A stretch of DNA of 58,211 nt from an uncultured Ectothiorhodospiraceae bacterium (GTDB lineage Bacteria > Pseudomonadota > Gammaproteobacteria > Nitrococcales > Nitrococcaceae). The DNA lies in NCBI GenBank assembly GCA_913061005.1, contig CAJXSH010000010.1, positions 1 through 58,211 on the forward strand. The letters are read 5' to 3'. The notes under the pieces are model-generated. The model was given only the letters and a program-made list of their open reading frames with translations. It ran no database searches and had not been told where the DNA came from. Position 1 is the stretch's first letter; every line of letters starts with the position of its first letter. Both the position numbers and the translations under genes were made by a program. Of this stretch, positions 1-58,211 are shown one piece after another.

Positions 1-208
1 GTGCTGCCGGGTCACTGTGACTTCTCCTATTCCGCGATGGGGCGTTGCCAGGCTCAGAGGGCCGAAGCCCCGGGGGACTGACATGCCAATTAGTTCGGAA
101 TAGAACAGTTCAACCGTAGCCGTTTCTCTCAAACCCTCTCAAAAAGCGGGGAGCTTTCAGGAATCACGGAAGGAGAAGGGTGGCGAACACACCGCTGCCG
201 CGGTTGAG
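1..208. other. Non-coding left edge with possible long-range RNA stem
   Basis: No convincing gene is visible. The bases can fold into a long rod: CTATTCCG at 27-34 pairs with CGGAATAG at 96-103, ACTGT at 14-18 with ACAGT at 105-109, and bases near 3-10 partly pair with 114-120. A frame open from base 1 stops at 79-81, so the tail of a gene cut by the window edge cannot be excluded. I could not match the fold to a known RNA family (6S, SRP RNA, RNase P RNA and tmRNA signatures were looked for and not seen). Confidence 0.25.
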
Positions 209-811
209 TTAGAAGCGGTACTCGATCCCGGCCGAAAAACTGGGCGTGTAGCGAAAGCTCTCGAATGCGGTGCCCAGTGAGGCGTCATCCGAGGGGGCCG
301 CCTCGCTGACTGCCGGGTCATCTGACATGGACGTGTCGTTGAGCCCCTCGAAGGCCAGGCCCATGTCCAGCGACAGGCCAAAGCGGCCCTGGGTGCCGAA
401 ATCGTTATCCCAGCCCACGCCCAGGTAGGTCTGCATATCCGGGTTGTCGAGACGGGGTGTCCCGATGCTGTCGGTGGAAAGCCAGTCTTCGCCGACCACC
501 GCGCCCCCGGTCATGCGCAGGCCGCTTTCATGCAGCGAATAGTCGATGAGCGTGGAGAACTGTAGTGACCCATCGTCCAGGGCAAACCCCTCGCGCTGTG
601 GGCGGATTGCTACGGGATCCTGGCGATTGACGCCAAACCGGATATCGAGTCGCTCACTCAAGTGCGAGGTAAGCTCGAGCTCTGGTTGCAGCGCCTCGCT
701 CCACGCCCCGTCCTGGGCAAAGGCCGCCGGGCTGGCGATCAATGTCGCCGCCAGCAGGGATGAGCGAAAAAGCGTGTGGCGTCCTGTAACCATAGGGTTA
801 TTATTGCGCAT
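209..811 (-). CDS. Small outer-membrane beta-barrel protein, function unknown
   Basis: About 200 residues. The N-terminus has a signal peptide (hydrophobic stretch LLAATLIASPAAFA, cleavage predicted after AFA). The mature part is rich in alternating polar/hydrophobic strands (for example TYLGVGWDNDF and RFGLSLDMGLAF) and ends in the aromatic sequence EYRF, the usual C-terminal signal for the BAM machinery. This points to a barrel of roughly eight strands, similar in style to OmpW-type proteins, but I cannot name a family. The start could be 811 or the ATG at 793; neither has a clear ribosome binding site. It lies 43 bases downstream of the DUF1244 gene on the same strand and may share its transcript. 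Confidence 0.6.
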   Translation of the reverse strand: MRNNNPMVTGRHTLFRSSLLAATLIASPAAFAQDGAWSEALQPELELTSHLSERLDIRFGVNRQDPVAIRPQREGFALDDGSLQFSTLIDYSLHESGLRMTGGAVVGEDWLSTDSIGTPRLDNPDMQTYLGVGWDNDFGTQGRFGLSLDMGLAFEGLNDTSMSDDPAVSEAAPSDDASLGTAFESFRYTPSFSAGIEYRF

Positions 812-854
812 CCACGGGCAAAAGCGAAGGGGCGCAGCCGGATTTAAGCCATTG

Positions 855-1100
855 TTATTGCTGGTAGCGATCTTTCCATTCTTCGTAAGGCATGCCATAG
901 ACAATCTCGCGGGCGGTTTCCTTGTCCATGTCGATGCCCCGGGCCTGGGCGGCCTCCATGTACCAGCGCGACAGGCAGTTGCGGCAGAACCCGGCAAGCT
1001 CCATGAGGTCGATATTCTGGACATCGGTGCGTTGACGTAGGTGGGTGACAAGGGTGCGAAAGGCCGCTGCCTCGAGGGATTCCCGGGTCTGATCATCCAT
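855..1100 (-). CDS. DUF1244 family protein
   Basis: 81 residues that match the conserved DUF1244 pattern almost end to end: the DVQNIDLMELAGFCRNCL block near residues 27-44 with its Cys-x-x-Cys, and the C-terminal VYGMPYEEWK block. Members are short, cytosolic, widespread in Proteobacteria and of unknown biochemical role; the paired cysteines suggest metal or redox binding but this is not established. The start is supported by AGGAGA eight bases upstream. The upstream gene, an L,D-transpeptidase, is divergent, so the promoter must lie in the 52 bases between them. Confidence 0.85.
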   Translation of the reverse strand: MDDQTRESLEAAAFRTLVTHLRQRTDVQNIDLMELAGFCRNCLSRWYMEAAQARGIDMDKETAREIVYGMPYEEWKDRYQQ

Positions 1101-1152
1101 CGCGTATTCTCCTGCGCATCGATTGGGTGTTGATTAAGGTACATTACGAGAC

Positions 1153-2220
1153 GTGATGCGGTGTTCCAAACCCCAACAGCACTGTCCGTCCCGGCGAAGC
1201 GGGGCTTTGAGGGCCGATGCGCGAGTCGCGCCCAGGGCGCTGCTCCTGGCGGTCTGGATAGCGCTTGGATGCCTCACCGCGGGGGCCGCTCAGGCGCTGA
1301 CCTATCCGCTGCCACCACCGGGGAGCGATGTGGTGGGGGCGGTCCAGCGTATCGAGGCCCGTGAGTCCGACACGCTGCTCGCGCTGGGACGAGAATACGG
1401 GATTGGCTACGAGGAGATGCGCCGCGCCAATCCCGGTGTGGATGTCTGGCTGCCGGGCGAGGGGACGTCAATCACCATTCCCTCGCGTTTTGTCCTGCCC
1501 AATGCACCCCGCGAAGGGGTAGTGATCAACATCCCCGAAATGCGGCTTTATTACTACCCCGAACCCAAAGAAAATCAAAGGCCTGTCGTCGAAACCTATC
1601 CCATCAGTGTCGGTCGGATGGACTGGTCGACACCCCTTGGCGTATCGCGGATTACCGAGAAAACCCGCAATCCTTACTGGTTTCCGCCCGACTCGATCCT
1701 CGAAGAGCGGGCCGCTCAGGGGCGCCCGCTGCCCGAGGCCGTGCCGCCGGGGCCGGACAACCCCCTGGGCCGGCACAAGATGCGCCTTTCCATCCCGGGC
1801 GGGGCCTATCTCATTCATGGCACCAATGAGCCACGGGGGATTGGGATGCGGGTCACCCATGGCTGCATCCGGATGTTTCCTGAAGACGTGGAATCGCTTT
1901 TCGAGCGGCTGCCAGAGGGCACCCAGGTGCGGATCGTCAATCAGCCGGTCAAGGCCGGGTGGCTGGGCGGTAATCTGGCCATCGAGGCGCATCCGGTGCT
2001 GCCGGCGGACGCTGAGAATGCCTATGACCCGTTAAGCCCGCCGCCCCTCGAAGCGGCGGTGCTGGCCATCGCGGGAGTCCTTGACCGTGGCACCGGGCGG
2101 GTGGACAACGAGCGGCTGGTTGATGTGGTGGATCAGGCAAGCGGCATGCCGGCGCTGGTGTCCCGGGATCAGACCCGGCCACTCGCGCTCGAGGCGATGA
2201 CCGCCCGATCGGGGCCATAA
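1153..2220 (+). CDS. LysM-YkuD L,D-transpeptidase (ErfK/YbiS type)
   Basis: 355 residues with a long basic N-region and a signal peptide (hydrophobic about 29-44, cleavage near 48), so the enzyme acts in the periplasm. A LysM-like segment (about 63-110) should bind peptidoglycan. The YkuD domain (about 120-255) carries the His-Gly at 222-223 and the catalytic block with His236, Gly237 and Cys238. Family members form 3-3 cross-links or attach Braun lipoprotein to diaminopimelate. The gene converges on lpp with a shared terminator, which favours the lipoprotein-anchoring role (inference). The start is GTG at 1153 directly followed by an ATG at 1156. The roughly 100-residue tail after the catalytic domain is poorly conserved. 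Confidence 0.88.
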   Translation: MMRCSKPQQHCPSRRSGALRADARVAPRALLLAVWIALGCLTAGAAQALTYPLPPPGSDVVGAVQRIEARESDTLLALGREYGIGYEEMRRANPGVDVWLPGEGTSITIPSRFVLPNAPREGVVINIPEMRLYYYPEPKENQRPVVETYPISVGRMDWSTPLGVSRITEKTRNPYWFPPDSILEERAAQGRPLPEAVPPGPDNPLGRHKMRLSIPGGAYLIHGTNEPRGIGMRVTHGCIRMFPEDVESLFERLPEGTQVRIVNQPVKAGWLGGNLAIEAHPVLPADAENAYDPLSPPPLEAAVLAIAGVLDRGTGRVDNERLVDVVDQASGMPALVSRDQTRPLALEAMTARSGP

Positions 2221-2222
2221 AA

Positions 2223-2244
2223 AAACCCCGCCGGGGCGGGGTTT
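2223..2244. terminator. Bidirectional terminator between ldt and lpp
   Basis: AAACCCCG at 2223-2230 pairs with CGGGGTTT at 2237-2244 around a six-base loop. On the minus strand the stem is followed by a run of seven T (plus-strand A at 2219-2225), making a strong intrinsic terminator for lpp. On the plus strand the T run is only three bases, so termination of the transpeptidase transcript is likely weaker. The left arm begins right after the transpeptidase stop codon. Confidence 0.85.
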
Positions 2245-2265
2245 GCGTGCCAACCGGGGGTTGGC

Positions 2266-2535
2266 TTACTTGTACATCGAGCGCTCGAACATGCGATCGA
2301 TCTTCTCGCTGTTGTCATCGGCGGTGCGCTGAGCGCCCTTGGCCAGCGCATCGGCACCTTCGGCGGTGACCATTGCGGTGCTTGCCTCGTCCATGGCGGC
2401 CTCGGCCATGGCCCGCACGTCTTCCAGCTCCGCCTGCAGCTCCTGGGTGGAGGCCTGCGTGGCACACCCAACCAAAAGCCCCATCGAGGCGGTGGCGGCG
2501 CTCAGCTTGAGCAGCGTTTTGAGCGACTGGGACAT
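2266..2535 (-). CDS. lpp: Major outer-membrane (Braun) lipoprotein Lpp
   Basis: 89 residues. A signal peptide ends in the lipobox LVGC with Cys24 as the lipidated residue. The mature 66 residues form a heptad-type coiled coil rich in Ala, Glu and Asp, as in Lpp trimers. The last residues are Met-Tyr-Lys; the C-terminal lysine is the side chain that L,D-transpeptidases join to peptidoglycan. AGGAG eight bases upstream supports the start. A YkuD gene lies on each side, one convergent and one upstream on the same strand. Mature length and C-terminus agree well with the Lpp family. Confidence 0.88.
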   Translation of the reverse strand: MSQSLKTLLKLSAATASMGLLVGCATQASTQELQAELEDVRAMAEAAMDEASTAMVTAEGADALAKGAQRTADDNSEKIDRMFERSMYK

Positions 2536-2560
2536 TCGTTTAACTCCTGTATTGCGTTCG

Positions 2561-2572
2561 CGATTGCAATCG
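2561..2572. promoter_or_regulatory. 12-bp palindrome upstream of lpp
   Basis: CGATTGCAATCG is a perfect inverted repeat located 26-37 bases before the lpp start codon, in the expected promoter zone. It could be a regulator operator or part of the core promoter; no clear -35/-10 pair was seen, so this is only a candidate. Confidence 0.3.
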
Positions 2573-2655
2573 TTTGACTTTGCGGCGGCTACAACCCCGC
2601 GGACGTCGCGGGAATGATTGCGCGGGATGATGCCACTTGCAACCCCCTTTTGGGA

Positions 2656-3234
2656 CTACTCAATGACAACAGGGGTGCCAATTTCGACGAATTCATCGAA
2701 TTGTTCGATCTGTTCATTGGTCATCGCGATACAACCCTCGGTCCAGTGAAAATCCTCGTGGATCGCCGGGTCCCCATCACCGATGCCGTGAAACCCGATG
2801 TGGCCGCCGAGCGGGCCATCCTGAGGCAGATAGCCGCGCTCACCGGCATGGTCAAGGGCTCGGGTGTATTCTTTATGGCCCACGATTCCGTCCCGCCGGG
2901 CGGCGTCGAGATGCTCGACGGTCGGGTAATTAATGGCAAAAAACAAGTGAAAACGGCTGTCGCGGTTGATGCGGTTGATCCGAAAGCGCCCGGTGGGGGT
3001 GGTGTTATCGCCCCGGATGTGAAGATCCGATATGCCGCCGCGACCAAAGGCGACATGTTCGAGGACCGTGACGAGCCGCTCGCCATGACGGATCTCAGCC
3101 ACCGACGCCTCGGTATCGACGCGTATCCAGGTCCCCGGGTAGGGCATCGCAGCGGCGGCGCCGGTCAGCGCGGCAAGCAGCATCAGGGCCGCAATGGCGC
3201 CGGCGATTGCCCGCTGACAGCGCCTCGACGTCAT
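2656..3234 (-). CDS. Small YkuD L,D-transpeptidase-like protein, exported
   Basis: 192 residues from the ATG at 3234, chosen because it overlaps the upstream gene by ATGA and gives a clean signal peptide (hydrophobic AIAGAIAALMLLAALTG). The remaining protein is one YkuD domain: a His-Gly near the middle (HIGFHGIG region) and the catalytic block TEGCIAM with Cys168. There is no LysM. The TEGC form of the motif resembles the YafK branch, whose E. coli member removes Lpp from peptidoglycan, so a hydrolytic role is possible; this is inference from motif style only. It is the gene immediately upstream of lpp on the same strand, 120 bases away. Confidence 0.8.
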   Translation of the reverse strand: MTSRRCQRAIAGAIAALMLLAALTGAAAAMPYPGTWIRVDTEASVAEIRHGERLVTVLEHVAFGRGGISDLHIRGDNTTPTGRFRINRINRDSRFHLFFAINYPTVEHLDAARRDGIVGHKEYTRALDHAGERGYLPQDGPLGGHIGFHGIGDGDPAIHEDFHWTEGCIAMTNEQIEQFDEFVEIGTPVVIE

Positions 3235-3500
3235 GGCAGATACCGATAGAGTCGGCCGCTGTCGAAGGGCCAGCAAAGCGCCTCATCGCGATCATCCCGG
3301 GCGACGACCGGGATGGATTCGGCGTACTGGTCTTCCGCCCAGGGGTCATCCATGACGTCAATCGTCTCGATGGCAAGGCCGCGCCGCCGGGCAACCGGCG
3401 TCAGCATGGCCAGTGCCTCATCACAAAGATGGCAGCCTGCGGTTGTGTAGAACCGTATCCTCGGTGACCGCGAGGGCGTCGTGCTAGCCTTTGCGTCCAT
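3231..3500 (-). CDS. Glutaredoxin-like thioredoxin-fold protein (DUF836)
   Basis: About 89 residues. The redox motif Cys-His-Leu-Cys sits in the first beta-alpha unit (YTTAGCHLCDEA), followed by the ESIPVV cis-proline segment typical of glutaredoxin-like folds. DUF836 proteins are short cytosolic thiol-disulfide proteins of unknown partner. The start is taken at 3500; an in-frame ATG at 3530 exists but would overlap the start of divergent dusA. The stop overlaps the start of the downstream YkuD gene by ATGA, so the two are probably translationally coupled. Confidence 0.75.
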   Translation of the reverse strand: MDAKASTTPSRSPRIRFYTTAGCHLCDEALAMLTPVARRRGLAIETIDVMDDPWAEDQYAESIPVVARDDRDEALCWPFDSGRLYRYLP

Positions 3501-3529
3501 GACTGGATCATACCCCGGGCTCAACCCCA

Positions 3530-4546
3530 ATGCGTAGTGCCATGGACCTTCGACTGAGCGTCGCCCCCATGATGGACTGGACAGACCCGGCCTTTCGTTG
3601 GCTGCTGCGCCAGATCACCACCCGAACCCGTCTTTATACCGAGATGGTCCCGGCGCAGGCCCTCTGGCACGGCCGCGCCGAGCGTTTTCTGGCCCGCTCG
3701 GATGTCGAACACCCGGTGGCGCTGCAGCTCGGTGGCAGCGACCCCGCGCAACTCGCCCATGGGGCGAAGCTGGGGGCGCGCTGGGGGTATGACGAGATCA
3801 ATCTCAACGTCGGCTGCCCCAGTGATCGGGTTCAGTCGGGCCGCTTTGGCGCCTGTCTGATGCGTGAGCCTGAACTGGTCCGGACACTCGTCACCGCAAT
3901 GGCAGAGGCAAGCGATCGGCCGGTGACCGTTAAATGCCGTATTGGCGTTGATGAGCTCGACGACTTTGCCTCGTTGTGCCGGTTCACCGAGGCGGTGGTT
4001 GCCGCTGGGGCGCAGGCATTGATTGTTCATGCCCGAAAGGCCTGGCTAAAGGGGCTTTCGCCCAAGCAAAACCGTGAGATACCGCCGCTTCGATACGATC
4101 GGGTCGAAGCGCTGAAAGACGCCTTCCCGGCGCTTCCGATCGTGCTCAACGGGGGCATCGAGACGCTCGATCAAGGCATGCCGTGGATCGACCGGCTTGA
4201 CGGGGTGATGATCGGACGGGCGGCGTACCACGACCCCTGGCTGTTCGCACAGGCCGATGAGCGGGTCTTTGGCGATGCACCGGCCAAAGGGCATTCGCGG
4301 GCGTCGGTGGCGCTGGCCTATCGGGATTATGTGGCCGCCCGGCTTCGGCCGGATGTCCCGGTGTCGCGGTATACCCGGCATTTGACCGGACTTTTTCAGG
4401 GCCAGCCCGGCGCCCGGGTCTGGCGACGGGCGCTCAGCGAAGGCGCGGCGGATAAAAGCGCCGGTGCCGAGGTCATCGATCAGGCCCTTGCCGCCCGCCG
4501 CGCGGCCATCGAACGCCACGCGGCCTCGACGGCAGAATCGGCCTGA
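3530..4546 (+). CDS. dusA: tRNA-dihydrouridine(20/20a) synthase DusA
   Basis: 338 residues, an FMN TIM barrel that reduces uridine in the tRNA D-loop with NADPH. Signatures of the DusA branch are clear: SVAPMMDWTD near the N-terminus, YTEMV, the NVGCPSDRVQ block with catalytic Cys96, the GACLM segment, HARKAWLKGLSPKQNREIP-like substrate loop and the phosphate-binding NGGI and GRAAY segments. Length equals E. coli DusA. The ATG at 3542 is an alternative start. It diverges from the glutaredoxin-like gene with about 30 bases between starts, and its stop codon directly abuts the stop of convergent tatD. Confidence 0.93.
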   Translation: MRSAMDLRLSVAPMMDWTDPAFRWLLRQITTRTRLYTEMVPAQALWHGRAERFLARSDVEHPVALQLGGSDPAQLAHGAKLGARWGYDEINLNVGCPSDRVQSGRFGACLMREPELVRTLVTAMAEASDRPVTVKCRIGVDELDDFASLCRFTEAVVAAGAQALIVHARKAWLKGLSPKQNREIPPLRYDRVEALKDAFPALPIVLNGGIETLDQGMPWIDRLDGVMIGRAAYHDPWLFAQADERVFGDAPAKGHSRASVALAYRDYVAARLRPDVPVSRYTRHLTGLFQGQPGARVWRRALSEGAADKSAGAEVIDQALAARRAAIERHAASTAESA

Positions 4547-5350
4547 TCACTCGCCCTCGAGCGAGAAAAACCGTGCCGCCACCCGGGTCGTGCTGGCCGC
4601 CAGATCGGCTGGCGACTCGCCCCGCAGGGCCGCGACGGTCTCTAGCACATGGCTCAGATAGGCCGGCTCATTGCGCCGATTGGCCGGCTTTTGGGCGATG
4701 TCCCGGGGCAACAGAAAAGGGGCATCGGTTTCGATCATCAGCCGCTCGGCGGGGATGTCGGCCACGCAGTCGCGCAGCGCACCGCCGCGACGCTCGTCAC
4801 AGATCCACCCGGTCACCCCGATATGCAGATCCAGATCGAGACAGGCATGTAACAGCGACCGCGGCCCGGTAAAACAGTGAAGCACCGCGCCAGGCAATGC
4901 GTCGCGGTGCTGGCGGAGGATCGCCAGAAAATCCGCCTCGGCATCGCGTTGATGCAAAAATGCCGGCAGGCCCTGGGTGGCGGCGATGTCGAGCTGGGCG
5001 GCAAAGCAGGCCTGTTGGTCAGGTCGCGGCGAGAAATCGCGGCAGTAATCCAGGCCGGTCTCGCCGATGGCCACGGTGGGCTCGCGACTGGCCAGATCGA
5101 CGATGACCTCGCGCGTCGCCTGGGACCAGGTGGATGCCTCGTGGGGATGGACGCCGGCGGTTGAGGTCATGCAACGGGGATGGGCGGCGGCCAGCCGGGC
5201 GGCCGCCTGCGACTCGGCGGCGCTCGTGCCGGTGAGCACCATGCGGGTCACGCCGGCGGCCCGGGCCCGCTCGATGACCGCTGCGCGATCACCATCAAAG
5301 CGTCGATGCGTGAGGTTGACGCCGATATCCGTGAGATTGCTGTACCCCAT
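4547..5350 (-). CDS. tatD: TatD family metal-dependent DNase
   Basis: 267 residues, TIM-barrel amidohydrolase. Visible features are the start strand TDIGVNLTH (metal-ligand region, with Asn-Leu-Thr as in the TatD branch rather than His-x-His), GVHPHEA, the GETGLDY metal site, the HQRDA and HCFTG histidines, and ETDAPFLLPRD at the end of the barrel. TatD proteins are 3'-5' exonucleases used in DNA repair and RNA degradation. A longer start at 5368 is possible; 5350 gives the usual family N-terminus. The divergent acyl-CoA synthetase starts only 26 bases away. Confidence 0.88.
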   Translation of the reverse strand: MGYSNLTDIGVNLTHRRFDGDRAAVIERARAAGVTRMVLTGTSAAESQAAARLAAAHPRCMTSTAGVHPHEASTWSQATREVIVDLASREPTVAIGETGLDYCRDFSPRPDQQACFAAQLDIAATQGLPAFLHQRDAEADFLAILRQHRDALPGAVLHCFTGPRSLLHACLDLDLHIGVTGWICDERRGGALRDCVADIPAERLMIETDAPFLLPRDIAQKPANRRNEPAYLSHVLETVAALRGESPADLAASTTRVAARFFSLEGE

Positions 5351-5376
5351 GGGCGTATTCTGCTGCAATCATTGCC

Positions 5377-6945
5377 ATGAAAAACAGGGGCGATGAATTC
5401 TCGAACGCGTATGAGCCGCCCATGGACTGGGTGGGGGACTGGAGTGGCCGGCGACGGGCGCTGACCCCCGATCGCACGGCGGTGATCGAACCGCACACTC
5501 AGACCACGCTTACGTATCGCGCGCTGGATGATCGGGCCTGTGCGCTGGCAGGCCGCTTGGCTGACGACTACGGGCTCGGCCCCGGCGATCGTCTGGCGCT
5601 TGTTGCTCGCAACCGGCTCGAAGCGCTGGTGCTGTTTCTCGCCTGTGGCAAGATCGGCGTGGTACTCGCACCGGTCAGTCATCGGCTGGCGCCCGCCGAA
5701 ATCGGAGCGCTTTTACAGCGACTGGCGCCGGCGGGGGTGGCCATCGACCCGCCGGTGATGGATAGCCTTGGCGATGTTTTGCCGCCGACAACGCCGGTCT
5801 ACGATCTGGATATTCCGCTCACCGAGCCGGCAGATGGCGCCGCGCCGGTCAACCGGCCACTGTCGCCGGGGGCGCTTGCCATGCTCATCCACACCGGTGG
5901 GAGCACCGGATTGCCCAAGATCTGTCGTGTCAGCCATCGACAGATGATCTGGAATGCCATCGAATTGCTGGTCTCAGCGCCCGAGTCCATGGCCCGGCGT
6001 CGCGAGCTTTTGTTGTTTCCGCTCTTCCACATTGGGGGCTGGAATACCGCCATCCCCGTGCTCTACGCCGGTGGCACGGTGATCCTGCAGCCGGCTTTTG
6101 ACGCCGAGACCGTGCTCGCCAACATCGAGCAGTACGACGTCAACCATTTGGGTGCGGTGGAGGCCATGCTGCAGGCGATGCGCGCGGCGCCCAACTTCGA
6201 GCGTGTCTCTCTGCGGTCACTCGAGGGGATTACCGTGGCCGGCGGGCCATGCAGTCAAAAAACCATGGAGGCTTTCTTTGACCGCGGCGTGGCGGTCAAC
6301 CAGGCCTACGGTCTGACTGAGGCGGGCCCCTCCAACCTGGTGGATGCCGCCGACGATGTCGGCCTCGACGAGCAACGGGCCCGGGCAGGCAGTGTCGGCA
6401 CCAGCTTCTATCACTGCGACTATCGCATCATCGACCCCGACACCGGCCAACGGGTTGGCACCGGAGATGTCGGTGAGCTGCAGTTGCGAAGCCCGCATTC
6501 GTTTGACGGCTATTGGGATGATCCGTCGGCCAGCGCGGCGCGCTGGGCCGAGGCGGGCTGGCTTCGCAGTGGCGATCTGGCGCGCGAGGCGGCCGATGGC
6601 CGGGTGCGCATCGTCGGCCGGCTGGATAATGTCATCATCAGCGGTGGCGAGAAGGTCGCCGCCGAAGAGATCGAGGCAGCGCTGGCCGCGCATCCGGCGG
6701 TCAACGCGGCGCTTGTGTTTGCCATGGCGGATCCACGCTGGGGGCAACGGCCGGTGGCGGTTTTCACCAGCGATGCACCCATCACCAAGGATGCGCTCCG
6801 GGACTGGCTGAGACCAAGGCTGGCGTCGTACAAACAACCGGCCGATCTCATGCAGGTGGCGTCGCTGCCATTGACCGGCAGCGGCAAGCCGGATCGGCAG
6901 CAAGCCCGGGCGGATTATCAAAACGCGGTCAGGGAGCGTTCATGA
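5377..6945 (+). CDS. Acyl-CoA synthetase, AMP-forming
   Basis: 522 residues of the ANL superfamily. The P-loop TGGSTGLPK lies at 173-181, the YGLTE motif at 311-315, the hinge GWLRSGDLA and GRLDNVIISGGEKV in the mid-C region, and the catalytic lysine is Lys504 in the GSGKPD motif. The enzyme adenylates a carboxylic acid and transfers it to CoA. Overall length and compact N-domain resemble MenE-like and medium-chain ligases, but the substrate cannot be read from the sequence. An ATG at 5422 could also serve as start. It overlaps thiD by four bases (ATGA), suggesting one transcript without implying a shared pathway. Confidence 0.85.
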   Translation: MKNRGDEFSNAYEPPMDWVGDWSGRRRALTPDRTAVIEPHTQTTLTYRALDDRACALAGRLADDYGLGPGDRLALVARNRLEALVLFLACGKIGVVLAPVSHRLAPAEIGALLQRLAPAGVAIDPPVMDSLGDVLPPTTPVYDLDIPLTEPADGAAPVNRPLSPGALAMLIHTGGSTGLPKICRVSHRQMIWNAIELLVSAPESMARRRELLLFPLFHIGGWNTAIPVLYAGGTVILQPAFDAETVLANIEQYDVNHLGAVEAMLQAMRAAPNFERVSLRSLEGITVAGGPCSQKTMEAFFDRGVAVNQAYGLTEAGPSNLVDAADDVGLDEQRARAGSVGTSFYHCDYRIIDPDTGQRVGTGDVGELQLRSPHSFDGYWDDPSASAARWAEAGWLRSGDLAREAADGRVRIVGRLDNVIISGGEKVAAEEIEAALAAHPAVNAALVFAMADPRWGQRPVAVFTSDAPITKDALRDWLRPRLASYKQPADLMQVASLPLTGSGKPDRQQARADYQNAVRERS

Positions 6946-7772
6946 AACCAGCACGTATTTGCATCATCGCCGGGTCGGACTCGGGCGGCGGAGCCGGGAT
7001 CCAGGCGGATATCAAAACGGTCACCGCGCTGGGTGGCTATGCGATGACCGCGGTCACCGCACTGACCGCGCAGAATACCCTTGGCGTCCAGGGCGTTGAG
7101 GGGGTGGCACCGGATTTCATCCGCGCGCAAATGGAATCAGTGTTACGCGATATCGGCGCCGATGCGCTCAAGACCGGCATGCTGCACTCGCCGGCGGTCA
7201 TCGAGGTGGTGGCCGAGACGCTGGCTCGTGAGGCTGCGGACGTGCCGCTGATTGTCGATCCGGTGATGGTGGCCCAAAGCGGTGATCGGCTGGTCAGCGA
7301 CGAGGCCATGGCCATGCTCCGGGAGGTGCTCATCCCGCGGGCCCAACTGATCACCCCCAATCTGCCCGAGGCCGAGGCCCTGTTGGGCCGTACGGTCGAT
7401 AGCGAGGAGACGATGGCCGAGGCGGCCGAGGCATTGCGGGCCCTGGGCTGCGAGGCGGTGCTTTTAAAAGGCGGCCACCTGGGGGGCGAGTCACTGGTGG
7501 ATATCCTCGCCGGCCCGGAGGGCGTGTTGCGCTTTGAACACAAGCGTATCGACACCCGGGCCGATCACGGCACCGGTTGTACACTGGCCTCGGCGGTTGC
7601 TGAGGGCATTGGCCGGGGCCTGACCCGATCGACGGCCGTGGACCGCGGACGCCGCTATCTGCGCCGTGCGCTCGAGACCGCGGTGCCATTGGGCAGTGGC
7701 CACGGCCCGGTCAATCATGGCCACACGGTGACGCCATTTGCCCTCCCTTCCACCGGCGGTGAACTGTCATAA
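6942..7772 (+). CDS. thiD: Hydroxymethylpyrimidine/phosphomethylpyrimidine kinase ThiD
   Basis: 276 residues, ribokinase-like fold. It phosphorylates HMP and then HMP-phosphate for thiamine synthesis. Diagnostic segments are the N-terminal IAGSDSGGGAGIQADIKT, ALGGYAMTAVTALTAQNT, the DPVM strand, the TPNLPEAE stretch and the GTGCTLASA anion hole near residue 210 with its catalytic Asp just before (DHGTGCT). The ATGA overlap with the acyl-CoA synthetase fixes the start. No other thi gene is in the window. Confidence 0.93.
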   Translation: MKPARICIIAGSDSGGGAGIQADIKTVTALGGYAMTAVTALTAQNTLGVQGVEGVAPDFIRAQMESVLRDIGADALKTGMLHSPAVIEVVAETLAREAADVPLIVDPVMVAQSGDRLVSDEAMAMLREVLIPRAQLITPNLPEAEALLGRTVDSEETMAEAAEALRALGCEAVLLKGGHLGGESLVDILAGPEGVLRFEHKRIDTRADHGTGCTLASAVAEGIGRGLTRSTAVDRGRRYLRRALETAVPLGSGHGPVNHGHTVTPFALPSTGGELS

Positions 7773-7779
7773 TGCATCC

Positions 7780-8262
7780 ATGATCCGCTTGTCTGCCAAA
7801 AGCCGTTATGCCGTCAGCGCGTTGCTGCATCTGGCCATCCACAATCCGGTCGGCGCCGTACCGCTGGCGGAGGTGTCGGACTGTCAGGGCATTTCCATGT
7901 CCTATGTCGATCAGATTTTCTGGCGGCTTCGCCGGGCAGGGCTTGTCAAGGGCACGCCCGGGCCGGGTGGGGGCTATCGCCTGGGGCGGCCGCCCGAGGC
8001 CATCTCCATCGGCGAGGTCATCACCCTGATGGATGGCGAAGGCTTGCCCCGGCGGCTTGGCTCGGATCTTGACGAGGCAGTCTGGACCACCCTGTCGCAG
8101 CGCATCGAGGCATTTCTGGATGGCATTACGCTGGCTGACTTTGCTGCCAGGCCCGATATCCGGGAGGCGCTGGATCGGCAGTACAGCGGCCGACAGTGGC
8201 GATGCGATGTCTGTGGCGCGCTGTCGAGCCGCCGTGGCCAATCCCTGGCAGGGGCGCCATGA
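7780..8262 (+). CDS. Rrf2/IscR-like transcription regulator lacking cluster cysteines
   Basis: 160 residues. The winged helix (about 1-80) is typical of Isc[16 protein letters not shown], then the recognition region [21 protein letters not shown] and the wing [10 protein letters not shown]. After the wing IscR has three cysteines that hold a [2Fe-2S] cluster; here that stretch (about 85-100) has none, while the following helix ([17 protein letters not shown]) is well kept. The only cysteines are Cys35 and a C-terminal pair at 142 and 145. It overlaps fdxA by ATGA, so it may control or sense something linked to this ferredoxin. The ATG at 7780 is preferred over an upstream in-frame ATG at 7738 inside thiD because it gives the family N-terminus. 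Confidence 0.85.
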
Positions 8263-8582
8263 CCTATGTCGTCACCGAACCCTGTATACGCTGTCGGTAT
8301 ACCGACTGCGTCGAAGTCTGTCCGGTGGATTGTTTCCACGGTGGGCCCAATTTTCTGGTGATCGACCCGCAGACCTGTATCGACTGTGCCGTTTGCGTGC
8401 CGGAATGCCCGGTGGAGGCCATCTACCCGGATGACGAGGTCCCGGCCGATCAGCAAGGGTTCATCGAGCTCAACGCACAGCTGGCAGCGCAATGGCCGGT
8501 CATCAAACGTCGCGAGCCACCGCCGGCGGATGCCGATGAGTGGATGGCCGTTCCCGACAAACGGGACCTGCTCGAGGAGTAG
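8259..8582 (+). CDS. fdxA: Seven-iron ferredoxin FdxA
   Basis: 107 residues. Cysteines at 9, 12, 17, 21, 25 and 40, 43, 46, 50 give the pattern of a 7Fe ferredoxin with one [3Fe-4S] and one [4Fe-4S] cluster, followed by the long C-terminal extension found in the Azotobacter FdI/FdxA family (ending around MAVPDKRD). It carries electrons in the cytosol; partner unknown here. It is translationally coupled to the Rrf2-type regulator and converges on ispG, an iron-sulfur enzyme that needs a reduced electron donor, with six bases between the stops. FdxA as donor for IspG is an inference. Confidence 0.93.
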
Positions 8583-8588
8583 GGCGGG

Positions 8589-9851
8589 TCAGGCCTCGCC
8601 GGCCGCCGGATCGGCCCTGCCGTATCGTCGCGCTACATAGGCCTCGACGATGTCTTTGAAGTCATCGGCGATCGTCTCACCCTTCAAGGTGACGGTTTTC
8701 TCGCCGTCCTCATAGACCGGCGCCACGGGTTTCTCTCCCGTCCCCGGCAGGCTGATCCCGATATCCGCCTGACGGCTCTCACCCGGGCCGTTGACCACGC
8801 AGCCCATCACCGCCAGGGTCATGGATTCGACCCCGGGATACTGCTCCCGCCACACCGGCATGCGGTCACGGACATGGGTCTGGATCTCGTCGGCCAGTTC
8901 CTGGAAAAAGGTACTGGTGGTCCGCCCGCACCCGGGGCAGGCCGCCACCATGGGGGTAAAGCTGCGAAGCCCCATGGACTGGAGGATCTCCTGGGCGACG
9001 ATCACCTCTTGTGTGCGATCACCACCCGGCTCCGGTGTCAGCGAGATGCGAATGGTATCGCCGATGCCCTGCTGCAACAGTACGGCCAGCGCGGCGGTGG
9101 ACGAGACAATCCCCTTCGAGCCCATGCCGGCCTCGGTCAGGCCCAGGTGCAGGGGGTATTCGCAGCGCCCGGCGAGATCCTGGTAGACGCTGATGAGATC
9201 CTGCACCCGCGACATCTTGCACGAGATGATGATCCGGTCATGGGGCAGGCCAAGCGACTCGGCCCGCTCGGCACTGTCAAGCGACGAGGTCACCACCGCA
9301 TCGCGCATCACGGCATCCGGACTCCGGGGCTCGGGACGACGGGCATTTTCATCCATCATCCGCGCCAGCAAGTCCTGATCGAGGCTGCCCCAGTTAACGC
9401 CGATGCGAATGGGACGGTCGAGGTCGCGCGCGATCTCGATGACTTCGGCAAACTGCGGGTCACGACGCGAGCCCTTGCCGACGTTGCCCGGGTTGATGCG
9501 CAGTTTGCCCAGCGCCTCGCCACAGGCGGGCACCGCACGAAGCAGCTTGTGTCCGTTGAAATGAAAATCGCCGACCAGCGGGACATCCACCCCCATGTCG
9601 TCGAGCCGCTGCCGGATACCGGGCACCGCGCGGGCCGCTTCCTCGCTGTTGACGGTAATCCGCACCAGCTCGGACCCCGCCCGGGCCAGGTCGGCCACCT
9701 GGATGGCCGTTCGCACCTCATCGACGGTGTCGGTGTTGGTCATCGACTGCACCACCACCGGCGCGTCGCCGCCGACCGTGACGTGGCCTATCCGAACGGG
9801 CACACTGTAGCGCCGCTGATAACCGGGAATATCTTCCATACCCCCAATCAT
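8589..9851 (-). CDS. ispG: (E)-4-hydroxy-3-methylbut-2-enyl-diphosphate synthase IspG
   Basis: About 420 residues; converts MEcPP to HMBPP in the MEP isoprenoid pathway with a [4Fe-4S] cluster. The N-terminal barrel shows [17 protein letters not shown] and RIGVNWGSL. The cluster cysteines are in ACPGCGR and [10 protein letters not shown], with the glutamate of the latter as fourth ligand. The protein is longer than the 372-residue E. coli form, with an inserted stretch around residues 180-215 and an extended C-terminus, as seen in many alpha- and betaproteobacterial IspG. The start could be 9839 or 9851. It diverges from the glutathione transferase gene with only about 16 bases between starts. 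Confidence 0.93.
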
Positions 9852-9867
9852 AAAGGATGGAGGCAGC

Positions 9868-10560
9868 ATGATCGATCTCTACACCTGGCCCACCCCCAAC
9901 GGACATAAGGTGCATATCGCACTCGAAGAGCTCGGCCTCGACTATCGGGTCCAGCCCATTAACATCGGCCAGGGCGATCAGTTTGGCGAAGCATTCCTTA
10001 AGATCAGCCCCAACAACAAGATCCCGGCGATCATCGACCACGACGGCCCGGGTGGCGAACCGGTGTCGCTTTTCGAATCCGGTGCCATTCTCCTGTATCT
10101 CGCCGAGAAGACCGGCGAGCTGATGCCGGCCGACCCCCGCGCACGCCTCGAGACCCTGGAGTGGTTGATGTTTCAGATGGGCGGGCTCGGGCCAATGCTC
10201 GGCCAGGCGCATCACTTCCGTCAGTACGCGCCCGAGTCGATTGACTATGCCATCGACCGCTACACCAACGAGGCCTCGCGTTTGTACGGCGTACTGGACC
10301 GTCGCCTGGCGGCTCGCGAGTGGCTGGCCGGTGAGATGTACACCATCGCCGATATCGCCTGCTTCCCCTGGATCCGCCCCTACGAAAACCAGGGCCAGTC
10401 CCTGGGTGACTACCCGCACCTCAAACGCTGGTTCGATGCCATTGCCGAGCGGCCGGCGGTCGAGCGCGGGGTGGCGGTGCTCGCCGATGCCCGGCCGCCG
10501 AAGCTCGATGACAAGGCCAAAGAGCAGCTCTTCGGTGCCAGTCAGTACCAGAAACGATGA
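9868..10560 (+). CDS. Glutathione S-transferase (YfcG/Ure2-like)
   Basis: 230 residues. The N-terminal thioredoxin fold starts [15 protein letters not shown], a form seen in disulfide-bond oxidoreductases YfcG and YghU rather than classical transferases; the NKIPAI cis-proline and the [12 protein letters not shown] glutathione-binding segment follow. The C-terminal helical domain contains [13 protein letters not shown]-like folding motif residues near 165. It probably reduces disulfides or hydroperoxides with glutathione in the cytosol. GGAGG five bases upstream supports the ATG. It overlaps mazG by ATGA. Confidence 0.88.
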
Positions 10561-11387
10561 CGGCGCTGGATGAGCTGCTTGGCGTCATGGCCCGGCTGCG
10601 GGACCCCGAGCGGGGCTGTCCCTGGGACGGTCAGCAGGATTTTCGCAGTATCGTGCCGCACACCCTTGAGGAAGCCTATGAGGTCGCGGATGCCATCGAG
10701 CGTGGGGATCGCGCCGCGATGCGCGATGAACTCGGCGATCTGCTCTTTCAGGTGGTGTTCTACGCCCAGTTGGGCCGCGAGGAGGGCGCCTTTGATTTCG
10801 AGTCCATCGCCCGAGGCGTCACCGACAAACTGATCCGTCGTCATCCCCACGTCTTCGGTGCCCATCAAGAGACCACCGCGGCGGGACAGCGTGCCACCTG
10901 GGAGGCCATCAAGGCCGAAGAGCGACGTAATGCCCGGAGCGGCGATCAACCTGACAGCGCGCTCGATGACATCCCCCTGGCACTCCCGGCGCTGACCCGC
11001 TCGCGAAAGCTCCAGTCCCGGGCGGCGCGAGTGGGGTTCGACTGGCCGGATGACGCGCCGGTGGTCGAGAAAATCCGCGAGGAGTTGGCCGAGGTCGAAG
11101 CGGCCATGGCGATGACCCCGGCGGACGACGCGGCGGTTGCCGAAGAGATCGGGGATCTGCTGCTTGCCTGTGTCAATCTGGCTCGTCGTCGCGGCGTCGA
11201 CCCGGAGCAGGCCCTTCGTGCCGGCAACGCCAAGTTCGAGCGCCGGTTTCGCGGCCTCGAGGCGATTCTGCGGGAGACCGGCCTACGGCCGGAGGATGTG
11301 GACTTCGACACGCTGGAGGCCGCCTATCAGCGTGCCAAAGCCGCCGAGGCCGGCGACGAGGGGGCCGAGCCGACCGACAACGGCTAG
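10557..11387 (+). CDS. mazG: Nucleoside triphosphate pyrophosphohydrolase MazG
   Basis: 276 residues, two MazG repeats. The first has the CPWDGQQDFRSI start and the EExxE / ExxD metal sites (LEEAYEVADAI, DELGDLLFQVVF); the second repeats these around EELAEVEAAM and EEIGDLLLACVN. It hydrolyses NTPs to NMP and pyrophosphate, cleaning the pool and lowering ppGpp under stress. Length is close to the E. coli protein (263). The ATGA overlap with the transferase gene sets the start; the stop shares a CTAG with the stop of convergent lutC. Confidence 0.93.
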   Translation: MTALDELLGVMARLRDPERGCPWDGQQDFRSIVPHTLEEAYEVADAIERGDRAAMRDELGDLLFQVVFYAQLGREEGAFDFESIARGVTDKLIRRHPHVFGAHQETTAAGQRATWEAIKAEERRNARSGDQPDSALDDIPLALPALTRSRKLQSRAARVGFDWPDDAPVVEKIREELAEVEAAMAMTPADDAAVAEEIGDLLLACVNLARRRGVDPEQALRAGNAKFERRFRGLEAILRETGLRPEDVDFDTLEAAYQRAKAAEAGDEGAEPTDNG

Positions 11388-12031
11388 TCCTGCAAAAGCA
11401 ATACGTGCAGCTGTCGTGGGCCGTGGGCGCCAAGCTGCAGGGTCTGTTCCACATCCGCCGTGCGGGATGGGCCGGTGATCACGTTAACGGTCCGCGGCAG
11501 CGGGCCGTCGGCAAGCAGCCGATCCCAGACCGATTCCATGTAATCGACGATGTCGCCGATTGAAAGCACCACGATATGCCGGTCGGGCAGAAAGTTGGGG
11601 GTGGTCGGCCGACTCGGCCCCGAGGGCAGGACAATCGAGCCCGTCTCGGCGATCCCCGCGTAGCCCACGGTGATGGCGGTATGCCAGTGGCGGGCGTTGT
11701 CCAGATCGGTCTGTGGCGTGGTCAGCGGCGACCAGTCCAGCCCGGTGAGCAATGGGTGGGGGGCCATGCCAAGCGGCTGCTCACCGGCTTCGCCCAGCCA
11801 CGCGGCGATCATCGATGGGACCGCCTCACGGTCGGCGACACCGGCCCAGCTGCCGGCGGCGGCCTCCAGCCGCTCGGTAAAGCGCTCAACCCGGGTGGCC
11901 TCCCACTGCGGCCGAGGGGGGGTATCGTCGATCCGTGCCGACAGGTCGGCCCGGGCGGCTTCTCGGCTGGGTGCCTCGGTCCGGCCCAAGGACCCACGGA
12001 TCCGCGTCAATACCCGATCGCGATCATCCAT
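11384..12031 (-). CDS. lutC: L-lactate utilization protein LutC
   Basis: 215 residues of the LUD domain family (YkgG). The N-terminus MDDRDRVLTRIRGSLG is a usual start, and the core shows GIAETGSIVL, PSRPTTPNFLPDRHIVVL and the final ITGPSRTADVEQTLQLGAHGP block. LutC is the third subunit of the LutABC iron-sulfur L-lactate oxidase that makes pyruvate. It overlaps lutB by eight bases. The start at 12031 is preferred to a longer frame that runs far into lutB. Confidence 0.92.
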   Translation of the reverse strand: MDDRDRVLTRIRGSLGRTEAPSREAARADLSARIDDTPPRPQWEATRVERFTERLEAAAGSWAGVADREAVPSMIAAWLGEAGEQPLGMAPHPLLTGLDWSPLTTPQTDLDNARHWHTAITVGYAGIAETGSIVLPSGPSRPTTPNFLPDRHIVVLSIGDIVDYMESVWDRLLADGPLPRTVNVITGPSRTADVEQTLQLGAHGPRQLHVLLLQD

Positions 12032-13445
12032 CCTGGCCGCTCCTCTGCCGCGCCTGCCATTGCTGCTGAAAGGTGCCGCCCCGGCCGGGCAATGGCAGGT
12101 CACGGCCGGCGGTCCAGGCACCGGCCAGCGGCGCGCGCCGGACCGAGCCACGTCCCAGCCGGCTCATGAGCCGTTGTGCCAGTCCGGTTACCGCGGTGTA
12201 GAGGCGCGGGCGTCGAGCCAACCAGGCCCAGCCACGGATCCCCCAGCGGGTGGTCGCCGGGGTGATCTGCTGTTCAAAGGCATCATCACGGAGCTGGCGG
12301 ATCAGGTGGGGCAGGCGGATCTTGACCGGGCAGACGGTCTGGCAGCGGCCATTGAGCGTGCAGGCCTGGGGCAGGTCGCTGGATTTGTCCAGGCCCCGGA
12401 ACATTGGCGTGAGCACCGCCCCCATTGGCCCCGGGTAGACCCAGCCGTAGGCATGCCCGCCGATGGCGCTGTAGACCGGGCAGTGGTTCATGCAGGCCCC
12501 ACAGCGAATGCAGCGCAGCATCTCGCGGTAGTCATTGCCGAGCATGCGGCTGCGGCCGTTGTCGATGAGAACGACATGAAGCTCCTCGGGGCCGTCGAGC
12601 TCATCCTCGCGGCGCGCGCCGGTGATGAACGTGGTATACGCGGTGATCTGCTGGCCCGTGGCGCTGCGAGCGAGCAGCCGCAGCATGGACGAGGCCTCCT
12701 GCATTGACGGGACAAGCTTCTCGACCCCGGCGATGGCAATGTGCACCCGGGGCAGACTGGTCGAGAGATCGGCATTGCCCTCGTTGGTCACCAGGGTGAT
12801 GGTCCCGGTGTCGGCCACCAGAAAGTTGGCGCCGCTGATGCCGATATCGGCGCCAAGGAACTTCTCCCGCAGCACGCCCCGGGCCTCGTTGACCAGATCG
12901 GGGGTTTCGCGAAGCGGCCCGCCGCTTCGGCCGTGGTGATGGGTATCAAAAAGCTCGGTGATCTCGCCGCGGGTTTTATGGACCGCCGGGGCGATGATGT
13001 GACTGGGGGGTTCTTTGGCCAGCTGGATGATGTACTCGCCAAGGTCACTTTCGACCGTTTCGAATTCGGCCTCGAGGGCTTCGTTGAGGCCCACTTCCTC
13101 GCCGGCCATGGTTTTGGCCTTGATGATCTGCCGGGCGTGGGCCTCGCGACAGATTCGAAGCACCGCCTCGCGGGCCGATTCGGCATCGGCGGCGTAGTGG
13201 AGCTGGCCGCCGGCGCTATTGAGGTTTTGCTCGAACTCATCCAGGTAAGTATCGAGATATTCGAGGGTATGATCCTTGATCTGACGGCCGCGCTCACGGA
13301 GCTGTTCGAAGGCGGGCAGATCAAGAATGGCATCGGCGCGTTTGTCGACAAACCCGCCCTTGGCCTGCGCGAGCGCCGCCTGGAGGTTGTCGTCATCGAG
13401 GGCTTTCCGGGCCCTTGCCCGAAAGTCAGCTTCGCTTACCGCCAT
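12024..13445 (-). CDS. lutB: L-lactate utilization iron-sulfur protein LutB
   Basis: 473 residues. The N-terminal two-thirds is a LUD domain (TMAGEEVGLNEALE, ISGANFLVADTGTITLVTNEGN). The C-terminal part has two ferredoxin-type clusters: CIRCGACMNHCPVY and CTLNGRCQTVCPVKI, each with four cysteines, followed by a variable tail. It is the central electron-transfer subunit of LutABC. Its start codon shares one base with the lutA stop (TAATG), a tight operon arrangement lutA-lutB-lutC. No lactate permease is in the window. Confidence 0.93.
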   Translation of the reverse strand: MAVSEADFRARARKALDDDNLQAALAQAKGGFVDKRADAILDLPAFEQLRERGRQIKDHTLEYLDTYLDEFEQNLNSAGGQLHYAADAESAREAVLRICREAHARQIIKAKTMAGEEVGLNEALEAEFETVESDLGEYIIQLAKEPPSHIIAPAVHKTRGEITELFDTHHHGRSGGPLRETPDLVNEARGVLREKFLGADIGISGANFLVADTGTITLVTNEGNADLSTSLPRVHIAIAGVEKLVPSMQEASSMLRLLARSATGQQITAYTTFITGARREDELDGPEELHVVLIDNGRSRMLGNDYREMLRCIRCGACMNHCPVYSAIGGHAYGWVYPGPMGAVLTPMFRGLDKSSDLPQACTLNGRCQTVCPVKIRLPHLIRQLRDDAFEQQITPATTRWGIRGWAWLARRPRLYTAVTGLAQRLMSRLGRGSVRRAPLAGAWTAGRDLPLPGRGGTFQQQWQARQRSGQDG

Positions 13446-14218
13446 TACTGTTCCTCCTCGCCGATGGCCGGCTCGTCGGCCATGCCGGCAAGCACTTCAA
13501 CGGCATGGCGTACCTTGACAGGTTGTCCGCGCCGGTGCATCCGCCCGGCGATATTCATGAGGCACCCCAGATCGCCGCCCAGCAGCGTCTCCGCGCCGGT
13601 GCGCTCAATGCTCTCGGCCTTTTGATCAACCATGCGGGTCGAGATATCCGGGTATTTGACGCAGAACGTGCCGCCAAACCCGCAGCAGGTATCCCGTTCG
13701 TCCATCTCGACCATCTCCAGCCCGGCATTGCCGCCAAGCAGCCGCCGGGGCTGTTCGCGAATGCCCAGTTGCCGGAGCCCGGAACAGCTGTCGTGGTAGG
13801 TCACCCGCCCGGTAAAGCCCTGCTCGGGTGGTGTGATGCCGAGTACATCGTTGATGAACGCCATGATCTCGTAACTCCGTCCGGCCAGCTCGTCGGCGCG
13901 GCGCCGCCATTCGCTGCCCTCATCGAAAAGCGTCGGGTACTGCCGGATCTGACCCACGCACGAGCCCGACGGCGCGACCAGATAGTCATAGCCGGCAAAG
14001 GCCTCGATGACGCGGCGGGCGATATCGCGGGTGTCACTCAGATCGCCGGTGTTGTAGGCGGGTTGGCCGCAACAGGTCTGTCCGGCCGGCACCTCGACAT
14101 CACAGCCCGCCGACTCGAGCAGTCGGACGCTGGCAAAGCCAACGCGAGGCCGGAAGAAATCAACCAGGCAGGTGACAAAAAGCCCCACCCGAGGCGTTGG
14201 ACTGGCCGCGTCGGTCAT
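13445..14218 (-). CDS. lutA: L-lactate utilization iron-sulfur subunit LutA
   Basis: 257 residues. It carries two CCG (cysteine-rich) domains, one around QTCCGQPAY near residue 48 and one around DTCCGFGGTF near residue 185, with extra cysteines in PSGSCVG and HDSCSGLR. This domain binds iron-sulfur clusters in heterodisulfide reductase- and glycolate oxidase-type enzymes. First gene of lutABC; a divergent pterin dehydratase starts 95 bases away, and a GntR-type inverted repeat lies between them. Confidence 0.93.
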   Translation of the reverse strand: MTDAASPTPRVGLFVTCLVDFFRPRVGFASVRLLESAGCDVEVPAGQTCCGQPAYNTGDLSDTRDIARRVIEAFAGYDYLVAPSGSCVGQIRQYPTLFDEGSEWRRRADELAGRSYEIMAFINDVLGITPPEQGFTGRVTYHDSCSGLRQLGIREQPRRLLGGNAGLEMVEMDERDTCCGFGGTFCVKYPDISTRMVDQKAESIERTGAETLLGGDLGCLMNIAGRMHRRGQPVKVRHAVEVLAGMADEPAIGEEEQ

Positions 14219-14254
14219 TGCAGCACCCCTTTGTTAGATGATTAGCTGCCCGTA

Positions 14255-14265
14255 TTGGTCTGACC
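14255..14265. promoter_or_regulatory. Candidate FadR-subfamily (GntR) operator before lutA
   Basis: TTGGTCTGACC contains the GGT-N3-ACC inverted repeat typical of FadR/PdhR/LldR-type operators. It lies 37-47 bases upstream of the lutA start, within its promoter zone. LutABC and lactate dehydrogenase genes are commonly controlled by such regulators, but no GntR gene is in this window. Confidence 0.4.
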
Positions 14266-14313
14266 GCACTTTAACCCCGGCGCCATTGCCGGGACAACGA
14301 AAGGGAGAATGCG

Positions 14314-14646
14314 ATGAGCCTGACCGACAAGCGCTGCACGCCATGCCAGGGGGGCATCCCGCCGCTCAGCCGCGAGGATGCCGAAGCCAGGATGTCCGAG
14401 ATTCCCGGTTGGTCGTTAAGCGACGATGCCCGGGTGCTGACCCGGCGGTTCAAGACGCCCAACTTCGCCGAGGCCCAGGCCATTGCCAATCAAGCCGGGG
14501 ATGTGGCCGAAGATCAGGACCACCACCCCGAGATTCGGTTCGGGTATGGGTACTGCGAGGTCGAAATCTACACCCATGCCATCAACGGGCTGCATGAAAA
14601 TGACTTCATCTATGCCGCCCACGTCAACGCCGCGGTGGACGGCTAA
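14314..14646 (+). CDS. phhB: Pterin-4a-carbinolamine dehydratase
   Basis: 110 residues, the small PCD fold. The active-site block EDQDHHPEIRFGY near residues 67-79 has the histidine pair, and VEIYTHAINGLHENDF closes the fold. The enzyme dehydrates 4a-hydroxytetrahydrobiopterin; in bacteria it also supports phenylalanine hydroxylase or molybdopterin-related steps. No hydroxylase gene is nearby. A good AAGGGAG precedes the start. Its stop interlocks with the stop of convergent moaC (CTAA). Confidence 0.9.
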   Translation: MSLTDKRCTPCQGGIPPLSREDAEARMSEIPGWSLSDDARVLTRRFKTPNFAEAQAIANQAGDVAEDQDHHPEIRFGYGYCEVEIYTHAINGLHENDFIYAAHVNAAVDG

Positions 14647-15116
14647 CGGTTCCACTCGCCGGATCGGCCACCGGATTTATGCAAAAGCTGCACGCCCTCG
14701 ATCCGCATCCCGCGGTCGAGGGCCTTGCACATGTCATAGACCGTCAACAAGGCCGCCTGCACGCCATTGAGCGCCTCCATCTCGACCCCGGTGGCCCCCC
14801 GGGTCTCTGCCCGGACCTGACAGTGCATGGCCATCGGTTCGTCGAGCGCCGTCAATTCGACATCCAGGTGACTCAGTGGCAGGGGATGGCAGAGGGGAAT
14901 TACCTCGGCGGTGCGCTTTGCCGCCATGATGCCGGCGATCCGGGCGGTGGCAAGCGCATCCCCTTTGGCCAGGTTGCCGGCCAGCAAGGCCTCGCGGGTG
15001 GAGGCTTCCATGACGATCCGGCCCTCGGCGATGGCCACGCGGTGGGTGGCCTTTTTCTCGCCAATATCCACCATGTGGGCCTCGCCGCGGGTGTTCAGAT
15101 GGGTGAGGTCACTCAT
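14643..15116 (-). CDS. moaC: Cyclic pyranopterin monophosphate synthase MoaC
   Basis: 157 residues; second step of molybdenum cofactor synthesis. Conserved segments are [38 protein letters not shown] and the catalytic [23 protein letters not shown], all in the expected order and spacing. E. coli MoaC is 161 residues. It starts inside the ATGA overlap with gpmA. No other moa gene is in the window. Confidence 0.94.
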
Positions 15117-15811
15117 GAGCGCTCCCGCAGCGAATACTTGCGCTCCACCGACAGCCCGTCGTCGAGCTCGTAGACCAGCGGATCGCCGGTGGCGATCTCC
15201 ACGCCGGTGATGGCCTCATCGGACAGCCCTTCAAGGTGTTTGACCAGCGCCCGCAGGCTGTTGCCATGGGCGGCGATCAGCATGGTGCTGCAGCCGGTGA
15301 GCGCCGGGGCAAGCTGGCTCTGCCAGTAGGGCAGCACGCGATCGAGTGTGTCTTCGAGCGACTCCGTGGCCGGGAGGCTGGCCGGGTCGAGTCCCGCGTA
15401 GCGCGGGTCATTGCAGGGGTGGCGGGCGTCATCGCGGTCAAGCGGGGGCGGTGGCGTCGCGAAGCTCCGCCGCCAGATGTGCACCTGCTCGTCACCATAC
15501 TGCTCGGCCGTCTCGGCCTTGTTGAGTCCGGTGAGCGCGCCGTAGTGACGCTCATTGAGTCGCCAGTCCTTGATCAGCGGAATCCAGAGCCGACCAAGGC
15601 CATCCAGAGCCATGAACGCGGTGCGAATGGCGCGGGTCAACACCGATGTGTAGGCGATATCGGGCTTTAATCCGGCATCGGCCATCAGTTGCCCGGCGGC
15701 CACGGCCTCGGTCCGGCCCTGATCGCTGAGATCGACGTCATGCCAGCCTGTGAAACGGTTTTCCAGATTCCAGATGCTCTGGCCATGGCGCAGCAGGATG
15801 AGTTTTTTCAT
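15113..15811 (-). CDS. gpmA: 2,3-bisphosphoglycerate-dependent phosphoglycerate mutase
   Basis: 232 residues. The phosphohistidine motif [10 protein letters not shown] is at the N-terminus (His9), followed by [13 protein letters not shown], the RAIRTA segment, [16 protein letters not shown] and the second catalytic histidine in IAAHGNSLR. It interconverts 3- and 2-phosphoglycerate in glycolysis and gluconeogenesis. Length fits the dPGM family (about 230-250). It precedes moaC with a four-base overlap. Confidence 0.94.
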
Positions 15812-15894
15812 CGAAACCGGTGCCCCCTGATAAGCTTTGGTTGATTGGCCGGTAGGATACCATCGGCGCTCACCGCCGCGGAGGCAGCAACGCA

Positions 15895-16413
15895 GTGCAA
15901 AACGGAATCCGGGTGTCCCTGTCGATGCAGCGGGTTACGCTGGCAATCGATGGCTGGGTGGTCGGGCAGTGGGCCTGTTCCACCGCCGCCGCGGGCCCGG
16001 GCGAGCAAAACGGCCAGGGCGGCACCCCCCGCGGCGCCCATCGGATTCGCATGGTCATCGGCCGTAACGCGCCGGCCGGCGCCGTCTTTGTCGGCCGGCG
16101 CCCCACCGGCGAGATCTACACCCCAGGCCTCGGCGCTCAGGCCCCGGCGCGGGACTGGATCCTCTCGCGCATCCTCTGGCTGACCGGAATGGAGCCCGGG
16201 TTCAACCGGGGGGGTGCGGTGGACACGCTCCGGCGGTTGATTTACATCCATGGCACGCCGGATACCGAGCCCATGGGCGTGCCCCGGTCGCATGGCTGTA
16301 TCCGGATGCGCAACGAGGCCGTTATCGAGCTGGCCGATCAGTGCTGGCCGGGCATGGCGGTTGTCATCGACGATGACACCGACAAGGAGAGGTTCCCTTG
16401 CTCGGGCCATTGA
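15895..16413 (+). CDS. YkuD L,D-transpeptidase-like protein without signal peptide
   Basis: 172 residues, essentially a bare YkuD domain: GTPRGAHRI in the first half, IYIHGTPD as the His-Gly segment and RSHGCIRM with Cys135. There is no signal sequence; the protein begins directly in the first beta strand ([14 protein letters not shown]). The start is a GTG at 15895 with GAGG about ten bases upstream. It overlaps nagZ by 16 bases. Related cytosol-predicted YkuD proteins are common in Proteobacteria, and their substrate is unclear; coupling to nagZ suggests a link with muropeptide recycling (inference). Confidence 0.8.
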
Positions 16414-17405
16414 TGATCGGTATCGAAGGCATCGAGCTGCTTGGCGAAGAAAAAGAGCGGCTTTGTCATCCTTCGGTGGGCGGGGTGATCCTTTTTGCCC
16501 GTAACTATCAGGACCCCGAGCAATTACTGGCGCTGACCCGATCGATTCGCGGGCTGCGATCGCCGCCGTTGCTGATCGCCACAGATCAGGAGGGCGGCCG
16601 CGTCCAGCGCATCCGTGACGGCGTGGCGACCCTGCCGCCTGCCGGGCGGCTGGGACAGGCAGCGCGCCTGACCCCGGCACTTGCCCGCGAAACCGCGCGT
16701 CAGGCGGGCTGGCTGATGGCCAGCGAACTCCGCAGCCTCGGTGTCGACTTCAGCTTTGCGCCGGTCCTGGATATCGACTACGGGGTCAGCCAGGTGATCG
16801 GCGATCGGGCCTTCTCGGAGCGGCCCGATGATGTGGCGGCACTGGCGCTTGAGTGGCAGCGCGGCTGCGCCACCGCCGGGATGGCCTGTGTGGGCAAGCA
16901 CTTCCCGGGCCACGGCGGGGTCGCTCCCGACTCGCACCTGAGCGCCGCCGAAGACCCCCGGGCCATTGCCGATCTCGAGCATGCCGATCTGCTGCCCTTT
17001 CGACGGCTGATCAACAATGGTCTTGCAGCGGTCATGCTGGCACATCTGGTTTTTCCGGCGGTGGATTCGCAACCGGTTGGGTTCTCGGCGCCATGGGTGA
17101 GGTATCTGCGCGGCGCAGTCGGCTTTGGCGGGGCGATTTTCAGTGACGACCTCGAGATGGCAGCGGCTGCCGTGGCGGGTGATCTGCAAGCGCGCATCCT
17201 GGCCGCCCTCCGGGCAGGCTGTGACATGGCCATCGTCGGCAACGCCGGCCGGGCGATCGACCCGGTGCTCGAGCATCTGCCCGCGCCGGATCCGCGGGCA
17301 GCACTGCGCCTGGCGCGCATGCACGGACGGGGCGGCGAGACACTGTCAGCGCTGCACGCCCGGCCCGAGTATCAGACCGCCCGGGCGATGCTGGGAGAAA
17401 TCTAG
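16398..17405 (+). CDS. nagZ: Beta-N-acetylhexosaminidase NagZ
   Basis: 335 residues, GH3 single-domain enzyme of the cytosol. It removes GlcNAc from anhydro-muropeptides in cell-wall recycling. Seen are DQEGGRVQRI, the KHFPGHGG loop (Lys167-His168) and the nucleophile block SDDLEMAA with Asp250. Start is a TTG at 16398, backed by AAGGAGAGG upstream; the next ATG is at 16413. Length matches E. coli NagZ (341). Confidence 0.92.
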   Translation: MLGPLMIGIEGIELLGEEKERLCHPSVGGVILFARNYQDPEQLLALTRSIRGLRSPPLLIATDQEGGRVQRIRDGVATLPPAGRLGQAARLTPALARETARQAGWLMASELRSLGVDFSFAPVLDIDYGVSQVIGDRAFSERPDDVAALALEWQRGCATAGMACVGKHFPGHGGVAPDSHLSAAEDPRAIADLEHADLLPFRRLINNGLAAVMLAHLVFPAVDSQPVGFSAPWVRYLRGAVGFGGAIFSDDLEMAAAAVAGDLQARILAALRAGCDMAIVGNAGRAIDPVLEHLPAPDPRAALRLARMHGRGGETLSALHARPEYQTARAMLGEI

Positions 17406-17455
17406 CGCCGCCGCTATACTGCGCCGGTCAATCGATGAATGGGCAAGGGGGCAGA

Positions 17456-18031
17456 ATGACCCAGGGCGTGGAGTTGACCGCCGATGAGCTGGCGGGGGTG
17501 ATGGATCGGGCGGTGTGTCTGCATGACGCGGCCGCAGTCAACGACGCGCTCGATCGTCTGGCGCGCGATATCACCGGGCAGATGGCAGACCTGCGGCCGT
17601 TGATCCTGGGGGTCATGACCGGCGCCATCGTCCCGTTGGGGCGTTTGCTACCGCGCCTCGACTTCCCGCTTGAGGTCGACTACATCCACGCGACCCGCTA
17701 TCACAAGACCACCACCGGTCGTGATCTGGTCTGGCTGGCCAGGCCGCAGACCCCGCTTCGTGGCCGCCATGTCCTTTTGGTGGACGATATCCTCGATGAA
17801 GGGCATACCTTCCGGGGGTTGCTCGAGCACTGTCGCGAGGAGGGGGCGATGTCGGTGCGCACCGCGGTGCTCGCGGACAAACCCAATGCCGGCCGGGTAC
17901 CGGGCCTGGCAGCGGACTTTGTCGGACTGACAGTACCCGAGCGTTACGTCTTCGGAGTTGGCATGGATTACAAGGGGTATCTGCGCAACGCCGATGCCAT
18001 CTATGCCGCCGATCCGCTCGACGAGGACTAA
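17456..18031 (+). CDS. hpt: Hypoxanthine-guanine phosphoribosyltransferase
   Basis: 191 residues from the ATG at 17456, which has AAGGGGG at good spacing; the ATG at 17435 is less likely. The PRPP-binding loop LLVDDILDEGHTF lies near residues 109-121, with the GAIVPLGRL and DYIHATRY segments before it and the VPERYVFGVGMDYKGYLRN segment after it. It salvages hypoxanthine and guanine. Purine specificity cannot be settled by eye. Follows nagZ after 50 bases; its stop interlocks with convergent csiV (CTAA). Confidence 0.86.
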   Translation: MTQGVELTADELAGVMDRAVCLHDAAAVNDALDRLARDITGQMADLRPLILGVMTGAIVPLGRLLPRLDFPLEVDYIHATRYHKTTTGRDLVWLARPQTPLRGRHVLLVDDILDEGHTFRGLLEHCREEGAMSVRTAVLADKPNAGRVPGLAADFVGLTVPERYVFGVGMDYKGYLRNADAIYAADPLDED

Positions 18032-18648
18032 TCCGCAGGGGCGTCGCCCGGATCGGCTGATTGAGGGCGCTCGTCGACCCGGACGATAACGCCAAGGGCC
18101 GGGTGGTCGAGGTAGTGCGACTCGCCGCTTCGCATGCGACGGCTCTGATCCATGATCCAGTAGGCAGATGGCGCCTGCTGCCATTGCAGCCGGGTTTCGG
18201 CATGGAGAAAGCGCTCGCGGTAGACCCGCAGATCGCCGCGGAGCCCCACGGCGGTCAAGGCCGGGGGCAGGGCGACCGCCTGGGCACGGTCCGCGTCGAG
18301 CCCCGGCTGAATCCAGGCGACATGCCAGAGCACCTCGAAATCCGGCCGGGCATCGATGCGCGCTGCGGTTCGGTTCAACCGCCGCTCGGCGGCCGGTAGG
18401 CGCTCATAACCCAGCCCGTCGGTGCCGGCCGGCCGCAGCGGCCAGGCCATGCGCGGGCGAAAATCGGCGGGCCGATCGCTGGGTGACTCCTCGACCGTGG
18501 TGCCCAGGGGCGGTTGCCGAAACACCACCACTTCCACCGAATACCGGGGTGTGGCACCGGGTTGCCCGTCCGGCTGGGCGTGAGCGACCCCAAGGCCTGC
18601 CCAGACGGCGAGCATCCAGGGGATGATAAGGCGCCGGCATATGGTCAC
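18028..18648 (-). CDS. csiV: CsiV family peptidoglycan-binding protein
   Basis: About 206 residues from a GTG at 18648, ten bases after the mfd stop. The N-terminus is a signal peptide (IIPWMLAVWAGLGVAHA). The mature part opens with YSVEVVVFRQ, the hallmark start of this family, and later has DLRVYRERFLHAETRLQWQ and a basic RRMRSGESHYLDHPALGVIVRV end, all typical of CsiV-type proteins. In Vibrio CsiV binds peptidoglycan and works with the LpoA-PBP1A synthase. Its place directly after mfd is conserved in Gammaproteobacteria, which supports the call. Confidence 0.8.
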   Translation of the reverse strand: MTICRRLIIPWMLAVWAGLGVAHAQPDGQPGATPRYSVEVVVFRQPPLGTTVEESPSDRPADFRPRMAWPLRPAGTDGLGYERLPAAERRLNRTAARIDARPDFEVLWHVAWIQPGLDADRAQAVALPPALTAVGLRGDLRVYRERFLHAETRLQWQQAPSAYWIMDQSRRMRSGESHYLDHPALGVIVRVDERPQSADPGDAPAD

Positions 18649-18658
18649 GGGTAATGTC

Positions 18659-21600
18659 TCAAGCCGCTTCTCGCATCCGCATGGCATCCAGCAGTTGATC
18701 GATTAATGCCAACCGCGCCTCGGCGGTCTCGGTCTCGTAACGAAAGCGCAACCGCTCCTGACCTTCCAGACGATACACCGCCGGCTGCTCCTGGACCATG
18801 CGCACCAGCGCGGCCGGGTCGACTCGTGGCGTCTCCGAGAATTGCACCACCCCTCCGCCGGGGCCGATATCGATGCGCTCGATGCCCATTGCCTCGGCCC
18901 GCTGGCGCAGCCGTGCCACGGCAAAGAGGTTCTGTGCCGGGGTGGGCAGCAGACCGAACCGGTCGACCATCTCCACTTGCAGTTCACGCAGTGCCTCATC
19001 GCCCCGGGCGCCGGCGATGCGCTTGTACATCACAAGGCGGGTATGGACATCCGGCAGGTAGTCCTCGGGCAAAAGCGCCGGGATGTGCAGGTCGATATCC
19101 GTGCTCTGCTCGAGTGGTTGATCAAGGGCCGGCTCTCGCCCCGATTTGAGGGCCTGGACAGCGCGGTCGAGCAACTCGTTGTAGAGGCTGAACCCGACCT
19201 CGTGGATCTGCCCGCTTTGCCCCTCACCCAGCAGCTCACCGGCGCCGCGAATCTCCAGATCGTGGCTTGCCAGGGCAAAGCCAATGCCAAGGTCCTCGAG
19301 TGAAGCGATGGCATCGAGCCGCTTGGCCGCGTCAGCCGTTCGGCTGCGGGGCGGCGGCGCGAGCAGATAGGCGTAGGCGCGGTGGTGCGAGCGACCCACG
19401 CGACCGCGGAGCTGGTGCAGCTGCGCGAGGCCCAGCCGATCGGCGCGATTGATCACGATGGTGTTCGCCGTGGGCACGTCGATGCCGCTTTCGATGATCG
19501 TGGTACACACCAGGATGTTGAAGCGCTGGTGATAGAAATCCAGCATCACCCGCTCGAGTTCACGCTCGGGCATCTGGCCGTGGGCGGTGCGGATCCGTGC
19601 CTCGGGGATGAGCTCGGCCAATGCCTCGGCGGTGCGATCGATGGTCTCGACGTCGTTGTGCAGAAAATAGACCTGACCGCCGCGGTGCAGCTCGCGCAGG
19701 CAGGCCTCACGGATCATGGGATCGTCCCATTCGCTGACAAAGGTCTTGACCGCCAGCCGGCGAGCGGGCGGTGTCGCGATGATGGACAGATCGCGCATGC
19801 CCGCCAGTGACATGTTGAGGGTCCGCGGAATCGGCGTGGCGGTCAGCGTGAGCACATCGACATTGGCGCGCATCTTCTTGAGCGCTTCCTTTTGCCGCAC
19901 CCCGAACCGATGCTCCTCGTCGATGATCATCAGCCCCAGATTGCGAAACTTCACCGAGCGCTGCAGCAGCTTGTGGGTGCCGATGACGATATCCACCTTG
20001 CCGGCTTCAAGATCGGCAATGGTTCTGGCCTGCTCGCTGGCGCTTTCGAAACGCGACAGCTGTTCGATGCGGACCGGCCAATCGGCAAACCGATCCTTGA
20101 AGTTCTGGTAGTGCTGCTGGCAGAGCAACGTGGTGGGCACCAGGACCGCCACCTGGCGGCCGGACTGGATCCCGGCAAAGGCCGCTCGCATGGCGACCTC
20201 GGTTTTGCCGAATCCGACATCGCCACAGACCACCCGGTCCATGGGGCGGGTCTGTTTGAGATCCTGGATGACCGCGTGGATCGCCGCTTCCTGATCGGGG
20301 GTTTCTTCGAACGGAAACTGGCTGGCGAACCGGGCATAGTCGGCCGCCTCGACCTCATGGGGCTGGCCCTGCTGGGCCTCGCGGCGGGCGTAGATGTCGA
20401 GCAGTTCGGCGGCGACATCCCGGGCCTTTTCGGCCGCCCGGCGCCGGGCTTTTTCCCACTGACCGCTGCCGAGCCGGTGCAATGGCGCGGTGTCCTCTTC
20501 GGCGCCGGTGTAGCGGCTGATCAAATGCAGGGATGACACCGGGACGTAGAGCTTGTCGCCGCCGGCGTACTCCAGGGTGAGAAACTCTGTGGCGACCCCA
20601 TCCACATGCAGTGTCTGCAGCCCGCAGTAGCGGCCAATGCCATGGTGTTCGTGGACCACGGGCGCGCCCTCGCGCAGATCGGTGAGGTCGCGGATGATCG
20701 CCTCGGGATCGCGCTCGGCCGATGACTGCCGGCGCCGACGCTGCTCGACACGCTCGACAAAAAGGGCATTCTCCGGGACCAGGGCGAGTGTGTCGTCACC
20801 GAGTCGGAACCCCGTCTCCACCGGGGCGGCGGTGATGGCAAGCGGTGTATCGCCATCGACAAACGCCGCCCAGCCCGAGACTTCCACCGGACGGATACCC
20901 GCGGCCTGCAGGCGCTCGCGAAGGGCCTCGCGGCGGCCGGCGGTCTCGGCGGTGATCAACACCCGGCCGGTAAATCCATCGAGCATGGCCGCCAACGGGG
21001 CGAGTCCCTCGCTGCCGGGATCGTCAACCGCCAGCGGTGGTAGCGGTTTGACCGGGAATTCGCGGTCGCGGTTGCGCGCCGCCAGCTGACGCGGATCGGC
21101 GGCAATGGTGACAGCCGGCAGCGTGTTCAGGTGCTGGCGTAGTCCATCCGGGTCGAGATAAAGCTCATCGGGCCGGAGGATCGGGCGCTCCCGGTCGTGC
21201 CGGCGTTGCTCGTAGCGGCTCTGGATCTGCTCCCACTCCCGCTCGAGGGCCGGGTCGCTCTGCTCTAGCCGCACGACCAGACAATCCGGTGCCAGGTAGT
21301 CGAACAGCGTGGCCGTGTGCTCGAAGAACAATGGCAAGTAGGCCTCGATGCCATTGGGGATCTGGCCGTCGCTGATGCCGCGGTATATGGCGCTGGCGGT
21401 CGGATCCCCCTCGAAGCGGGCGCGGTACTGCTGCCGAAAACGGGCAATCCCGGTCTCATCAGTGGGAAATTCATGGGCGGGTAGCAATTCCACTGCTTCG
21501 AGTCGGTCGATGCCTCGCTGCGTCTCCGGATCGAAGGTACGGATGCTGTCGATTTCCTCATCAAACAGATCGAGCCGGTAAGGCACGGCCGAGCCCATCG

Positions 21601-22114
21601 GGAAAAGATCCAGAATGCCGCCTCGCACGGCGAATTCGCCATGCTCCAGGACCTGAGAGACACAGCGGTAGCCGGCCGATTCGAGTTGTCGCTGCATCGC
21701 CTGGCGGTCCAGTGCTTCGCCCTGGGCGAGGCGGATCACCGAGCCGGCCAGAAACGATGGCGGGGCGATGCGTTGCATGAGTGTCGCCACCGGCACAATG
21801 AGCACGCCGGTCGGCTGCTCACGGAGCCGGTGGAGGGCACGCAGACGCTCCGAGATGATCGTCTGGTGCGGCGAGAAGACGTCGTAGGGCAGGACTTCCC
21901 AGTCGGGCAACACATCCACCGGCGATGCACCAAAAAACTGCAACGAGCGGCGGAGCTGCTCGGCCTCGACGGTGCCGGGGGTGACGATCAGCATCGGGCC
22001 GTCATGCTGCTGGCTGGCCTGGCTGATCATCAGCGCGGCGCTGTCGCCATGCAGCCCAAGCCAGTCCTGTCGTTCACCGGGTCGTTGCGGCAGTTCGGGG
22101 CGTGGAAAACTCAT
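18659..22114 (-). CDS. mfd: Transcription-repair coupling factor Mfd
   Basis: 1151 residues from the ATG at 22114 (E. coli 1148). Order: UvrB-like N-terminal module, CarD-like RNA polymerase interaction domain (VVHEHHGIGRYCGL region), RecG-like translocase with Walker A GFGKTE (Lys637) and DEEH box (IIDEEHRFGV), motif HQLRGRVGRS, and the C-terminal TRCF domain. It removes stalled RNA polymerase and recruits UvrA for strand-specific repair. Transcribed before csiV and divergent from sfsA. A longer upstream frame exists but its first 38 residues look unlike the family. Confidence 0.96.
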   Translation of the reverse strand: MSFPRPELPQRPGERQDWLGLHGDSAALMISQASQQHDGPMLIVTPGTVEAEQLRRSLQFFGASPVDVLPDWEVLPYDVFSPHQTIISERLRALHRLREQPTGVLIVPVATLMQRIAPPSFLAGSVIRLAQGEALDRQAMQRQLESAGYRCVSQVLEHGEFAVRGGILDLFPMGSAVPYRLDLFDEEIDSIRTFDPETQRGIDRLEAVELLPAHEFPTDETGIARFRQQYRARFEGDPTASAIYRGISDGQIPNGIEAYLPLFFEHTATLFDYLAPDCLVVRLEQSDPALEREWEQIQSRYEQRRHDRERPILRPDELYLDPDGLRQHLNTLPAVTIAADPRQLAARNRDREFPVKPLPPLAVDDPGSEGLAPLAAMLDGFTGRVLITAETAGRREALRERLQAAGIRPVEVSGWAAFVDGDTPLAITAAPVETGFRLGDDTLALVPENALFVERVEQRRRRQSSAERDPEAIIRDLTDLREGAPVVHEHHGIGRYCGLQTLHVDGVATEFLTLEYAGGDKLYVPVSSLHLISRYTGAEEDTAPLHRLGSGQWEKARRRAAEKARDVAAELLDIYARREAQQGQPHEVEAADYARFASQFPFEETPDQEAAIHAVIQDLKQTRPMDRVVCGDVGFGKTEVAMRAAFAGIQSGRQVAVLVPTTLLCQQHYQNFKDRFADWPVRIEQLSRFESASEQARTIADLEAGKVDIVIGTHKLLQRSVKFRNLGLMIIDEEHRFGVRQKEALKKMRANVDVLTLTATPIPRTLNMSLAGMRDLSIIATPPARRLAVKTFVSEWDDPMIREACLRELHRGGQVYFLHNDVETIDRTAEALAELIPEARIRTAHGQMPERELERVMLDFYHQRFNILVCTTIIESGIDVPTANTIVINRADRLGLAQLHQLRGRVGRSHHRAYAYLLAPPPRSRTADAAKRLDAIASLEDLGIGFALASHDLEIRGAGELLGEGQSGQIHEVGFSLYNELLDRAVQALKSGREPALDQPLEQSTDIDLHIPALLPEDYLPDVHTRLVMYKRIAGARGDEALRELQVEMVDRFGLLPTPAQNLFAVARLRQRAEAMGIERIDIGPGGGVVQFSETPRVDPAALVRMVQEQPAVYRLEGQERLRFRYETETAEARLALIDQLLDAMRMREAA

Positions 22115-22226
22115 CTTCGGGCAGTGCCTGCGTATCGCGTTGGTCGAAGGGGCAGGAGAGTCTACCCAATGCACCACCCCGGGGAAACGGGATGAAGGCC
22201 CGCCGCCGCCGGGGTAGACTGCGCGC

Positions 22227-22928
22227 ATGCACTACGACGTCGCGCTCCAGCCGGGTGTTCTCGAGCGCCGCTACAAGCGGTTTCTCGCCGATGTGGCCCT
22301 CGATGATGGCCAACGCATCACCGCCCACTGTCCCAACACCGGCTCGATGCTCGGCTGTGCCGAGCCGGGGCAACGGGTGTGGTTGTCGCGCAGCGACAAC
22401 CCGCGTCGTAAATACGCCCATACCTGGGAGCAGGTCGCGATGGCTTCGGGCGTGCGGGTGGGCATCCATACCGGCCGGACCAATGCCCTGGTCTTTGAGG
22501 CGATCGCCGCCGGCGAGCTGATCCCCGAGGCCGATGGCAGTGACGGCATCCAGGCCGAGGTCAATGTCCCGAATGCCCCGATGCGGGCGGATTTCTGGCT
22601 GCCTGCCAGTGGGGCTTATGTCGAGGTCAAAAACGTCACCGCGGCGGTCAGCGATGGCGTCGCGGTGTTCCCGGATGCGCCCAGCGAACGAGGTGTGAGG
22701 CATCTCGATGTCCTCGAGCAGCTGGTGCGATCGGGGACGCCGGGGGTGCTGGTGTTCTGCGCCCAGCGCGCGGATGTCGAAGCCATCCGCCCCGCGGATG
22801 ATATCGACCCGACTTATGGGCGCACCCTGCGCCGGGTCATGGACGCTGGCGTCGAGGTCATCGGCCTGGGCGCCCGGGTCCACGAACGCGGCATCGAAGT
22901 GGACCGCCGTGTGCCGGTGGTGACGTGA
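22227..22928 (+). CDS. sfsA: SfsA DNA/RNA nuclease family protein
   Basis: 233 residues. Conserved blocks: LERRYKRFLADV at the N-terminus (OB-fold DNA-binding part), HCPNTGSMLGC, RKYAHTWEQV, ALVFEAI, then the endonuclease-like core with MRADFWL, YVEVKNVT, FPDAPSERGVRHL and the PADDIDPTYGRTLRR end. SfsA was named for maltose gene stimulation; the fold suggests a nuclease. It overlaps lolC by four bases (GTGA). Confidence 0.9.
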   Translation: MHYDVALQPGVLERRYKRFLADVALDDGQRITAHCPNTGSMLGCAEPGQRVWLSRSDNPRRKYAHTWEQVAMASGVRVGIHTGRTNALVFEAIAAGELIPEADGSDGIQAEVNVPNAPMRADFWLPASGAYVEVKNVTAAVSDGVAVFPDAPSERGVRHLDVLEQLVRSGTPGVLVFCAQRADVEAIRPADDIDPTYGRTLRRVMDAGVEVIGLGARVHERGIEVDRRVPVVT

Positions 22929-24172
22929 TCCGGCCGCTGCCGCTTTTCATCGGCCTGCGCTATACCCGCGCCCGGCGGCGCAACGGGTTTGTATCGTTCA
23001 TCTCGGCGAGTTCCATGCTCGGCATCGCCATTGGCGTGATGGCGTTGATTACCGTGTTGTCGGTCATGAATGGTTTCGAAAAGGAGCTGCGCGAGCGCAT
23101 CCTTGGGATGGTCGCGCATGGCACGGTGCAGGGGGCCGAGGCGGGGCTCGAGGACTGGCAGGCGTTGCTGCCCGCCCTCGATGACCGGGATGACGTCGCC
23201 GCAGCGGCGCCTTTTATCAACGGCGAGGTCATGCTCACCCGCGGTGGTGCGGTCACCGGTGCACTGGTGCGGGGCGTCGACCCGCAGCGCGAGGCGCGGG
23301 TCTCGCGCGTTGCCGCCAACCTGATCAGCGGCGCCATGGACAACCTTGCCGATGGCGGATATGGCGTTGTGCTTGGCAGCCGACTGGCCGCCGAACTGGG
23401 CGTCGCCACCGGGGATACGGTCAATCTGATCACCCCGCAGGTGCGCGCCTCGGCGGTGGGCATACTGCCGCGGCTGCGGCGCTTTGAGGTGGTCGGGGTT
23501 TTCGACGTCGATATGGCGCAGTACGACGGATCGCTTGCCTTGATCCATCTGGCCGACGCGCAGCGCTTGTTCCGTATGGATGAGGCGGTCACCGGTATTC
23601 GGCTGGCCTTTGACGATCTGATGCAGGCACCCGGGCGGGTGCGTGAAATCGCTCGTGCACTGCCAGGCCGCTACCGGGTGAGCGACTGGACCATGCAGCA
23701 TCAGAACTTCTTTCGGGCGGTGGCCATGGAGAAAACGGTGATGTTCATCATCCTGATGCTCATCGTGGGTGTGGCGGCCTTTAACATTGTCTCCACGCTG
23801 GTCATGGCGGTGCAGGACAAGCAATCGGATATCGCCATTCTGCGGACCCTGGGCGCGCGGCCGGCCACCGTCATGGCAGTGTTCATCATCCAGGGCAGCC
23901 TCCTGGGGGTTGTGGGGACATTGCTCGGCACCGGTGCGGGGGTTGCGCTCTCGCTCAATGTCGAGAGCATCGTCCCGGCCATCGAGCGGTTGTTCGACAC
24001 CCAGTTCATCTCGGGCGAGGTCTATTTCATCAGCCAGCTCCCGTCGGATCTGCGCGGCAGCGATGTGATCCGCATCGTGGTGGCGGCCATTGCCTTGAGT
24101 CTGTTGGCCACGATCTATCCGGCCTGGAAAGCAGCGCGGGTCGCACCGGCGGAGGCCCTGCGTCATGAATGA
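22925..24172 (+). CDS. lolC: Lipoprotein-releasing ABC transporter permease LolC/E
   Basis: 415 residues, inner-membrane permease with the MacB-type layout: one TM near residues 17-45 ([21 protein letters not shown] is the family signature), a large periplasmic domain, and three C-terminal TM segments starting near residues 270, 315 and 375. With LolD it extracts outer-membrane-bound lipoproteins, such as the Lpp encoded at 2.3 kb, from the inner membrane. Only one permease gene is present, suggesting a homodimeric LolF-like arrangement or a second gene elsewhere. GTG start overlaps sfsA. Confidence 0.92.
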
Positions 24173-24851
24173 GCGCCCGGCAGTGCTGCAGTGTGAGTCG
24201 GTGAGCAAGGCCTTCCACGAGGGAGGGCTGGCGGTGGATGTGCTCCAGGGCGTTGACCTGCAGGTGCGCGCCGGCGAGCAGATCGCCATCCTGGGGCGCT
24301 CGGGCAGCGGCAAAAGCACATTGATGCATCTGCTCGGTGGGCTCGAGGATCCCGACACGGGCGACGTCCGGGTGGACGGCCAGTCGCTTGCCGGGCTGGG
24401 GCCGGCCGCGCGTGGGCGATTGCGCAATCGATCGCTGGGGTTTGTCTATCAATTCCATCACCTGCTCGGCGAGTTCACCGCGCTCGAGAACATCGCCATG
24501 CCATTGCTCATTGCCGGGACGGCGCCGGCGGCGGCACGCCAGCAGGCCATGGCCATGCTCGAGGCGGTTGGTCTGCAACGCCGGGCTGCGCACAAACCCG
24601 GCGAGCTCTCGGGTGGTGAGCGCCAACGGGTCGCGATCGCCCGGGCGCTGGTCACCCGACCGGCTTGTCTTTTGGCCGACGAGCCGACCGGCAACCTCGA
24701 CAATCAGACCGCCGAGTCGGTGATGGCGCTTTTCCAGTCATTGAATCGCGACAACGGCACCAGCGTGGTGCTTGTCACCCACGATCTGGATATCGCCGGA
24801 CGGATGGACCGTCGTTACAACCTCGCCGACGGAAGGCTCCAGCCGCTCTAG
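24165..24851 (+). CDS. lolD: Lipoprotein-releasing ABC transporter ATPase LolD
   Basis: 228 residues. Walker [10 protein letters not shown] near residue 45, signature [10 protein letters not shown], Walker [12 protein letters not shown] and switch histidine in LVTHD are all intact. The [13 protein letters not shown]-loop sequence is characteristic of LolD. It powers lipoprotein release by the LolC/E permease, whose gene it overlaps by eight bases. Confidence 0.94.
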
Positions 24852-24873
24852 CGGGTGCTGCTAGGTTGCCGCC

Positions 24874-27252
24874 ATGGCGGCGATGACAACCCGTTGGTGG
24901 GTAGCGACCAATTCGACGCAACCGCTCGGGCCGGCCCTCGCCGGGATGGCGACTGCCGTGCTGATCCCGGTGGTCCATGCGGGCTGGTTGCTGCCGACCA
25001 TTGCCGGGTTGCCGCTGCTGGCAACCTCGGCGCGCAGGCTCGGGGCCTTCGCCCTCGGGGTTTGGGTGGCGCTGGTGCTGCAGGGTCAGGCCATCGATCA
25101 TCGCCCCGAGGTTTCACCCCGAGCGGTCTGGACGGTCACCGCCCGGGTGGTCTCACTGCCCGAGACCGGCGATGGGATGCAGCGGGTGATCGTCGCGCCC
25201 GTCGCCATTGATGGCTGGCAGCAACGCCTGCCGCGCCGGATACGCGTCTCCCACTACGATGAACAGCCTCAGCTTGCCGCCGGCGAGGTCTGGCGGCTGC
25301 CGCTGCGGCTGCGTCGGCCTCGGGGCTTTTCCAACCCGACCGGCTTTGACTATGAGCACTGGTTGGCCGGCCAGCGGGTCGATGCCCTGGGGGTGGTCGC
25401 GGATGGCCGCCGGTGTCAGCGTTTGCGCGCCGCCGGCGGTTTGCCGGCCTGGCGCGCAGCGCTTGTCGCACGGCTCGATGCGGTGCTTGATGGCGCCGGC
25501 CAGGGCGGGGCATTGATCAAGGGGCTTGTGGCCGGCGACCGGCGAGATTTCAGTGACCGGACCTGGGCGGTGTTACGTGCCTCGGGGACCAGCCATCTGG
25601 TCGCCATATCGGGGCTGCACATCGGCCTGCTTGCCACCCTGGGATATGCCCTTGGCCGGGGCATTGCAGGCCTTGCCCCCACGCGGGTCGACCGACGGGC
25701 AGCCGCACTGGTCATGGCCATGGCCGCGGCGGCCGGCTATGCCGCATTATCGGGTTTTGCGCTTCCCACCCAGCGGGCGCTGATGATGGTTGTGCTGGCC
25801 GGCGGGGTGGCGCTACTCGGCATTCGACTGCGTGCCGCAAGCCTTCTGGCACTGGTGGCCGCCGTGGTGGTGGCACTCGACCCGGCGGTGCTGCTCGGCG
25901 CCGGCTTCTGGCTGTCGTTTGGTGCCGTTGTGCTGATCAGCGCCGCAGTCAGGGGATACCAGCGCGGGGTGGTCGCGGCGGTACGCCTGCAGTGGGTCCT
26001 GACCCTGGGGTTGATGCCGTTGACCGGGGTCTTTTTCGGGCACTGGTCGCCGGCGGGGTGGGTGGTCAACCTACTGGTCCTGCCGGTGTTTACACTGGTG
26101 CTGGTGCCGCTGATCCTCGCGGCAACCGCGCTGTTGCCCGTCATGCCATCGCTATCGACGCCGGTGTTGCAACAACTCGCCGGGATACTCGGGGCCACGA
26201 TCGAGGGCGGTGCCTGGCTGCAGGCCCATGGCATGAATGTATTGCCGCTTGCATCCCCCGGTTTGATCGGTGGTGTCGCGGCGATCGTTGCCATCCTTCT
26301 GCTCGTCGCGCCGGCCGGGACCCCTGGGCGCGGCCTGGCCTTTGCGCTTTTGGCGATGCTTGTCATCGCACAGCCCGAGCCACCATCGCGCGGGGCGCTG
26401 CGGGTGACCTGGCTTGAAGTGGGGCAGGGCAATGCGGCGGTGATCGAGACGCGCAGTCGCGTCACGGTGGTGGATACCGGGCCGGCGTGGGGGCCGGGCG
26501 CTGCGGCGGCCGACTTCACCCTGGTGCCTTTTCTCGAATCGAAGGGCATCGAGCGGATCGATCATCTGATCGTCACCCATGGCGATCGGGACCACCGCGG
26601 GGGCGTGAGGGCCCTGCAGGGGCGTTTTGACATCGATCGGGTCGAGGCGGGTGATCCGCTTGGCGATCTGCCCGGCGCGCGGCGCTGTCGGGCCGGCCGC
26701 CAATGGCGGCAGGATGGCGTGTCGTATCGCTATCTCTGGCCGCCGGCCGGGTTCTCTTTGTCGGGTAACAAAGCCTCCTGTGTGCTGCTGGTCGAGGCGG
26801 CGGGGCGACGACTGCTCTTTGTCGGCGATATTGATCGCACCATCGAACTGGAGTTGCTCGATGAAGGGATTGGCCCGGTTGATGTGATCGAAGCGGCCCA
26901 CCACGGCAGTCGCACCAGCACATCCGCCGCCTGGATCGATGCCCTGCAGCCGGATCATGCGATCATCTCGGCGGGTTTTCGCAACAGCCACGGCATGCCT
27001 CACCCGGCTGTGCTCAAGCGGCTTGGGTGCGAGAACGTGCAATGGCATGACATCGGTCGGGTGGGTGCGGTCACGGTGGGCGTTGACCCATCGGGTCAGT
27101 TGCAGCTCTCGCGGCATCGGGTCGCCGAACGGCGTATCCTCAACGCCCGCCCCGGACGGCCTCGGTTTCGGGAGAACACGCCGATCCCGTATTATCGCGG
27201 CATCGCAGAGATTTCGCCCACGGAGGCATATCAGGCGCTGTGCAGCAACTAA
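24874..27252 (+). CDS. comEC: ComEC/Rec2 DNA internalization channel
   Basis: 792 residues. The N-terminal third has two or three TM segments and a DUF4131-type soluble domain; the Competence core contains GTSHLVAISGLHIGL near residue 245 with about seven TM helices; the C-terminal part is a metallo-beta-lactamase domain with THGDRDHRGG and EAAHHGSRTS metal ligands. It conducts single-stranded DNA into the cell during transformation. The start may be the ATG at 24874 or 24883. The lolD-comEC-msbA order is common in Gammaproteobacteria. No pilus gene is in this window. Confidence 0.92.
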   Translation: MAAMTTRWWVATNSTQPLGPALAGMATAVLIPVVHAGWLLPTIAGLPLLATSARRLGAFALGVWVALVLQGQAIDHRPEVSPRAVWTVTARVVSLPETGDGMQRVIVAPVAIDGWQQRLPRRIRVSHYDEQPQLAAGEVWRLPLRLRRPRGFSNPTGFDYEHWLAGQRVDALGVVADGRRCQRLRAAGGLPAWRAALVARLDAVLDGAGQGGALIKGLVAGDRRDFSDRTWAVLRASGTSHLVAISGLHIGLLATLGYALGRGIAGLAPTRVDRRAAALVMAMAAAAGYAALSGFALPTQRALMMVVLAGGVALLGIRLRAASLLALVAAVVVALDPAVLLGAGFWLSFGAVVLISAAVRGYQRGVVAAVRLQWVLTLGLMPLTGVFFGHWSPAGWVVNLLVLPVFTLVLVPLILAATALLPVMPSLSTPVLQQLAGILGATIEGGAWLQAHGMNVLPLASPGLIGGVAAIVAILLLVAPAGTPGRGLAFALLAMLVIAQPEPPSRGALRVTWLEVGQGNAAVIETRSRVTVVDTGPAWGPGAAAADFTLVPFLESKGIERIDHLIVTHGDRDHRGGVRALQGRFDIDRVEAGDPLGDLPGARRCRAGRQWRQDGVSYRYLWPPAGFSLSGNKASCVLLVEAAGRRLLFVGDIDRTIELELLDEGIGPVDVIEAAHHGSRTSTSAAWIDALQPDHAIISAGFRNSHGMPHPAVLKRLGCENVQWHDIGRVGAVTVGVDPSGQLQLSRHRVAERRILNARPGRPRFRENTPIPYYRGIAEISPTEAYQALCSN

Positions 27253-29024
27253 CCCATCAAGGGGCCGCCCATGGCCATGGGTGGCTGATTTACCGTCGAC
27301 TGCTTGGTTATGTCCTCGAGCACTGGCGAATCGCGATCGTCGCTGTGGCGGGCATGCTCGTGACCGGGGCGACCGAGGCGGGTTTCGCCTGGCTGGTCCG
27401 GCCCATGCTCGATTCCGGCTTTGTCGAGCGTGACCCCACGGTCTTGCGGCTCATCCCGCTGGGCGTGCTGGGCATTTTCATTGTCCGTGGCGTCAGCAGC
27501 TTTGCCGCGCAGTACGGGACCGCCTGGATCAGCCGACGGGTCATTGCCCGTCTGCGGGCACAGGTCTTTGACCAGCTGCTCACCCTGCCGCGGCGTTATT
27601 TTGATGATGCTTCCTCGGGCATGTTGCTCTCGCGGCTTACCTACAATGTCGAGCAGGTGGCGCAGGCCGGCACCAATGCCATGGTCATCGTCATTCGCGA
27701 TACCGCCACGGTGGTCTTTCTGCTCGGTTACATGGCCTGGCTGAGCTGGCAGCTGACGCTGATCTTCGTGGTGCTCGGGCCGGTGGTGATCGGCGTGGTG
27801 TTGTATGTCAGCAAGCGCTTTCGTCGGCTCAGTCATCGCATCCAGCATTCGGTTGGCAGTATCGCCTATGTCGCAGAAGAGGCCATCGAGGGCAGCGACG
27901 AGGTCCGCATATTCGGCGCCCAGGCCCAGGAGCGTGCGCGGTTTGACGAGGCCAACCAGCGCAACACCCGGCAGTTCATGAAATTCGCCGCCACACAGGC
28001 GCTCAGCACACCCATTGTCCAGTTCTGTGCGGCGCTGGCGCTGTCGATCGTGGTCTGGCTGGCGACCCTGCAGGGGAGCATGACCACCGTCAGCGTCGGG
28101 ACCTTCGTGTCGTTCATCACCGCGATGCTGTTGTTACTCCAGCCGCTCAAACGACTGACCAAGGTGCACGCCGAGATACAGCGCGGGATTGCCGCCGGCG
28201 AGAGCATCTTCGAGATCCTCGACGAGCCGGGCGAGCCCGATCGCGGTCGGTACGCGCCCGAACGGGTGGCGGGGGCGCTGAGCTTTCGTGGCGTGGGCTT
28301 TCACTACGGGGATGCCAGCGAGCGGGTGCTGGATGGCATTGACCTGGAGATTGCCGCCGGCGAGACCGTCGCCATTGTCGGGCGTTCGGGCAGCGGCAAG
28401 AGCACCCTGGTCAGTCTTCTGCCGCGCTTTTATGAGCCCGTCGCCGGCGAGGTCCGCCTCGATGACCGGCCGTTGCCCGAGTATCGACTGGATGCGCTTC
28501 GCCGGCAGCTTGCGCTGGTGGGACAGCAAGTGGTGCTTTTCAACGCCTCGGTGGCCGAGAACATCGCCTACGGCCAGGATCCCATGCCGGCGCGCGAGAC
28601 CATCGAAGCCGCTGCCGAGGCGGCCAACGCAAAAGATTTCATCAACGCCCTTCCGCAGGGGTTTGACACGCCCATTGGCGAGAATGGCGTGCTGCTATCC
28701 GGCGGTCAGCGTCAACGCCTGGCGATTGCCCGGGCGATTTTAAAGGACGCACCGGTGCTCATCCTCGACGAGGCAACCTCGGCACTGGATTCGGAATCCG
28801 AACGCCACATCCAGGGCGCGTTGGAGCATCTCATGGCCGGCCGGACCACACTGGTCATCGCCCACCGGCTCTCGACCATCGAGCGGGCCGATCGCATCGT
28901 GGTCCTGGATGGCGGACGGATCATCGAAACCGGCCGGCACGCCGATCTGCTGGCCCGGGACGGGGCCTACGCCGCCTTGCACCGGCTTCAGTTCCAGGGT
29001 GATGTGGCTGGACATGGCAGCTAG
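27240..29024 (+). CDS. msbA: Lipid A export ABC transporter MsbA
   Basis: 594 residues: six TM helices in the first 320 residues and a C-terminal ATPase with Walker [10 protein letters not shown] (Lys387), LSGGQRQRLA, LILDEATSALD and the IAHRLST switch. MsbA flips lipid A-core across the inner membrane. The GTG start lies 13 bases inside comEC. Length and gene order (before lpxK) match the MsbA branch among bacterial half-transporters. Confidence 0.94.
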   Translation: MQQLTHQGAAHGHGWLIYRRLLGYVLEHWRIAIVAVAGMLVTGATEAGFAWLVRPMLDSGFVERDPTVLRLIPLGVLGIFIVRGVSSFAAQYGTAWISRRVIARLRAQVFDQLLTLPRRYFDDASSGMLLSRLTYNVEQVAQAGTNAMVIVIRDTATVVFLLGYMAWLSWQLTLIFVVLGPVVIGVVLYVSKRFRRLSHRIQHSVGSIAYVAEEAIEGSDEVRIFGAQAQERARFDEANQRNTRQFMKFAATQALSTPIVQFCAALALSIVVWLATLQGSMTTVSVGTFVSFITAMLLLLQPLKRLTKVHAEIQRGIAAGESIFEILDEPGEPDRGRYAPERVAGALSFRGVGFHYGDASERVLDGIDLEIAAGETVAIVGRSGSGKSTLVSLLPRFYEPVAGEVRLDDRPLPEYRLDALRRQLALVGQQVVLFNASVAENIAYGQDPMPARETIEAAAEAANAKDFINALPQGFDTPIGENGVLLSGGQRQRLAIARAILKDAPVLILDEATSALDSESERHIQGALEHLMAGRTTLVIAHRLSTIERADRIVVLDGGRIIETGRHADLLARDGAYAALHRLQFQGDVAGHGS

Positions 29025-30030
29025 GCGATACCCCCGTGTGTGGCAGGACAACCGTTTGGCCTCAAAGCTGCTCTCGCCGTTGGGTCATGGCGTGGCGATG
29101 CTGGCCCGGTGGCGTTACCAGCGGGCGATTGCGGGACGAATGCCGGTTGTCTGGCCCGCCGCCCCGGTGATTGTTGTGGGTAACATCAGTGTCGGGGGGA
29201 CGGGCAAAACGCCACTCACCATCTGGCTGGTCGAGCGGGCGAGGGCGCTGGGTTATCACCCGGGGGTGGTGCTGCGTGGCTATGGCGGGCGCGACAGCGG
29301 GCCAACGGCGGTGACTGCGGACAGCCGCCCGGGGCAGGTGGGTGACGAGGCGGTGCTAATTGCCCGTCGTACCCGAGCCCCGGTATGGGTGGGCAAGGAC
29401 CGGCCCGCGGCTGCGGCGGGATTGCTTGGTGATGGACGCGTCAACATGATCTTCAGCGATGATGGGCTGCAGCATTACCGCCTTGGCCGGGACGTGGAGC
29501 TGGCGGTCGTGGATGCTCGACGCGGGTATGGCAACCAACGCTGCCTGCCTGCCGGTCCATTGCGCGAGCCGGTCGAGCGGCTGGCAACGGTGGATCTGGT
29601 ATTGGCCAACGGCGGTCGGTTGGATGGCGCAACGGGCGGATTTGACCTCAAGCCGGCCCGGCTTTTGCCGTTGGACGGCGATGATGACCGACCCGTGCCA
29701 TGCCCCGGTCAAACGGTCGACGCACTGGCCGGCATCGGCGATCCGGCACGGTTTTTCGCCCAGCTCGAGGCCCTGGGGTTTGTCGTACGGCGTCATCCAT
29801 TGCCTGACCACCATGACTTCTCGGCCGCCGATTTTCAGTCGATGGGGGGCGATCCGGTCATCATGACCGAAAAAGATGCCGTGAAATGCCAGGACCTGGC
29901 GCCGGCCAATGCGTGGTATCTGCCGGTCGCCGCCGAGCCGGATGCAGCCACCATGGCCCACTGCGATGCCCTGCTGCATGAGGCGGTCCGGCGGTTCGAA
30001 CAACGATCCAGGCCAGGGAGCGCGCCATGA
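29002..30030 (+). CDS. lpxK: Tetraacyldisaccharide 4'-kinase LpxK
   Basis: About 342 residues. An N-terminal membrane-associated helix (LASKLLSPLGHGVAMLARWRYQ) is followed by the P-loop VVGNISVGGTGKTP, the Asp-containing DDGLQHYRL and ELAVVDARRGYGN segments, and the HPLPDHHDFS and TEKDAVKC end motifs. It phosphorylates the lipid A disaccharide at the 4' position. Start may be 29002 or 29014; both lie inside the end of msbA and neither has a convincing ribosome binding site, consistent with coupling. Confidence 0.93.
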   Translation: MWLDMAARRYPRVWQDNRLASKLLSPLGHGVAMLARWRYQRAIAGRMPVVWPAAPVIVVGNISVGGTGKTPLTIWLVERARALGYHPGVVLRGYGGRDSGPTAVTADSRPGQVGDEAVLIARRTRAPVWVGKDRPAAAAGLLGDGRVNMIFSDDGLQHYRLGRDVELAVVDARRGYGNQRCLPAGPLREPVERLATVDLVLANGGRLDGATGGFDLKPARLLPLDGDDDRPVPCPGQTVDALAGIGDPARFFAQLEALGFVVRRHPLPDHHDFSAADFQSMGGDPVIMTEKDAVKCQDLAPANAWYLPVAAEPDAATMAHCDALLHEAVRRFEQRSRPGSAP

Positions 30031-30782
30031 CCGCCTTTCGTATCATCATCCCGGCCCGCTACGGGGCGAGCCGTTTGCCGGGTAAGCCCCTGTTGGCCCT
30101 TGCCGGCCGGCCGGTCATCGAGCATGTCTATGACCGCGCGGTCCTGGCCGGTGCCGAGCAGGTCATTGTGGCAACCGATGACCCGCGCATCGCGGAGGTG
30201 GCCGAAGGCTTCGGGGCGACGGTCAGCATGACCCGCAGCGACCATGCCAGCGGCACCGATCGTCTGGTCGAAGTGGTGGATGGCCTTGATCTGCCGGCCG
30301 ATGCGGTCATCGTCAATCTCCAGGGCGACGAACCGCTCATGCCCCCGGCGCTGGTGGCACAGGTGGCCGGCTTGCTGGCGGCCTCACCCCGGGCGGCGAT
30401 GGCCACGCTGAGCACGCCCTTGCGGGATGCGGATGAATGGCATGACCCCCATGTGGTGAAAGTCGTCACCGATCATCAGGGCCGCGCGCTTTATTTCTCG
30501 CGTGCCCCCATCCCCTGGGACCGCGCGGGCGCCGGCGGCGAGGCGGTGGCCCTGGCGCGACGCCACATCGGGCTTTACGCCTATCGCGCCGGTTTTCTGC
30601 GCGACTATCCGCAATTGCCCGTCAGCCGGCTCGAGCAACTTGAACAGCTCGAGCAGTTGCGTGCCCTTGAGGCGGGGGTGACCATCCAGGTTGCCGACGC
30701 CATCGAGGTGCCCGGGCCAGGCATTGATACCGCGGAAGACCTGCTGGCGGCAGAAGCACGACTCTCGGAGGAAGGGGCATGA
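30027..30782 (+). CDS. kdsB: CMP-Kdo synthetase KdsB
   Basis: 251 residues; activates Kdo with CTP for lipid A glycosylation. Seen: IIPARYGASRLPGKPL, ATDDPRI, NLQGDEPLMPP, YFSRAPIPWDR and HIGLYAYRAGFL in order, ending in PGPGIDTAEDL. A small in-frame expansion of Leu-Glu-Gln repeats occurs near residue 205, before the conserved LEQLR helix. It overlaps lpxK and the phosphatase by four bases on each side. The Trm112 gene often found between lpxK and kdsB is absent. Confidence 0.95.
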   Translation: MTAFRIIIPARYGASRLPGKPLLALAGRPVIEHVYDRAVLAGAEQVIVATDDPRIAEVAEGFGATVSMTRSDHASGTDRLVEVVDGLDLPADAVIVNLQGDEPLMPPALVAQVAGLLAASPRAAMATLSTPLRDADEWHDPHVVKVVTDHQGRALYFSRAPIPWDRAGAGGEAVALARRHIGLYAYRAGFLRDYPQLPVSRLEQLEQLEQLRALEAGVTIQVADAIEVPGPGIDTAEDLLAAEARLSEEGA

Positions 30783-31279
30783 CGGATCAGGTGAAGGTGT
30801 TATTTGTTTGCATGGGCAACATCTGCCGCTCGCCGACGGCCGAGGGAGTGTTTCGCCACAAACTGATGCAGGCCGGGCTCGATAGGTATATCCACACCGA
30901 CTCGGCCGGCACCCACGACTACCACATCGGCCGGCCGCCGGATGCCCGCTCGGTTGAAGAGGCCCGCTCGCGGGGGATCGATATCTCGGATCTCAGGGCA
31001 CGGCAGGTCGATCGGTTTGATTTCGAGTTCTTCGACCACATCCTCGCCATGGATGCAGCGAACCTTGAGTACCTGACCGCCATGGCACCCGCCGCCCACC
31101 GAGAGCGCCTGGCCCCTTTTCTCGGCTATGCCCCGCAGCTCGGCACCCAATGGGTGCCGGACCCCTATTTCGGGGGCCGGCACGGGTTTCGACAGGTCTA
31201 CGACCTCATCGACCCGGCCGCCGAGGGGCTGCTCGAGTCGATTCGCTCGCGCTACTCGCTACCGGTCCCGGCTTCCTGA
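30779..31279 (+). CDS. Low-molecular-weight protein tyrosine phosphatase
   Basis: 166 residues. The P-loop CMGNICRSP holds the nucleophile Cys11 and Arg17, and the general acid Asp is in VPDPYFGG near residue 127. It dephosphorylates tyrosine residues, often in envelope polysaccharide control, though the target is unknown here. Last gene of the lipid A cluster; its 3' end overlaps convergent rne by 28 bases. Confidence 0.9.
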
Positions 31280-33753
31280 TCCAGGGCCGGGCCCTCGGCC
31301 TGTCCGTCGTCGGTGTTGGCAGCATTGGCCGGCAGGCGAGGCCGACCGGACCAACGCCGCGGGTCATCGGTTTTGGCCCTGGATCTGGCCGCCGGTTTCG
31401 GGGCTTTCTTCGCCTCGTCATCGGTATCGGCCTTTTGGGCTTTACGCCGTGCCGGCGCCGCTTTCTCGTCATCCTCGCCGCCGCTCTTGTCGCTGCGTTT
31501 GCGCGATGGACGCGAGCCACCGGACTTGGTGGCTGGCTTGGCGGCTGGCTTGGCGGCCTCGTCCGACGCGCCTTCCACCTCGGCGGCGCCGTCCGCGGTT
31601 TCGCCCGCGGCGTCCGACTGCTTTGCGGCATCGGTTGTCGTGTTGTCCTCGCCCGAGCCGCCCCGACGCCGGCGCCGACCACCACGGCGACCCCGCCGAC
31701 TGCGGCCACCACTGCCGCTGCCCGAGGTGTTGGCGTCCTGAGCTTCCGCCCGGTTGGCGTCGCCTGTCTGCGGGGACGATTCCGTTTTCGCGTCGTCGGT
31801 TGCACTGTCGCCGGATTCGTCGGCGGCCGCGGCCTGATTGCGGCGCTGCTGGCCGCTTCGACGGCCCCCGCGGGCGCTGTTGCCGCCGCTACTGCGGTTG
31901 CCGGACTGACTCCGCCGCCGTCGCTCGCCCTGATTGCGGCCGCCGGACTGACCGGCGCCACGGTCTTTTTCTTCGCTCTGCTGAGCCGGCGATTCCGAGG
32001 CATTCTCGCCGGTTTCGGTCTCGCTCCCAGTGACCAGCCGTTTCAACCAGCCCATCAATCCAGGCCCGGTTTCGCCAGCCTCGGCGGTCTGGGGCTCGGC
32101 AGGGGCGCTCTGTGGCCCGGTGGGTTGCCGGCTCGGGGTGGGCGCCGGGGTACTGGGGCTCACGCCACTGACCGCAGGTTTCTCGGCCTTGGGCCGTTCG
32201 GCGGTGAGCAATTCTTCGCCCTTGTCGGGTCCGGGGCGTTCGTCGGCCATCCGATAGCTGAGTGACTCTTCCGGGGTCTCGTCACTGCGCAGTCGCTGCA
32301 ACTCGTAGTGGGGCGTTTCCAGATGCCGGTTGGGAATCAGCAGGATCTCGATGCCGTTGCGCTGTTCGATGGTGGCGATGATCTCGCGCTTTTCATTGAG
32401 CAAAAAGGTGGCCACATCCACTGGCAGCTGCGCGAGCACCTTGCCGGTTTTCTCCTTCATCGCCTCTTCTTCGAGGATGCGAAGGATGGAAAGCGCCAGG
32501 GATTCGACGCTGCGAATACTGCCCTGGCCGCTGCAGCGGCTGCAGAGCTCCAGCGAGGATTCGCCAAGCGAGGATCGCAGCCGCTGACGCGACATCTCCA
32601 GCAGCCCGAAACGCGAGATGCGACCCACCTGCACCCGCGCCCGGTCCTGTTTGACCGCATCGCGCAGTCGATTTTCGACCTCACGCTGATTGCGGTTCGG
32701 GCCCATGTCGATGAAGTCAATGACGATCAGCCCACCCAGATCCCGCAGGCGAAGCTGGCGGGCGATCTCCTCGGCCGCCTCGACATTGGTCTTCAGCGCC
32801 GTCTCTTCGATATCGGCGCCTTTGGTGGCCCGTGCCGAGTTGATATCGATCGAGATCAACGCCTCGGTATGGTCGATCACGATGACCCCGCCGCTGGGCA
32901 GCCGCACTTCGCGCTGGAAAGCCGATTCGATCTGGCTTTCGATCTGGTAGCGGCTGAAAAGTGGCACCGCATCGTCGTAGTACTTGAGCTTTTGCAGGTT
33001 ATGGGGCATGACCTGCTGGATGAACTCGCGGGCGCGTTCGTAGACATCCCGGTCGTCGATGAGAATCTCGCCAATGTCCGAGCGCAGATAATCGCGCAGT
33101 GCCCGGATGATGACGTTGCTCTCCTGGTAGACGAGAAACGGCGCGGGTTTTTCTTCGCCGGCTTTGCCCACCGCACTCCAGAGGTTGCGCAGGTAATCGA
33201 GGTCCCACTGCAGTTCCTCGGTATTGCGGCCCACCCCGGCGGTGCGCACGATCAACCCCATGCCATCGGGGACTTCGAGCTCGCGAAGCGCATCGCGGAT
33301 TTCGTTGCGTTCGGTCCCCTCGATGCGACGCGAGACGCCGCCGGCCCGCGGGTTGTTGGGCATCAACACCAGATAGCGGCCGGCGAGGCTGATGAACGTG
33401 GTCAACGCGGCACCCTTGTTGCCACGCTCTTCCTTTTCCACCTGGACGAGGACTTCCTGGCCTTCCTTGATCACATCGGCGATCGAGGCCTTGGCCGGAT
33501 CCACATCCTTGTTGCCCTGGAAGAACTCGCGGGCGATTTCCTTGAACGGCAGAAACCCGTGGCGCTCGGCGCCGTAGTTGACGAAAGCCGCCTCGAGGCT
33601 GGGTTCAACCCGGGTGATGCGGCCTTTGTAGATGTTGGCCTTTTTCCGCTCGCGGGCCGGGGTTTCGATATCGAGATCGTAGAGCGACTGGCCATCGACC
33701 AGCGCAACGCGCAGCTCTTCGGGCTGGGTTGCATTGACGAGCATTCTTTTCAT
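31252..33753 (-). CDS. rne: Ribonuclease E
   Basis: 833 residues from the ATG at 33753 ([10 protein letters not shown] matches E. coli). The catalytic half has the S1 domain (about 38-120), the sensor and RNase H-like parts, the catalytic region [13 protein letters not shown] and LIVIDFIDM, and the Zn-link CSRCSGQG that joins dimers. It starts mRNA decay and processes rRNA and tRNA. The last 330 or so residues are low complexity: acidic and Ala/Pro-rich stretches, an [13 protein letters not shown] basic block and Lys/Arg-rich repeats. This scaffold is shorter than the E. coli one (1061 residues in total) and its partner sites are not recognisable. The first gene on this strand after a 384-base leader region. 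Confidence 0.94.
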
Positions 33754-34137
33754 GCCGAATGATTCTCCGGCGCATCCCCGTGCCGTCCGAATAGCATCGC
33801 TTTGAGCCGGCGCTCGCATCCCGCACGGGGCTGAGCGACAACGGCCAGATCATTCCGATAATCAGCGGGTCTGTCAGGCGATGGATTGGAAGGGCAACAA
33901 GACCCATCATGGTGTGTTCGTTCCAGACGCCGGGGAGGCGCATTGTTGGTTTGAATTGGTTTGTCTCAATGGGATGGCCATTGCCACCCCTGCGAAGCAT
34001 TCTTCCACTGCCATCGGCGAGCGCGGGTACCGCGGCATCGCATCGATGTAGCAGAGCAAGAATAGCAACCAGCGCCGGTTTCGTCCAAAAATCCGGTAGG
34101 ATTTGGCCATGGCTCAACCGATCATGCCCTCTCGCCC
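33754..34137. other. Divergent leader region of rne and rluC
   Basis: 384 bases without a gene that I can support. In E. coli a long rne 5' untranslated region folds into hairpins through which RNase E controls its own mRNA, so the roughly 290-base rne leader here may do the same. Open frames across it on the minus strand have no family resemblance. The rluC start is at the right end. Confidence 0.5.
34059..34088 (-). promoter_or_regulatory. Candidate sigma-70 promoter for rne
   Basis: Read on the minus strand: TTGGAC at 34088-34083, an 18-base spacer, then TATTCT at 34064-34059. Transcription would begin near 34052 and give a leader of about 300 bases before the rne start codon. The match is fair, four of six bases or better in each box. 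Confidence 0.4.
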
Positions 34138-35088
34138 ATGAACTCGGCGGTACGCACCGAGACCGTGCCCGAGGCGCTGGCCGGCCAGCGGGTGGATAAT
34201 TTCTTGCTGCGCTACTTGAAAGGCGTCCCGCGGACCCGTGTCTACCGGCTCTTGCGTCGCGGCGAGGTCCGCGTCAATGGGGGGCGCGTCAAACCCACCC
34301 GACGCCTTGCCGCCGGCGACCGGGTCCGCATTCCACCGGTGCGCGCCAGCGACAATCGCCCGACAACGCCCTCGGCATCGGTCGCCAGGCGGCTCGAGGC
34401 GGCGATCCTGCATGAGGACGAGCGCCTTTTGATCATCGACAAGCCCTCAGGCCTTGCCGTCCATGGCGGGTCGGGGATTGCCTACGGGATCGTCGAGGCG
34501 CTGCGCACGCTGCGGCCGCAGTGCCAGTTCCTTGACCTCGCCCATCGCCTCGATCGGGATACCAGCGGCTGTCTGGTGCTTGCCAAACGGCGCTCGACGC
34601 TTCGCGCGGTCCACGAGGCTTTTCGCGATGGCGGCGTTGATAAGCGCTACACCGCTTTGCTGCATGGTGACCCCGGCGGGCAGCGGCGGCGGGTGACCCG
34701 GCCATTGGCGGCGGCGACCGGCAAGGGCGGCGAGCGCATGATGCGGGTTGACCCGAACGGGCAGCGGGCCGAGACGGCGTTCAAGCGCCTTACGCAGTAT
34801 CCGGACTGTGCCTTGGTCGAGGCCGATCTCTACACCGGGCGCACCCACCAGATTCGTGTCCACGCCGCTTCGATCGGCCATCCGGTTGCCATGGACGATC
34901 GCTACGGCGATCCGGCGGCGGATCGGCGGCTGCGGGCATTGGGCCTGCGCCGTCTTTTTCTCCACGCCACAAGCCTTGCCTTTGATACGCCCCAGGGGCG
35001 TGTCTGTGTATCGGCGCCGCTGCCCGAGTCACTGACCACGGTTCTGGAACGGCTGCAGTCAGGATCGGTCTCAACCGACAGTCAATGA
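34138..35088 (+). CDS. rluC: 23S rRNA pseudouridine synthase RluC
   Basis: 316 residues. An S4 RNA-binding domain (about 15-75; VYRLLRRGEVRVNGG) precedes the RluA-type catalytic domain with HRLDRDTSG, where Asp139 is the nucleophile, then TGRTHQIRVH and HPVAMDDRYG. RluC modifies U955, U2504 and U2580 of 23S rRNA in E. coli. Position divergent from rne is the usual place of rluC, which supports it over RluD. Confidence 0.92.
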   Translation: MNSAVRTETVPEALAGQRVDNFLLRYLKGVPRTRVYRLLRRGEVRVNGGRVKPTRRLAAGDRVRIPPVRASDNRPTTPSASVARRLEAAILHEDERLLIIDKPSGLAVHGGSGIAYGIVEALRTLRPQCQFLDLAHRLDRDTSGCLVLAKRRSTLRAVHEAFRDGGVDKRYTALLHGDPGGQRRRVTRPLAAATGKGGERMMRVDPNGQRAETAFKRLTQYPDCALVEADLYTGRTHQIRVHAASIGHPVAMDDRYGDPAADRRLRALGLRRLFLHATSLAFDTPQGRVCVSAPLPESLTTVLERLQSGSVSTDSQ

Positions 35089-35108
35089 TCAGAAAGGATG
35101 ATTACACC

Positions 35109-36053
35109 ATGACCGAGGACGAGCACTGGGCGCGGGAGAGCCTTCGGGACATTGCCCTTGCCGGCATCCGCGAACAACGGCGAGCGAGACGTTGGAACAT
35201 CTTCTTCCGGTTGCTGACGATCGCGCTGCTTGTCACCGCGGTGGCGGTCCTCGTCATCCCGGGGATAGGCGGTGGCGGTCTGGTGGACGGACCGCACACG
35301 GCGGTCGTGCGAATCGACGGGCCCATCGCCGCTGGCCGGGATGCCGACCCCGAGCGTGTCATCCGCGGGCTCGAGGCCGCGTTTTCGGCGCCCGCTGCTC
35401 GTGCGGTCATGCTCGAGATCAACAGCCCCGGGGGCACGCCGGTAGCGGCCAGCCGCATTTATCAGGCCATTGAGCGACTCCGCGCGCAGCATCCGGCGAA
35501 ATCGGTCTATGCGGTTGCCGGCGATACCATGGCTTCGGGGGCCTATTACGTGGCGGCGGCCGCCGATGAAATCTATGTCGACGGGGCGTCCGTTGTCGGG
35601 TCGATTGGTGTGGTCAGCCGTGGCTTTGGCTTTACCGACGCCATCGATGCGCTTGGCATCGACCGGCGCGTCTATACCGCCGGCGAGGACAAGGCCGATC
35701 TCGACCCGTTCGCCCCGGCAAGCCCCGAGGCCGAGGCCCGGATCGAGGCCATTCTCGATTCGGTCCATCAGCAATTCATCGAGGCGGTTCGGGCCGGCCG
35801 GGGCGAGCGGCTGCGTGGCGAGCCGGATGCACTATTCAGTGGGCGGATCTGGAGCGGTCAGGCGAGTATCGAGCTGGGGCTGACCGATGGCATCGGCACG
35901 CCGCGCCACGTCGCCCGCGAGGTGATCGGGGCGGCCAACCGGGTCGACTACACCCCGCGCCGTCGTGTCATCGACCAGGCGCTGAATCGCCTGGGCAGCC
36001 GAATCGCGAACAGCCTCATGGACGCGGTGCGGTGGCCGGCGCTGCAGCACTGA
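35109..36053 (+). CDS. sppA: Signal peptide peptidase A-like protease (S49)
   Basis: 314 residues from the ATG at 35109, which has AAAGGA ten bases upstream; the ATG at 35085 overlapping the rluC stop is an alternative. One N-terminal TM helix (IFFRLLTIALLVTAVAVLVI) anchors it in the inner membrane, facing the periplasm. The single S49 domain has INSPGGT, the nucleophile serine in TMASGAYY and the general-base lysine in AGEDKADLDPF. It is the short SppA36 type that degrades signal peptides. Common neighbour of rluC and maf. Confidence 0.9.
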   Translation: MTEDEHWARESLRDIALAGIREQRRARRWNIFFRLLTIALLVTAVAVLVIPGIGGGGLVDGPHTAVVRIDGPIAAGRDADPERVIRGLEAAFSAPAARAVMLEINSPGGTPVAASRIYQAIERLRAQHPAKSVYAVAGDTMASGAYYVAAAADEIYVDGASVVGSIGVVSRGFGFTDAIDALGIDRRVYTAGEDKADLDPFAPASPEAEARIEAILDSVHQQFIEAVRAGRGERLRGEPDALFSGRIWSGQASIELGLTDGIGTPRHVAREVIGAANRVDYTPRRRVIDQALNRLGSRIANSLMDAVRWPALQH

Positions 36054-36058
36054 TTGGA

Positions 36059-36637
36059 TTACGGGCGCTTGATACCGAGCTGGCCAAGCAAATCAGTTAG
36101 CGCGATTAAAGGCAGCCCAATCAATGCGTTGGGGTCGTCTCCTCGAACTTTTTCGAAAAGCGTGATGCCCAGGCCCTCGGCCTTGAAAGCGCCGGCACAG
36201 TCCAGTGGGGATTCGGCATCCACATAGCGCTCGACGGCGCTTCGCTCGAGCCGGCGAAAGTAGACATCCGTGGGTACGTAGGCCGATCGGGTGCGGGCGG
36301 AATCCGGGTCGTAGACAGCCACAGCGGTTGCGATGCGAACCCGTCGGCCGCCAAACCCGAGCAGCTGTTCGATGGCGCGCTCCCGGGTGTGGGGTTTACC
36401 CAGGATGTCGCCATCGCGGCTGCTGCACTGGTCCGACCCGATGATCACCCGTCCGGGCACCCGGGCAGCGATCGCCTGGGCTTTTTCGCGGGCGAGCCGG
36501 CAGACATAGGCTTCGGGGTCCTCGCCGGGTTGATGTGACTCGTCGATGGCAGGCGAGTGCTGCTCGTAGTCGAGGCCGAGCCGGTCAAGGAGCATTGCGC
36601 GGTAACGCGAGCTGGATGCAAGGATCACTGGGGTCAT
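36059..36637 (-). CDS. maf: Maf-like nucleotide pyrophosphatase (YceF type)
   Basis: 192 residues from the ATG at 36637 with GGAGAG upstream. N-terminal ILASSSRYR, the IIGSDQ catalytic block with Asp, GKPHTRERA, CAGAFKAEGLG and the NALIGLPL C-terminal signature follow in order. The YceF subgroup hydrolyses 7-methyl-GTP and related modified nucleotides. It is divergent from yceD, as in many Gammaproteobacteria. Confidence 0.9.
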   Translation of the reverse strand: MTPVILASSSRYRAMLLDRLGLDYEQHSPAIDESHQPGEDPEAYVCRLAREKAQAIAARVPGRVIIGSDQCSSRDGDILGKPHTRERAIEQLLGFGGRRVRIATAVAVYDPDSARTRSAYVPTDVYFRRLERSAVERYVDAESPLDCAGAFKAEGLGITLFEKVRGDDPNALIGLPLIALTDLLGQLGIKRP

Positions 36638-36698
36638 GGTCTCTCCATTGTCATCTCCGGGCAGGCTCGCCGACCGGCGATCGCGCTGCAACTTTGTT

Positions 36699-36728
36699 TT
36701 GACAGCTTTTGCCCCCGCCGAATATGAT
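36699..36728 (+). promoter_or_regulatory. Near-consensus sigma-70 promoter of yceD-rpmF-plsX-fab
   Basis: TTGACA at 36699-36704, an 18-base spacer, and TATGAT at 36723-36728. The yceD ATG is at 36738, so the predicted start point (36735-36736) leaves two or three bases before the start codon: a nearly leaderless message. There is no ribosome binding site between the -10 box and the ATG. Confidence 0.75.
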
Positions 36729-36737
36729 CCGCGGGTT

Positions 36738-37265
36738 ATGCAAGCGCCGCTGTTACCCCGGCAGGTCGAACTCAAGCGCCTGGGATCGGGCCGGCATGCT
36801 TACGAGGGCCAGGTGCCGGTCGAGGCACTGGCCGAGCTCGCGGGTGCCGGCGAGCGACCCGGCCCGGTCCAGGCGTCCATCGTACTGGACCTGACCGGTT
36901 CGACGCCGAGGCTGACCGGGCGATGCGAGGGCAGCATACAGCTGCAATGCCAGCGCTGTCTCGAGCCGGTGGACGTGGCGCTTGAGAGCGAATTCGAACT
37001 GGTCGTGGTCGACCGGGCGAGTGACGCCGACGGCCTGGATGAGGGTCAGACATGGGTTGAGGCCCCGAGGGGGATCCTGGATCTGGCAAGACTCGCCGAA
37101 GAAGAAATGTTGCTGGCGTTGCCGGTTGTCGCGCGCCATGAAAACGCGGACTGTGATGGTGGTCAGCGCCATTTCGGCCCGCCGGGTGAACCACAGCCGG
37201 AGCGCGACAACCCGTTCGCGGCATTGAAGGCGCTGCGCGAGAAGGGCAGCCCGTCCGATGAATAG
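36738..37265 (+). CDS. yceD: YceD/DUF177 family protein (23S rRNA accumulation)
   Basis: 175 residues. The central LQCQRCLEPVD motif carries the Cys-x-x-Cys, followed by ILDLARLAEEEMLLALPVVARHE and the PFAALKALREK end, all typical of YceD. It is needed for 23S rRNA levels and belongs to the conserved yceD-rpmF pair. Start at 36738 matches the family N-terminus (MQ); no later start would fit. See the promoter entry for its very short leader. Confidence 0.9.
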   Translation: MQAPLLPRQVELKRLGSGRHAYEGQVPVEALAELAGAGERPGPVQASIVLDLTGSTPRLTGRCEGSIQLQCQRCLEPVDVALESEFELVVVDRASDADGLDEGQTWVEAPRGILDLARLAEEEMLLALPVVARHENADCDGGQRHFGPPGEPQPERDNPFAALKALREKGSPSDE

Positions 37266-37293
37266 ATCACATTGAAATCAAGCAGGATTGGAA

Positions 37294-37473
37294 ATGGCCG
37301 TACAGAAATCGAAAAAGACCCCTTCCCGCCGCGGCATGCGGCGTAGCCACGACGCGCTCAAGGGGCCGGCGCTCAGCGTCGAGTCCACCACCGGTGAGAC
37401 CCATCGCCGGCACCACATCTCTGCCGATGGCTTCTATCGCGGCCGCAAGGTCACCGAAGGCAAGGACGACTGA
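37294..37473 (+). CDS. rpmF: 50S ribosomal protein L32
   Basis: 59 residues: [22 protein letters not shown] at the start, then the [17 protein letters not shown] end, matching L32 throughout. It has no zinc-binding cysteines, so it is the C-minus form like E. coli. Start at 37294 (an ATG at 37288 adds two residues). Lies between yceD and plsX as in most Gammaproteobacteria. Confidence 0.96.
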
Positions 37474-37493
37474 TCCGATCAGCCGCGCTGACC

Positions 37494-37528
37494 GGCTGCG
37501 TCCAGGCGATGCCGGGACGCGGCCTTTT
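37494..37528 (+). terminator. Terminator-like hairpin between rpmF and plsX
   Basis: GGCTGCGTCC at 37494-37503 pairs with GGACGCGGCC at 37515-37524 (ten pairs, one G-U) around an 11-base loop, followed by TTTT and CTG. It sits 20 bases after rpmF and 30 before plsX in the same orientation, so it probably acts as a partial terminator that keeps L32 expression above that of plsX and the fab genes. Confidence 0.6.
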
Positions 37529-37554
37529 CTGCATGGGGCTAGGTATGGCACAGG

Positions 37555-38583
37555 ATGTCTAGACGCTGTCGCTTGGCAATCGATGCCATGAGCGGCGATG
37601 CCGGTGTGACCGCCACTGTCCCGGCGGCCGCATCGGTGATGGCCTCGGATCCGGATCTTGAGCTCATTCTCGTCGGCCAGCCCGATGTGCTGCACCCGGC
37701 GCTACAGCGGGCCGGTCTGTCCGACCACCCGCGAGTGCGCGTCCAGGCCGCCAGCGAGGTGGTCGAGATGGACGAATTGCCCTCCCAGGCCTTGCGCTAT
37801 AAAAAAGACTCGTCAATGCGACGGGCCATCGATCAGGTGCGCCAGGGCGAGGCGGATGCCTGTGTCAGTGCCGGCAATACCGGTGCGCTGATGGCCACCG
37901 CGCGCTATGTCTTAAAGACCCTGCCCGGCATCGATCGGCCGGCGATCTGTACCACCATCCCCTGTCGCGGGGGCGAGTTCCGCATGCTCGATCTTGGGGC
38001 CAACATCGACTGTTCTGCCGAGCATCTCTTTCAGTTTGCCGTAATGGGGGCCGAGCTGGCCGAAGCGGTGAGCGCGGGGCAGCGTCCGCGTATCGGGCTG
38101 CTCAACCTGGGCGAGGAAGAGATCAAGGGCAATGACCAGGTCAAACAGGCGGCGCAGCTGCTGCAGGCGAGCGACATGGATTACGTCGGCTATGTCGAGG
38201 GTGATCGGATGTTCGCCAATGTGGCCGATGTGGTTGTCTGTGACGGGTTTACCGGTAATGTGGCGCTAAAGAGCAGCGAAGGTGTCGCCGCCATGATCTC
38301 GCAATACCTGCGCGAAGAGTTTCAGCGCAATCTGTTCTCGCGACTGGCGGGCCTGGTGGCGCTGCCGGTGTTGCGTTCGCTGCGCCGTCGACTCGATCCC
38401 CGGCGCTACAACGGCGCGAGCCTTCTGGGGCTGCGTGGTGTGGTGGTCAAAAGCCATGGCGGCGCCGATGAGGTGGCCTTTGCCCAGGCGATCCGGACTG
38501 GCCGGGTCGAAGCGCTGCAGGCGATCCCCAACCGCATCGATGCCCGGCTGGGGCAGATTTTTGGCGAGGAGATGGCACGTTGA
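37555..38583 (+). CDS. plsX: Phosphate acyltransferase PlsX
   Basis: 342 residues. [11 protein letters not shown] is the N-terminal variant of the family's AIDAMGGD; later [43 protein letters not shown] and [15 protein letters not shown] are conserved. It makes acyl-phosphate from acyl-ACP for phospholipid synthesis. The Ser-Gly instead of Gly-Gly in the first motif is a minor deviation. Start ATG preceded by CAGGA. Confidence 0.94.
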
Positions 38584-39551
38584 GCCAGGCGCGCATAGCC
38601 GGAACCGGCAGCTACCTGCCCCGGCGGGTCATGACCAATGCCGAGCTCGAGTGTCTTGTCGATACCAGCGATGAGTGGATCCTCGAGCGCACAGGGATCG
38701 CGCAACGGCACATTGCCGCCGATGGCGAGACCTGTGCGGATCTTGCCGAGCAGGCTGCACGGGCCGCCATGGCCGCCGCCGGGCTGGATAACGGATCGAT
38801 CGACCTTGTCATCGTCGCCACTTCGACGCCGGAACATGTCTTCCCGAGTACCGCCTGCCGGCTGGTGGAGCGGCTCGGACTGCCGGGGGGTGTCATCGCC
38901 TTCGATGTCGCGGCGGCCTGCTCAGGCTTTGTCTATGCGCTGGATATCGCCAACCGGTTTATTGGCACCGGCGGCGCCCACCGGGCACTGGTCATCGGCG
39001 CCGAGGTCTTCTCGCGCATCCTTGACTGGAGCGACCGCAGCACCTGTGTGCTCTTTGGTGACGGCAGCGGCGCGGTTGTCCTCGAAGCCAGTGATCAGGC
39101 CGGCATTCTCTCGACCCACCTGCACGCCGATGGCCGTCAGACCGGCCTGTTGAACGTCCCCTGGGGCGTGGGGCAGGGGTACGAGGCGCTCGAGGCCGAG
39201 CGGGGGACGGTGAGCATGCGGGGCAACGAGGTTTTCCGGGTCGCCGTCCGCACGCTCGGGGGGTTGGTGGATGAAACGCTCAAGGCCAATGGCCTGGAGC
39301 GCGGGGATGTCGACTGGCTCGTTCCCCACCAGGCGAACATCCGGATCATGGATGCGACGGCCCGCAAGCTTGGGCTGCCCGCCGAACGAATGGTCAGCAC
39401 AGTGGCCCGGCACGGCAACACCTCGGCGGCATCCATCCCGCTGGCGCTTGACGAAGCGGTTCGCGATGGCCGGATCCAGCGCGGCGAGTTGCTGTTGCTC
39501 GAGGCGTTTGGTGCCGGGTTTACCTGGGGATCGGCATTGATTCGTTACTAA
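38580..39551 (+). CDS. fabH: 3-oxoacyl-ACP synthase III FabH
   Basis: 323 residues starting with TTG that overlaps the plsX stop (TTGA). Catalytic Cys114 in AACSGF, His in VPHQANIRI and Asn in HGNTSAAS complete the triad. It condenses acetyl-CoA with malonyl-ACP to start fatty acid synthesis. N-terminal [13 protein letters not shown] and [10 protein letters not shown] are standard. Confidence 0.95.
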
Positions 39552-39560
39552 TCGGACAGG

Positions 39561-40514
39561 ATGATGACACAGCAACCCAATCTGGCATTTCTCTTCCCCG
39601 GGCAAGGCTCCCAGTCGATCGGCATGCTGGCGGCACTGGCCGACCGGCATGCACTGGTTCAGAAGACCTTCATCGAGGCCTCGGCGGCCATGGGAACCGA
39701 TCTGTGGCAGCTCATCCAGGCCGGGCCCGAATCGCAGCTCAACCGCACCGATCATACCCAACCCGCGATGCTGACCGCCGGTGTTGCGGTGTGGCGGGCA
39801 TGGCGTGAGGGCGGCGGCCCGATGCCGGGTTGGATGGCCGGCCACAGCCTGGGCGAATACACCGCGCTGGTGGCGGCCGGGGCGCTGGATTTTGCCGAGG
39901 CGGTCGCACTGGTTCGGGATCGCGGCCGCTATATGCAGGAGGCGGTTGCCGAGGGCGAGGGCGCCATCGCTGCAGTGTTAGGCCTGGATGACAGCGCCGT
40001 CGAGGCGGTCTGCGAACAGGCCGCCGAGGGCCAGTGTGTCGAGCCAGTCAATTACAACGCGCCCAGCCAGGTGGTGATTGCCGGCCACCGCGAGGCGGTG
40101 GAACGGGCGTTGGTGGCCGCCAAGGAGGCCGGCGCGAAGCGCGCGGTCCCGCTGCCAATGAGTGTGCCGGCGCATTGTTCGCTCATGGCGCCGGCAGCGG
40201 ACCGTCTCGCCGAACGACTCGCCGGGGTGGCGATCAACCCGCCGGAGATCCCCATCGTCCATAACGTGGACGTCTCGCGCAGTGCCGATCCAGCCACCAT
40301 CCGCGAGCGGCTGGTCGCGCAGGTCCGCTCACCGGTCCGGTGGGTGGGCTGTGTGCAACGTCTCCAGGCCGAAGGGATCACCGAGTGTATTGAATGCGGA
40401 CCCGGCAAGGTCCTCGCCGGTCTGAATCGGCGTATCGACCGGCAATTGGCGATAAGGGCAATCGACGACCCGGATTCACTGGCCGAAGGGCTCAATGCAA
40501 TGGAGGAGCGATGA
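39561..40514 (+). CDS. fabD: Malonyl-CoA:ACP transacylase FabD
   Basis: 317 residues. FLFPGQGSQ, the nucleophile Ser96 in GHSLGEY, the Arg segment ALVRDRGRYMQEA and His in SVPAHCSLM are in place. It loads malonyl onto ACP. Two tandem ATG codons are available (39561 and 39564), preceded by GGACAGG. It overlaps fabG by ATGA. Confidence 0.95.
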   Translation: MMTQQPNLAFLFPGQGSQSIGMLAALADRHALVQKTFIEASAAMGTDLWQLIQAGPESQLNRTDHTQPAMLTAGVAVWRAWREGGGPMPGWMAGHSLGEYTALVAAGALDFAEAVALVRDRGRYMQEAVAEGEGAIAAVLGLDDSAVEAVCEQAAEGQCVEPVNYNAPSQVVIAGHREAVERALVAAKEAGAKRAVPLPMSVPAHCSLMAPAADRLAERLAGVAINPPEIPIVHNVDVSRSADPATIRERLVAQVRSPVRWVGCVQRLQAEGITECIECGPGKVLAGLNRRIDRQLAIRAIDDPDSLAEGLNAMEER

Positions 40515-41260
40515 ACGGGCAACTGGATAATGAAGTCGCATTGGTGACCGGCGCGAGCCGCGGCATCGGTGCCGCGATCGCAACGGCCCTGGGCTCGGCC
40601 GGCGCGACGGTCATCGGGACGGCCACCAGTGCCCAGGGCGCCGAGGCGATCAGCGCGACCCTGGCCGAGGCGGGGGTCAGCGGCCGGGGCATGGTCCTTG
40701 ATGTGCGCGACGCCGAGGCCGTTAACAACGTGGTCGCCGAAATCGGCAAGACCGAGGGCAACCCCGGGATACTCGTCAACAACGCCGGTGTGACCCGGGA
40801 TAACCTTGCCATGCGCATGTCCGACGAGGAGTTCGACTCGGTCATCGATACCAACCTCAGCGCGGTCTTTCGCGTCTCGCGGGCGGTGCTGCGCGGCATG
40901 ATGAAAGCAAGACGGGGCCGGATCATCCACATCAGCTCGGTGGTCGGGCTCATGGGCAATGCCGGGCAGGTCAACTACGCCGCGGCCAAGGCCGGACTCG
41001 GCGGGCTGACCCGTTCGCTGGCGCGCGAAGTCGCCCCGCGGGGGATTACCGTCAATGCCGTGGCACCGGGTTTTATCGAGACCGACATGACCGCCGCGCT
41101 GGAGCCGACACAGCGGGATGCACTGACCGGGCAGATTCCGTTGCAGCGCCTGGGCCAACCCGCCGATGTGGCCGGGACCGTGGTGTTTCTGGCCTCGCCG
41201 GCGGCCGGTTACATTACCGGCGAGACCATTAGCGTGAACGGCGGGCTGTACATGTCCTGA
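40511..41260 (+). CDS. fabG: 3-oxoacyl-ACP reductase FabG
   Basis: 249 residues, SDR fold. TGASRGIG cofactor loop near residue 14, NNAGVTRD, catalytic Ser143, Tyr156 and Lys160 in the ISS...YAAAKAG stretch, and the APGFIETDMT segment typical of FabG. It reduces 3-oxoacyl-ACP with NADPH. Downstream comes a 94-base gap before acpP. Confidence 0.95.
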   Translation: MNGQLDNEVALVTGASRGIGAAIATALGSAGATVIGTATSAQGAEAISATLAEAGVSGRGMVLDVRDAEAVNNVVAEIGKTEGNPGILVNNAGVTRDNLAMRMSDEEFDSVIDTNLSAVFRVSRAVLRGMMKARRGRIIHISSVVGLMGNAGQVNYAAAKAGLGGLTRSLAREVAPRGITVNAVAPGFIETDMTAALEPTQRDALTGQIPLQRLGQPADVAGTVVFLASPAAGYITGETISVNGGLYMS

Positions 41261-41354
41261 CAGGACGCTGGCGGATCGTGACAGGATTCCCTAGAATACG
41301 CCCGCATTGGCCGGGCGCTGGCCTTTATACCGCAATCCGAGAGGTAGGAGCGAG

Positions 41355-41594
41355 ATGAGCAGCATCGAGGAACGAGTCAAGAAGATCGTCGTTGAACAGT
41401 TGGGGGTCAAAGAAGAAGAGGTGACCGCCGAGGCTTCGTTTGTCGACGATCTGGGGGCAGACTCTCTGGACACCGTCGAGTTGGTGATGGCACTCGAGGA
41501 AGAGTTCGAGTGTGAGATTCCGGACGAGGAAGCCGAGAAGATCACCACCGTTCAACAAGCCATGGACTACATTAATACTCACCTCGAGTCCTGA
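41355..41594 (+). CDS. acpP: Acyl carrier protein
   Basis: 79 residues, very acidic. Ser37 in [12 protein letters not shown] is the phosphopantetheine site. The start at 41355 has AGGAG upstream. A TAGAAT box at 41292-41297 could be a -10 for its own promoter, though no good -35 is visible. Codon choice looks more regular than in neighbours, as expected for a highly expressed gene. Confidence 0.97.
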
Positions 41595-41639
41595 TCGCCT
41601 TGCGCCCTGCGGGGGCAGGCATCGAACCGACGTGAGTCG

Positions 41640-41669
41640 CAACAGGGCCGGCCTCGACCGGCCCTGTTG
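41640..41669 (+). terminator. Strong hairpin between acpP and fabF
   Basis: A perfect 12-bp stem: CAACAGGGCCGG at 41640-41651 pairs with CCGGCCCTGTTG at 41658-41669, loop CCTCGA, followed by TTGTGG rather than a clean T run. It stands 46 bases after acpP and 34 before fabF. It may act as a partial terminator or a 3' stabiliser that sets acpP mRNA above fabF. Confidence 0.6.
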
Positions 41670-41702
41670 TTGTGGGCAGAACAAGCGGACGAGGTAGCAC
41701 GC

Positions 41703-42947
41703 GTGAACGGAAGACGGGTGGTCGTGACAGGGCTTGGCATTGTCTCGCCGGTCGGCAACCGAGTCGATACGGCATGGCAGGCGATCTGTAACGGCGAAAG
41801 CGGCATCGGCCCCATCGAGCGCTTTGACACCGAGGGCTTTCCGGTGCGTTTCGGGGGCGAGATCCGCGGCTTTGACGTCGAGGCGTATCTGCCCCGCAAG
41901 GATGCCCGAAAAATGGATCCGTTCATCCACTACGGCATTGCCGCGGCCATGGATGCCAAGGCCGATGCCGGGCTGGAGATCACCGCAGAGAATGCCGAGC
42001 GGGTCGGGGTATCGGTGGGCTCGGGGATTGGTGGCATCCATTCGATCGAGGAAGGCCACAAGAGCTATCTGCAGTCCGGCCCGCGCAAGATTTCACCGTT
42101 TTTCATCCCCAGCGCGATCATCAATATGGTGTCGGGCAATCTCTCCATCCTGCTCGGTGCCAAGGGCCCCAATTTGGCGACGGTGACCGCCTGTACATCG
42201 GCGACTCACAATCTGGGGCTCAGTGCGCGGCTGATCGCCTATGGCGATGCGGATGTCATGTTCGCCGGGGGGGCCGAGTTCGGCACCACCCCCACCGGGC
42301 TGGGCGGCTTTGCCGCGGCCCGGGCGCTTTCCACCCGCAACGATGATCCAGCGGCGGCGAGCCGGCCGTGGGATCAGGACCGGGACGGATTTGTGCTGGG
42401 CGACGGGGCCGGGGTGTTGATTCTCGAAGAACTGGAACACGCCCGACGGCGCGGTGCGACGATCTATGCCGAGTTGGCGGGGTTTGGCATGAGTGGTGAC
42501 GCCAACCACATGACCCTGCCCGCCGATGACGGTGAGGGCGCCCGACGCTGCATGGATGCCGCGCTCAATGATGCGGCCATGAACCCCGATGAGATCGACT
42601 ACATCAATGCCCACGGGACCTCGACAAAGGCCGGCGATCGCGCCGAGGTCCAGGCGGTGGTCGGGAGTTTTGGCGAACGGGCCCATCAACTGCCCATGAG
42701 CTCGACAAAGTCGATGACCGGCCATCTGCTTGGCGCCGCCGGGGGGATCGAGGCCCTTTTTACCGTGCTGGCGCTGCGGGATGGCGTGGTGCCGCCGACG
42801 ATCAACCTCGACGCGCCGGATGATGACCTGCAGATGGAATTCGTGGCCAAAACGGCCCAGGAGCGTCCGATCCGCGCGGCGTTGTCCAATTCCTTTGGCT
42901 TTGGCGGCACCAACGGGACGGTGATCTTCCGCGCCGTCGAGGGGTGA
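41703..42947 (+). CDS. fabF: 3-oxoacyl-ACP synthase II FabF
   Basis: 414 residues from the GTG at 41703 (VNGRRVVVTGLG). Cys164 in TACTSATHN, the histidines in HGTSTKAGD and SMTGHLLGAAG, and the NSFGFGGTN end are all present. It elongates acyl-ACP, including the palmitoleate to vaccenate step. An upstream in-frame ATG at 41667 lies inside the hairpin arm and is unlikely. Confidence 0.95.
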   Translation: MNGRRVVVTGLGIVSPVGNRVDTAWQAICNGESGIGPIERFDTEGFPVRFGGEIRGFDVEAYLPRKDARKMDPFIHYGIAAAMDAKADAGLEITAENAERVGVSVGSGIGGIHSIEEGHKSYLQSGPRKISPFFIPSAIINMVSGNLSILLGAKGPNLATVTACTSATHNLGLSARLIAYGDADVMFAGGAEFGTTPTGLGGFAAARALSTRNDDPAAASRPWDQDRDGFVLGDGAGVLILEELEHARRRGATIYAELAGFGMSGDANHMTLPADDGEGARRCMDAALNDAAMNPDEIDYINAHGTSTKAGDRAEVQAVVGSFGERAHQLPMSSTKSMTGHLLGAAGGIEALFTVLALRDGVVPPTINLDAPDDDLQMEFVAKTAQERPIRAALSNSFGFGGTNGTVIFRAVEG

Positions 42948-42951
42948 GCGG

Positions 42952-43794
42952 ATGACGGTCGACTGCCTTGTCAACGGGCAGCCGACCGGTGCCTTGGGCG
43001 CCTCGGACCGGGGGCTGCGCTATGGCGATGGGGTGTTCGAGACCATTGCGGTCGTCGACCATCAACCCGCGCTCTATTCTCATCACCTCGCGCGACTGCG
43101 GCGTGGTTGCCGGCAACTGGGTATTGATCCAGCCGTCGCCGACCAGCTGTCCGACGACCTGGGCCGGCTTGCGTTGCCGGCCTTCGGGGTGCTGCGTTTG
43201 ACGGTCACCCGGGGCGAGGGTGGACAGGGCTACGCGCCACCGGCCAACCCCCGACCCACGCGGATCGTGCAGCGTGCCCCGGCGCCCGACCGACCGTCTT
43301 CGTGGTGGCGCGATGGCATCCGGTGTCGTTGGTGCCAGACCCGGCTGGCCCGTCAGCCCCGCCTGGCCGGGATCAAGCATCTCAACCGTCTCGAGCAGGT
43401 GCTCGCCCGCGCCGAGTGGGATGATCCGGCCATCCACGAGGGGTTGATGCTCGATACCGAGGGTTATCTGGCCGAAGCCACGGCCGCCAACCTCATGATC
43501 GAGCAGGGCGGGGTGGTGATCGTGCCCACCGCCATCCAGGCGGGGGTGGAGGGTGTGATGCAGGGCTTTTTGGTCGATCAGATGAAAGCGCATGGCATCC
43601 CCTGTGAGCAGCGCCCCGTGACCGCCGATGCCCTTGGCCCGGATACATCGGTGATGCTCTGTAACAGCCTCTTGGGTATCGTCGCGGTGAGACAACTCGA
43701 AGACCGGTGGCTACCTCCGGGGCAATGGCTGGGGTGGCTGCAACAACGCATTGATGATCACCGGGTGGCATTGACTCCGAAGGTGCTTGGGTGA
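42952..43794 (+). CDS. pabC: Aminodeoxychorismate lyase PabC
   Basis: 280 residues, PLP fold-type IV. The N-terminal DRGLRYGDGVFETI motif, the catalytic lysine in GIKHLNRLEQV near residue 142, the EGLMLDTEGYLAEATAANLM stretch and the QAGVEGVM segment identify the family. It releases p-aminobenzoate for folate. It stands between fabF and mltG as in most Gammaproteobacteria, which favours PabC over D-amino acid transaminase. Confidence 0.9.
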   Translation: MTVDCLVNGQPTGALGASDRGLRYGDGVFETIAVVDHQPALYSHHLARLRRGCRQLGIDPAVADQLSDDLGRLALPAFGVLRLTVTRGEGGQGYAPPANPRPTRIVQRAPAPDRPSSWWRDGIRCRWCQTRLARQPRLAGIKHLNRLEQVLARAEWDDPAIHEGLMLDTEGYLAEATAANLMIEQGGVVIVPTAIQAGVEGVMQGFLVDQMKAHGIPCEQRPVTADALGPDTSVMLCNSLLGIVAVRQLEDRWLPPGQWLGWLQQRIDDHRVALTPKVLG

Positions 43795-44813
43795 GGACAA
43801 GGACAACGCGACGCCAAGTATTCGCCGGCCTGATCCTGCTGGGGCTCTTTGGCCTGGCGGCGGTTTTGTTGGCCTGGCAAAACGTTGTCGAGCGTCCACT
43901 GGGCGACGGGCCGCAGACCGTGATCCAGGTCGAGTCGGGCAGTAGTTTTGCCGAGGTGGCAACCGCGCTCGCTGACCGGCGGCGCGGGGTCAATGCCACG
44001 CTACTGCGGGTCTATGGACGGCTCAGCGGCATCGCCGGACGAATCCAGGTGGGGGAGTACCGTATCCGCGCCGCGGAATCCGCCGCCGATCTGCTGCAGC
44101 GCATGGCCGAGGGCGATGTGATCGAATATCGGTTCACCATCATCGAGGGTTGGCGGTTTACCGAGATGATGGCAGCACTCGAGCGCGAAGCGGCCATCGA
44201 CCACACGCTGGGCGCCGATGCCTCCGGCGCTGAGGTCATGGAGGCCATTGACCGACCCGGTGTCCATCCGGAGGGGCGGTTTTTGCCCGAGACCTATCAC
44301 TACACCCGCGGGACCACGGATGTCGCACTGCTGCGGCGGGCCAATCGGGCGCTGGAGGACGCGCTGGCGGCGGCCTGGCAGGATCGTCACGAGCCTCTGC
44401 CGCTGAACGATCCGGACGAGGCGCTGGTGCTTGCCTCGATCATCGAAAAAGAGACGGGGCTTGCGGCCGAGCGTCGACGGATTGCCGGGGTTTTTACCCG
44501 GCGTCTGCGAAAGGGCATGCGCCTGCAGACCGACCCGACCGTGATCTACGGCATCGGCCGGTCATTCGATGGCAATCTCACCCGCGAGCATCTGCGCACC
44601 GATACCCCCTATAACACCTATACCCGTCACGGGCTGCCCCCCACCCCCATCGCGCTGCCGGGGGCGGCGGCCATTGCCGCGGCCACGCAACCACTGCCCG
44701 GCGAGAGCCTGTATTTTGTCTCCCGGGGGGATGGCAGCCACGTCTTCTCCAAAACGCTAGAAGCGCACAATGCGGCGGTTCGGCGTTATCAACTCCAATC
44801 CGGGAGCGAGTGA
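43791..44813 (+). CDS. mltG: Endolytic murein transglycosylase MltG
   Basis: 340 residues. GTG start overlaps the pabC stop. One N-terminal TM helix (AGLILLGLFGLAAVLLAW) is followed by a LysM-like subdomain (VIQVESGSSFAEVATAL) and the YceG domain with the catalytic glutamate in SIIEKETG (about residue 219), and the QTDPTVIYG and YNTYTRHGLPPTPIALPG segments. It cuts nascent glycan strands at the inner membrane. Confidence 0.93.
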   Translation: MRTRTTRRQVFAGLILLGLFGLAAVLLAWQNVVERPLGDGPQTVIQVESGSSFAEVATALADRRRGVNATLLRVYGRLSGIAGRIQVGEYRIRAAESAADLLQRMAEGDVIEYRFTIIEGWRFTEMMAALEREAAIDHTLGADASGAEVMEAIDRPGVHPEGRFLPETYHYTRGTTDVALLRRANRALEDALAAAWQDRHEPLPLNDPDEALVLASIIEKETGLAAERRRIAGVFTRRLRKGMRLQTDPTVIYGIGRSFDGNLTREHLRTDTPYNTYTRHGLPPTPIALPGAAAIAAATQPLPGESLYFVSRGDGSHVFSKTLEAHNAAVRRYQLQSGSE

Positions 44814-45439
44814 TGCGCGGGGCTTTTATCACCATTGAAGGGACCGAGGGGGCGGGGAAGAGCTCGGCGGTGGAGACCGCCCGTGGGTGGTTGCAAGCCG
44901 CCGGTCACCGGGTGGTGTGCACCCGCGAGCCCGGTGGCACCGGCCTGGGTGAGGAGCTGCGCGAGGTGCTGCTGTCGCACCGCGACGACGGGATGACGCC
45001 TGCGGCCGAGGTGTTGTTGATGTTCGCCGCCCGCGCCGAGCATATCGAGCGGGTGATCCGGCCGGCCCTTGATGCCGGTGACTGGGTGATCTGCGATCGA
45101 TTCAGCGACGCCAGTATCGCCTACCAGGGCAGTGGCCGGGGCCTGGGCGTGGACCACGTCCAGGCCCTCGCCGCGTGGCTGCATCCCGATCTACAACCCG
45201 ACCTGACGCTCTGGCTGGATCTGCCCGTCGAGACCGGGCTGGCCCGGGCGGCCGAACGCAGCGCGCCGGATCGGTTCGAGCGCGAGAAAACCGCATTCTT
45301 CGAGCGGGTGAGGGCGGGGTATCAGACCATCGCCGAGCGGGCACCGGATCGTGTCCGACGGATCGATGCCGCACAGTCCCCGGCTGAGGTCAGTGCGGCG
45401 ATCATCGACGCGCTTTCGAGGTTCGCTCATGTCGATTGA
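44813..45439 (+). CDS. tmk: Thymidylate kinase
   Basis: 208 residues. P-loop EGTEGAGKSS, the TREPGGTGLGEELR stretch, the DRFSDASIAYQGSGRG segment and the LDLPVETGLARAAER lid region identify dTMP kinase. The ATG at 44813 overlaps the mltG stop by one base (TGATG); a GTG three bases earlier is possible. Makes dTDP for DNA synthesis. Confidence 0.95.
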   Translation: MRGAFITIEGTEGAGKSSAVETARGWLQAAGHRVVCTREPGGTGLGEELREVLLSHRDDGMTPAAEVLLMFAARAEHIERVIRPALDAGDWVICDRFSDASIAYQGSGRGLGVDHVQALAAWLHPDLQPDLTLWLDLPVETGLARAAERSAPDRFEREKTAFFERVRAGYQTIAERAPDRVRRIDAAQSPAEVSAAIIDALSRFAHVD

Positions 45440-46415
45440 TCAAGCGACGCCGCTGCCCTGGCAGGCGCCCATCTGGTCGCGATTTATCGCCAACCGCCGC
45501 GATGGCCGGATTGCGCATGCCTATCTGCTCGCCGGCCCGTCGGGGGTGGGCAAACGGCAGCTGGCGTTGACGATGGCCGCCGGGTTGCTGTGCCAGTCAC
45601 CCGAGGCGGGCCTGGCCTGCGGCCGTTGCCGGAGCTGTCGGCTGCGTATCGCAGGCAGTCATCCGGATTGGCGGCTCGTCGAACCCGAAGCGCAGGGCGG
45701 TGTCCTTAAAATCGACGCCATCCGTGATCTGATCGACTACAGCCATCTGACCAGCCAGTATGGCGATCATCGGGTTGTCATTCTCCATCCCGCCGAGGCA
45801 ATGAACCGGGCCTCGGCCAATGCGCTTTTGAAAACCCTCGAAGAGCCGCCGCCCGGCGTAGTGCTGATTCTGGTCAGCCACGACATGGCCGGGCTGCCAG
45901 TGACCATCCGCAGCCGCTGTCGTATCGAGCGATGCCCGCTGCCCGATTCGGCGCAAGCGGCGGACTGGCTCGGCGAGCAGGGCATTACCGATGCCGGGCG
46001 CGCCCTGGCGGCGGCCGGCGGCGCGCCCCTGGCGGCCCGGGAGATGGCCGAAGCCGGGCACATCGAGATGCTCGAGTCCCTGGCGGGGGATGTCGGCGAG
46101 TTGCTCGAGGGGGGGCGCAACCCGGTGGAGCTCGCCAGCACCTGGCAGTCGAGTGGCAGCCTGATGGTGCTCACCTGGATGCAGCGGTTGCTCACCACCG
46201 CTCGGCGGCTGCAGTGCAATGCCCGCGATGGGCTTGCCATGACCCTGGCGCCGGGGTTTGCCAAGGCGGTGGGCGGGTTGCCACCGCGCCGGCTGCATGC
46301 CATCGACCGACAGCTGCAACAGCTGCGCTCGGCCGATCGTCAGCCCCTTGCCAGGGAGCTCGCCATGGAAGCGCTATTTCTTGCCTGGTTGATCCCGGAG
46401 GCCGATATCGAATGA
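45429..46415 (+). CDS. holB: DNA polymerase III subunit delta-prime HolB
   Basis: 328 residues. AAA+ module with Walker A GPSGVGKRQ, a zinc site formed by CQSPEAGLACGRCRSC, the IRDLIDYSHLTSQYGDHRVVI and NALLKTLEEPPPGVVLIL stretches with the SRC motif (IRSRC), then the helical domains. The GKR instead of GKT form agrees with delta-prime being a poor ATPase. It belongs to the clamp loader. Start overlaps tmk by 11 bases. Confidence 0.93.
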   Translation: MSIDQATPLPWQAPIWSRFIANRRDGRIAHAYLLAGPSGVGKRQLALTMAAGLLCQSPEAGLACGRCRSCRLRIAGSHPDWRLVEPEAQGGVLKIDAIRDLIDYSHLTSQYGDHRVVILHPAEAMNRASANALLKTLEEPPPGVVLILVSHDMAGLPVTIRSRCRIERCPLPDSAQAADWLGEQGITDAGRALAAAGGAPLAAREMAEAGHIEMLESLAGDVGELLEGGRNPVELASTWQSSGSLMVLTWMQRLLTTARRLQCNARDGLAMTLAPGFAKAVGGLPPRRLHAIDRQLQQLRSADRQPLARELAMEALFLAWLIPEADIE

Positions 46416-47194
46416 TTGTTGACTCGCACTGCCACTTCCATCTGCTCGAATCGACCCCCAGTGCCGAGAGTGCGCTCGCCGAGGCCCGGGCCGCCGGCGT
46501 GGATTACTTTCTCAATGTGGCCGTCGATGTCGAATCCCGCGACCGGCTGGTGGCCTTCAGTGAGGCCCACCCCAGGGTGCTGACCTCGGTCGGGGTGCAT
46601 CCCTGCGGTAAGGGGACAGACCCCGCGCCGGAGGTACTGGCCGAACTCGCCGATCATCCGGCGGTGGTGGCCATCGGTGAGACCGGTCTGGACTACGGCG
46701 CCGGGCCCGGGGATTACAGCTGGCAGCAGGCGCGTTTTCGACGCCATATCGAAGCGGCTCGACGGGCGCAGCGGCCGATCATCGTCCACAGCCGTCTGGC
46801 GCCCGAGGATACGGTGCGTATCCTCAAAGAAGAGCGGGCAGAGGAGGTGGGTGGTGTGATCCACTGTTTTGTCGAGGATCAGCGCACCGCCGCGGCCATG
46901 CTGGATCTTGGCTTCTACCTCTCGTTATCGGGGATATTGACCTTCGGCAATGCCCGCGCCCTGCGCGAGACCGCCCGTGAATTGCCGCTGGATCGTTTGC
47001 TTGTCGAGACCGACTGCCCGTATCTCGCGCCGGTACCGCACCGCGGATCAGAAAACCGACCGGGCTGGGTTTGCGAGGTTATTCAGTGCCTTGCCGATAC
47101 CAAATCAACCTCGTTCGAGGCCATTAGCGAGCAGACAGCAAAGAACTTCTTTGACTGTTTTCCGGCCGCGGCCAACGCGCTCGGTGCTAGATGA
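46412..47194 (+). CDS. TatD family hydrolase (YcfH-like)
   Basis: 260 residues, TIM-barrel metal hydrolase. Here the first strand has the standard VDSHCHF ligand pair, then GVHPCGKG, GETGLDYG, VHSRLAPEDT, HCFVED and the VETDCPYLAPVPHRG end. This is the tatD-family gene normally found after holB (YcfH in E. coli). It overlaps holB by ATGA; the pilZ gene often placed between is absent. The true tatD paralogue is at 4.5 kb. Confidence 0.9.
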   Translation: MIVDSHCHFHLLESTPSAESALAEARAAGVDYFLNVAVDVESRDRLVAFSEAHPRVLTSVGVHPCGKGTDPAPEVLAELADHPAVVAIGETGLDYGAGPGDYSWQQARFRRHIEAARRAQRPIIVHSRLAPEDTVRILKEERAEEVGGVIHCFVEDQRTAAAMLDLGFYLSLSGILTFGNARALRETARELPLDRLLVETDCPYLAPVPHRGSENRPGWVCEVIQCLADTKSTSFEAISEQTAKNFFDCFPAAANALGAR

Positions 47195-48389
47195 GCCGCT
47201 CGAAGATCCGAAACCCGGCAAGATAAGTCCCCACCGCCGAGCCCAGCGAGGCAAACAAAAACACAAGCAGTGTCCGGGCGACGCGGTTATGCCACCAGCC
47301 CCGCCAGTGGGTGACCGCATCGCGCAGGGCACGAAAGTCCTCTACGCGGGGACGTCGCGCGAAAAGCTCGATCGCCGCGGCCACGAATCCCGCGCCAATG
47401 GTGGGATTGAGCGATGTCAGCGGCGCCGCCAGAAACGAGCCCCCCACGGTCAACGGATGCCCACGGGCGAGCAGTGCGCCGACGGCGCAGAGACTGCCAT
47501 TGATCACCACCCAGTCCATCACCAGTTGCAGCCCCAGGGCCGTGCTGCGCGAAAAACCCATGGCAAAGCCAATCAGAATGACCGCCGCGACGGCCCAGGG
47601 CAGCAACCGGGGCCAGCGCGCCGGCGGTGGCACCGCATCGAGCTGTTCGCGTTCGTCGGCCGGGGCCAGCGACGGGTCGGCCAGCGCATCGGCCAGGCCG
47701 CTCAAATGCCCGGCGCCGATAACGACCAGCACCCGGGCCGGCGGTGTGTCGGCCGCGTCAACGGATTCGCGCAATCGAGCGGCCATGTAACGGTCCCGCT
47801 CGGCGATGAGCGGCGCATAGAGCGCCGATGAACCGCTGGCGAACTCGCTGAAGGTGGCCTCGAGCATATCCCCTTGCTTGAGCCGTTCGATGTCCTCGGC
47901 GCCAATATCCTGCCGCGACAGGAGGCTGCCAATGAGCCCGGTGAACAAACCCGGGCGTTGCCACCAGGGAATGTTGCGATAGACGCGCTTGAGCGTGGTG
48001 CCGATCTCGCGGTCGATGCACCAAAGCGGCAGTCCCAGCCGGCGGGCGCCCGCGATACCGGCTTCGAGTTCGGCGCCCGGGCGGATATCGAATTGCTCGG
48101 CCAGCCTTTGCTGATAGGCACCCAGTGCCAGACTCGCCATGACCATACCGGCCTTGCCATTGCGCAGAATCTCGAATAAGTCCATCCGCTCGAGGGCATG
48201 GGGGTCGGTCATGCTCTGGTAGCGAGTCGCGCAGAGTTCGACGGCCACGGCGTCGTAGGCCTCGCTATCGATCGCGCGACGGACATCCGCGACGCTTTCT
48301 GGCGAGACATGGGCCGTGCCGAGGAGCACGAAGCGGGTGGCGCCCACCTGGACCTCGCGTGTCAGGTGGCTTGGCTGGTGCGTTGACAT
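47187..48389 (-). CDS. TraB/PrgY family membrane protein
   Basis: 400 residues. The N-terminal TraB domain opens with RFVLLGTAHVSPES and contains VAVELCATRY, the RDRYMAARLR segment and GAGHLSGL, the conserved Glu and His positions thought to form a metal site. The C-terminal part has four or five hydrophobic segments. PrgY of Enterococcus, of this family, blocks pheromone signalling, and plant and animal relatives are organelle proteins; the bacterial role is unknown. It overlaps convergent tatD-like gene by eight bases. Its promoter zone holds an AT-rich palindrome. Confidence 0.85.
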   Translation of the reverse strand: MSTHQPSHLTREVQVGATRFVLLGTAHVSPESVADVRRAIDSEAYDAVAVELCATRYQSMTDPHALERMDLFEILRNGKAGMVMASLALGAYQQRLAEQFDIRPGAELEAGIAGARRLGLPLWCIDREIGTTLKRVYRNIPWWQRPGLFTGLIGSLLSRQDIGAEDIERLKQGDMLEATFSEFASGSSALYAPLIAERDRYMAARLRESVDAADTPPARVLVVIGAGHLSGLADALADPSLAPADEREQLDAVPPPARWPRLLPWAVAAVILIGFAMGFSRSTALGLQLVMDWVVINGSLCAVGALLARGHPLTVGGSFLAAPLTSLNPTIGAGFVAAAIELFARRPRVEDFRALRDAVTHWRGWWHNRVARTLLVFLFASLGSAVGTYLAGFRIFERLI

Positions 48390-48446
48390 GGGCGGGGATT
48401 ATCCCTGAGCGCGGTGACAAGAGCCAGCGACCGATCCAATACGTCG

Positions 48447-48462
48447 CATAATATATATTATG
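48447..48462. promoter_or_regulatory. 16-bp AT palindrome upstream of the TraB gene
   Basis: CATAATATATATTATG is a perfect inverted repeat, flanked by TTAAATAATG, in an otherwise GC-rich region. It lies 58-73 bases before the traB-like start codon, where the promoter is expected on the minus strand, and could be an operator or contain the -10 element. Confidence 0.5.
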
Positions 48463-48510
48463 TTAAATAATGTCCGCGCAGGGATCAGGCGGTCTTTCAC
48501 CATCGCCCCG

Positions 48511-49257
48511 TCACTCACACACCGAATGCCAATCCTCGCGGATATCCCACTCCCGCTTGGTAAAGCGTGCGGCATCGGTCTCGAGCAAAACGGCAGCGAT
48601 GAACCGCGCACAATCGTCCGGCGTGGTGAGCTGCTGATTGGCTTTCATCGCCCGGAATTGATCCACGGCAGGAAAATCCTCAGGGGTTTGTTCGCGGATC
48701 AGCGCCTGCATGGGGGTATCCACCACACCCGGTCGCAGGCTGCCGATAGCCACACCGCGATTGCCAAGCTCGGCTTTTAACACCTCGTAGACCATATAAA
48801 GCGCCGCCTTGCTGGTGCAGTAGGCGCCCCACCCTGCAAGCGCCCGGTGGGCGGCGCCGGATGAGATATGCAAAATGCGAGCGCCCGTCGCCATGTGATC
48901 AAAGAGCGCCTGGCTGAGGGCAATCGGCGCTTCGACGTTGACGGCAAGGCTCTGGCGGATGGCATCAGTCGATTGCTCGAGCAGCGGGCCCACCGGCTCG
49001 AGGGTGCCGGCGTTATGAATCAAATAGCCCACGCGACGGTCGCCCACGGCCGCAGCAATCCGTGCGCGATCGGCCGGGTCCGCCACATCGGCAATGCAAG
49101 GCTCAATGCCCGGCTGACCCGTGGCCAATTGCTGGAGGGCGGCCTGCCGTCGTGCCACGGCGATCACCGTGTGCGAGGCGGCCAGTCGCATGGCAAGCGC
49201 GTGACCGATGCCGCTGCTCGCGCCGGTTAGAACGACAACCGGTTCTGCCTCGCGCAT
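48511..49257 (-). CDS. Short-chain dehydrogenase/reductase
   Basis: 248 residues, classical SDR. TGASSGIG loop at 10-17, NAGTLEP, catalytic Ser in HISSG, and YCTSK active-site tyrosine/lysine. The short loop set and the VLTGASSGIGHALA start resemble sepiapterin/benzil reductases. The oxidised or reduced substrate cannot be told. It overlaps the upstream hydroxyacid dehydrogenase gene by one base (TGATG), so the two form an operon. Confidence 0.85.
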   Translation of the reverse strand: MREAEPVVVLTGASSGIGHALAMRLAASHTVIAVARRQAALQQLATGQPGIEPCIADVADPADRARIAAAVGDRRVGYLIHNAGTLEPVGPLLEQSTDAIRQSLAVNVEAPIALSQALFDHMATGARILHISSGAAHRALAGWGAYCTSKAALYMVYEVLKAELGNRGVAIGSLRPGVVDTPMQALIREQTPEDFPAVDQFRAMKANQQLTTPDDCARFIAAVLLETDAARFTKREWDIREDWHSVCE

Positions 49258-50222
49258 CAGGTCACGACCCGGACCGGCGCCTGGTCCTTCCAGGCGGTGA
49301 TGTTCTCGCAGGTCTGGCTGACAATGCGCTGGCGGGCGGTGCGACTGCCCCAGGCGCTGTGCGGGGTCATGATGAGGTTGGGGATATCCGCGGCCAGCAA
49401 CGGGTTGCCGTTTTTGGGTGGTTCTTCGGTGAGCACGTCCATCCCCGCGCCGGCAATGGTGCCACGACGCAGCGCGTCGGCCAGATCGGCTTCGTTGACG
49501 ATCCCGCCCCGGGCGGTATTGATGACAAATGCATCGGGTTTCATGCGCCCAAACACCCGCGCATTGAAAAGGTCATGGGTGGCCTGGGTCAGTGGGCAGT
49601 GGATGGTTGCCACATCGGTCTCGGCGATGGCCTTTTCAAACGCCACCCGCCCGGGCCGGACGGTTTCTGCCCCTGGCCGTTCGGCGATCTGAACGCGCAT
49701 GCCCAGGCATTCGGCCTTGCGGGCCACAGCGGCCCCCAACTCGCCATGGCCAACCACCAGCAGCGTCCGGCCGGCAAGCTCACGGATGGGATAGTCGAGA
49801 AAGCAAAAATGCGGGGCCTGCTCCCAGCGCCCTGCCCTGACGGCCTGGTGATAGTCCACCAGACGGGTATGGAGCGCCAGCATCATGGCAATGGCATGCT
49901 GGCTGACCGCCTCGGTCCCGTAGCCCCGGCAGTTCACCACCGTGACCCCGCAACGCTGGGCGGCCTCGAGGTCGATGTTGTTGACCCCGGTCGCGAGCAC
50001 ACAGATGAGTTCGAGCGCGGGACAGGCCTCGATGACATCGGCGCTCAGCACCACCTTGTTGACGATCGCCACCCGGGCATCACCGATGCGCGCGGCGGCA
50101 TCATGGGCGCTGGTTTGATCATAGGTCACGAGTTCGTCGACCGACGACTCAAGCCCGGTGAAATCCAGATCGCCGATATCCAGGGTCTCTCGATCGAGTA
50201 ATACCGCCCGTGTCATGCCCAT
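49257..50222 (-). CDS. D-2-hydroxyacid dehydrogenase (glycerate dehydrogenase-like)
   Basis: 321 residues, NAD-dependent. The Rossmann core has VVGHGELGAAVARKAE, and the catalytic triad is Arg in NTARGGI, Glu in LTEEPP and His in MTPHSAW. VLATGVNNIDLEAA and GYGTEAVSQHAIAMMLAL are close to the HprA-type group reducing hydroxypyruvate or glyoxylate. Start at 50222 is supported by GGGGGAAG upstream. The substrate is not certain. Confidence 0.87.
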   Translation of the reverse strand: MGMTRAVLLDRETLDIGDLDFTGLESSVDELVTYDQTSAHDAAARIGDARVAIVNKVVLSADVIEACPALELICVLATGVNNIDLEAAQRCGVTVVNCRGYGTEAVSQHAIAMMLALHTRLVDYHQAVRAGRWEQAPHFCFLDYPIRELAGRTLLVVGHGELGAAVARKAECLGMRVQIAERPGAETVRPGRVAFEKAIAETDVATIHCPLTQATHDLFNARVFGRMKPDAFVINTARGGIVNEADLADALRRGTIAGAGMDVLTEEPPKNGNPLLAADIPNLIMTPHSAWGSRTARQRIVSQTCENITAWKDQAPVRVVT

Positions 50223-50513
50223 CTCTTCCCCCTTGACTGATCAAGTCGCCCGGCGTCGGGTTATGCACAGTCATCGTGCAAGTGGCGCTCCGTCCCCCAG
50301 CGCGAGAGCAAGGATGAACGGGTTGGGCGAATTTGACAATGCAAAGTATGCGAAAAACTGCGTAAAGAACTGATTAATAAGAAAAATAAACGAACTGGTG
50401 AAAGTTCCATCATTTTAACGTAAATGCCCATCGGGCAAGGGTTTGGACCACCCATCGGTGGAGCTGTCCACAAACTTATCCACAGCTTTTGTGGACAAGT
50501 CACCACCGGTCCA
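50223..50513. other. DnaA-box cluster with AT-rich stretch
   Basis: 291 bases between two minus-strand genes. Two perfect DnaA boxes: TTATGCACA at 50261-50269 and TTATCCACA at 50476-50484. Two weaker ones surround the second: CTGTCCACA at 50464-50472 and, on the minus strand, TTGTCCACA at 50498-50490. TGTCCACAAA at 50465-50474 and TTTGTGGACA at 50488-50497 form a 10-bp inverted repeat. From about 50330 to 50425 the sequence is AT-rich (for example TTAATAAGAAAAATAAACGA). This is the layout of a replication origin or DnaA-titration/reactivation locus; usual origin neighbours are not in the window. Confidence 0.55.
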
Positions 50514-51182
50514 TTAACGCAGCAGGCGTCGCTGGGGTTTGATGGGGAGCTGGCCGCGCCAGTAAGTGATCACCAGAAACCCGAACGCCATGCCGCCCAG
50601 ATGGGCAAAGTGCGCGACCCCCGACATCGAGCCGGTGACACCGGCATACAGCTCGAACGCGCCGTAGAGCACAACAAAGTACTTTGCCTTGATGGGAATG
50701 GGCGGGAACAGCAGCATCAGGCGCTGTTCCGGAAACATCATCGCAAACCCGAGCAGGATCCCGAAAACCGCGCCCGATGCGCCAACGGTCGGATAGATGC
50801 TGCCGCTATCCGCCGCCATGGTCGCCACCACGAGCTGAATCACCCCCGCGCCAATCAGGCAGATAAAATAGAAACGCGCAAATGGGCGGGACCCCCAGAA
50901 TTGCTCCAGCGCGGTGCCGAACATCCAGAGCGCGAACATATTGACGAATAGATGAAACAGCCCGCCGTGCAAAAACCCGTAGGTAAGCAGCTGCCAGAAC
51001 GCGAATCCGGGGATGCCGCCGAAGCGATCGGTCATGCCCTCGGTGCCAAGCGGCCATAGCCCGAACCCCATGATGACCGCCGGGCCCAGGAGCATGTAGG
51101 CCAGAAAGGCCAGGCCGTTGACCACCAGCAGGCTCATGACCACAGGCGTGTCGCTGGCGTTTAGGGGTGTCATTGGGCGCAT
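50514..51182 (-). CDS. Rhomboid family intramembrane serine protease
   Basis: About 222 residues with six TM helices. The nucleophile is the serine in GASGAVFG and the partner is the histidine in FAHLGGMAFG; the LFHLFVNMFALWMFG helix provides the conserved His and Asn of the oxyanion region. It cuts TM segments of membrane proteins. Start could be 51182, 51173 or 51194; no clear ribosome binding site. The 3' end lies beside the DnaA-box cluster. It is divergent from the DUF3422 gene. Confidence 0.87.
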   Translation of the reverse strand: MRPMTPLNASDTPVVMSLLVVNGLAFLAYMLLGPAVIMGFGLWPLGTEGMTDRFGGIPGFAFWQLLTYGFLHGGLFHLFVNMFALWMFGTALEQFWGSRPFARFYFICLIGAGVIQLVVATMAADSGSIYPTVGASGAVFGILLGFAMMFPEQRLMLLFPPIPIKAKYFVVLYGAFELYAGVTGSMSGVAHFAHLGGMAFGFLVITYWRGQLPIKPQRRLLR

Positions 51183-51279
51183 GCCCGCCATCATACGGGC
51201 AGCCTGTGGGCGGACGCCACTTGTCCGTCCGCACCGCCGGGGGTAGCGTGCCGATGAGCTCAACGAAGGATCACCCAAC

Positions 51280-52584
51280 ATGGCCGACCCAACCGGCATC
51301 ACCACCCATCCACTGCGCGAAGCGCTGATCAAAGAGGCGCATGCGCGGCCATTCCAGAGCCTGGAAACCCCGCTCCGCGTCTCGCAACTGGTGCTGCACA
51401 CCGGCACCCGCGGCCGAAGCGCCGAGGTCAGCCACATGCAGGCGCTGTGCGAACGGCTTGATCACGCCCCACCGCCGGCGGATGCCGGGAATTTTGTCGT
51501 GCAGGGACGCGGGTTTCGTCTGCGCTGGGAGCGCCACACTGAGTTTTCGACCTACACGGTGTTCGCCGACGGCATGGGCGCGGATCCTTTCGATCAACCC
51601 GCCGTTGGAGCGTTGCCCGATGATTGGCTGGGCGCCCTCCCCGGCGACCTGCTTGCGGCCATGCACGTTGCGGTCACCGACGGCGGTGAGACGCCGCTCG
51701 ACAGCGACACGCTGGGCCAGCAGTTTCATCAGGAGAGCCTTGCCGGCAGCAGCTGTGCCGGCGGTGCGGCCAGCGTCTGGACCGACTTTCTTGCCGACGA
51801 ACAGGGTTTTGTGCGCTTTCTGGTGGTCAACGACCGGCTCAACCCGATGCAGGCGGGCCGGTTGGTGCAACGACTCCTCGAGCTCGAGACCTATCGGATC
51901 ATGGCATTGCTGGGCTTTCCGCTCGCGCGGGAGCTCTCGCCGGATATTTCTGATATGGAAACCCGGCTCGGCACGCTGATGGACCGTCTCTCGACGGTGT
52001 CTGATCTGGCCGACGAGCGAGAGTTGCTCACCGCGTTGTCAGAGCTCTCGGCCCGGGTCGAGCGGCTCATGGCCCGGACCAATTTTCGCTTCAGCGCCAC
52101 CGCCGCCTACGGCACGCTGGTCCGGCGCCGCCTCAACGCGCTACGTGAACAACGCATCGAAGGGGTCAGTACGCTGGATGAGTTCATGGAGCGGCGGCTG
52201 GCGCCGGCCCTCGATACCTGCGTACACATGGGCGAGCGCCTGGAGCGGGTTTCAAAGCGCCTCAGCCGGGCGGCCAATCTGCTGCGGACCCGGGTGGATG
52301 TGGCACTGGAGGCACAGAACCGGGACCTGCTCGAGTCGATGAACCGACGCGCGAGACTGCAGCTGCGGCTCCAGGAGACCGTTGAAGGGCTGTCGGTGGT
52401 CATCCTGAGCTACTACACGGTCTCGCTCATTAGCTTTGCCTTCAAAGGCCTCGGCGCCGCCGGCCGCATCCCCAACCCGGACGTGGCCACGGCACTGAGC
52501 ATTCCGGTGGTCGTGACGGTGGTCGCACTGGGTGTGCGTTTTGTCAGGCGACGTGTCATCCGTGACGATGCTGACGCCGGCTGA
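51280..52584 (+). CDS. DUF3422 family membrane protein
   Basis: 434 residues. The start HPLREALIKEAHARPF and the following stretch are the family signature. The middle (about 205-370) is mainly helical and coiled-coil-like, with LSTVSDLADERELLTALSELSARVERL and LERVSKRLSRAANLLRTRV, ending in two TM helices near residues 370-395 and 405-422. Such proteins occur in many Proteobacteria; the function is unknown. Start has AAGGAT upstream. It overlaps the VTT gene by 17 bases. Confidence 0.85.
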   Translation: MADPTGITTHPLREALIKEAHARPFQSLETPLRVSQLVLHTGTRGRSAEVSHMQALCERLDHAPPPADAGNFVVQGRGFRLRWERHTEFSTYTVFADGMGADPFDQPAVGALPDDWLGALPGDLLAAMHVAVTDGGETPLDSDTLGQQFHQESLAGSSCAGGAASVWTDFLADEQGFVRFLVVNDRLNPMQAGRLVQRLLELETYRIMALLGFPLARELSPDISDMETRLGTLMDRLSTVSDLADERELLTALSELSARVERLMARTNFRFSATAAYGTLVRRRLNALREQRIEGVSTLDEFMERRLAPALDTCVHMGERLERVSKRLSRAANLLRTRVDVALEAQNRDLLESMNRRARLQLRLQETVEGLSVVILSYYTVSLISFAFKGLGAAGRIPNPDVATALSIPVVVTVVALGVRFVRRRVIRDDADAG

Positions 52585-53278
52585 ATGGCGGGCCTCACTG
52601 CGCCGGCGCTGGCCCCTGCTCTGGCGGGGCGCCGTTGCCGTGGCCGTGGTAATCGGCCTGAGCGTTGCCTGGGAGGTCTACAACCTGGGGGCGTACGCCG
52701 AGCTCTCGCGGCTGCTCGAGCTGGGGGCCGGCCTGCGTCAGCAACCCTGGGCGATCCCTACCATCCTGCTTGGCTACATCGCAGCCGGGCTGGCCTTCTT
52801 GCCCCTGACCGTGGTCGTTGTCGCCACCATCCTCGTCTATGGGCCGCTCGGCGGATTCACGCTGGCCACGGCGGGCACCCTGGCAACCGCGGTCAGCGGA
52901 TTCATCCTGGGCCGGGCCCTGGGCGCAGAGCCTCTGCGTCGCCTCGGCGGCCCGACCCTGCATCGGCTCAACGCCCAGGCCGAGCGGCACGGGGTGATGA
53001 TCATCACGGCGCTGCGGATCATGCCGGTGGCCCATTTCCATGCGGTCAGCGTGTTGGCGGGGGCCTCACGCATCCGGCCCGGCGCCTATATCACCGGGAC
53101 ATTGGCCGGGACCGTCCCGGGCATTGCCGCGATTGCCGCAGTGGGCAATCAGGCCAAACGGTTTCTGGTCGACCCGAATATCGCCGGACTGCTCGTGCTC
53201 GCCGCGCTGGCTGGATTGAGTCTGGCGGTGTTCTACGGGCTCAGACGCTGGCTGGGTCGCTACACCGGTGAGGATTGA
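52568..53278 (+). CDS. VTT-domain (TVP38/TMEM64) membrane protein
   Basis: About 236 residues with five or six hydrophobic segments. The VTT/SNARE-associated core shows FLPLTVVVVATILVYGPLGGF and later LRIMPVAHFHAVSVLAG and GTLAGTVPG. Homologues (DedA-related) handle membrane lipids, and some act as lipid flippases. The first TM helix lies near 20-40. Start at 52568 preferred; a GTG at 52562 is possible. It is coupled to the DUF3422 gene, suggesting a shared membrane task. Confidence 0.83.
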   Translation: MLTPAEWRASLRRRWPLLWRGAVAVAVVIGLSVAWEVYNLGAYAELSRLLELGAGLRQQPWAIPTILLGYIAAGLAFLPLTVVVVATILVYGPLGGFTLATAGTLATAVSGFILGRALGAEPLRRLGGPTLHRLNAQAERHGVMIITALRIMPVAHFHAVSVLAGASRIRPGAYITGTLAGTVPGIAAIAAVGNQAKRFLVDPNIAGLLVLAALAGLSLAVFYGLRRWLGRYTGED

Positions 53279-53349
53279 CTGGTCTCGGGCAGCAAAGGCC
53301 ATTAGAATTCGCAGCCAAAATCCAATCAACACGGGAGGTTCCGGAGACC

Positions 53350-54375
53350 ATGGACAGAATCGGACAAATGGAGCGCACTATCGCGCGTCTTACCAGCCCC
53401 GGCCGGGGCATTCTCGCCGCCGACGAGAGCTACCCCACCATCACCAAACGCTTGTCCGACCATGGCATCGAATCCACCGAGGAGAACCGGCGCTTCTACC
53501 GCAGCCTGCTGGCCACCACTCCGGGCGTCGAGGCGTACGTCAGCGGGATCATCTTCTTCGAAGAGACCCTCGGGCAGAAAACCGATGAGGGAGTCCGGAT
53601 TCCGGAGGCATGCGACCGCCAGGGCATCGTCCCGGGCATCAAGGTCGACAAGGGCCTGACCGAGCTGCCGGGCACCGACGGCGAGAAGATCACCCAGGGG
53701 CTGGATAACCTCGGCGACCGGCTCGACGGCTATCTGGAACAGGGCGCGCTCTTTACCAAATGGCGCAATGTCTACGCGATCACCCCGAGCACACCCAGCC
53801 GCCAGTCACTCGAGACCAACGCCGAGGTGCTGGCGCGCTATGCCGCGATCGCCCAGTCCCGGGGCATGGTGCCCATCGTCGAGCCCGAGGTGCTCATGGA
53901 CGGTGACCACGACATGGCGCGCTGTGCCGAGGTGACCGAGGCAGCGCAGAGCGCGGTCTTCGAGGCGCTGCGTCGCCATCGGGTCATCCTCGAGTGCATG
54001 ATTCTCAAGCCCAACATGGTCTTGCCGGGCAAGTCGCAGTCACGCCCCAGTGTCGAAGCCTGCGCCGAAGCTACCCTCAAGGTCCTGCGACGGACGGTCC
54101 CGGCGGCGGTGCCAAGCATCAACTTCCTCTCCGGCGGTCAGACCAGCGAGGAAGCCACCGCGCATCTCAACGCCATGAACCGCGCGGACGGCCCCCGGCC
54201 CTGGGTGCTGAGCTTTTCCTACAGCCGGGCGCTGCAGAATCCGGTCCAGGCCGCGTGGCAGGGCGACCCAGCCAACCAGGGGGCCGCCCAGAAGGCGTTC
54301 CTCAAACGTGCCCGGCTGAACTCGCTGGCGCGCAACGGCCAGTACGAATCGGCCATGGAGCAGGAATCGGCCTGA
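53350..54375 (+). CDS. Class I fructose-bisphosphate aldolase
   Basis: 341 residues of the vertebrate-type class I family. RGILAADES near the N-terminus, the KWRNVYAI segment (Lys of the active site), VEPEVLMDGDHD and the Schiff-base Lys in ECMILKPNMVLPG are conserved, with NFLSGGQTSEEAT closing the barrel. It splits fructose 1,6-bisphosphate without metal. Many Gammaproteobacteria use the class II enzyme instead. A CGGGAGG sits about ten bases before the ATG. Confidence 0.93.
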   Translation: MDRIGQMERTIARLTSPGRGILAADESYPTITKRLSDHGIESTEENRRFYRSLLATTPGVEAYVSGIIFFEETLGQKTDEGVRIPEACDRQGIVPGIKVDKGLTELPGTDGEKITQGLDNLGDRLDGYLEQGALFTKWRNVYAITPSTPSRQSLETNAEVLARYAAIAQSRGMVPIVEPEVLMDGDHDMARCAEVTEAAQSAVFEALRRHRVILECMILKPNMVLPGKSQSRPSVEACAEATLKVLRRTVPAAVPSINFLSGGQTSEEATAHLNAMNRADGPRPWVLSFSYSRALQNPVQAAWQGDPANQGAAQKAFLKRARLNSLARNGQYESAMEQESA

Positions 54376-54388
54376 CGATCCAGGGCCT

Positions 54389-54422
54389 GGCCCGACGCCC
54401 GATCGACCTCGGGCGTCGGGCC
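54389..54422. terminator. Perfect 14-bp hairpin between aldolase and degQ
   Basis: GGCCCGACGCCCGA at 54389-54402 pairs with TCGGGCGTCGGGCC at 54409-54422 around loop TCGACC. It begins 14 bases after the aldolase stop and is 30 bases from the convergent degQ stop. No T run follows on either side, so it may act with Rho or as a 3' stabiliser for both transcripts. Confidence 0.65.
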
Positions 54423-54451
54423 GTCACAGCGCGACGCCGCCCTATCCGGCG

Positions 54452-55843
54452 TCAGCGCACCAGCACAAAGAACGCGCCATTGCCCCGGCGGATATTCAAA
54501 AGCAGTTGATCCTGCGCCGCGGCACGGGCACGCAGGTCATCCAGGCTTTCCACGGCCTTTCGGTTGACCGAAGTGATGACATCCCCGGGCTGGAGAAACT
54601 CCGCTGCCGGACTGCCGGGCTCGACGCTTGCCACCAGAACCCCGCGGACCTTGCCGAACAGCGGTGAGCGCTCGTTGAGCTCGCTGAACGTGGCACCGGC
54701 CAACCGCGGATGAACCGTGGCGGCGTTATCGATGTTGCCCGTCTGCGGGTCGGCAATGGTGGCACGGACCCGGGTGGTTTCGCCGTCGCGGAAATAGGTG
54801 ATCGAGATCTCCTCGCCGATCTGCCGAAGCCCGATGATATTGGCCATGGCGTTGGCATCGGCCACCGGCTCGCCATTGATGCGGACGATCACATCACCGG
54901 CCTGCAGCCCCGCCGAAGCCGCCGGTGAGTTCGGGGTGATCTGAGCGATCAGGGCGCCGGCGGTGCGATCGATATCAAAGGCCTCGGCAATCTCTGCGGT
55001 CAGGTCCTGCACCCGAACCCCCAGTATCCCGCGGCGCACCTCACCGTATTCAACAATCTGCTCCATGACCGACCGCGCCATATTGGCCGGGACGGCGAAG
55101 CCGATCCCGATGTTACCCCCACCCCGCGAGAGGATGGCGGTGTTGATGCCCACCAGTTCACCGCGAAGATTGATCAGCGCACCGCCGGAGTTGCCGGGAT
55201 TGATCGAGGCATCGGTCTGGATGAAGCTTTGCAGACGGATGTCCCGGTTACCCGGCAGGGTGCGATCGAGCCCGCTGACCACGCCCGTGGTGACCGTATG
55301 ATCCAGCCCGAACGGATTGCCGATGGCGATGGTGTAGTCGCCAACACGCAGCTCACCCGAGTCCGCCATGGGCAAAGCGGTCAGGTCATCGGCCTGAACC
55401 CGTAACACGGCAATATCCGTCGCCGGATCCGAGCCCACCACCTGGGCATCGAGTTCGCGGCCGTCGTTGAACGCGACTTTCACCCGATCGGCATTGGCGA
55501 TGACATGGTGATTGGTCAGGATGGTGCCGGCGCTGGCATCCACCACCACCCCCGAGCCCAGGGACTGCACCGCCCGCTGCCTGGGCTGTTCCGGGACATC
55601 GAAAAAGCGACGGAAGAACGGGTCGTTGAAAAGCGGATTGGACTCTGCCTCGACCATCCCGGATGTCGCGATATTGACCACCGCCGGTGAGACCTCCTCG
55701 ATCAGCGGCGCCAGGCTCGGGACGCTGCCATCATCGGGGTCGATGATCTGTGCGCCAGCCAACGCCGGTGCCATGACGGCGAGGACAACGAGCATCCAGG
55801 CGGCGAGCCGTTGTGATATGCCGGACGAACCCTCTCGATCCAT
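54452..55843 (-). CDS. degQ: DegQ/DegP-type periplasmic serine endopeptidase
   Basis: 463 residues. Signal peptide (WMLVVLAVMAPALAGAQ). The trypsin-like domain has His113 (TNHHVI), Asp143 (ATDIAVL) and Ser219 (GNSGGAL). Two PDZ domains follow (about 270-355 and 375-460). The short LA loop between strands (FNDPFFRRFFDVPEQP) is closer to DegQ than DegP. It degrades misfolded envelope proteins. It converges on the aldolase gene and is divergent from pncA. A long A run lies in the upstream gap (55890-55900 on plus as T). Confidence 0.93.
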   Translation of the reverse strand: MDREGSSGISQRLAAWMLVVLAVMAPALAGAQIIDPDDGSVPSLAPLIEEVSPAVVNIATSGMVEAESNPLFNDPFFRRFFDVPEQPRQRAVQSLGSGVVVDASAGTILTNHHVIANADRVKVAFNDGRELDAQVVGSDPATDIAVLRVQADDLTALPMADSGELRVGDYTIAIGNPFGLDHTVTTGVVSGLDRTLPGNRDIRLQSFIQTDASINPGNSGGALINLRGELVGINTAILSRGGGNIGIGFAVPANMARSVMEQIVEYGEVRRGILGVRVQDLTAEIAEAFDIDRTAGALIAQITPNSPAASAGLQAGDVIVRINGEPVADANAMANIIGLRQIGEEISITYFRDGETTRVRATIADPQTGNIDNAATVHPRLAGATFSELNERSPLFGKVRGVLVASVEPGSPAAEFLQPGDVITSVNRKAVESLDDLRARAAAQDQLLLNIRRGNGAFFVLVR

Positions 55844-55983
55844 ACAAGCCTCCTCGATTCATTTATCACGCAGATGGTGGTCGGGCGGTTTTTTTTCAAG
55901 CCCGGACCCAGCCCTTGCGCCCATTTACAAACCCCGCCGCATGCCCGCAGGCTGCAAGGATCAATTCCCGACGGGAGATCTCA

Positions 55984-56634
55984 ATGGCAGAGGGCAATCG
56001 CCGAACCGCCTTGATCGTTGTCGACATGCAGCCGGATTTCATGGAGGGCGGTCCGCTCGCCACCGAGGATGGCAGCGCGATCATCCCCGATATCCGGGCA
56101 CTGATGTTGAGCGGGCAATATACCGACATTGTCGCGACACAGGACTGGCACCCGGCCGGCCATGTCTCGTTTGCCAACAGCCACGACGCCGAGCCCTTCA
56201 CGGTCACCCAGCTCTATGGCCATGACCAGGTGCTCTGGCCCGATCATTGCGTCCAGACCACACCGGGCGCCCAACTCCACGCCGATCTGCCCTGGGAGAT
56301 GGCAAGCGTGATCATTCGCAAAGGCGAGGACCCCTGGGTCGATAGCTACAGTGGCTTTGCCAACAACTGGGACGCCGCCGGCGAACGCCCCCCCACCGGG
56401 CTTGCCGGATGGCTGCGCGAGCGCGGCATCACCGCGGTGGACTGCTGCGGGCTGGCGCGGGATTACTGCGTCAAATGGACCGCCGAAGACGCGGTTGCGA
56501 TGGGCTTTGAAACCCGGTTTCTCTGGGATCTGACCCGACCGGTGGACAGTAACGCCGATACCGATGTGCGCACCGCGCTGGATCAGGCCGGCGTTGGCGT
56601 TATCCGTGGCGATGGGCGGAGCCAGCCGTCCTGA
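55984..56634 (+). CDS. pncA: Nicotinamidase PncA
   Basis: 216 residues, cysteine hydrolase fold. Catalytic Asp14 in VVDMQPDF, Zn ligands Asp54, His56 and a later His in the DWHPAGH and LWPDHCVQ segments, Lys in IIRKGED, and the nucleophile cysteine in CGLARDYCVKWTA. It turns nicotinamide into nicotinate for NAD salvage. GGGAG about ten bases upstream backs the ATG at 55984; the longer frame upstream is not family-like. Confidence 0.92.
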   Translation: MAEGNRRTALIVVDMQPDFMEGGPLATEDGSAIIPDIRALMLSGQYTDIVATQDWHPAGHVSFANSHDAEPFTVTQLYGHDQVLWPDHCVQTTPGAQLHADLPWEMASVIIRKGEDPWVDSYSGFANNWDAAGERPPTGLAGWLRERGITAVDCCGLARDYCVKWTAEDAVAMGFETRFLWDLTRPVDSNADTDVRTALDQAGVGVIRGDGRSQPS

Positions 56635-56643
56635 GCGACGACC

Positions 56644-56675
56644 GCCACCCGCGGTGTTTAATGCTCGCGGGTGGC
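56644..56675. terminator. Hairpin overlapping the prfC stop, between pncA and prfC
   Basis: GCCACCCGCG at 56644-56653 pairs with CGCGGGTGGC at 56666-56675 around a 12-base loop. It spans the end of prfC (stop at 56658-56660) and follows pncA by nine bases. No T run on either strand, so a weak or Rho-assisted terminator for the convergent pair. Confidence 0.5.
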
Positions 56676-58211
56676 GCTGAACTCGATATCCGGCCAGCGC
56701 TCTTCGGTGAGCTGCAGATTGACCCGCGATGGGGCGATGTAGGTAAGCGCGCCAGAGACATCCTCGGCCAGATTCTCCGCCTGCCGGTCCCGGAATCGAG
56801 CCAGCATCTTCTCATCCGGGCAATACACCCAACGCGCCGTCGAGACCCCCACCGGCTCGAACAGGCACTCGACGCCGTATTCGTGCTTAAGCCGAAAGGC
56901 GACGACATCAAACTGCAGTGCCCCGACGGCACCGACAATCAGATCGTTACCGGTCAGTGGCCGGAAAAGCTGAGAAGCGCCCTCCTCGCATAGCTCCACC
57001 AGGCCTTTTTGCAGCGCTTTCATGCGCATCGGGTCCTTGAGCACCGCGCGACGGAAAAGCTCCGGGGCAAAATTGGGGATGCCGGCGAATTTCAGCGCCT
57101 CGCCCTGGCTGAAGGTGTCACCGATCTGAATGGTGCCGTGGTTATGGAGCCCGATGATGTCGCCCGGATAGGCGGTCTCGACATGATCCCGATCCGAGGC
57201 CAGAAAGGTGATGGCGTTGGCGATTTTGACATCCTTGCCAATCCGTACATGCCGGATTTTCATGCCCTTTTCGAACGCACCCGAGCACACCCGCATGAAC
57301 GCGATCCGGTCGCGATGGTTGGGATCCATATTGGCCTGGATCTTGAAAACGAAACCGGTGAATTTGCCCTCTGACGCCTCGACCGTGCGAGTCGCCGTCT
57401 CCCGTGGCTGGGGCGGTGGCGCGTGCTCGACAAACCGATCGAGCAGCTCCTGCAGGCCGAAGTTGTTGATCGCCGAGCCAAAAAACACCGGTGTGAGCGC
57501 CCCGCGGCGGTAAGCCGCGACATCGAAGGCGTTGCCCGCCTCCTGCAGGAGCTCGATTTCGCCGCGCAGCTCGTCGGCCTGATCACCCAGCACCTCATCC
57601 AGCCGGGGGTTGTCCAGTCCCTGGATGATCTCGCCCTGCGCAATGGCCCCCTGGTGGTTGGCGTCGTAGAGATGGACCTGGTCATCGAGCAGATTGAATA
57701 CCCCACGAAAGCGTTTCCCCATGCCGATGGGCCAGGTCACTGGCGCACACCGGATCTGGAGGATGCGCTCGACCTCGTCCATCAGATCCATGGGGTCGCG
57801 GCCCTCGCGGTCGAGCTTGTTCATAAAGGTCATGATCGGCGTCGACCGCAGCCGGCAGACTTCCATGAGCTTGATGGTGCGCTCTTCGACGCCCTTGGCC
57901 GCATCGATGACCATCAAGGCCGAGTCCACCGCCGTCAGTGTCCGGTAGGTATCTTCCGAGAAATCCTCATGCCCCGGTGTATCGAGCAGGTTGACCATCC
58001 GGTCGCGGTAGGGGAACTGCATGACCGACGAGGTCACCGATATGCCGCGCTCTTTTTCCAGCTCCATCCAGTCCGAGGTGGCGTGGCGGTTGGATTTACG
58101 CCCCTTGACGGTGCCGGCCAGCTGGATGGCGCCGCCAAAGAGCAGCAGTTTTTCGGTAACCGTTGTCTTACCCGCATCGGGGTGGGAGATGATGGCAAAG
58201 GTACGGCGGCG
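56658..58211 (-). CDS. prfC: Peptide chain release factor 3 (5' end cut by window)
   Basis: 517 codons visible; the frame is open to the right edge and alignment with E. coli RF3 (529 residues) suggests about eleven N-terminal residues are missing. The GTPase domain shows the HPDAGKTT P-loop, [12 protein letters not shown] switch region, [12 protein letters not shown] and NKLD; then come [20 protein letters not shown], the [15 protein letters not shown] domain and the C-terminal [12 protein letters not shown]3 frees RF1/RF2 from the ribosome after termination. An internal ATG at 58067 is not the start. Confidence 0.95.

Follow-up and report, generated by a model that had tools for sequence, protein, structure and literature searches.

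What is a cluster of DnaA boxes doing in the short gap between a 2-hydroxyacid dehydrogenase gene and a rhomboid protease gene, on a contig without dnaA? The question concerns a window (the whole stretch of DNA analysed) of 58,211 nucleotides from an uncultured Ectothiorhodospiraceae bacterium, whose dnaA gene is on a different contig, in agreement with an earlier note that saw none nearby. That note, made from the letters alone, had listed two perfect boxes, two weaker ones, a 10-bp inverted repeat of box cores and neighbouring AT-rich bases, and all of these are present: the distal box and box II (Table 1) are perfect TTATNCACA boxes, with no others in the window, the box CTGTCCACA has two mismatches and the inverted TTGTCCACA has one, the repeat is formed by TGTCCACAAA (50465-50474) and TTTGTGGACA (50488-50497), and the AT-rich stretch covers, judged by eye, about 50330-50420. 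Fewer than one perfect box is indeed expected by chance (0.32), yet two or more were reached in 5 of 100 shuffles, so that the box count alone is mildly unusual, and boxes with one mismatch show no excess (12 in the window versus 10.6 expected).

It is the arrangement of the boxes and its conservation, rather than their number, that exceed chance expectation. When the window was scanned for box III, 3 bp, box II, 5 bp and an inverted box I, with up to five mismatches summed over the triad, exactly one site was found, and it has three mismatches in all; simulated DNA (9.3 Mb, first-order Markov) had no triad of this geometry at four mismatches or fewer. Of 144 spacing pairs tried on the window, one other, (9,5), likewise scored at four mismatches or fewer. 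The core of this locus, here called DARS-A, is non-coding and outside oriC, lying between the start of the dehydrogenase gene and the low end of the rhomboid gene, and it has the three DnaA boxes, with box I opposed to boxes II and III, by which a DARS is defined.

Order, orientation and the 3/5 spacing of the core are the same in both DARS elements of Escherichia coli, DARS1 (between bioD and uvrB) and DARS2 (upstream of mutH). The triad scan returned one site in each E. coli DARS stretch (NC_000913.3 813107-813141 for DARS1, L075, and 2969135-2969169 for DARS2, L044) and none, at up to five mismatches, in 4-kb stretches around E. coli datA and oriC. The III-3-II pairs recovered by geometry are the double boxes given in PMC11317965 for the ChIP-bound elements, TAATACACA-tgg-TTATCCACA at DARS1 and TTCTTCACA-act-CTATCCACA at DARS2. 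Both E. coli elements are described as sharing their box spacing, with box I in the orientation opposite to the other two (PMC5742627), and the head-to-head boxes I and II as functionally essential (PMC10380432). Because order, orientation and spacing of the triad equal those of the E. coli DARS cores and are absent from the datA and oriC stretches, the cluster is, judged from its sequence, likely to be a DARS-type (DnaA-reactivating) element and not an origin. The earlier note had left the choice between a secondary origin and a datA/DARS-like control site: the DARS-like part of this proposal is supported by the geometry, and the secondary origin is not supported by the chromosomal data given below.

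Table 1. Features of the DARS-A region, with the second core of the same genome (window coordinates except in the last line; offsets are counted upstream from box III)
Feature	Position	Strand	Remarks
dif (XerCD recombination) site, CGCATAATATATATTATGTTAA	48445..48466	+	match at <=3 mismatches
Short-chain dehydrogenase gene	48511..49257	-	Pfam PF00106; between dif and DARS-A
2-Hydroxyacid dehydrogenase gene	49257..50222	-	Pfam PF02826/PF00389; start faces DARS-A
Distal DnaA box, TTATGCACA	50261..50269	+	203 bp before box III
IHF-type site, 1 mismatch to WATCAANNNNTTR	50363..50375	-	at -101; sequence match
A-rich tract adjoining the IHF-type site	50376..50396	.	part of the AT-rich stretch; role presumed
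Fis-type frame, 15 bp, G...C	50397..50411	.	weak match; conserved columns in 58 copies
Probable DARS-type core, locus DARS-A	50464..50498	+	box III, 3 bp, box II, 5 bp, inverted box I
DnaA box III-like, CTGTCCACA	50464..50472	+	2 mismatches
DnaA box II-like, TTATCCACA	50476..50484	+	perfect
DnaA box I-like, TTGTCCACA	50490..50498	-	1 mismatch; head-to-head with box II
Rhomboid protease gene	50514..51437	-	Pfam PF01694; end abuts DARS-A
DARS-B core, own genome	C4:10619-10653		between convergent histone-deacetylase-type and AFG1-type ATPase genes

The core is kept in relatives, where the earlier note had suggested looking for it. Allowing one mismatch, the core pattern matches 62 of 95 genomes (own genome included): all 14 of the genus, 51 of the 54 of the order and 11 of the 41 from the rest of the class, leaving 30 of these 41 without a match; the reversed pattern matches none of the 95. 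A stricter, exact core pattern matched the named genome collection in just 10 stretches, one of them betaproteobacterial (Rhodocyclus tenuis, contig NZ_JACIGE010000006.1, L131). Two further families of the class have cores before a priA-type helicase gene (L046) and between nadC- and miaB-type genes (L047).

A looser search within the genus identified two loci, A and B, in 11 of the 14 genomes. Locus A (DARS-A) is present in 13 genomes and went undetected in G003, where the contig carrying dif stops 1.8 kb beyond that site; locus B (DARS-B) is present in 12 and was not found in G007 or in G011, the latter 99% complete. DARS-B is placed about one third along a replichore, and in the own genome (G000:C4:10451-10653, L003) it has a distal box, TTATACACA, 168 bp ahead of box III. 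One genus of the order has an amplified DARS-type module, with 10 core matches in G038:C1, seven in G028:C1 and seven in G034; seven of the ten matches in G038 cluster at 2.20-2.29 Mb, and of 18 copies examined in G038 and G028 (loci L168-L180) 17 have a distal box with at most one mismatch and 13 an IHF-type site. A mobile-element origin of the DARS-A copy is not supported, since its place is kept across the genus. No similar DNA was found in plasmids (361-base query) or E. coli genomes (141-base query), comparison with phage DNA gave a single 21-base match (E 0.4) in an unannotated phage record, and no Rfam family reached its gathering score in 44000-58211.

For the region upstream of the core, 89 distinct cores were gathered from the fetched loci (not every pattern match), 87 of them with 260 bp of upstream sequence; 58 non-redundant copies, about 13 of them from the genus, were left after dropping those at least 62% identical over -150 to +35. 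The letters of the core are conserved in these copies by design of the search and the upstream letters are free of this. All 13 genus A copies have a TTATNCACA box with at most one mismatch at -199 to -203 (11 perfect), and among the 58 copies such a box is found on the same strand at -230 to -120 in 50 and is absent in eight, the controls giving 1/58 (opposite strand), 2/58 (reversed pattern) and 3/58 (complemented pattern). The distal box is helically grouped: its offsets fall at 145-146, 160, 167-173, 176-181, 189-191 and 198-203, with a vector strength of 0.66 at 10.5 bp and a best period near 10.95. A jitter null (sd 5) matched this vector strength in none of 5000 trials, and the 23 unique offsets gave p = 0.0018; both values are optimistic, as the copies are related.

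Nearer to the core is an IHF-type site of fixed orientation. With one mismatch allowed, it is found at -99 to -101 in 10 of the 13 genus A copies and at -102 to -86 in 31 of the 58 (opposite orientation 2/58, two shifted intervals 0/58), the remaining 27 copies having no such site in this interval; of the 12 genus B copies, ten have an additional IHF-type match at -126. Between this site and the core, the columns G-66, AA-62/-61, T-56 and C-52, conserved and palindromic in the 58 copies, fit a Fis 15-mer, and exact matches to the Fis consensus are found at -68 to -64 in 11 of the 58 copies, whereas the remaining 5-bp bins average 0.4. In DARS-A itself this frame is weak, being shifted by 1 bp and missing several consensus positions. 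The scans for dif and Fis used the consensus letters of these sites. The IHF consensus used is also given in PMC10380432. As the one-mismatch IHF-type site has an adjoining A-rich tract, the AT-rich stretch is probably better read as context of this site than as an unwinding element.

The place of DARS-A on the chromosome is next to the terminus. A dif site, not mentioned in the earlier note, lies 2 kb from the box cluster. The dif pattern, at up to three mismatches, has exactly one site in each of the 14 genus genomes, and the reversed pattern has none in these genomes. Twelve genus genomes have DARS-A and dif on one contig, with a gap of 1.95-2.67 kb in 11 and of 8.3 kb in G002; in G004, both are close to the ends of contigs. 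Beyond the genus, seven genomes have the core on the same contig as dif, and in three the two are near each other, G048 (1.2 kb), G018 (2.9 kb) and G031 (10.8 kb), the pairs of G038 (about 100 kb), G032 (241 kb), G072 (373 kb) and G087 (824 kb) being far apart. In G017 the core is about 9 kb from a weak dif match with four mismatches; in G015 there is no dif in the 82 kb examined of the core's contig, and a dif match lies at the end of another contig.

The position of dnaA agrees with a terminal location. Relative to the length of the main contig, the distance to dnaA is 0.457-0.496 for locus A and 0.151-0.186 for locus B in six genus genomes that are complete or nearly so (G001, G002, G005, G006, G008, G012). 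The skew minimum that the earlier note had suggested looking for is not what the window has: cumulative skew rises to 46-47 kb, keeps level until about 54 kb and declines after that, so that the cluster sits on a maximum plateau. In G006, all 11 skew samples between dnaA and 822 kb are positive and all nine from 826 kb onward are negative, with dif at 823.6 kb. In all 14 genus genomes a perfect TTATCCACA follows the DnaA C-terminal domain at a distance of about 110 bp or less. The examined dnaA region is richest in AT at this place too in G006 and G001, indicating that this is the probable oriC. As far as examined (for skew, G006 only), the skew minimum and a dnaA with its own box are thus elsewhere, which counts against an origin at DARS-A.

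How could a DARS-type element act here? By analogy, ADP-DnaA would bind all three core boxes, the AAA+ domains would be brought together by the head-to-head boxes II and I and thereby release ADP, and the freed apo-DnaA would take up ATP and be able to initiate at oriC again. Bending by IHF near -100 and by Fis near -66 may set the distal box on a fixed helical face relative to the core and so gate the reaction. Binding of DnaA, IHF and Fis, nucleotide exchange and an effect on initiation are all predicted for DARS-A from its sequence. All 14 genus genomes have dnaA, and matches over the cut-off were obtained for Hda in 13 and for IHF-alpha in 11; the own MAG, 84.7% complete, has no IHF-alpha match over the cut-off. 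It does encode a 90-aa protein with a Fis-type HTH, and the frame that follows is presumably PurH.

Several observations count against a DARS: box III has two mismatches and the Fis-type frame of the DARS-A copy is weak, the own MAG has no IHF-alpha match over the cut-off, the uvrB or mutH neighbourhood is missing, the distal box (8/58) and the IHF-type site (27/58) are each lacking in part of the copies, DARS-B was not found in two genus genomes, most class genomes outside the order (30/41) have no core match at one mismatch, and the exact core pattern has few matches in the named collection. The dif-side position, the surprising feature of the locus, is also unlike the E. coli model, where DARS2 moved to terC works poorly, with a fall in origin concentration and synchrony (PMC5010248).

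The same features were weighed under three other explanations. An improbable one is a datA-like site or DnaA sponge, acting by titration, or by ATP hydrolysis, on an IHF-bent array of boxes. The distal box, the IHF-type site and the second box cluster together have a datA-like outline: E. coli datA, too, has its IHF site between DnaA boxes and depends on box 2, the IHF site, box 3 and their spacing (PMC4585315), and the 7 to 10 core copies in G028, G034 and G038 would suit titration. However, DARS-A has the DARS triad and the 4-kb datA stretch, compared by this triad alone, does not; a sponge needs no fixed 3/5 spacing, and the terminus, with the lowest copy number, is a poor place for titration. 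E. coli datA moved to terC has reduced function (PMC5010248). Less probable still is a transcriptional DnaA site that controls the adjacent 2-hydroxyacid dehydrogenase and short-chain dehydrogenase genes. The start of the former is 39 bp from the distal box, the letters of the 13 aligned genus copies, judged by eye, point to a comparable gene start close to the box, and a 2-hydroxyacid dehydrogenase gene neighbours the core also in G015, G017, G018 and G031, but elsewhere the core is beside unrelated genes (the convergent pair at DARS-B, the nadC-/miaB-type and priA-type genes of L047 and L046, and DnaJ and SDR genes in L106), and a pure promoter site leaves the head-to-head geometry unexplained.

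A secondary or relic replication origin is hardly credible. Boxes adjoining an AT-rich stretch do resemble oriC, but the AT-rich part is probably accounted for by the IHF-type site, the cumulative skew of the window is of the terminus type, the skew of G006 flips at dif, and dif is 2 kb off with dnaA about half a chromosome away in the six genus genomes; a secondary origin was therefore rejected on skew, dif and dnaA position.

If DARS-A is a DARS-type element, it shares traits with both E. coli elements. An IHF-type site at a fixed place upstream, a trait of the DARS2 subtype, is present at DARS-A as a one-mismatch sequence match, and E. coli DARS2 has a one-mismatch match at -87 on the same side and in the same orientation. 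DARS2 is described with two adjacent IHF sites and the Fis sites FBS2-3 (PMC4245941), which lie beyond the IHF site; the conserved Fis-type frame of the module, weak in DARS-A, is on the core side of the IHF-type site, and involvement of Fis is a plausible likeness between the two. Activity of DARS2 needs binding of both IHF and Fis; when its IHF sites are shifted away from the core, 5 bp is worse than 10 bp, and both shifts toward the core give only partial activity (PMC4245941). In contrast to DARS-A, DARS2 has no same-strand box at up to two mismatches between -145 and -203. E. coli DARS1 (L075, NC_000913.3 812500-814000) has at -197 a same-strand TTATCCCCA box with one mismatch and at -99 an IHF-type site with two, the latter oriented as in DARS-A and with an adjoining A-rich tract; these matches are weak, and -197 is just outside the main offset groups, though near the offsets of the module. 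Both fall outside the 101 bp as which DARS1 is described (PMC5742627). Neighbours and places differ as well: neither DARS-A nor DARS-B is beside uvrB or mutH, and E. coli DARS1 and DARS2 are at 0.33 and 0.21 from oriC (PMC5010248), DARS-A at 0.46-0.50 in six genus genomes, beside dif.

DARS1- and DARS2-like sequences in many proteobacteria are already in print (PMC10380432), and conservation of DARS2 is described for Enterobacterales, Vibrio and Shewanella (PMC8682772). A dif-linked DARS or a helically spaced distal box was not found in the open-access literature examined, including the accessible parts of PMC12371093 and PMC13220808. The distal box with its helical spacing offers a concrete model of IHF/Fis gating that can be mutated, and a candidate extension of E. 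coli DARS1. Of the 12 genus genomes that carry both on a single contig, 11 have the DARS-type site no more than 2.7 kb from dif, and in four further genera, one of them with a weak dif match, the distance is at most 11 kb. This arrangement is a natural counterpart to the relocation of E. coli DARS2 to the terminus, where that element worked poorly. Either low dosage is tolerable in these small genomes, or the dif-side place carries timing information; E. coli DARS1 shows little position preference (PMC5010248).

It has long been asked how a finished replication round is signalled to the initiator, and DARS-A beside dif suggests a possible link between the end of one round and the licensing of the next. 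A speculative and less likely reading is a termination-coupled switch, kept beside dif, in which duplication of the site at the very end of replication or its release by XerCD/FtsK would raise ATP-DnaA and so permit the next initiation, and in which the four-box, helically phased module bent by IHF and Fis might be the ancestral gammaproteobacterial DARS, with E. coli DARS1 as its decayed remnant.
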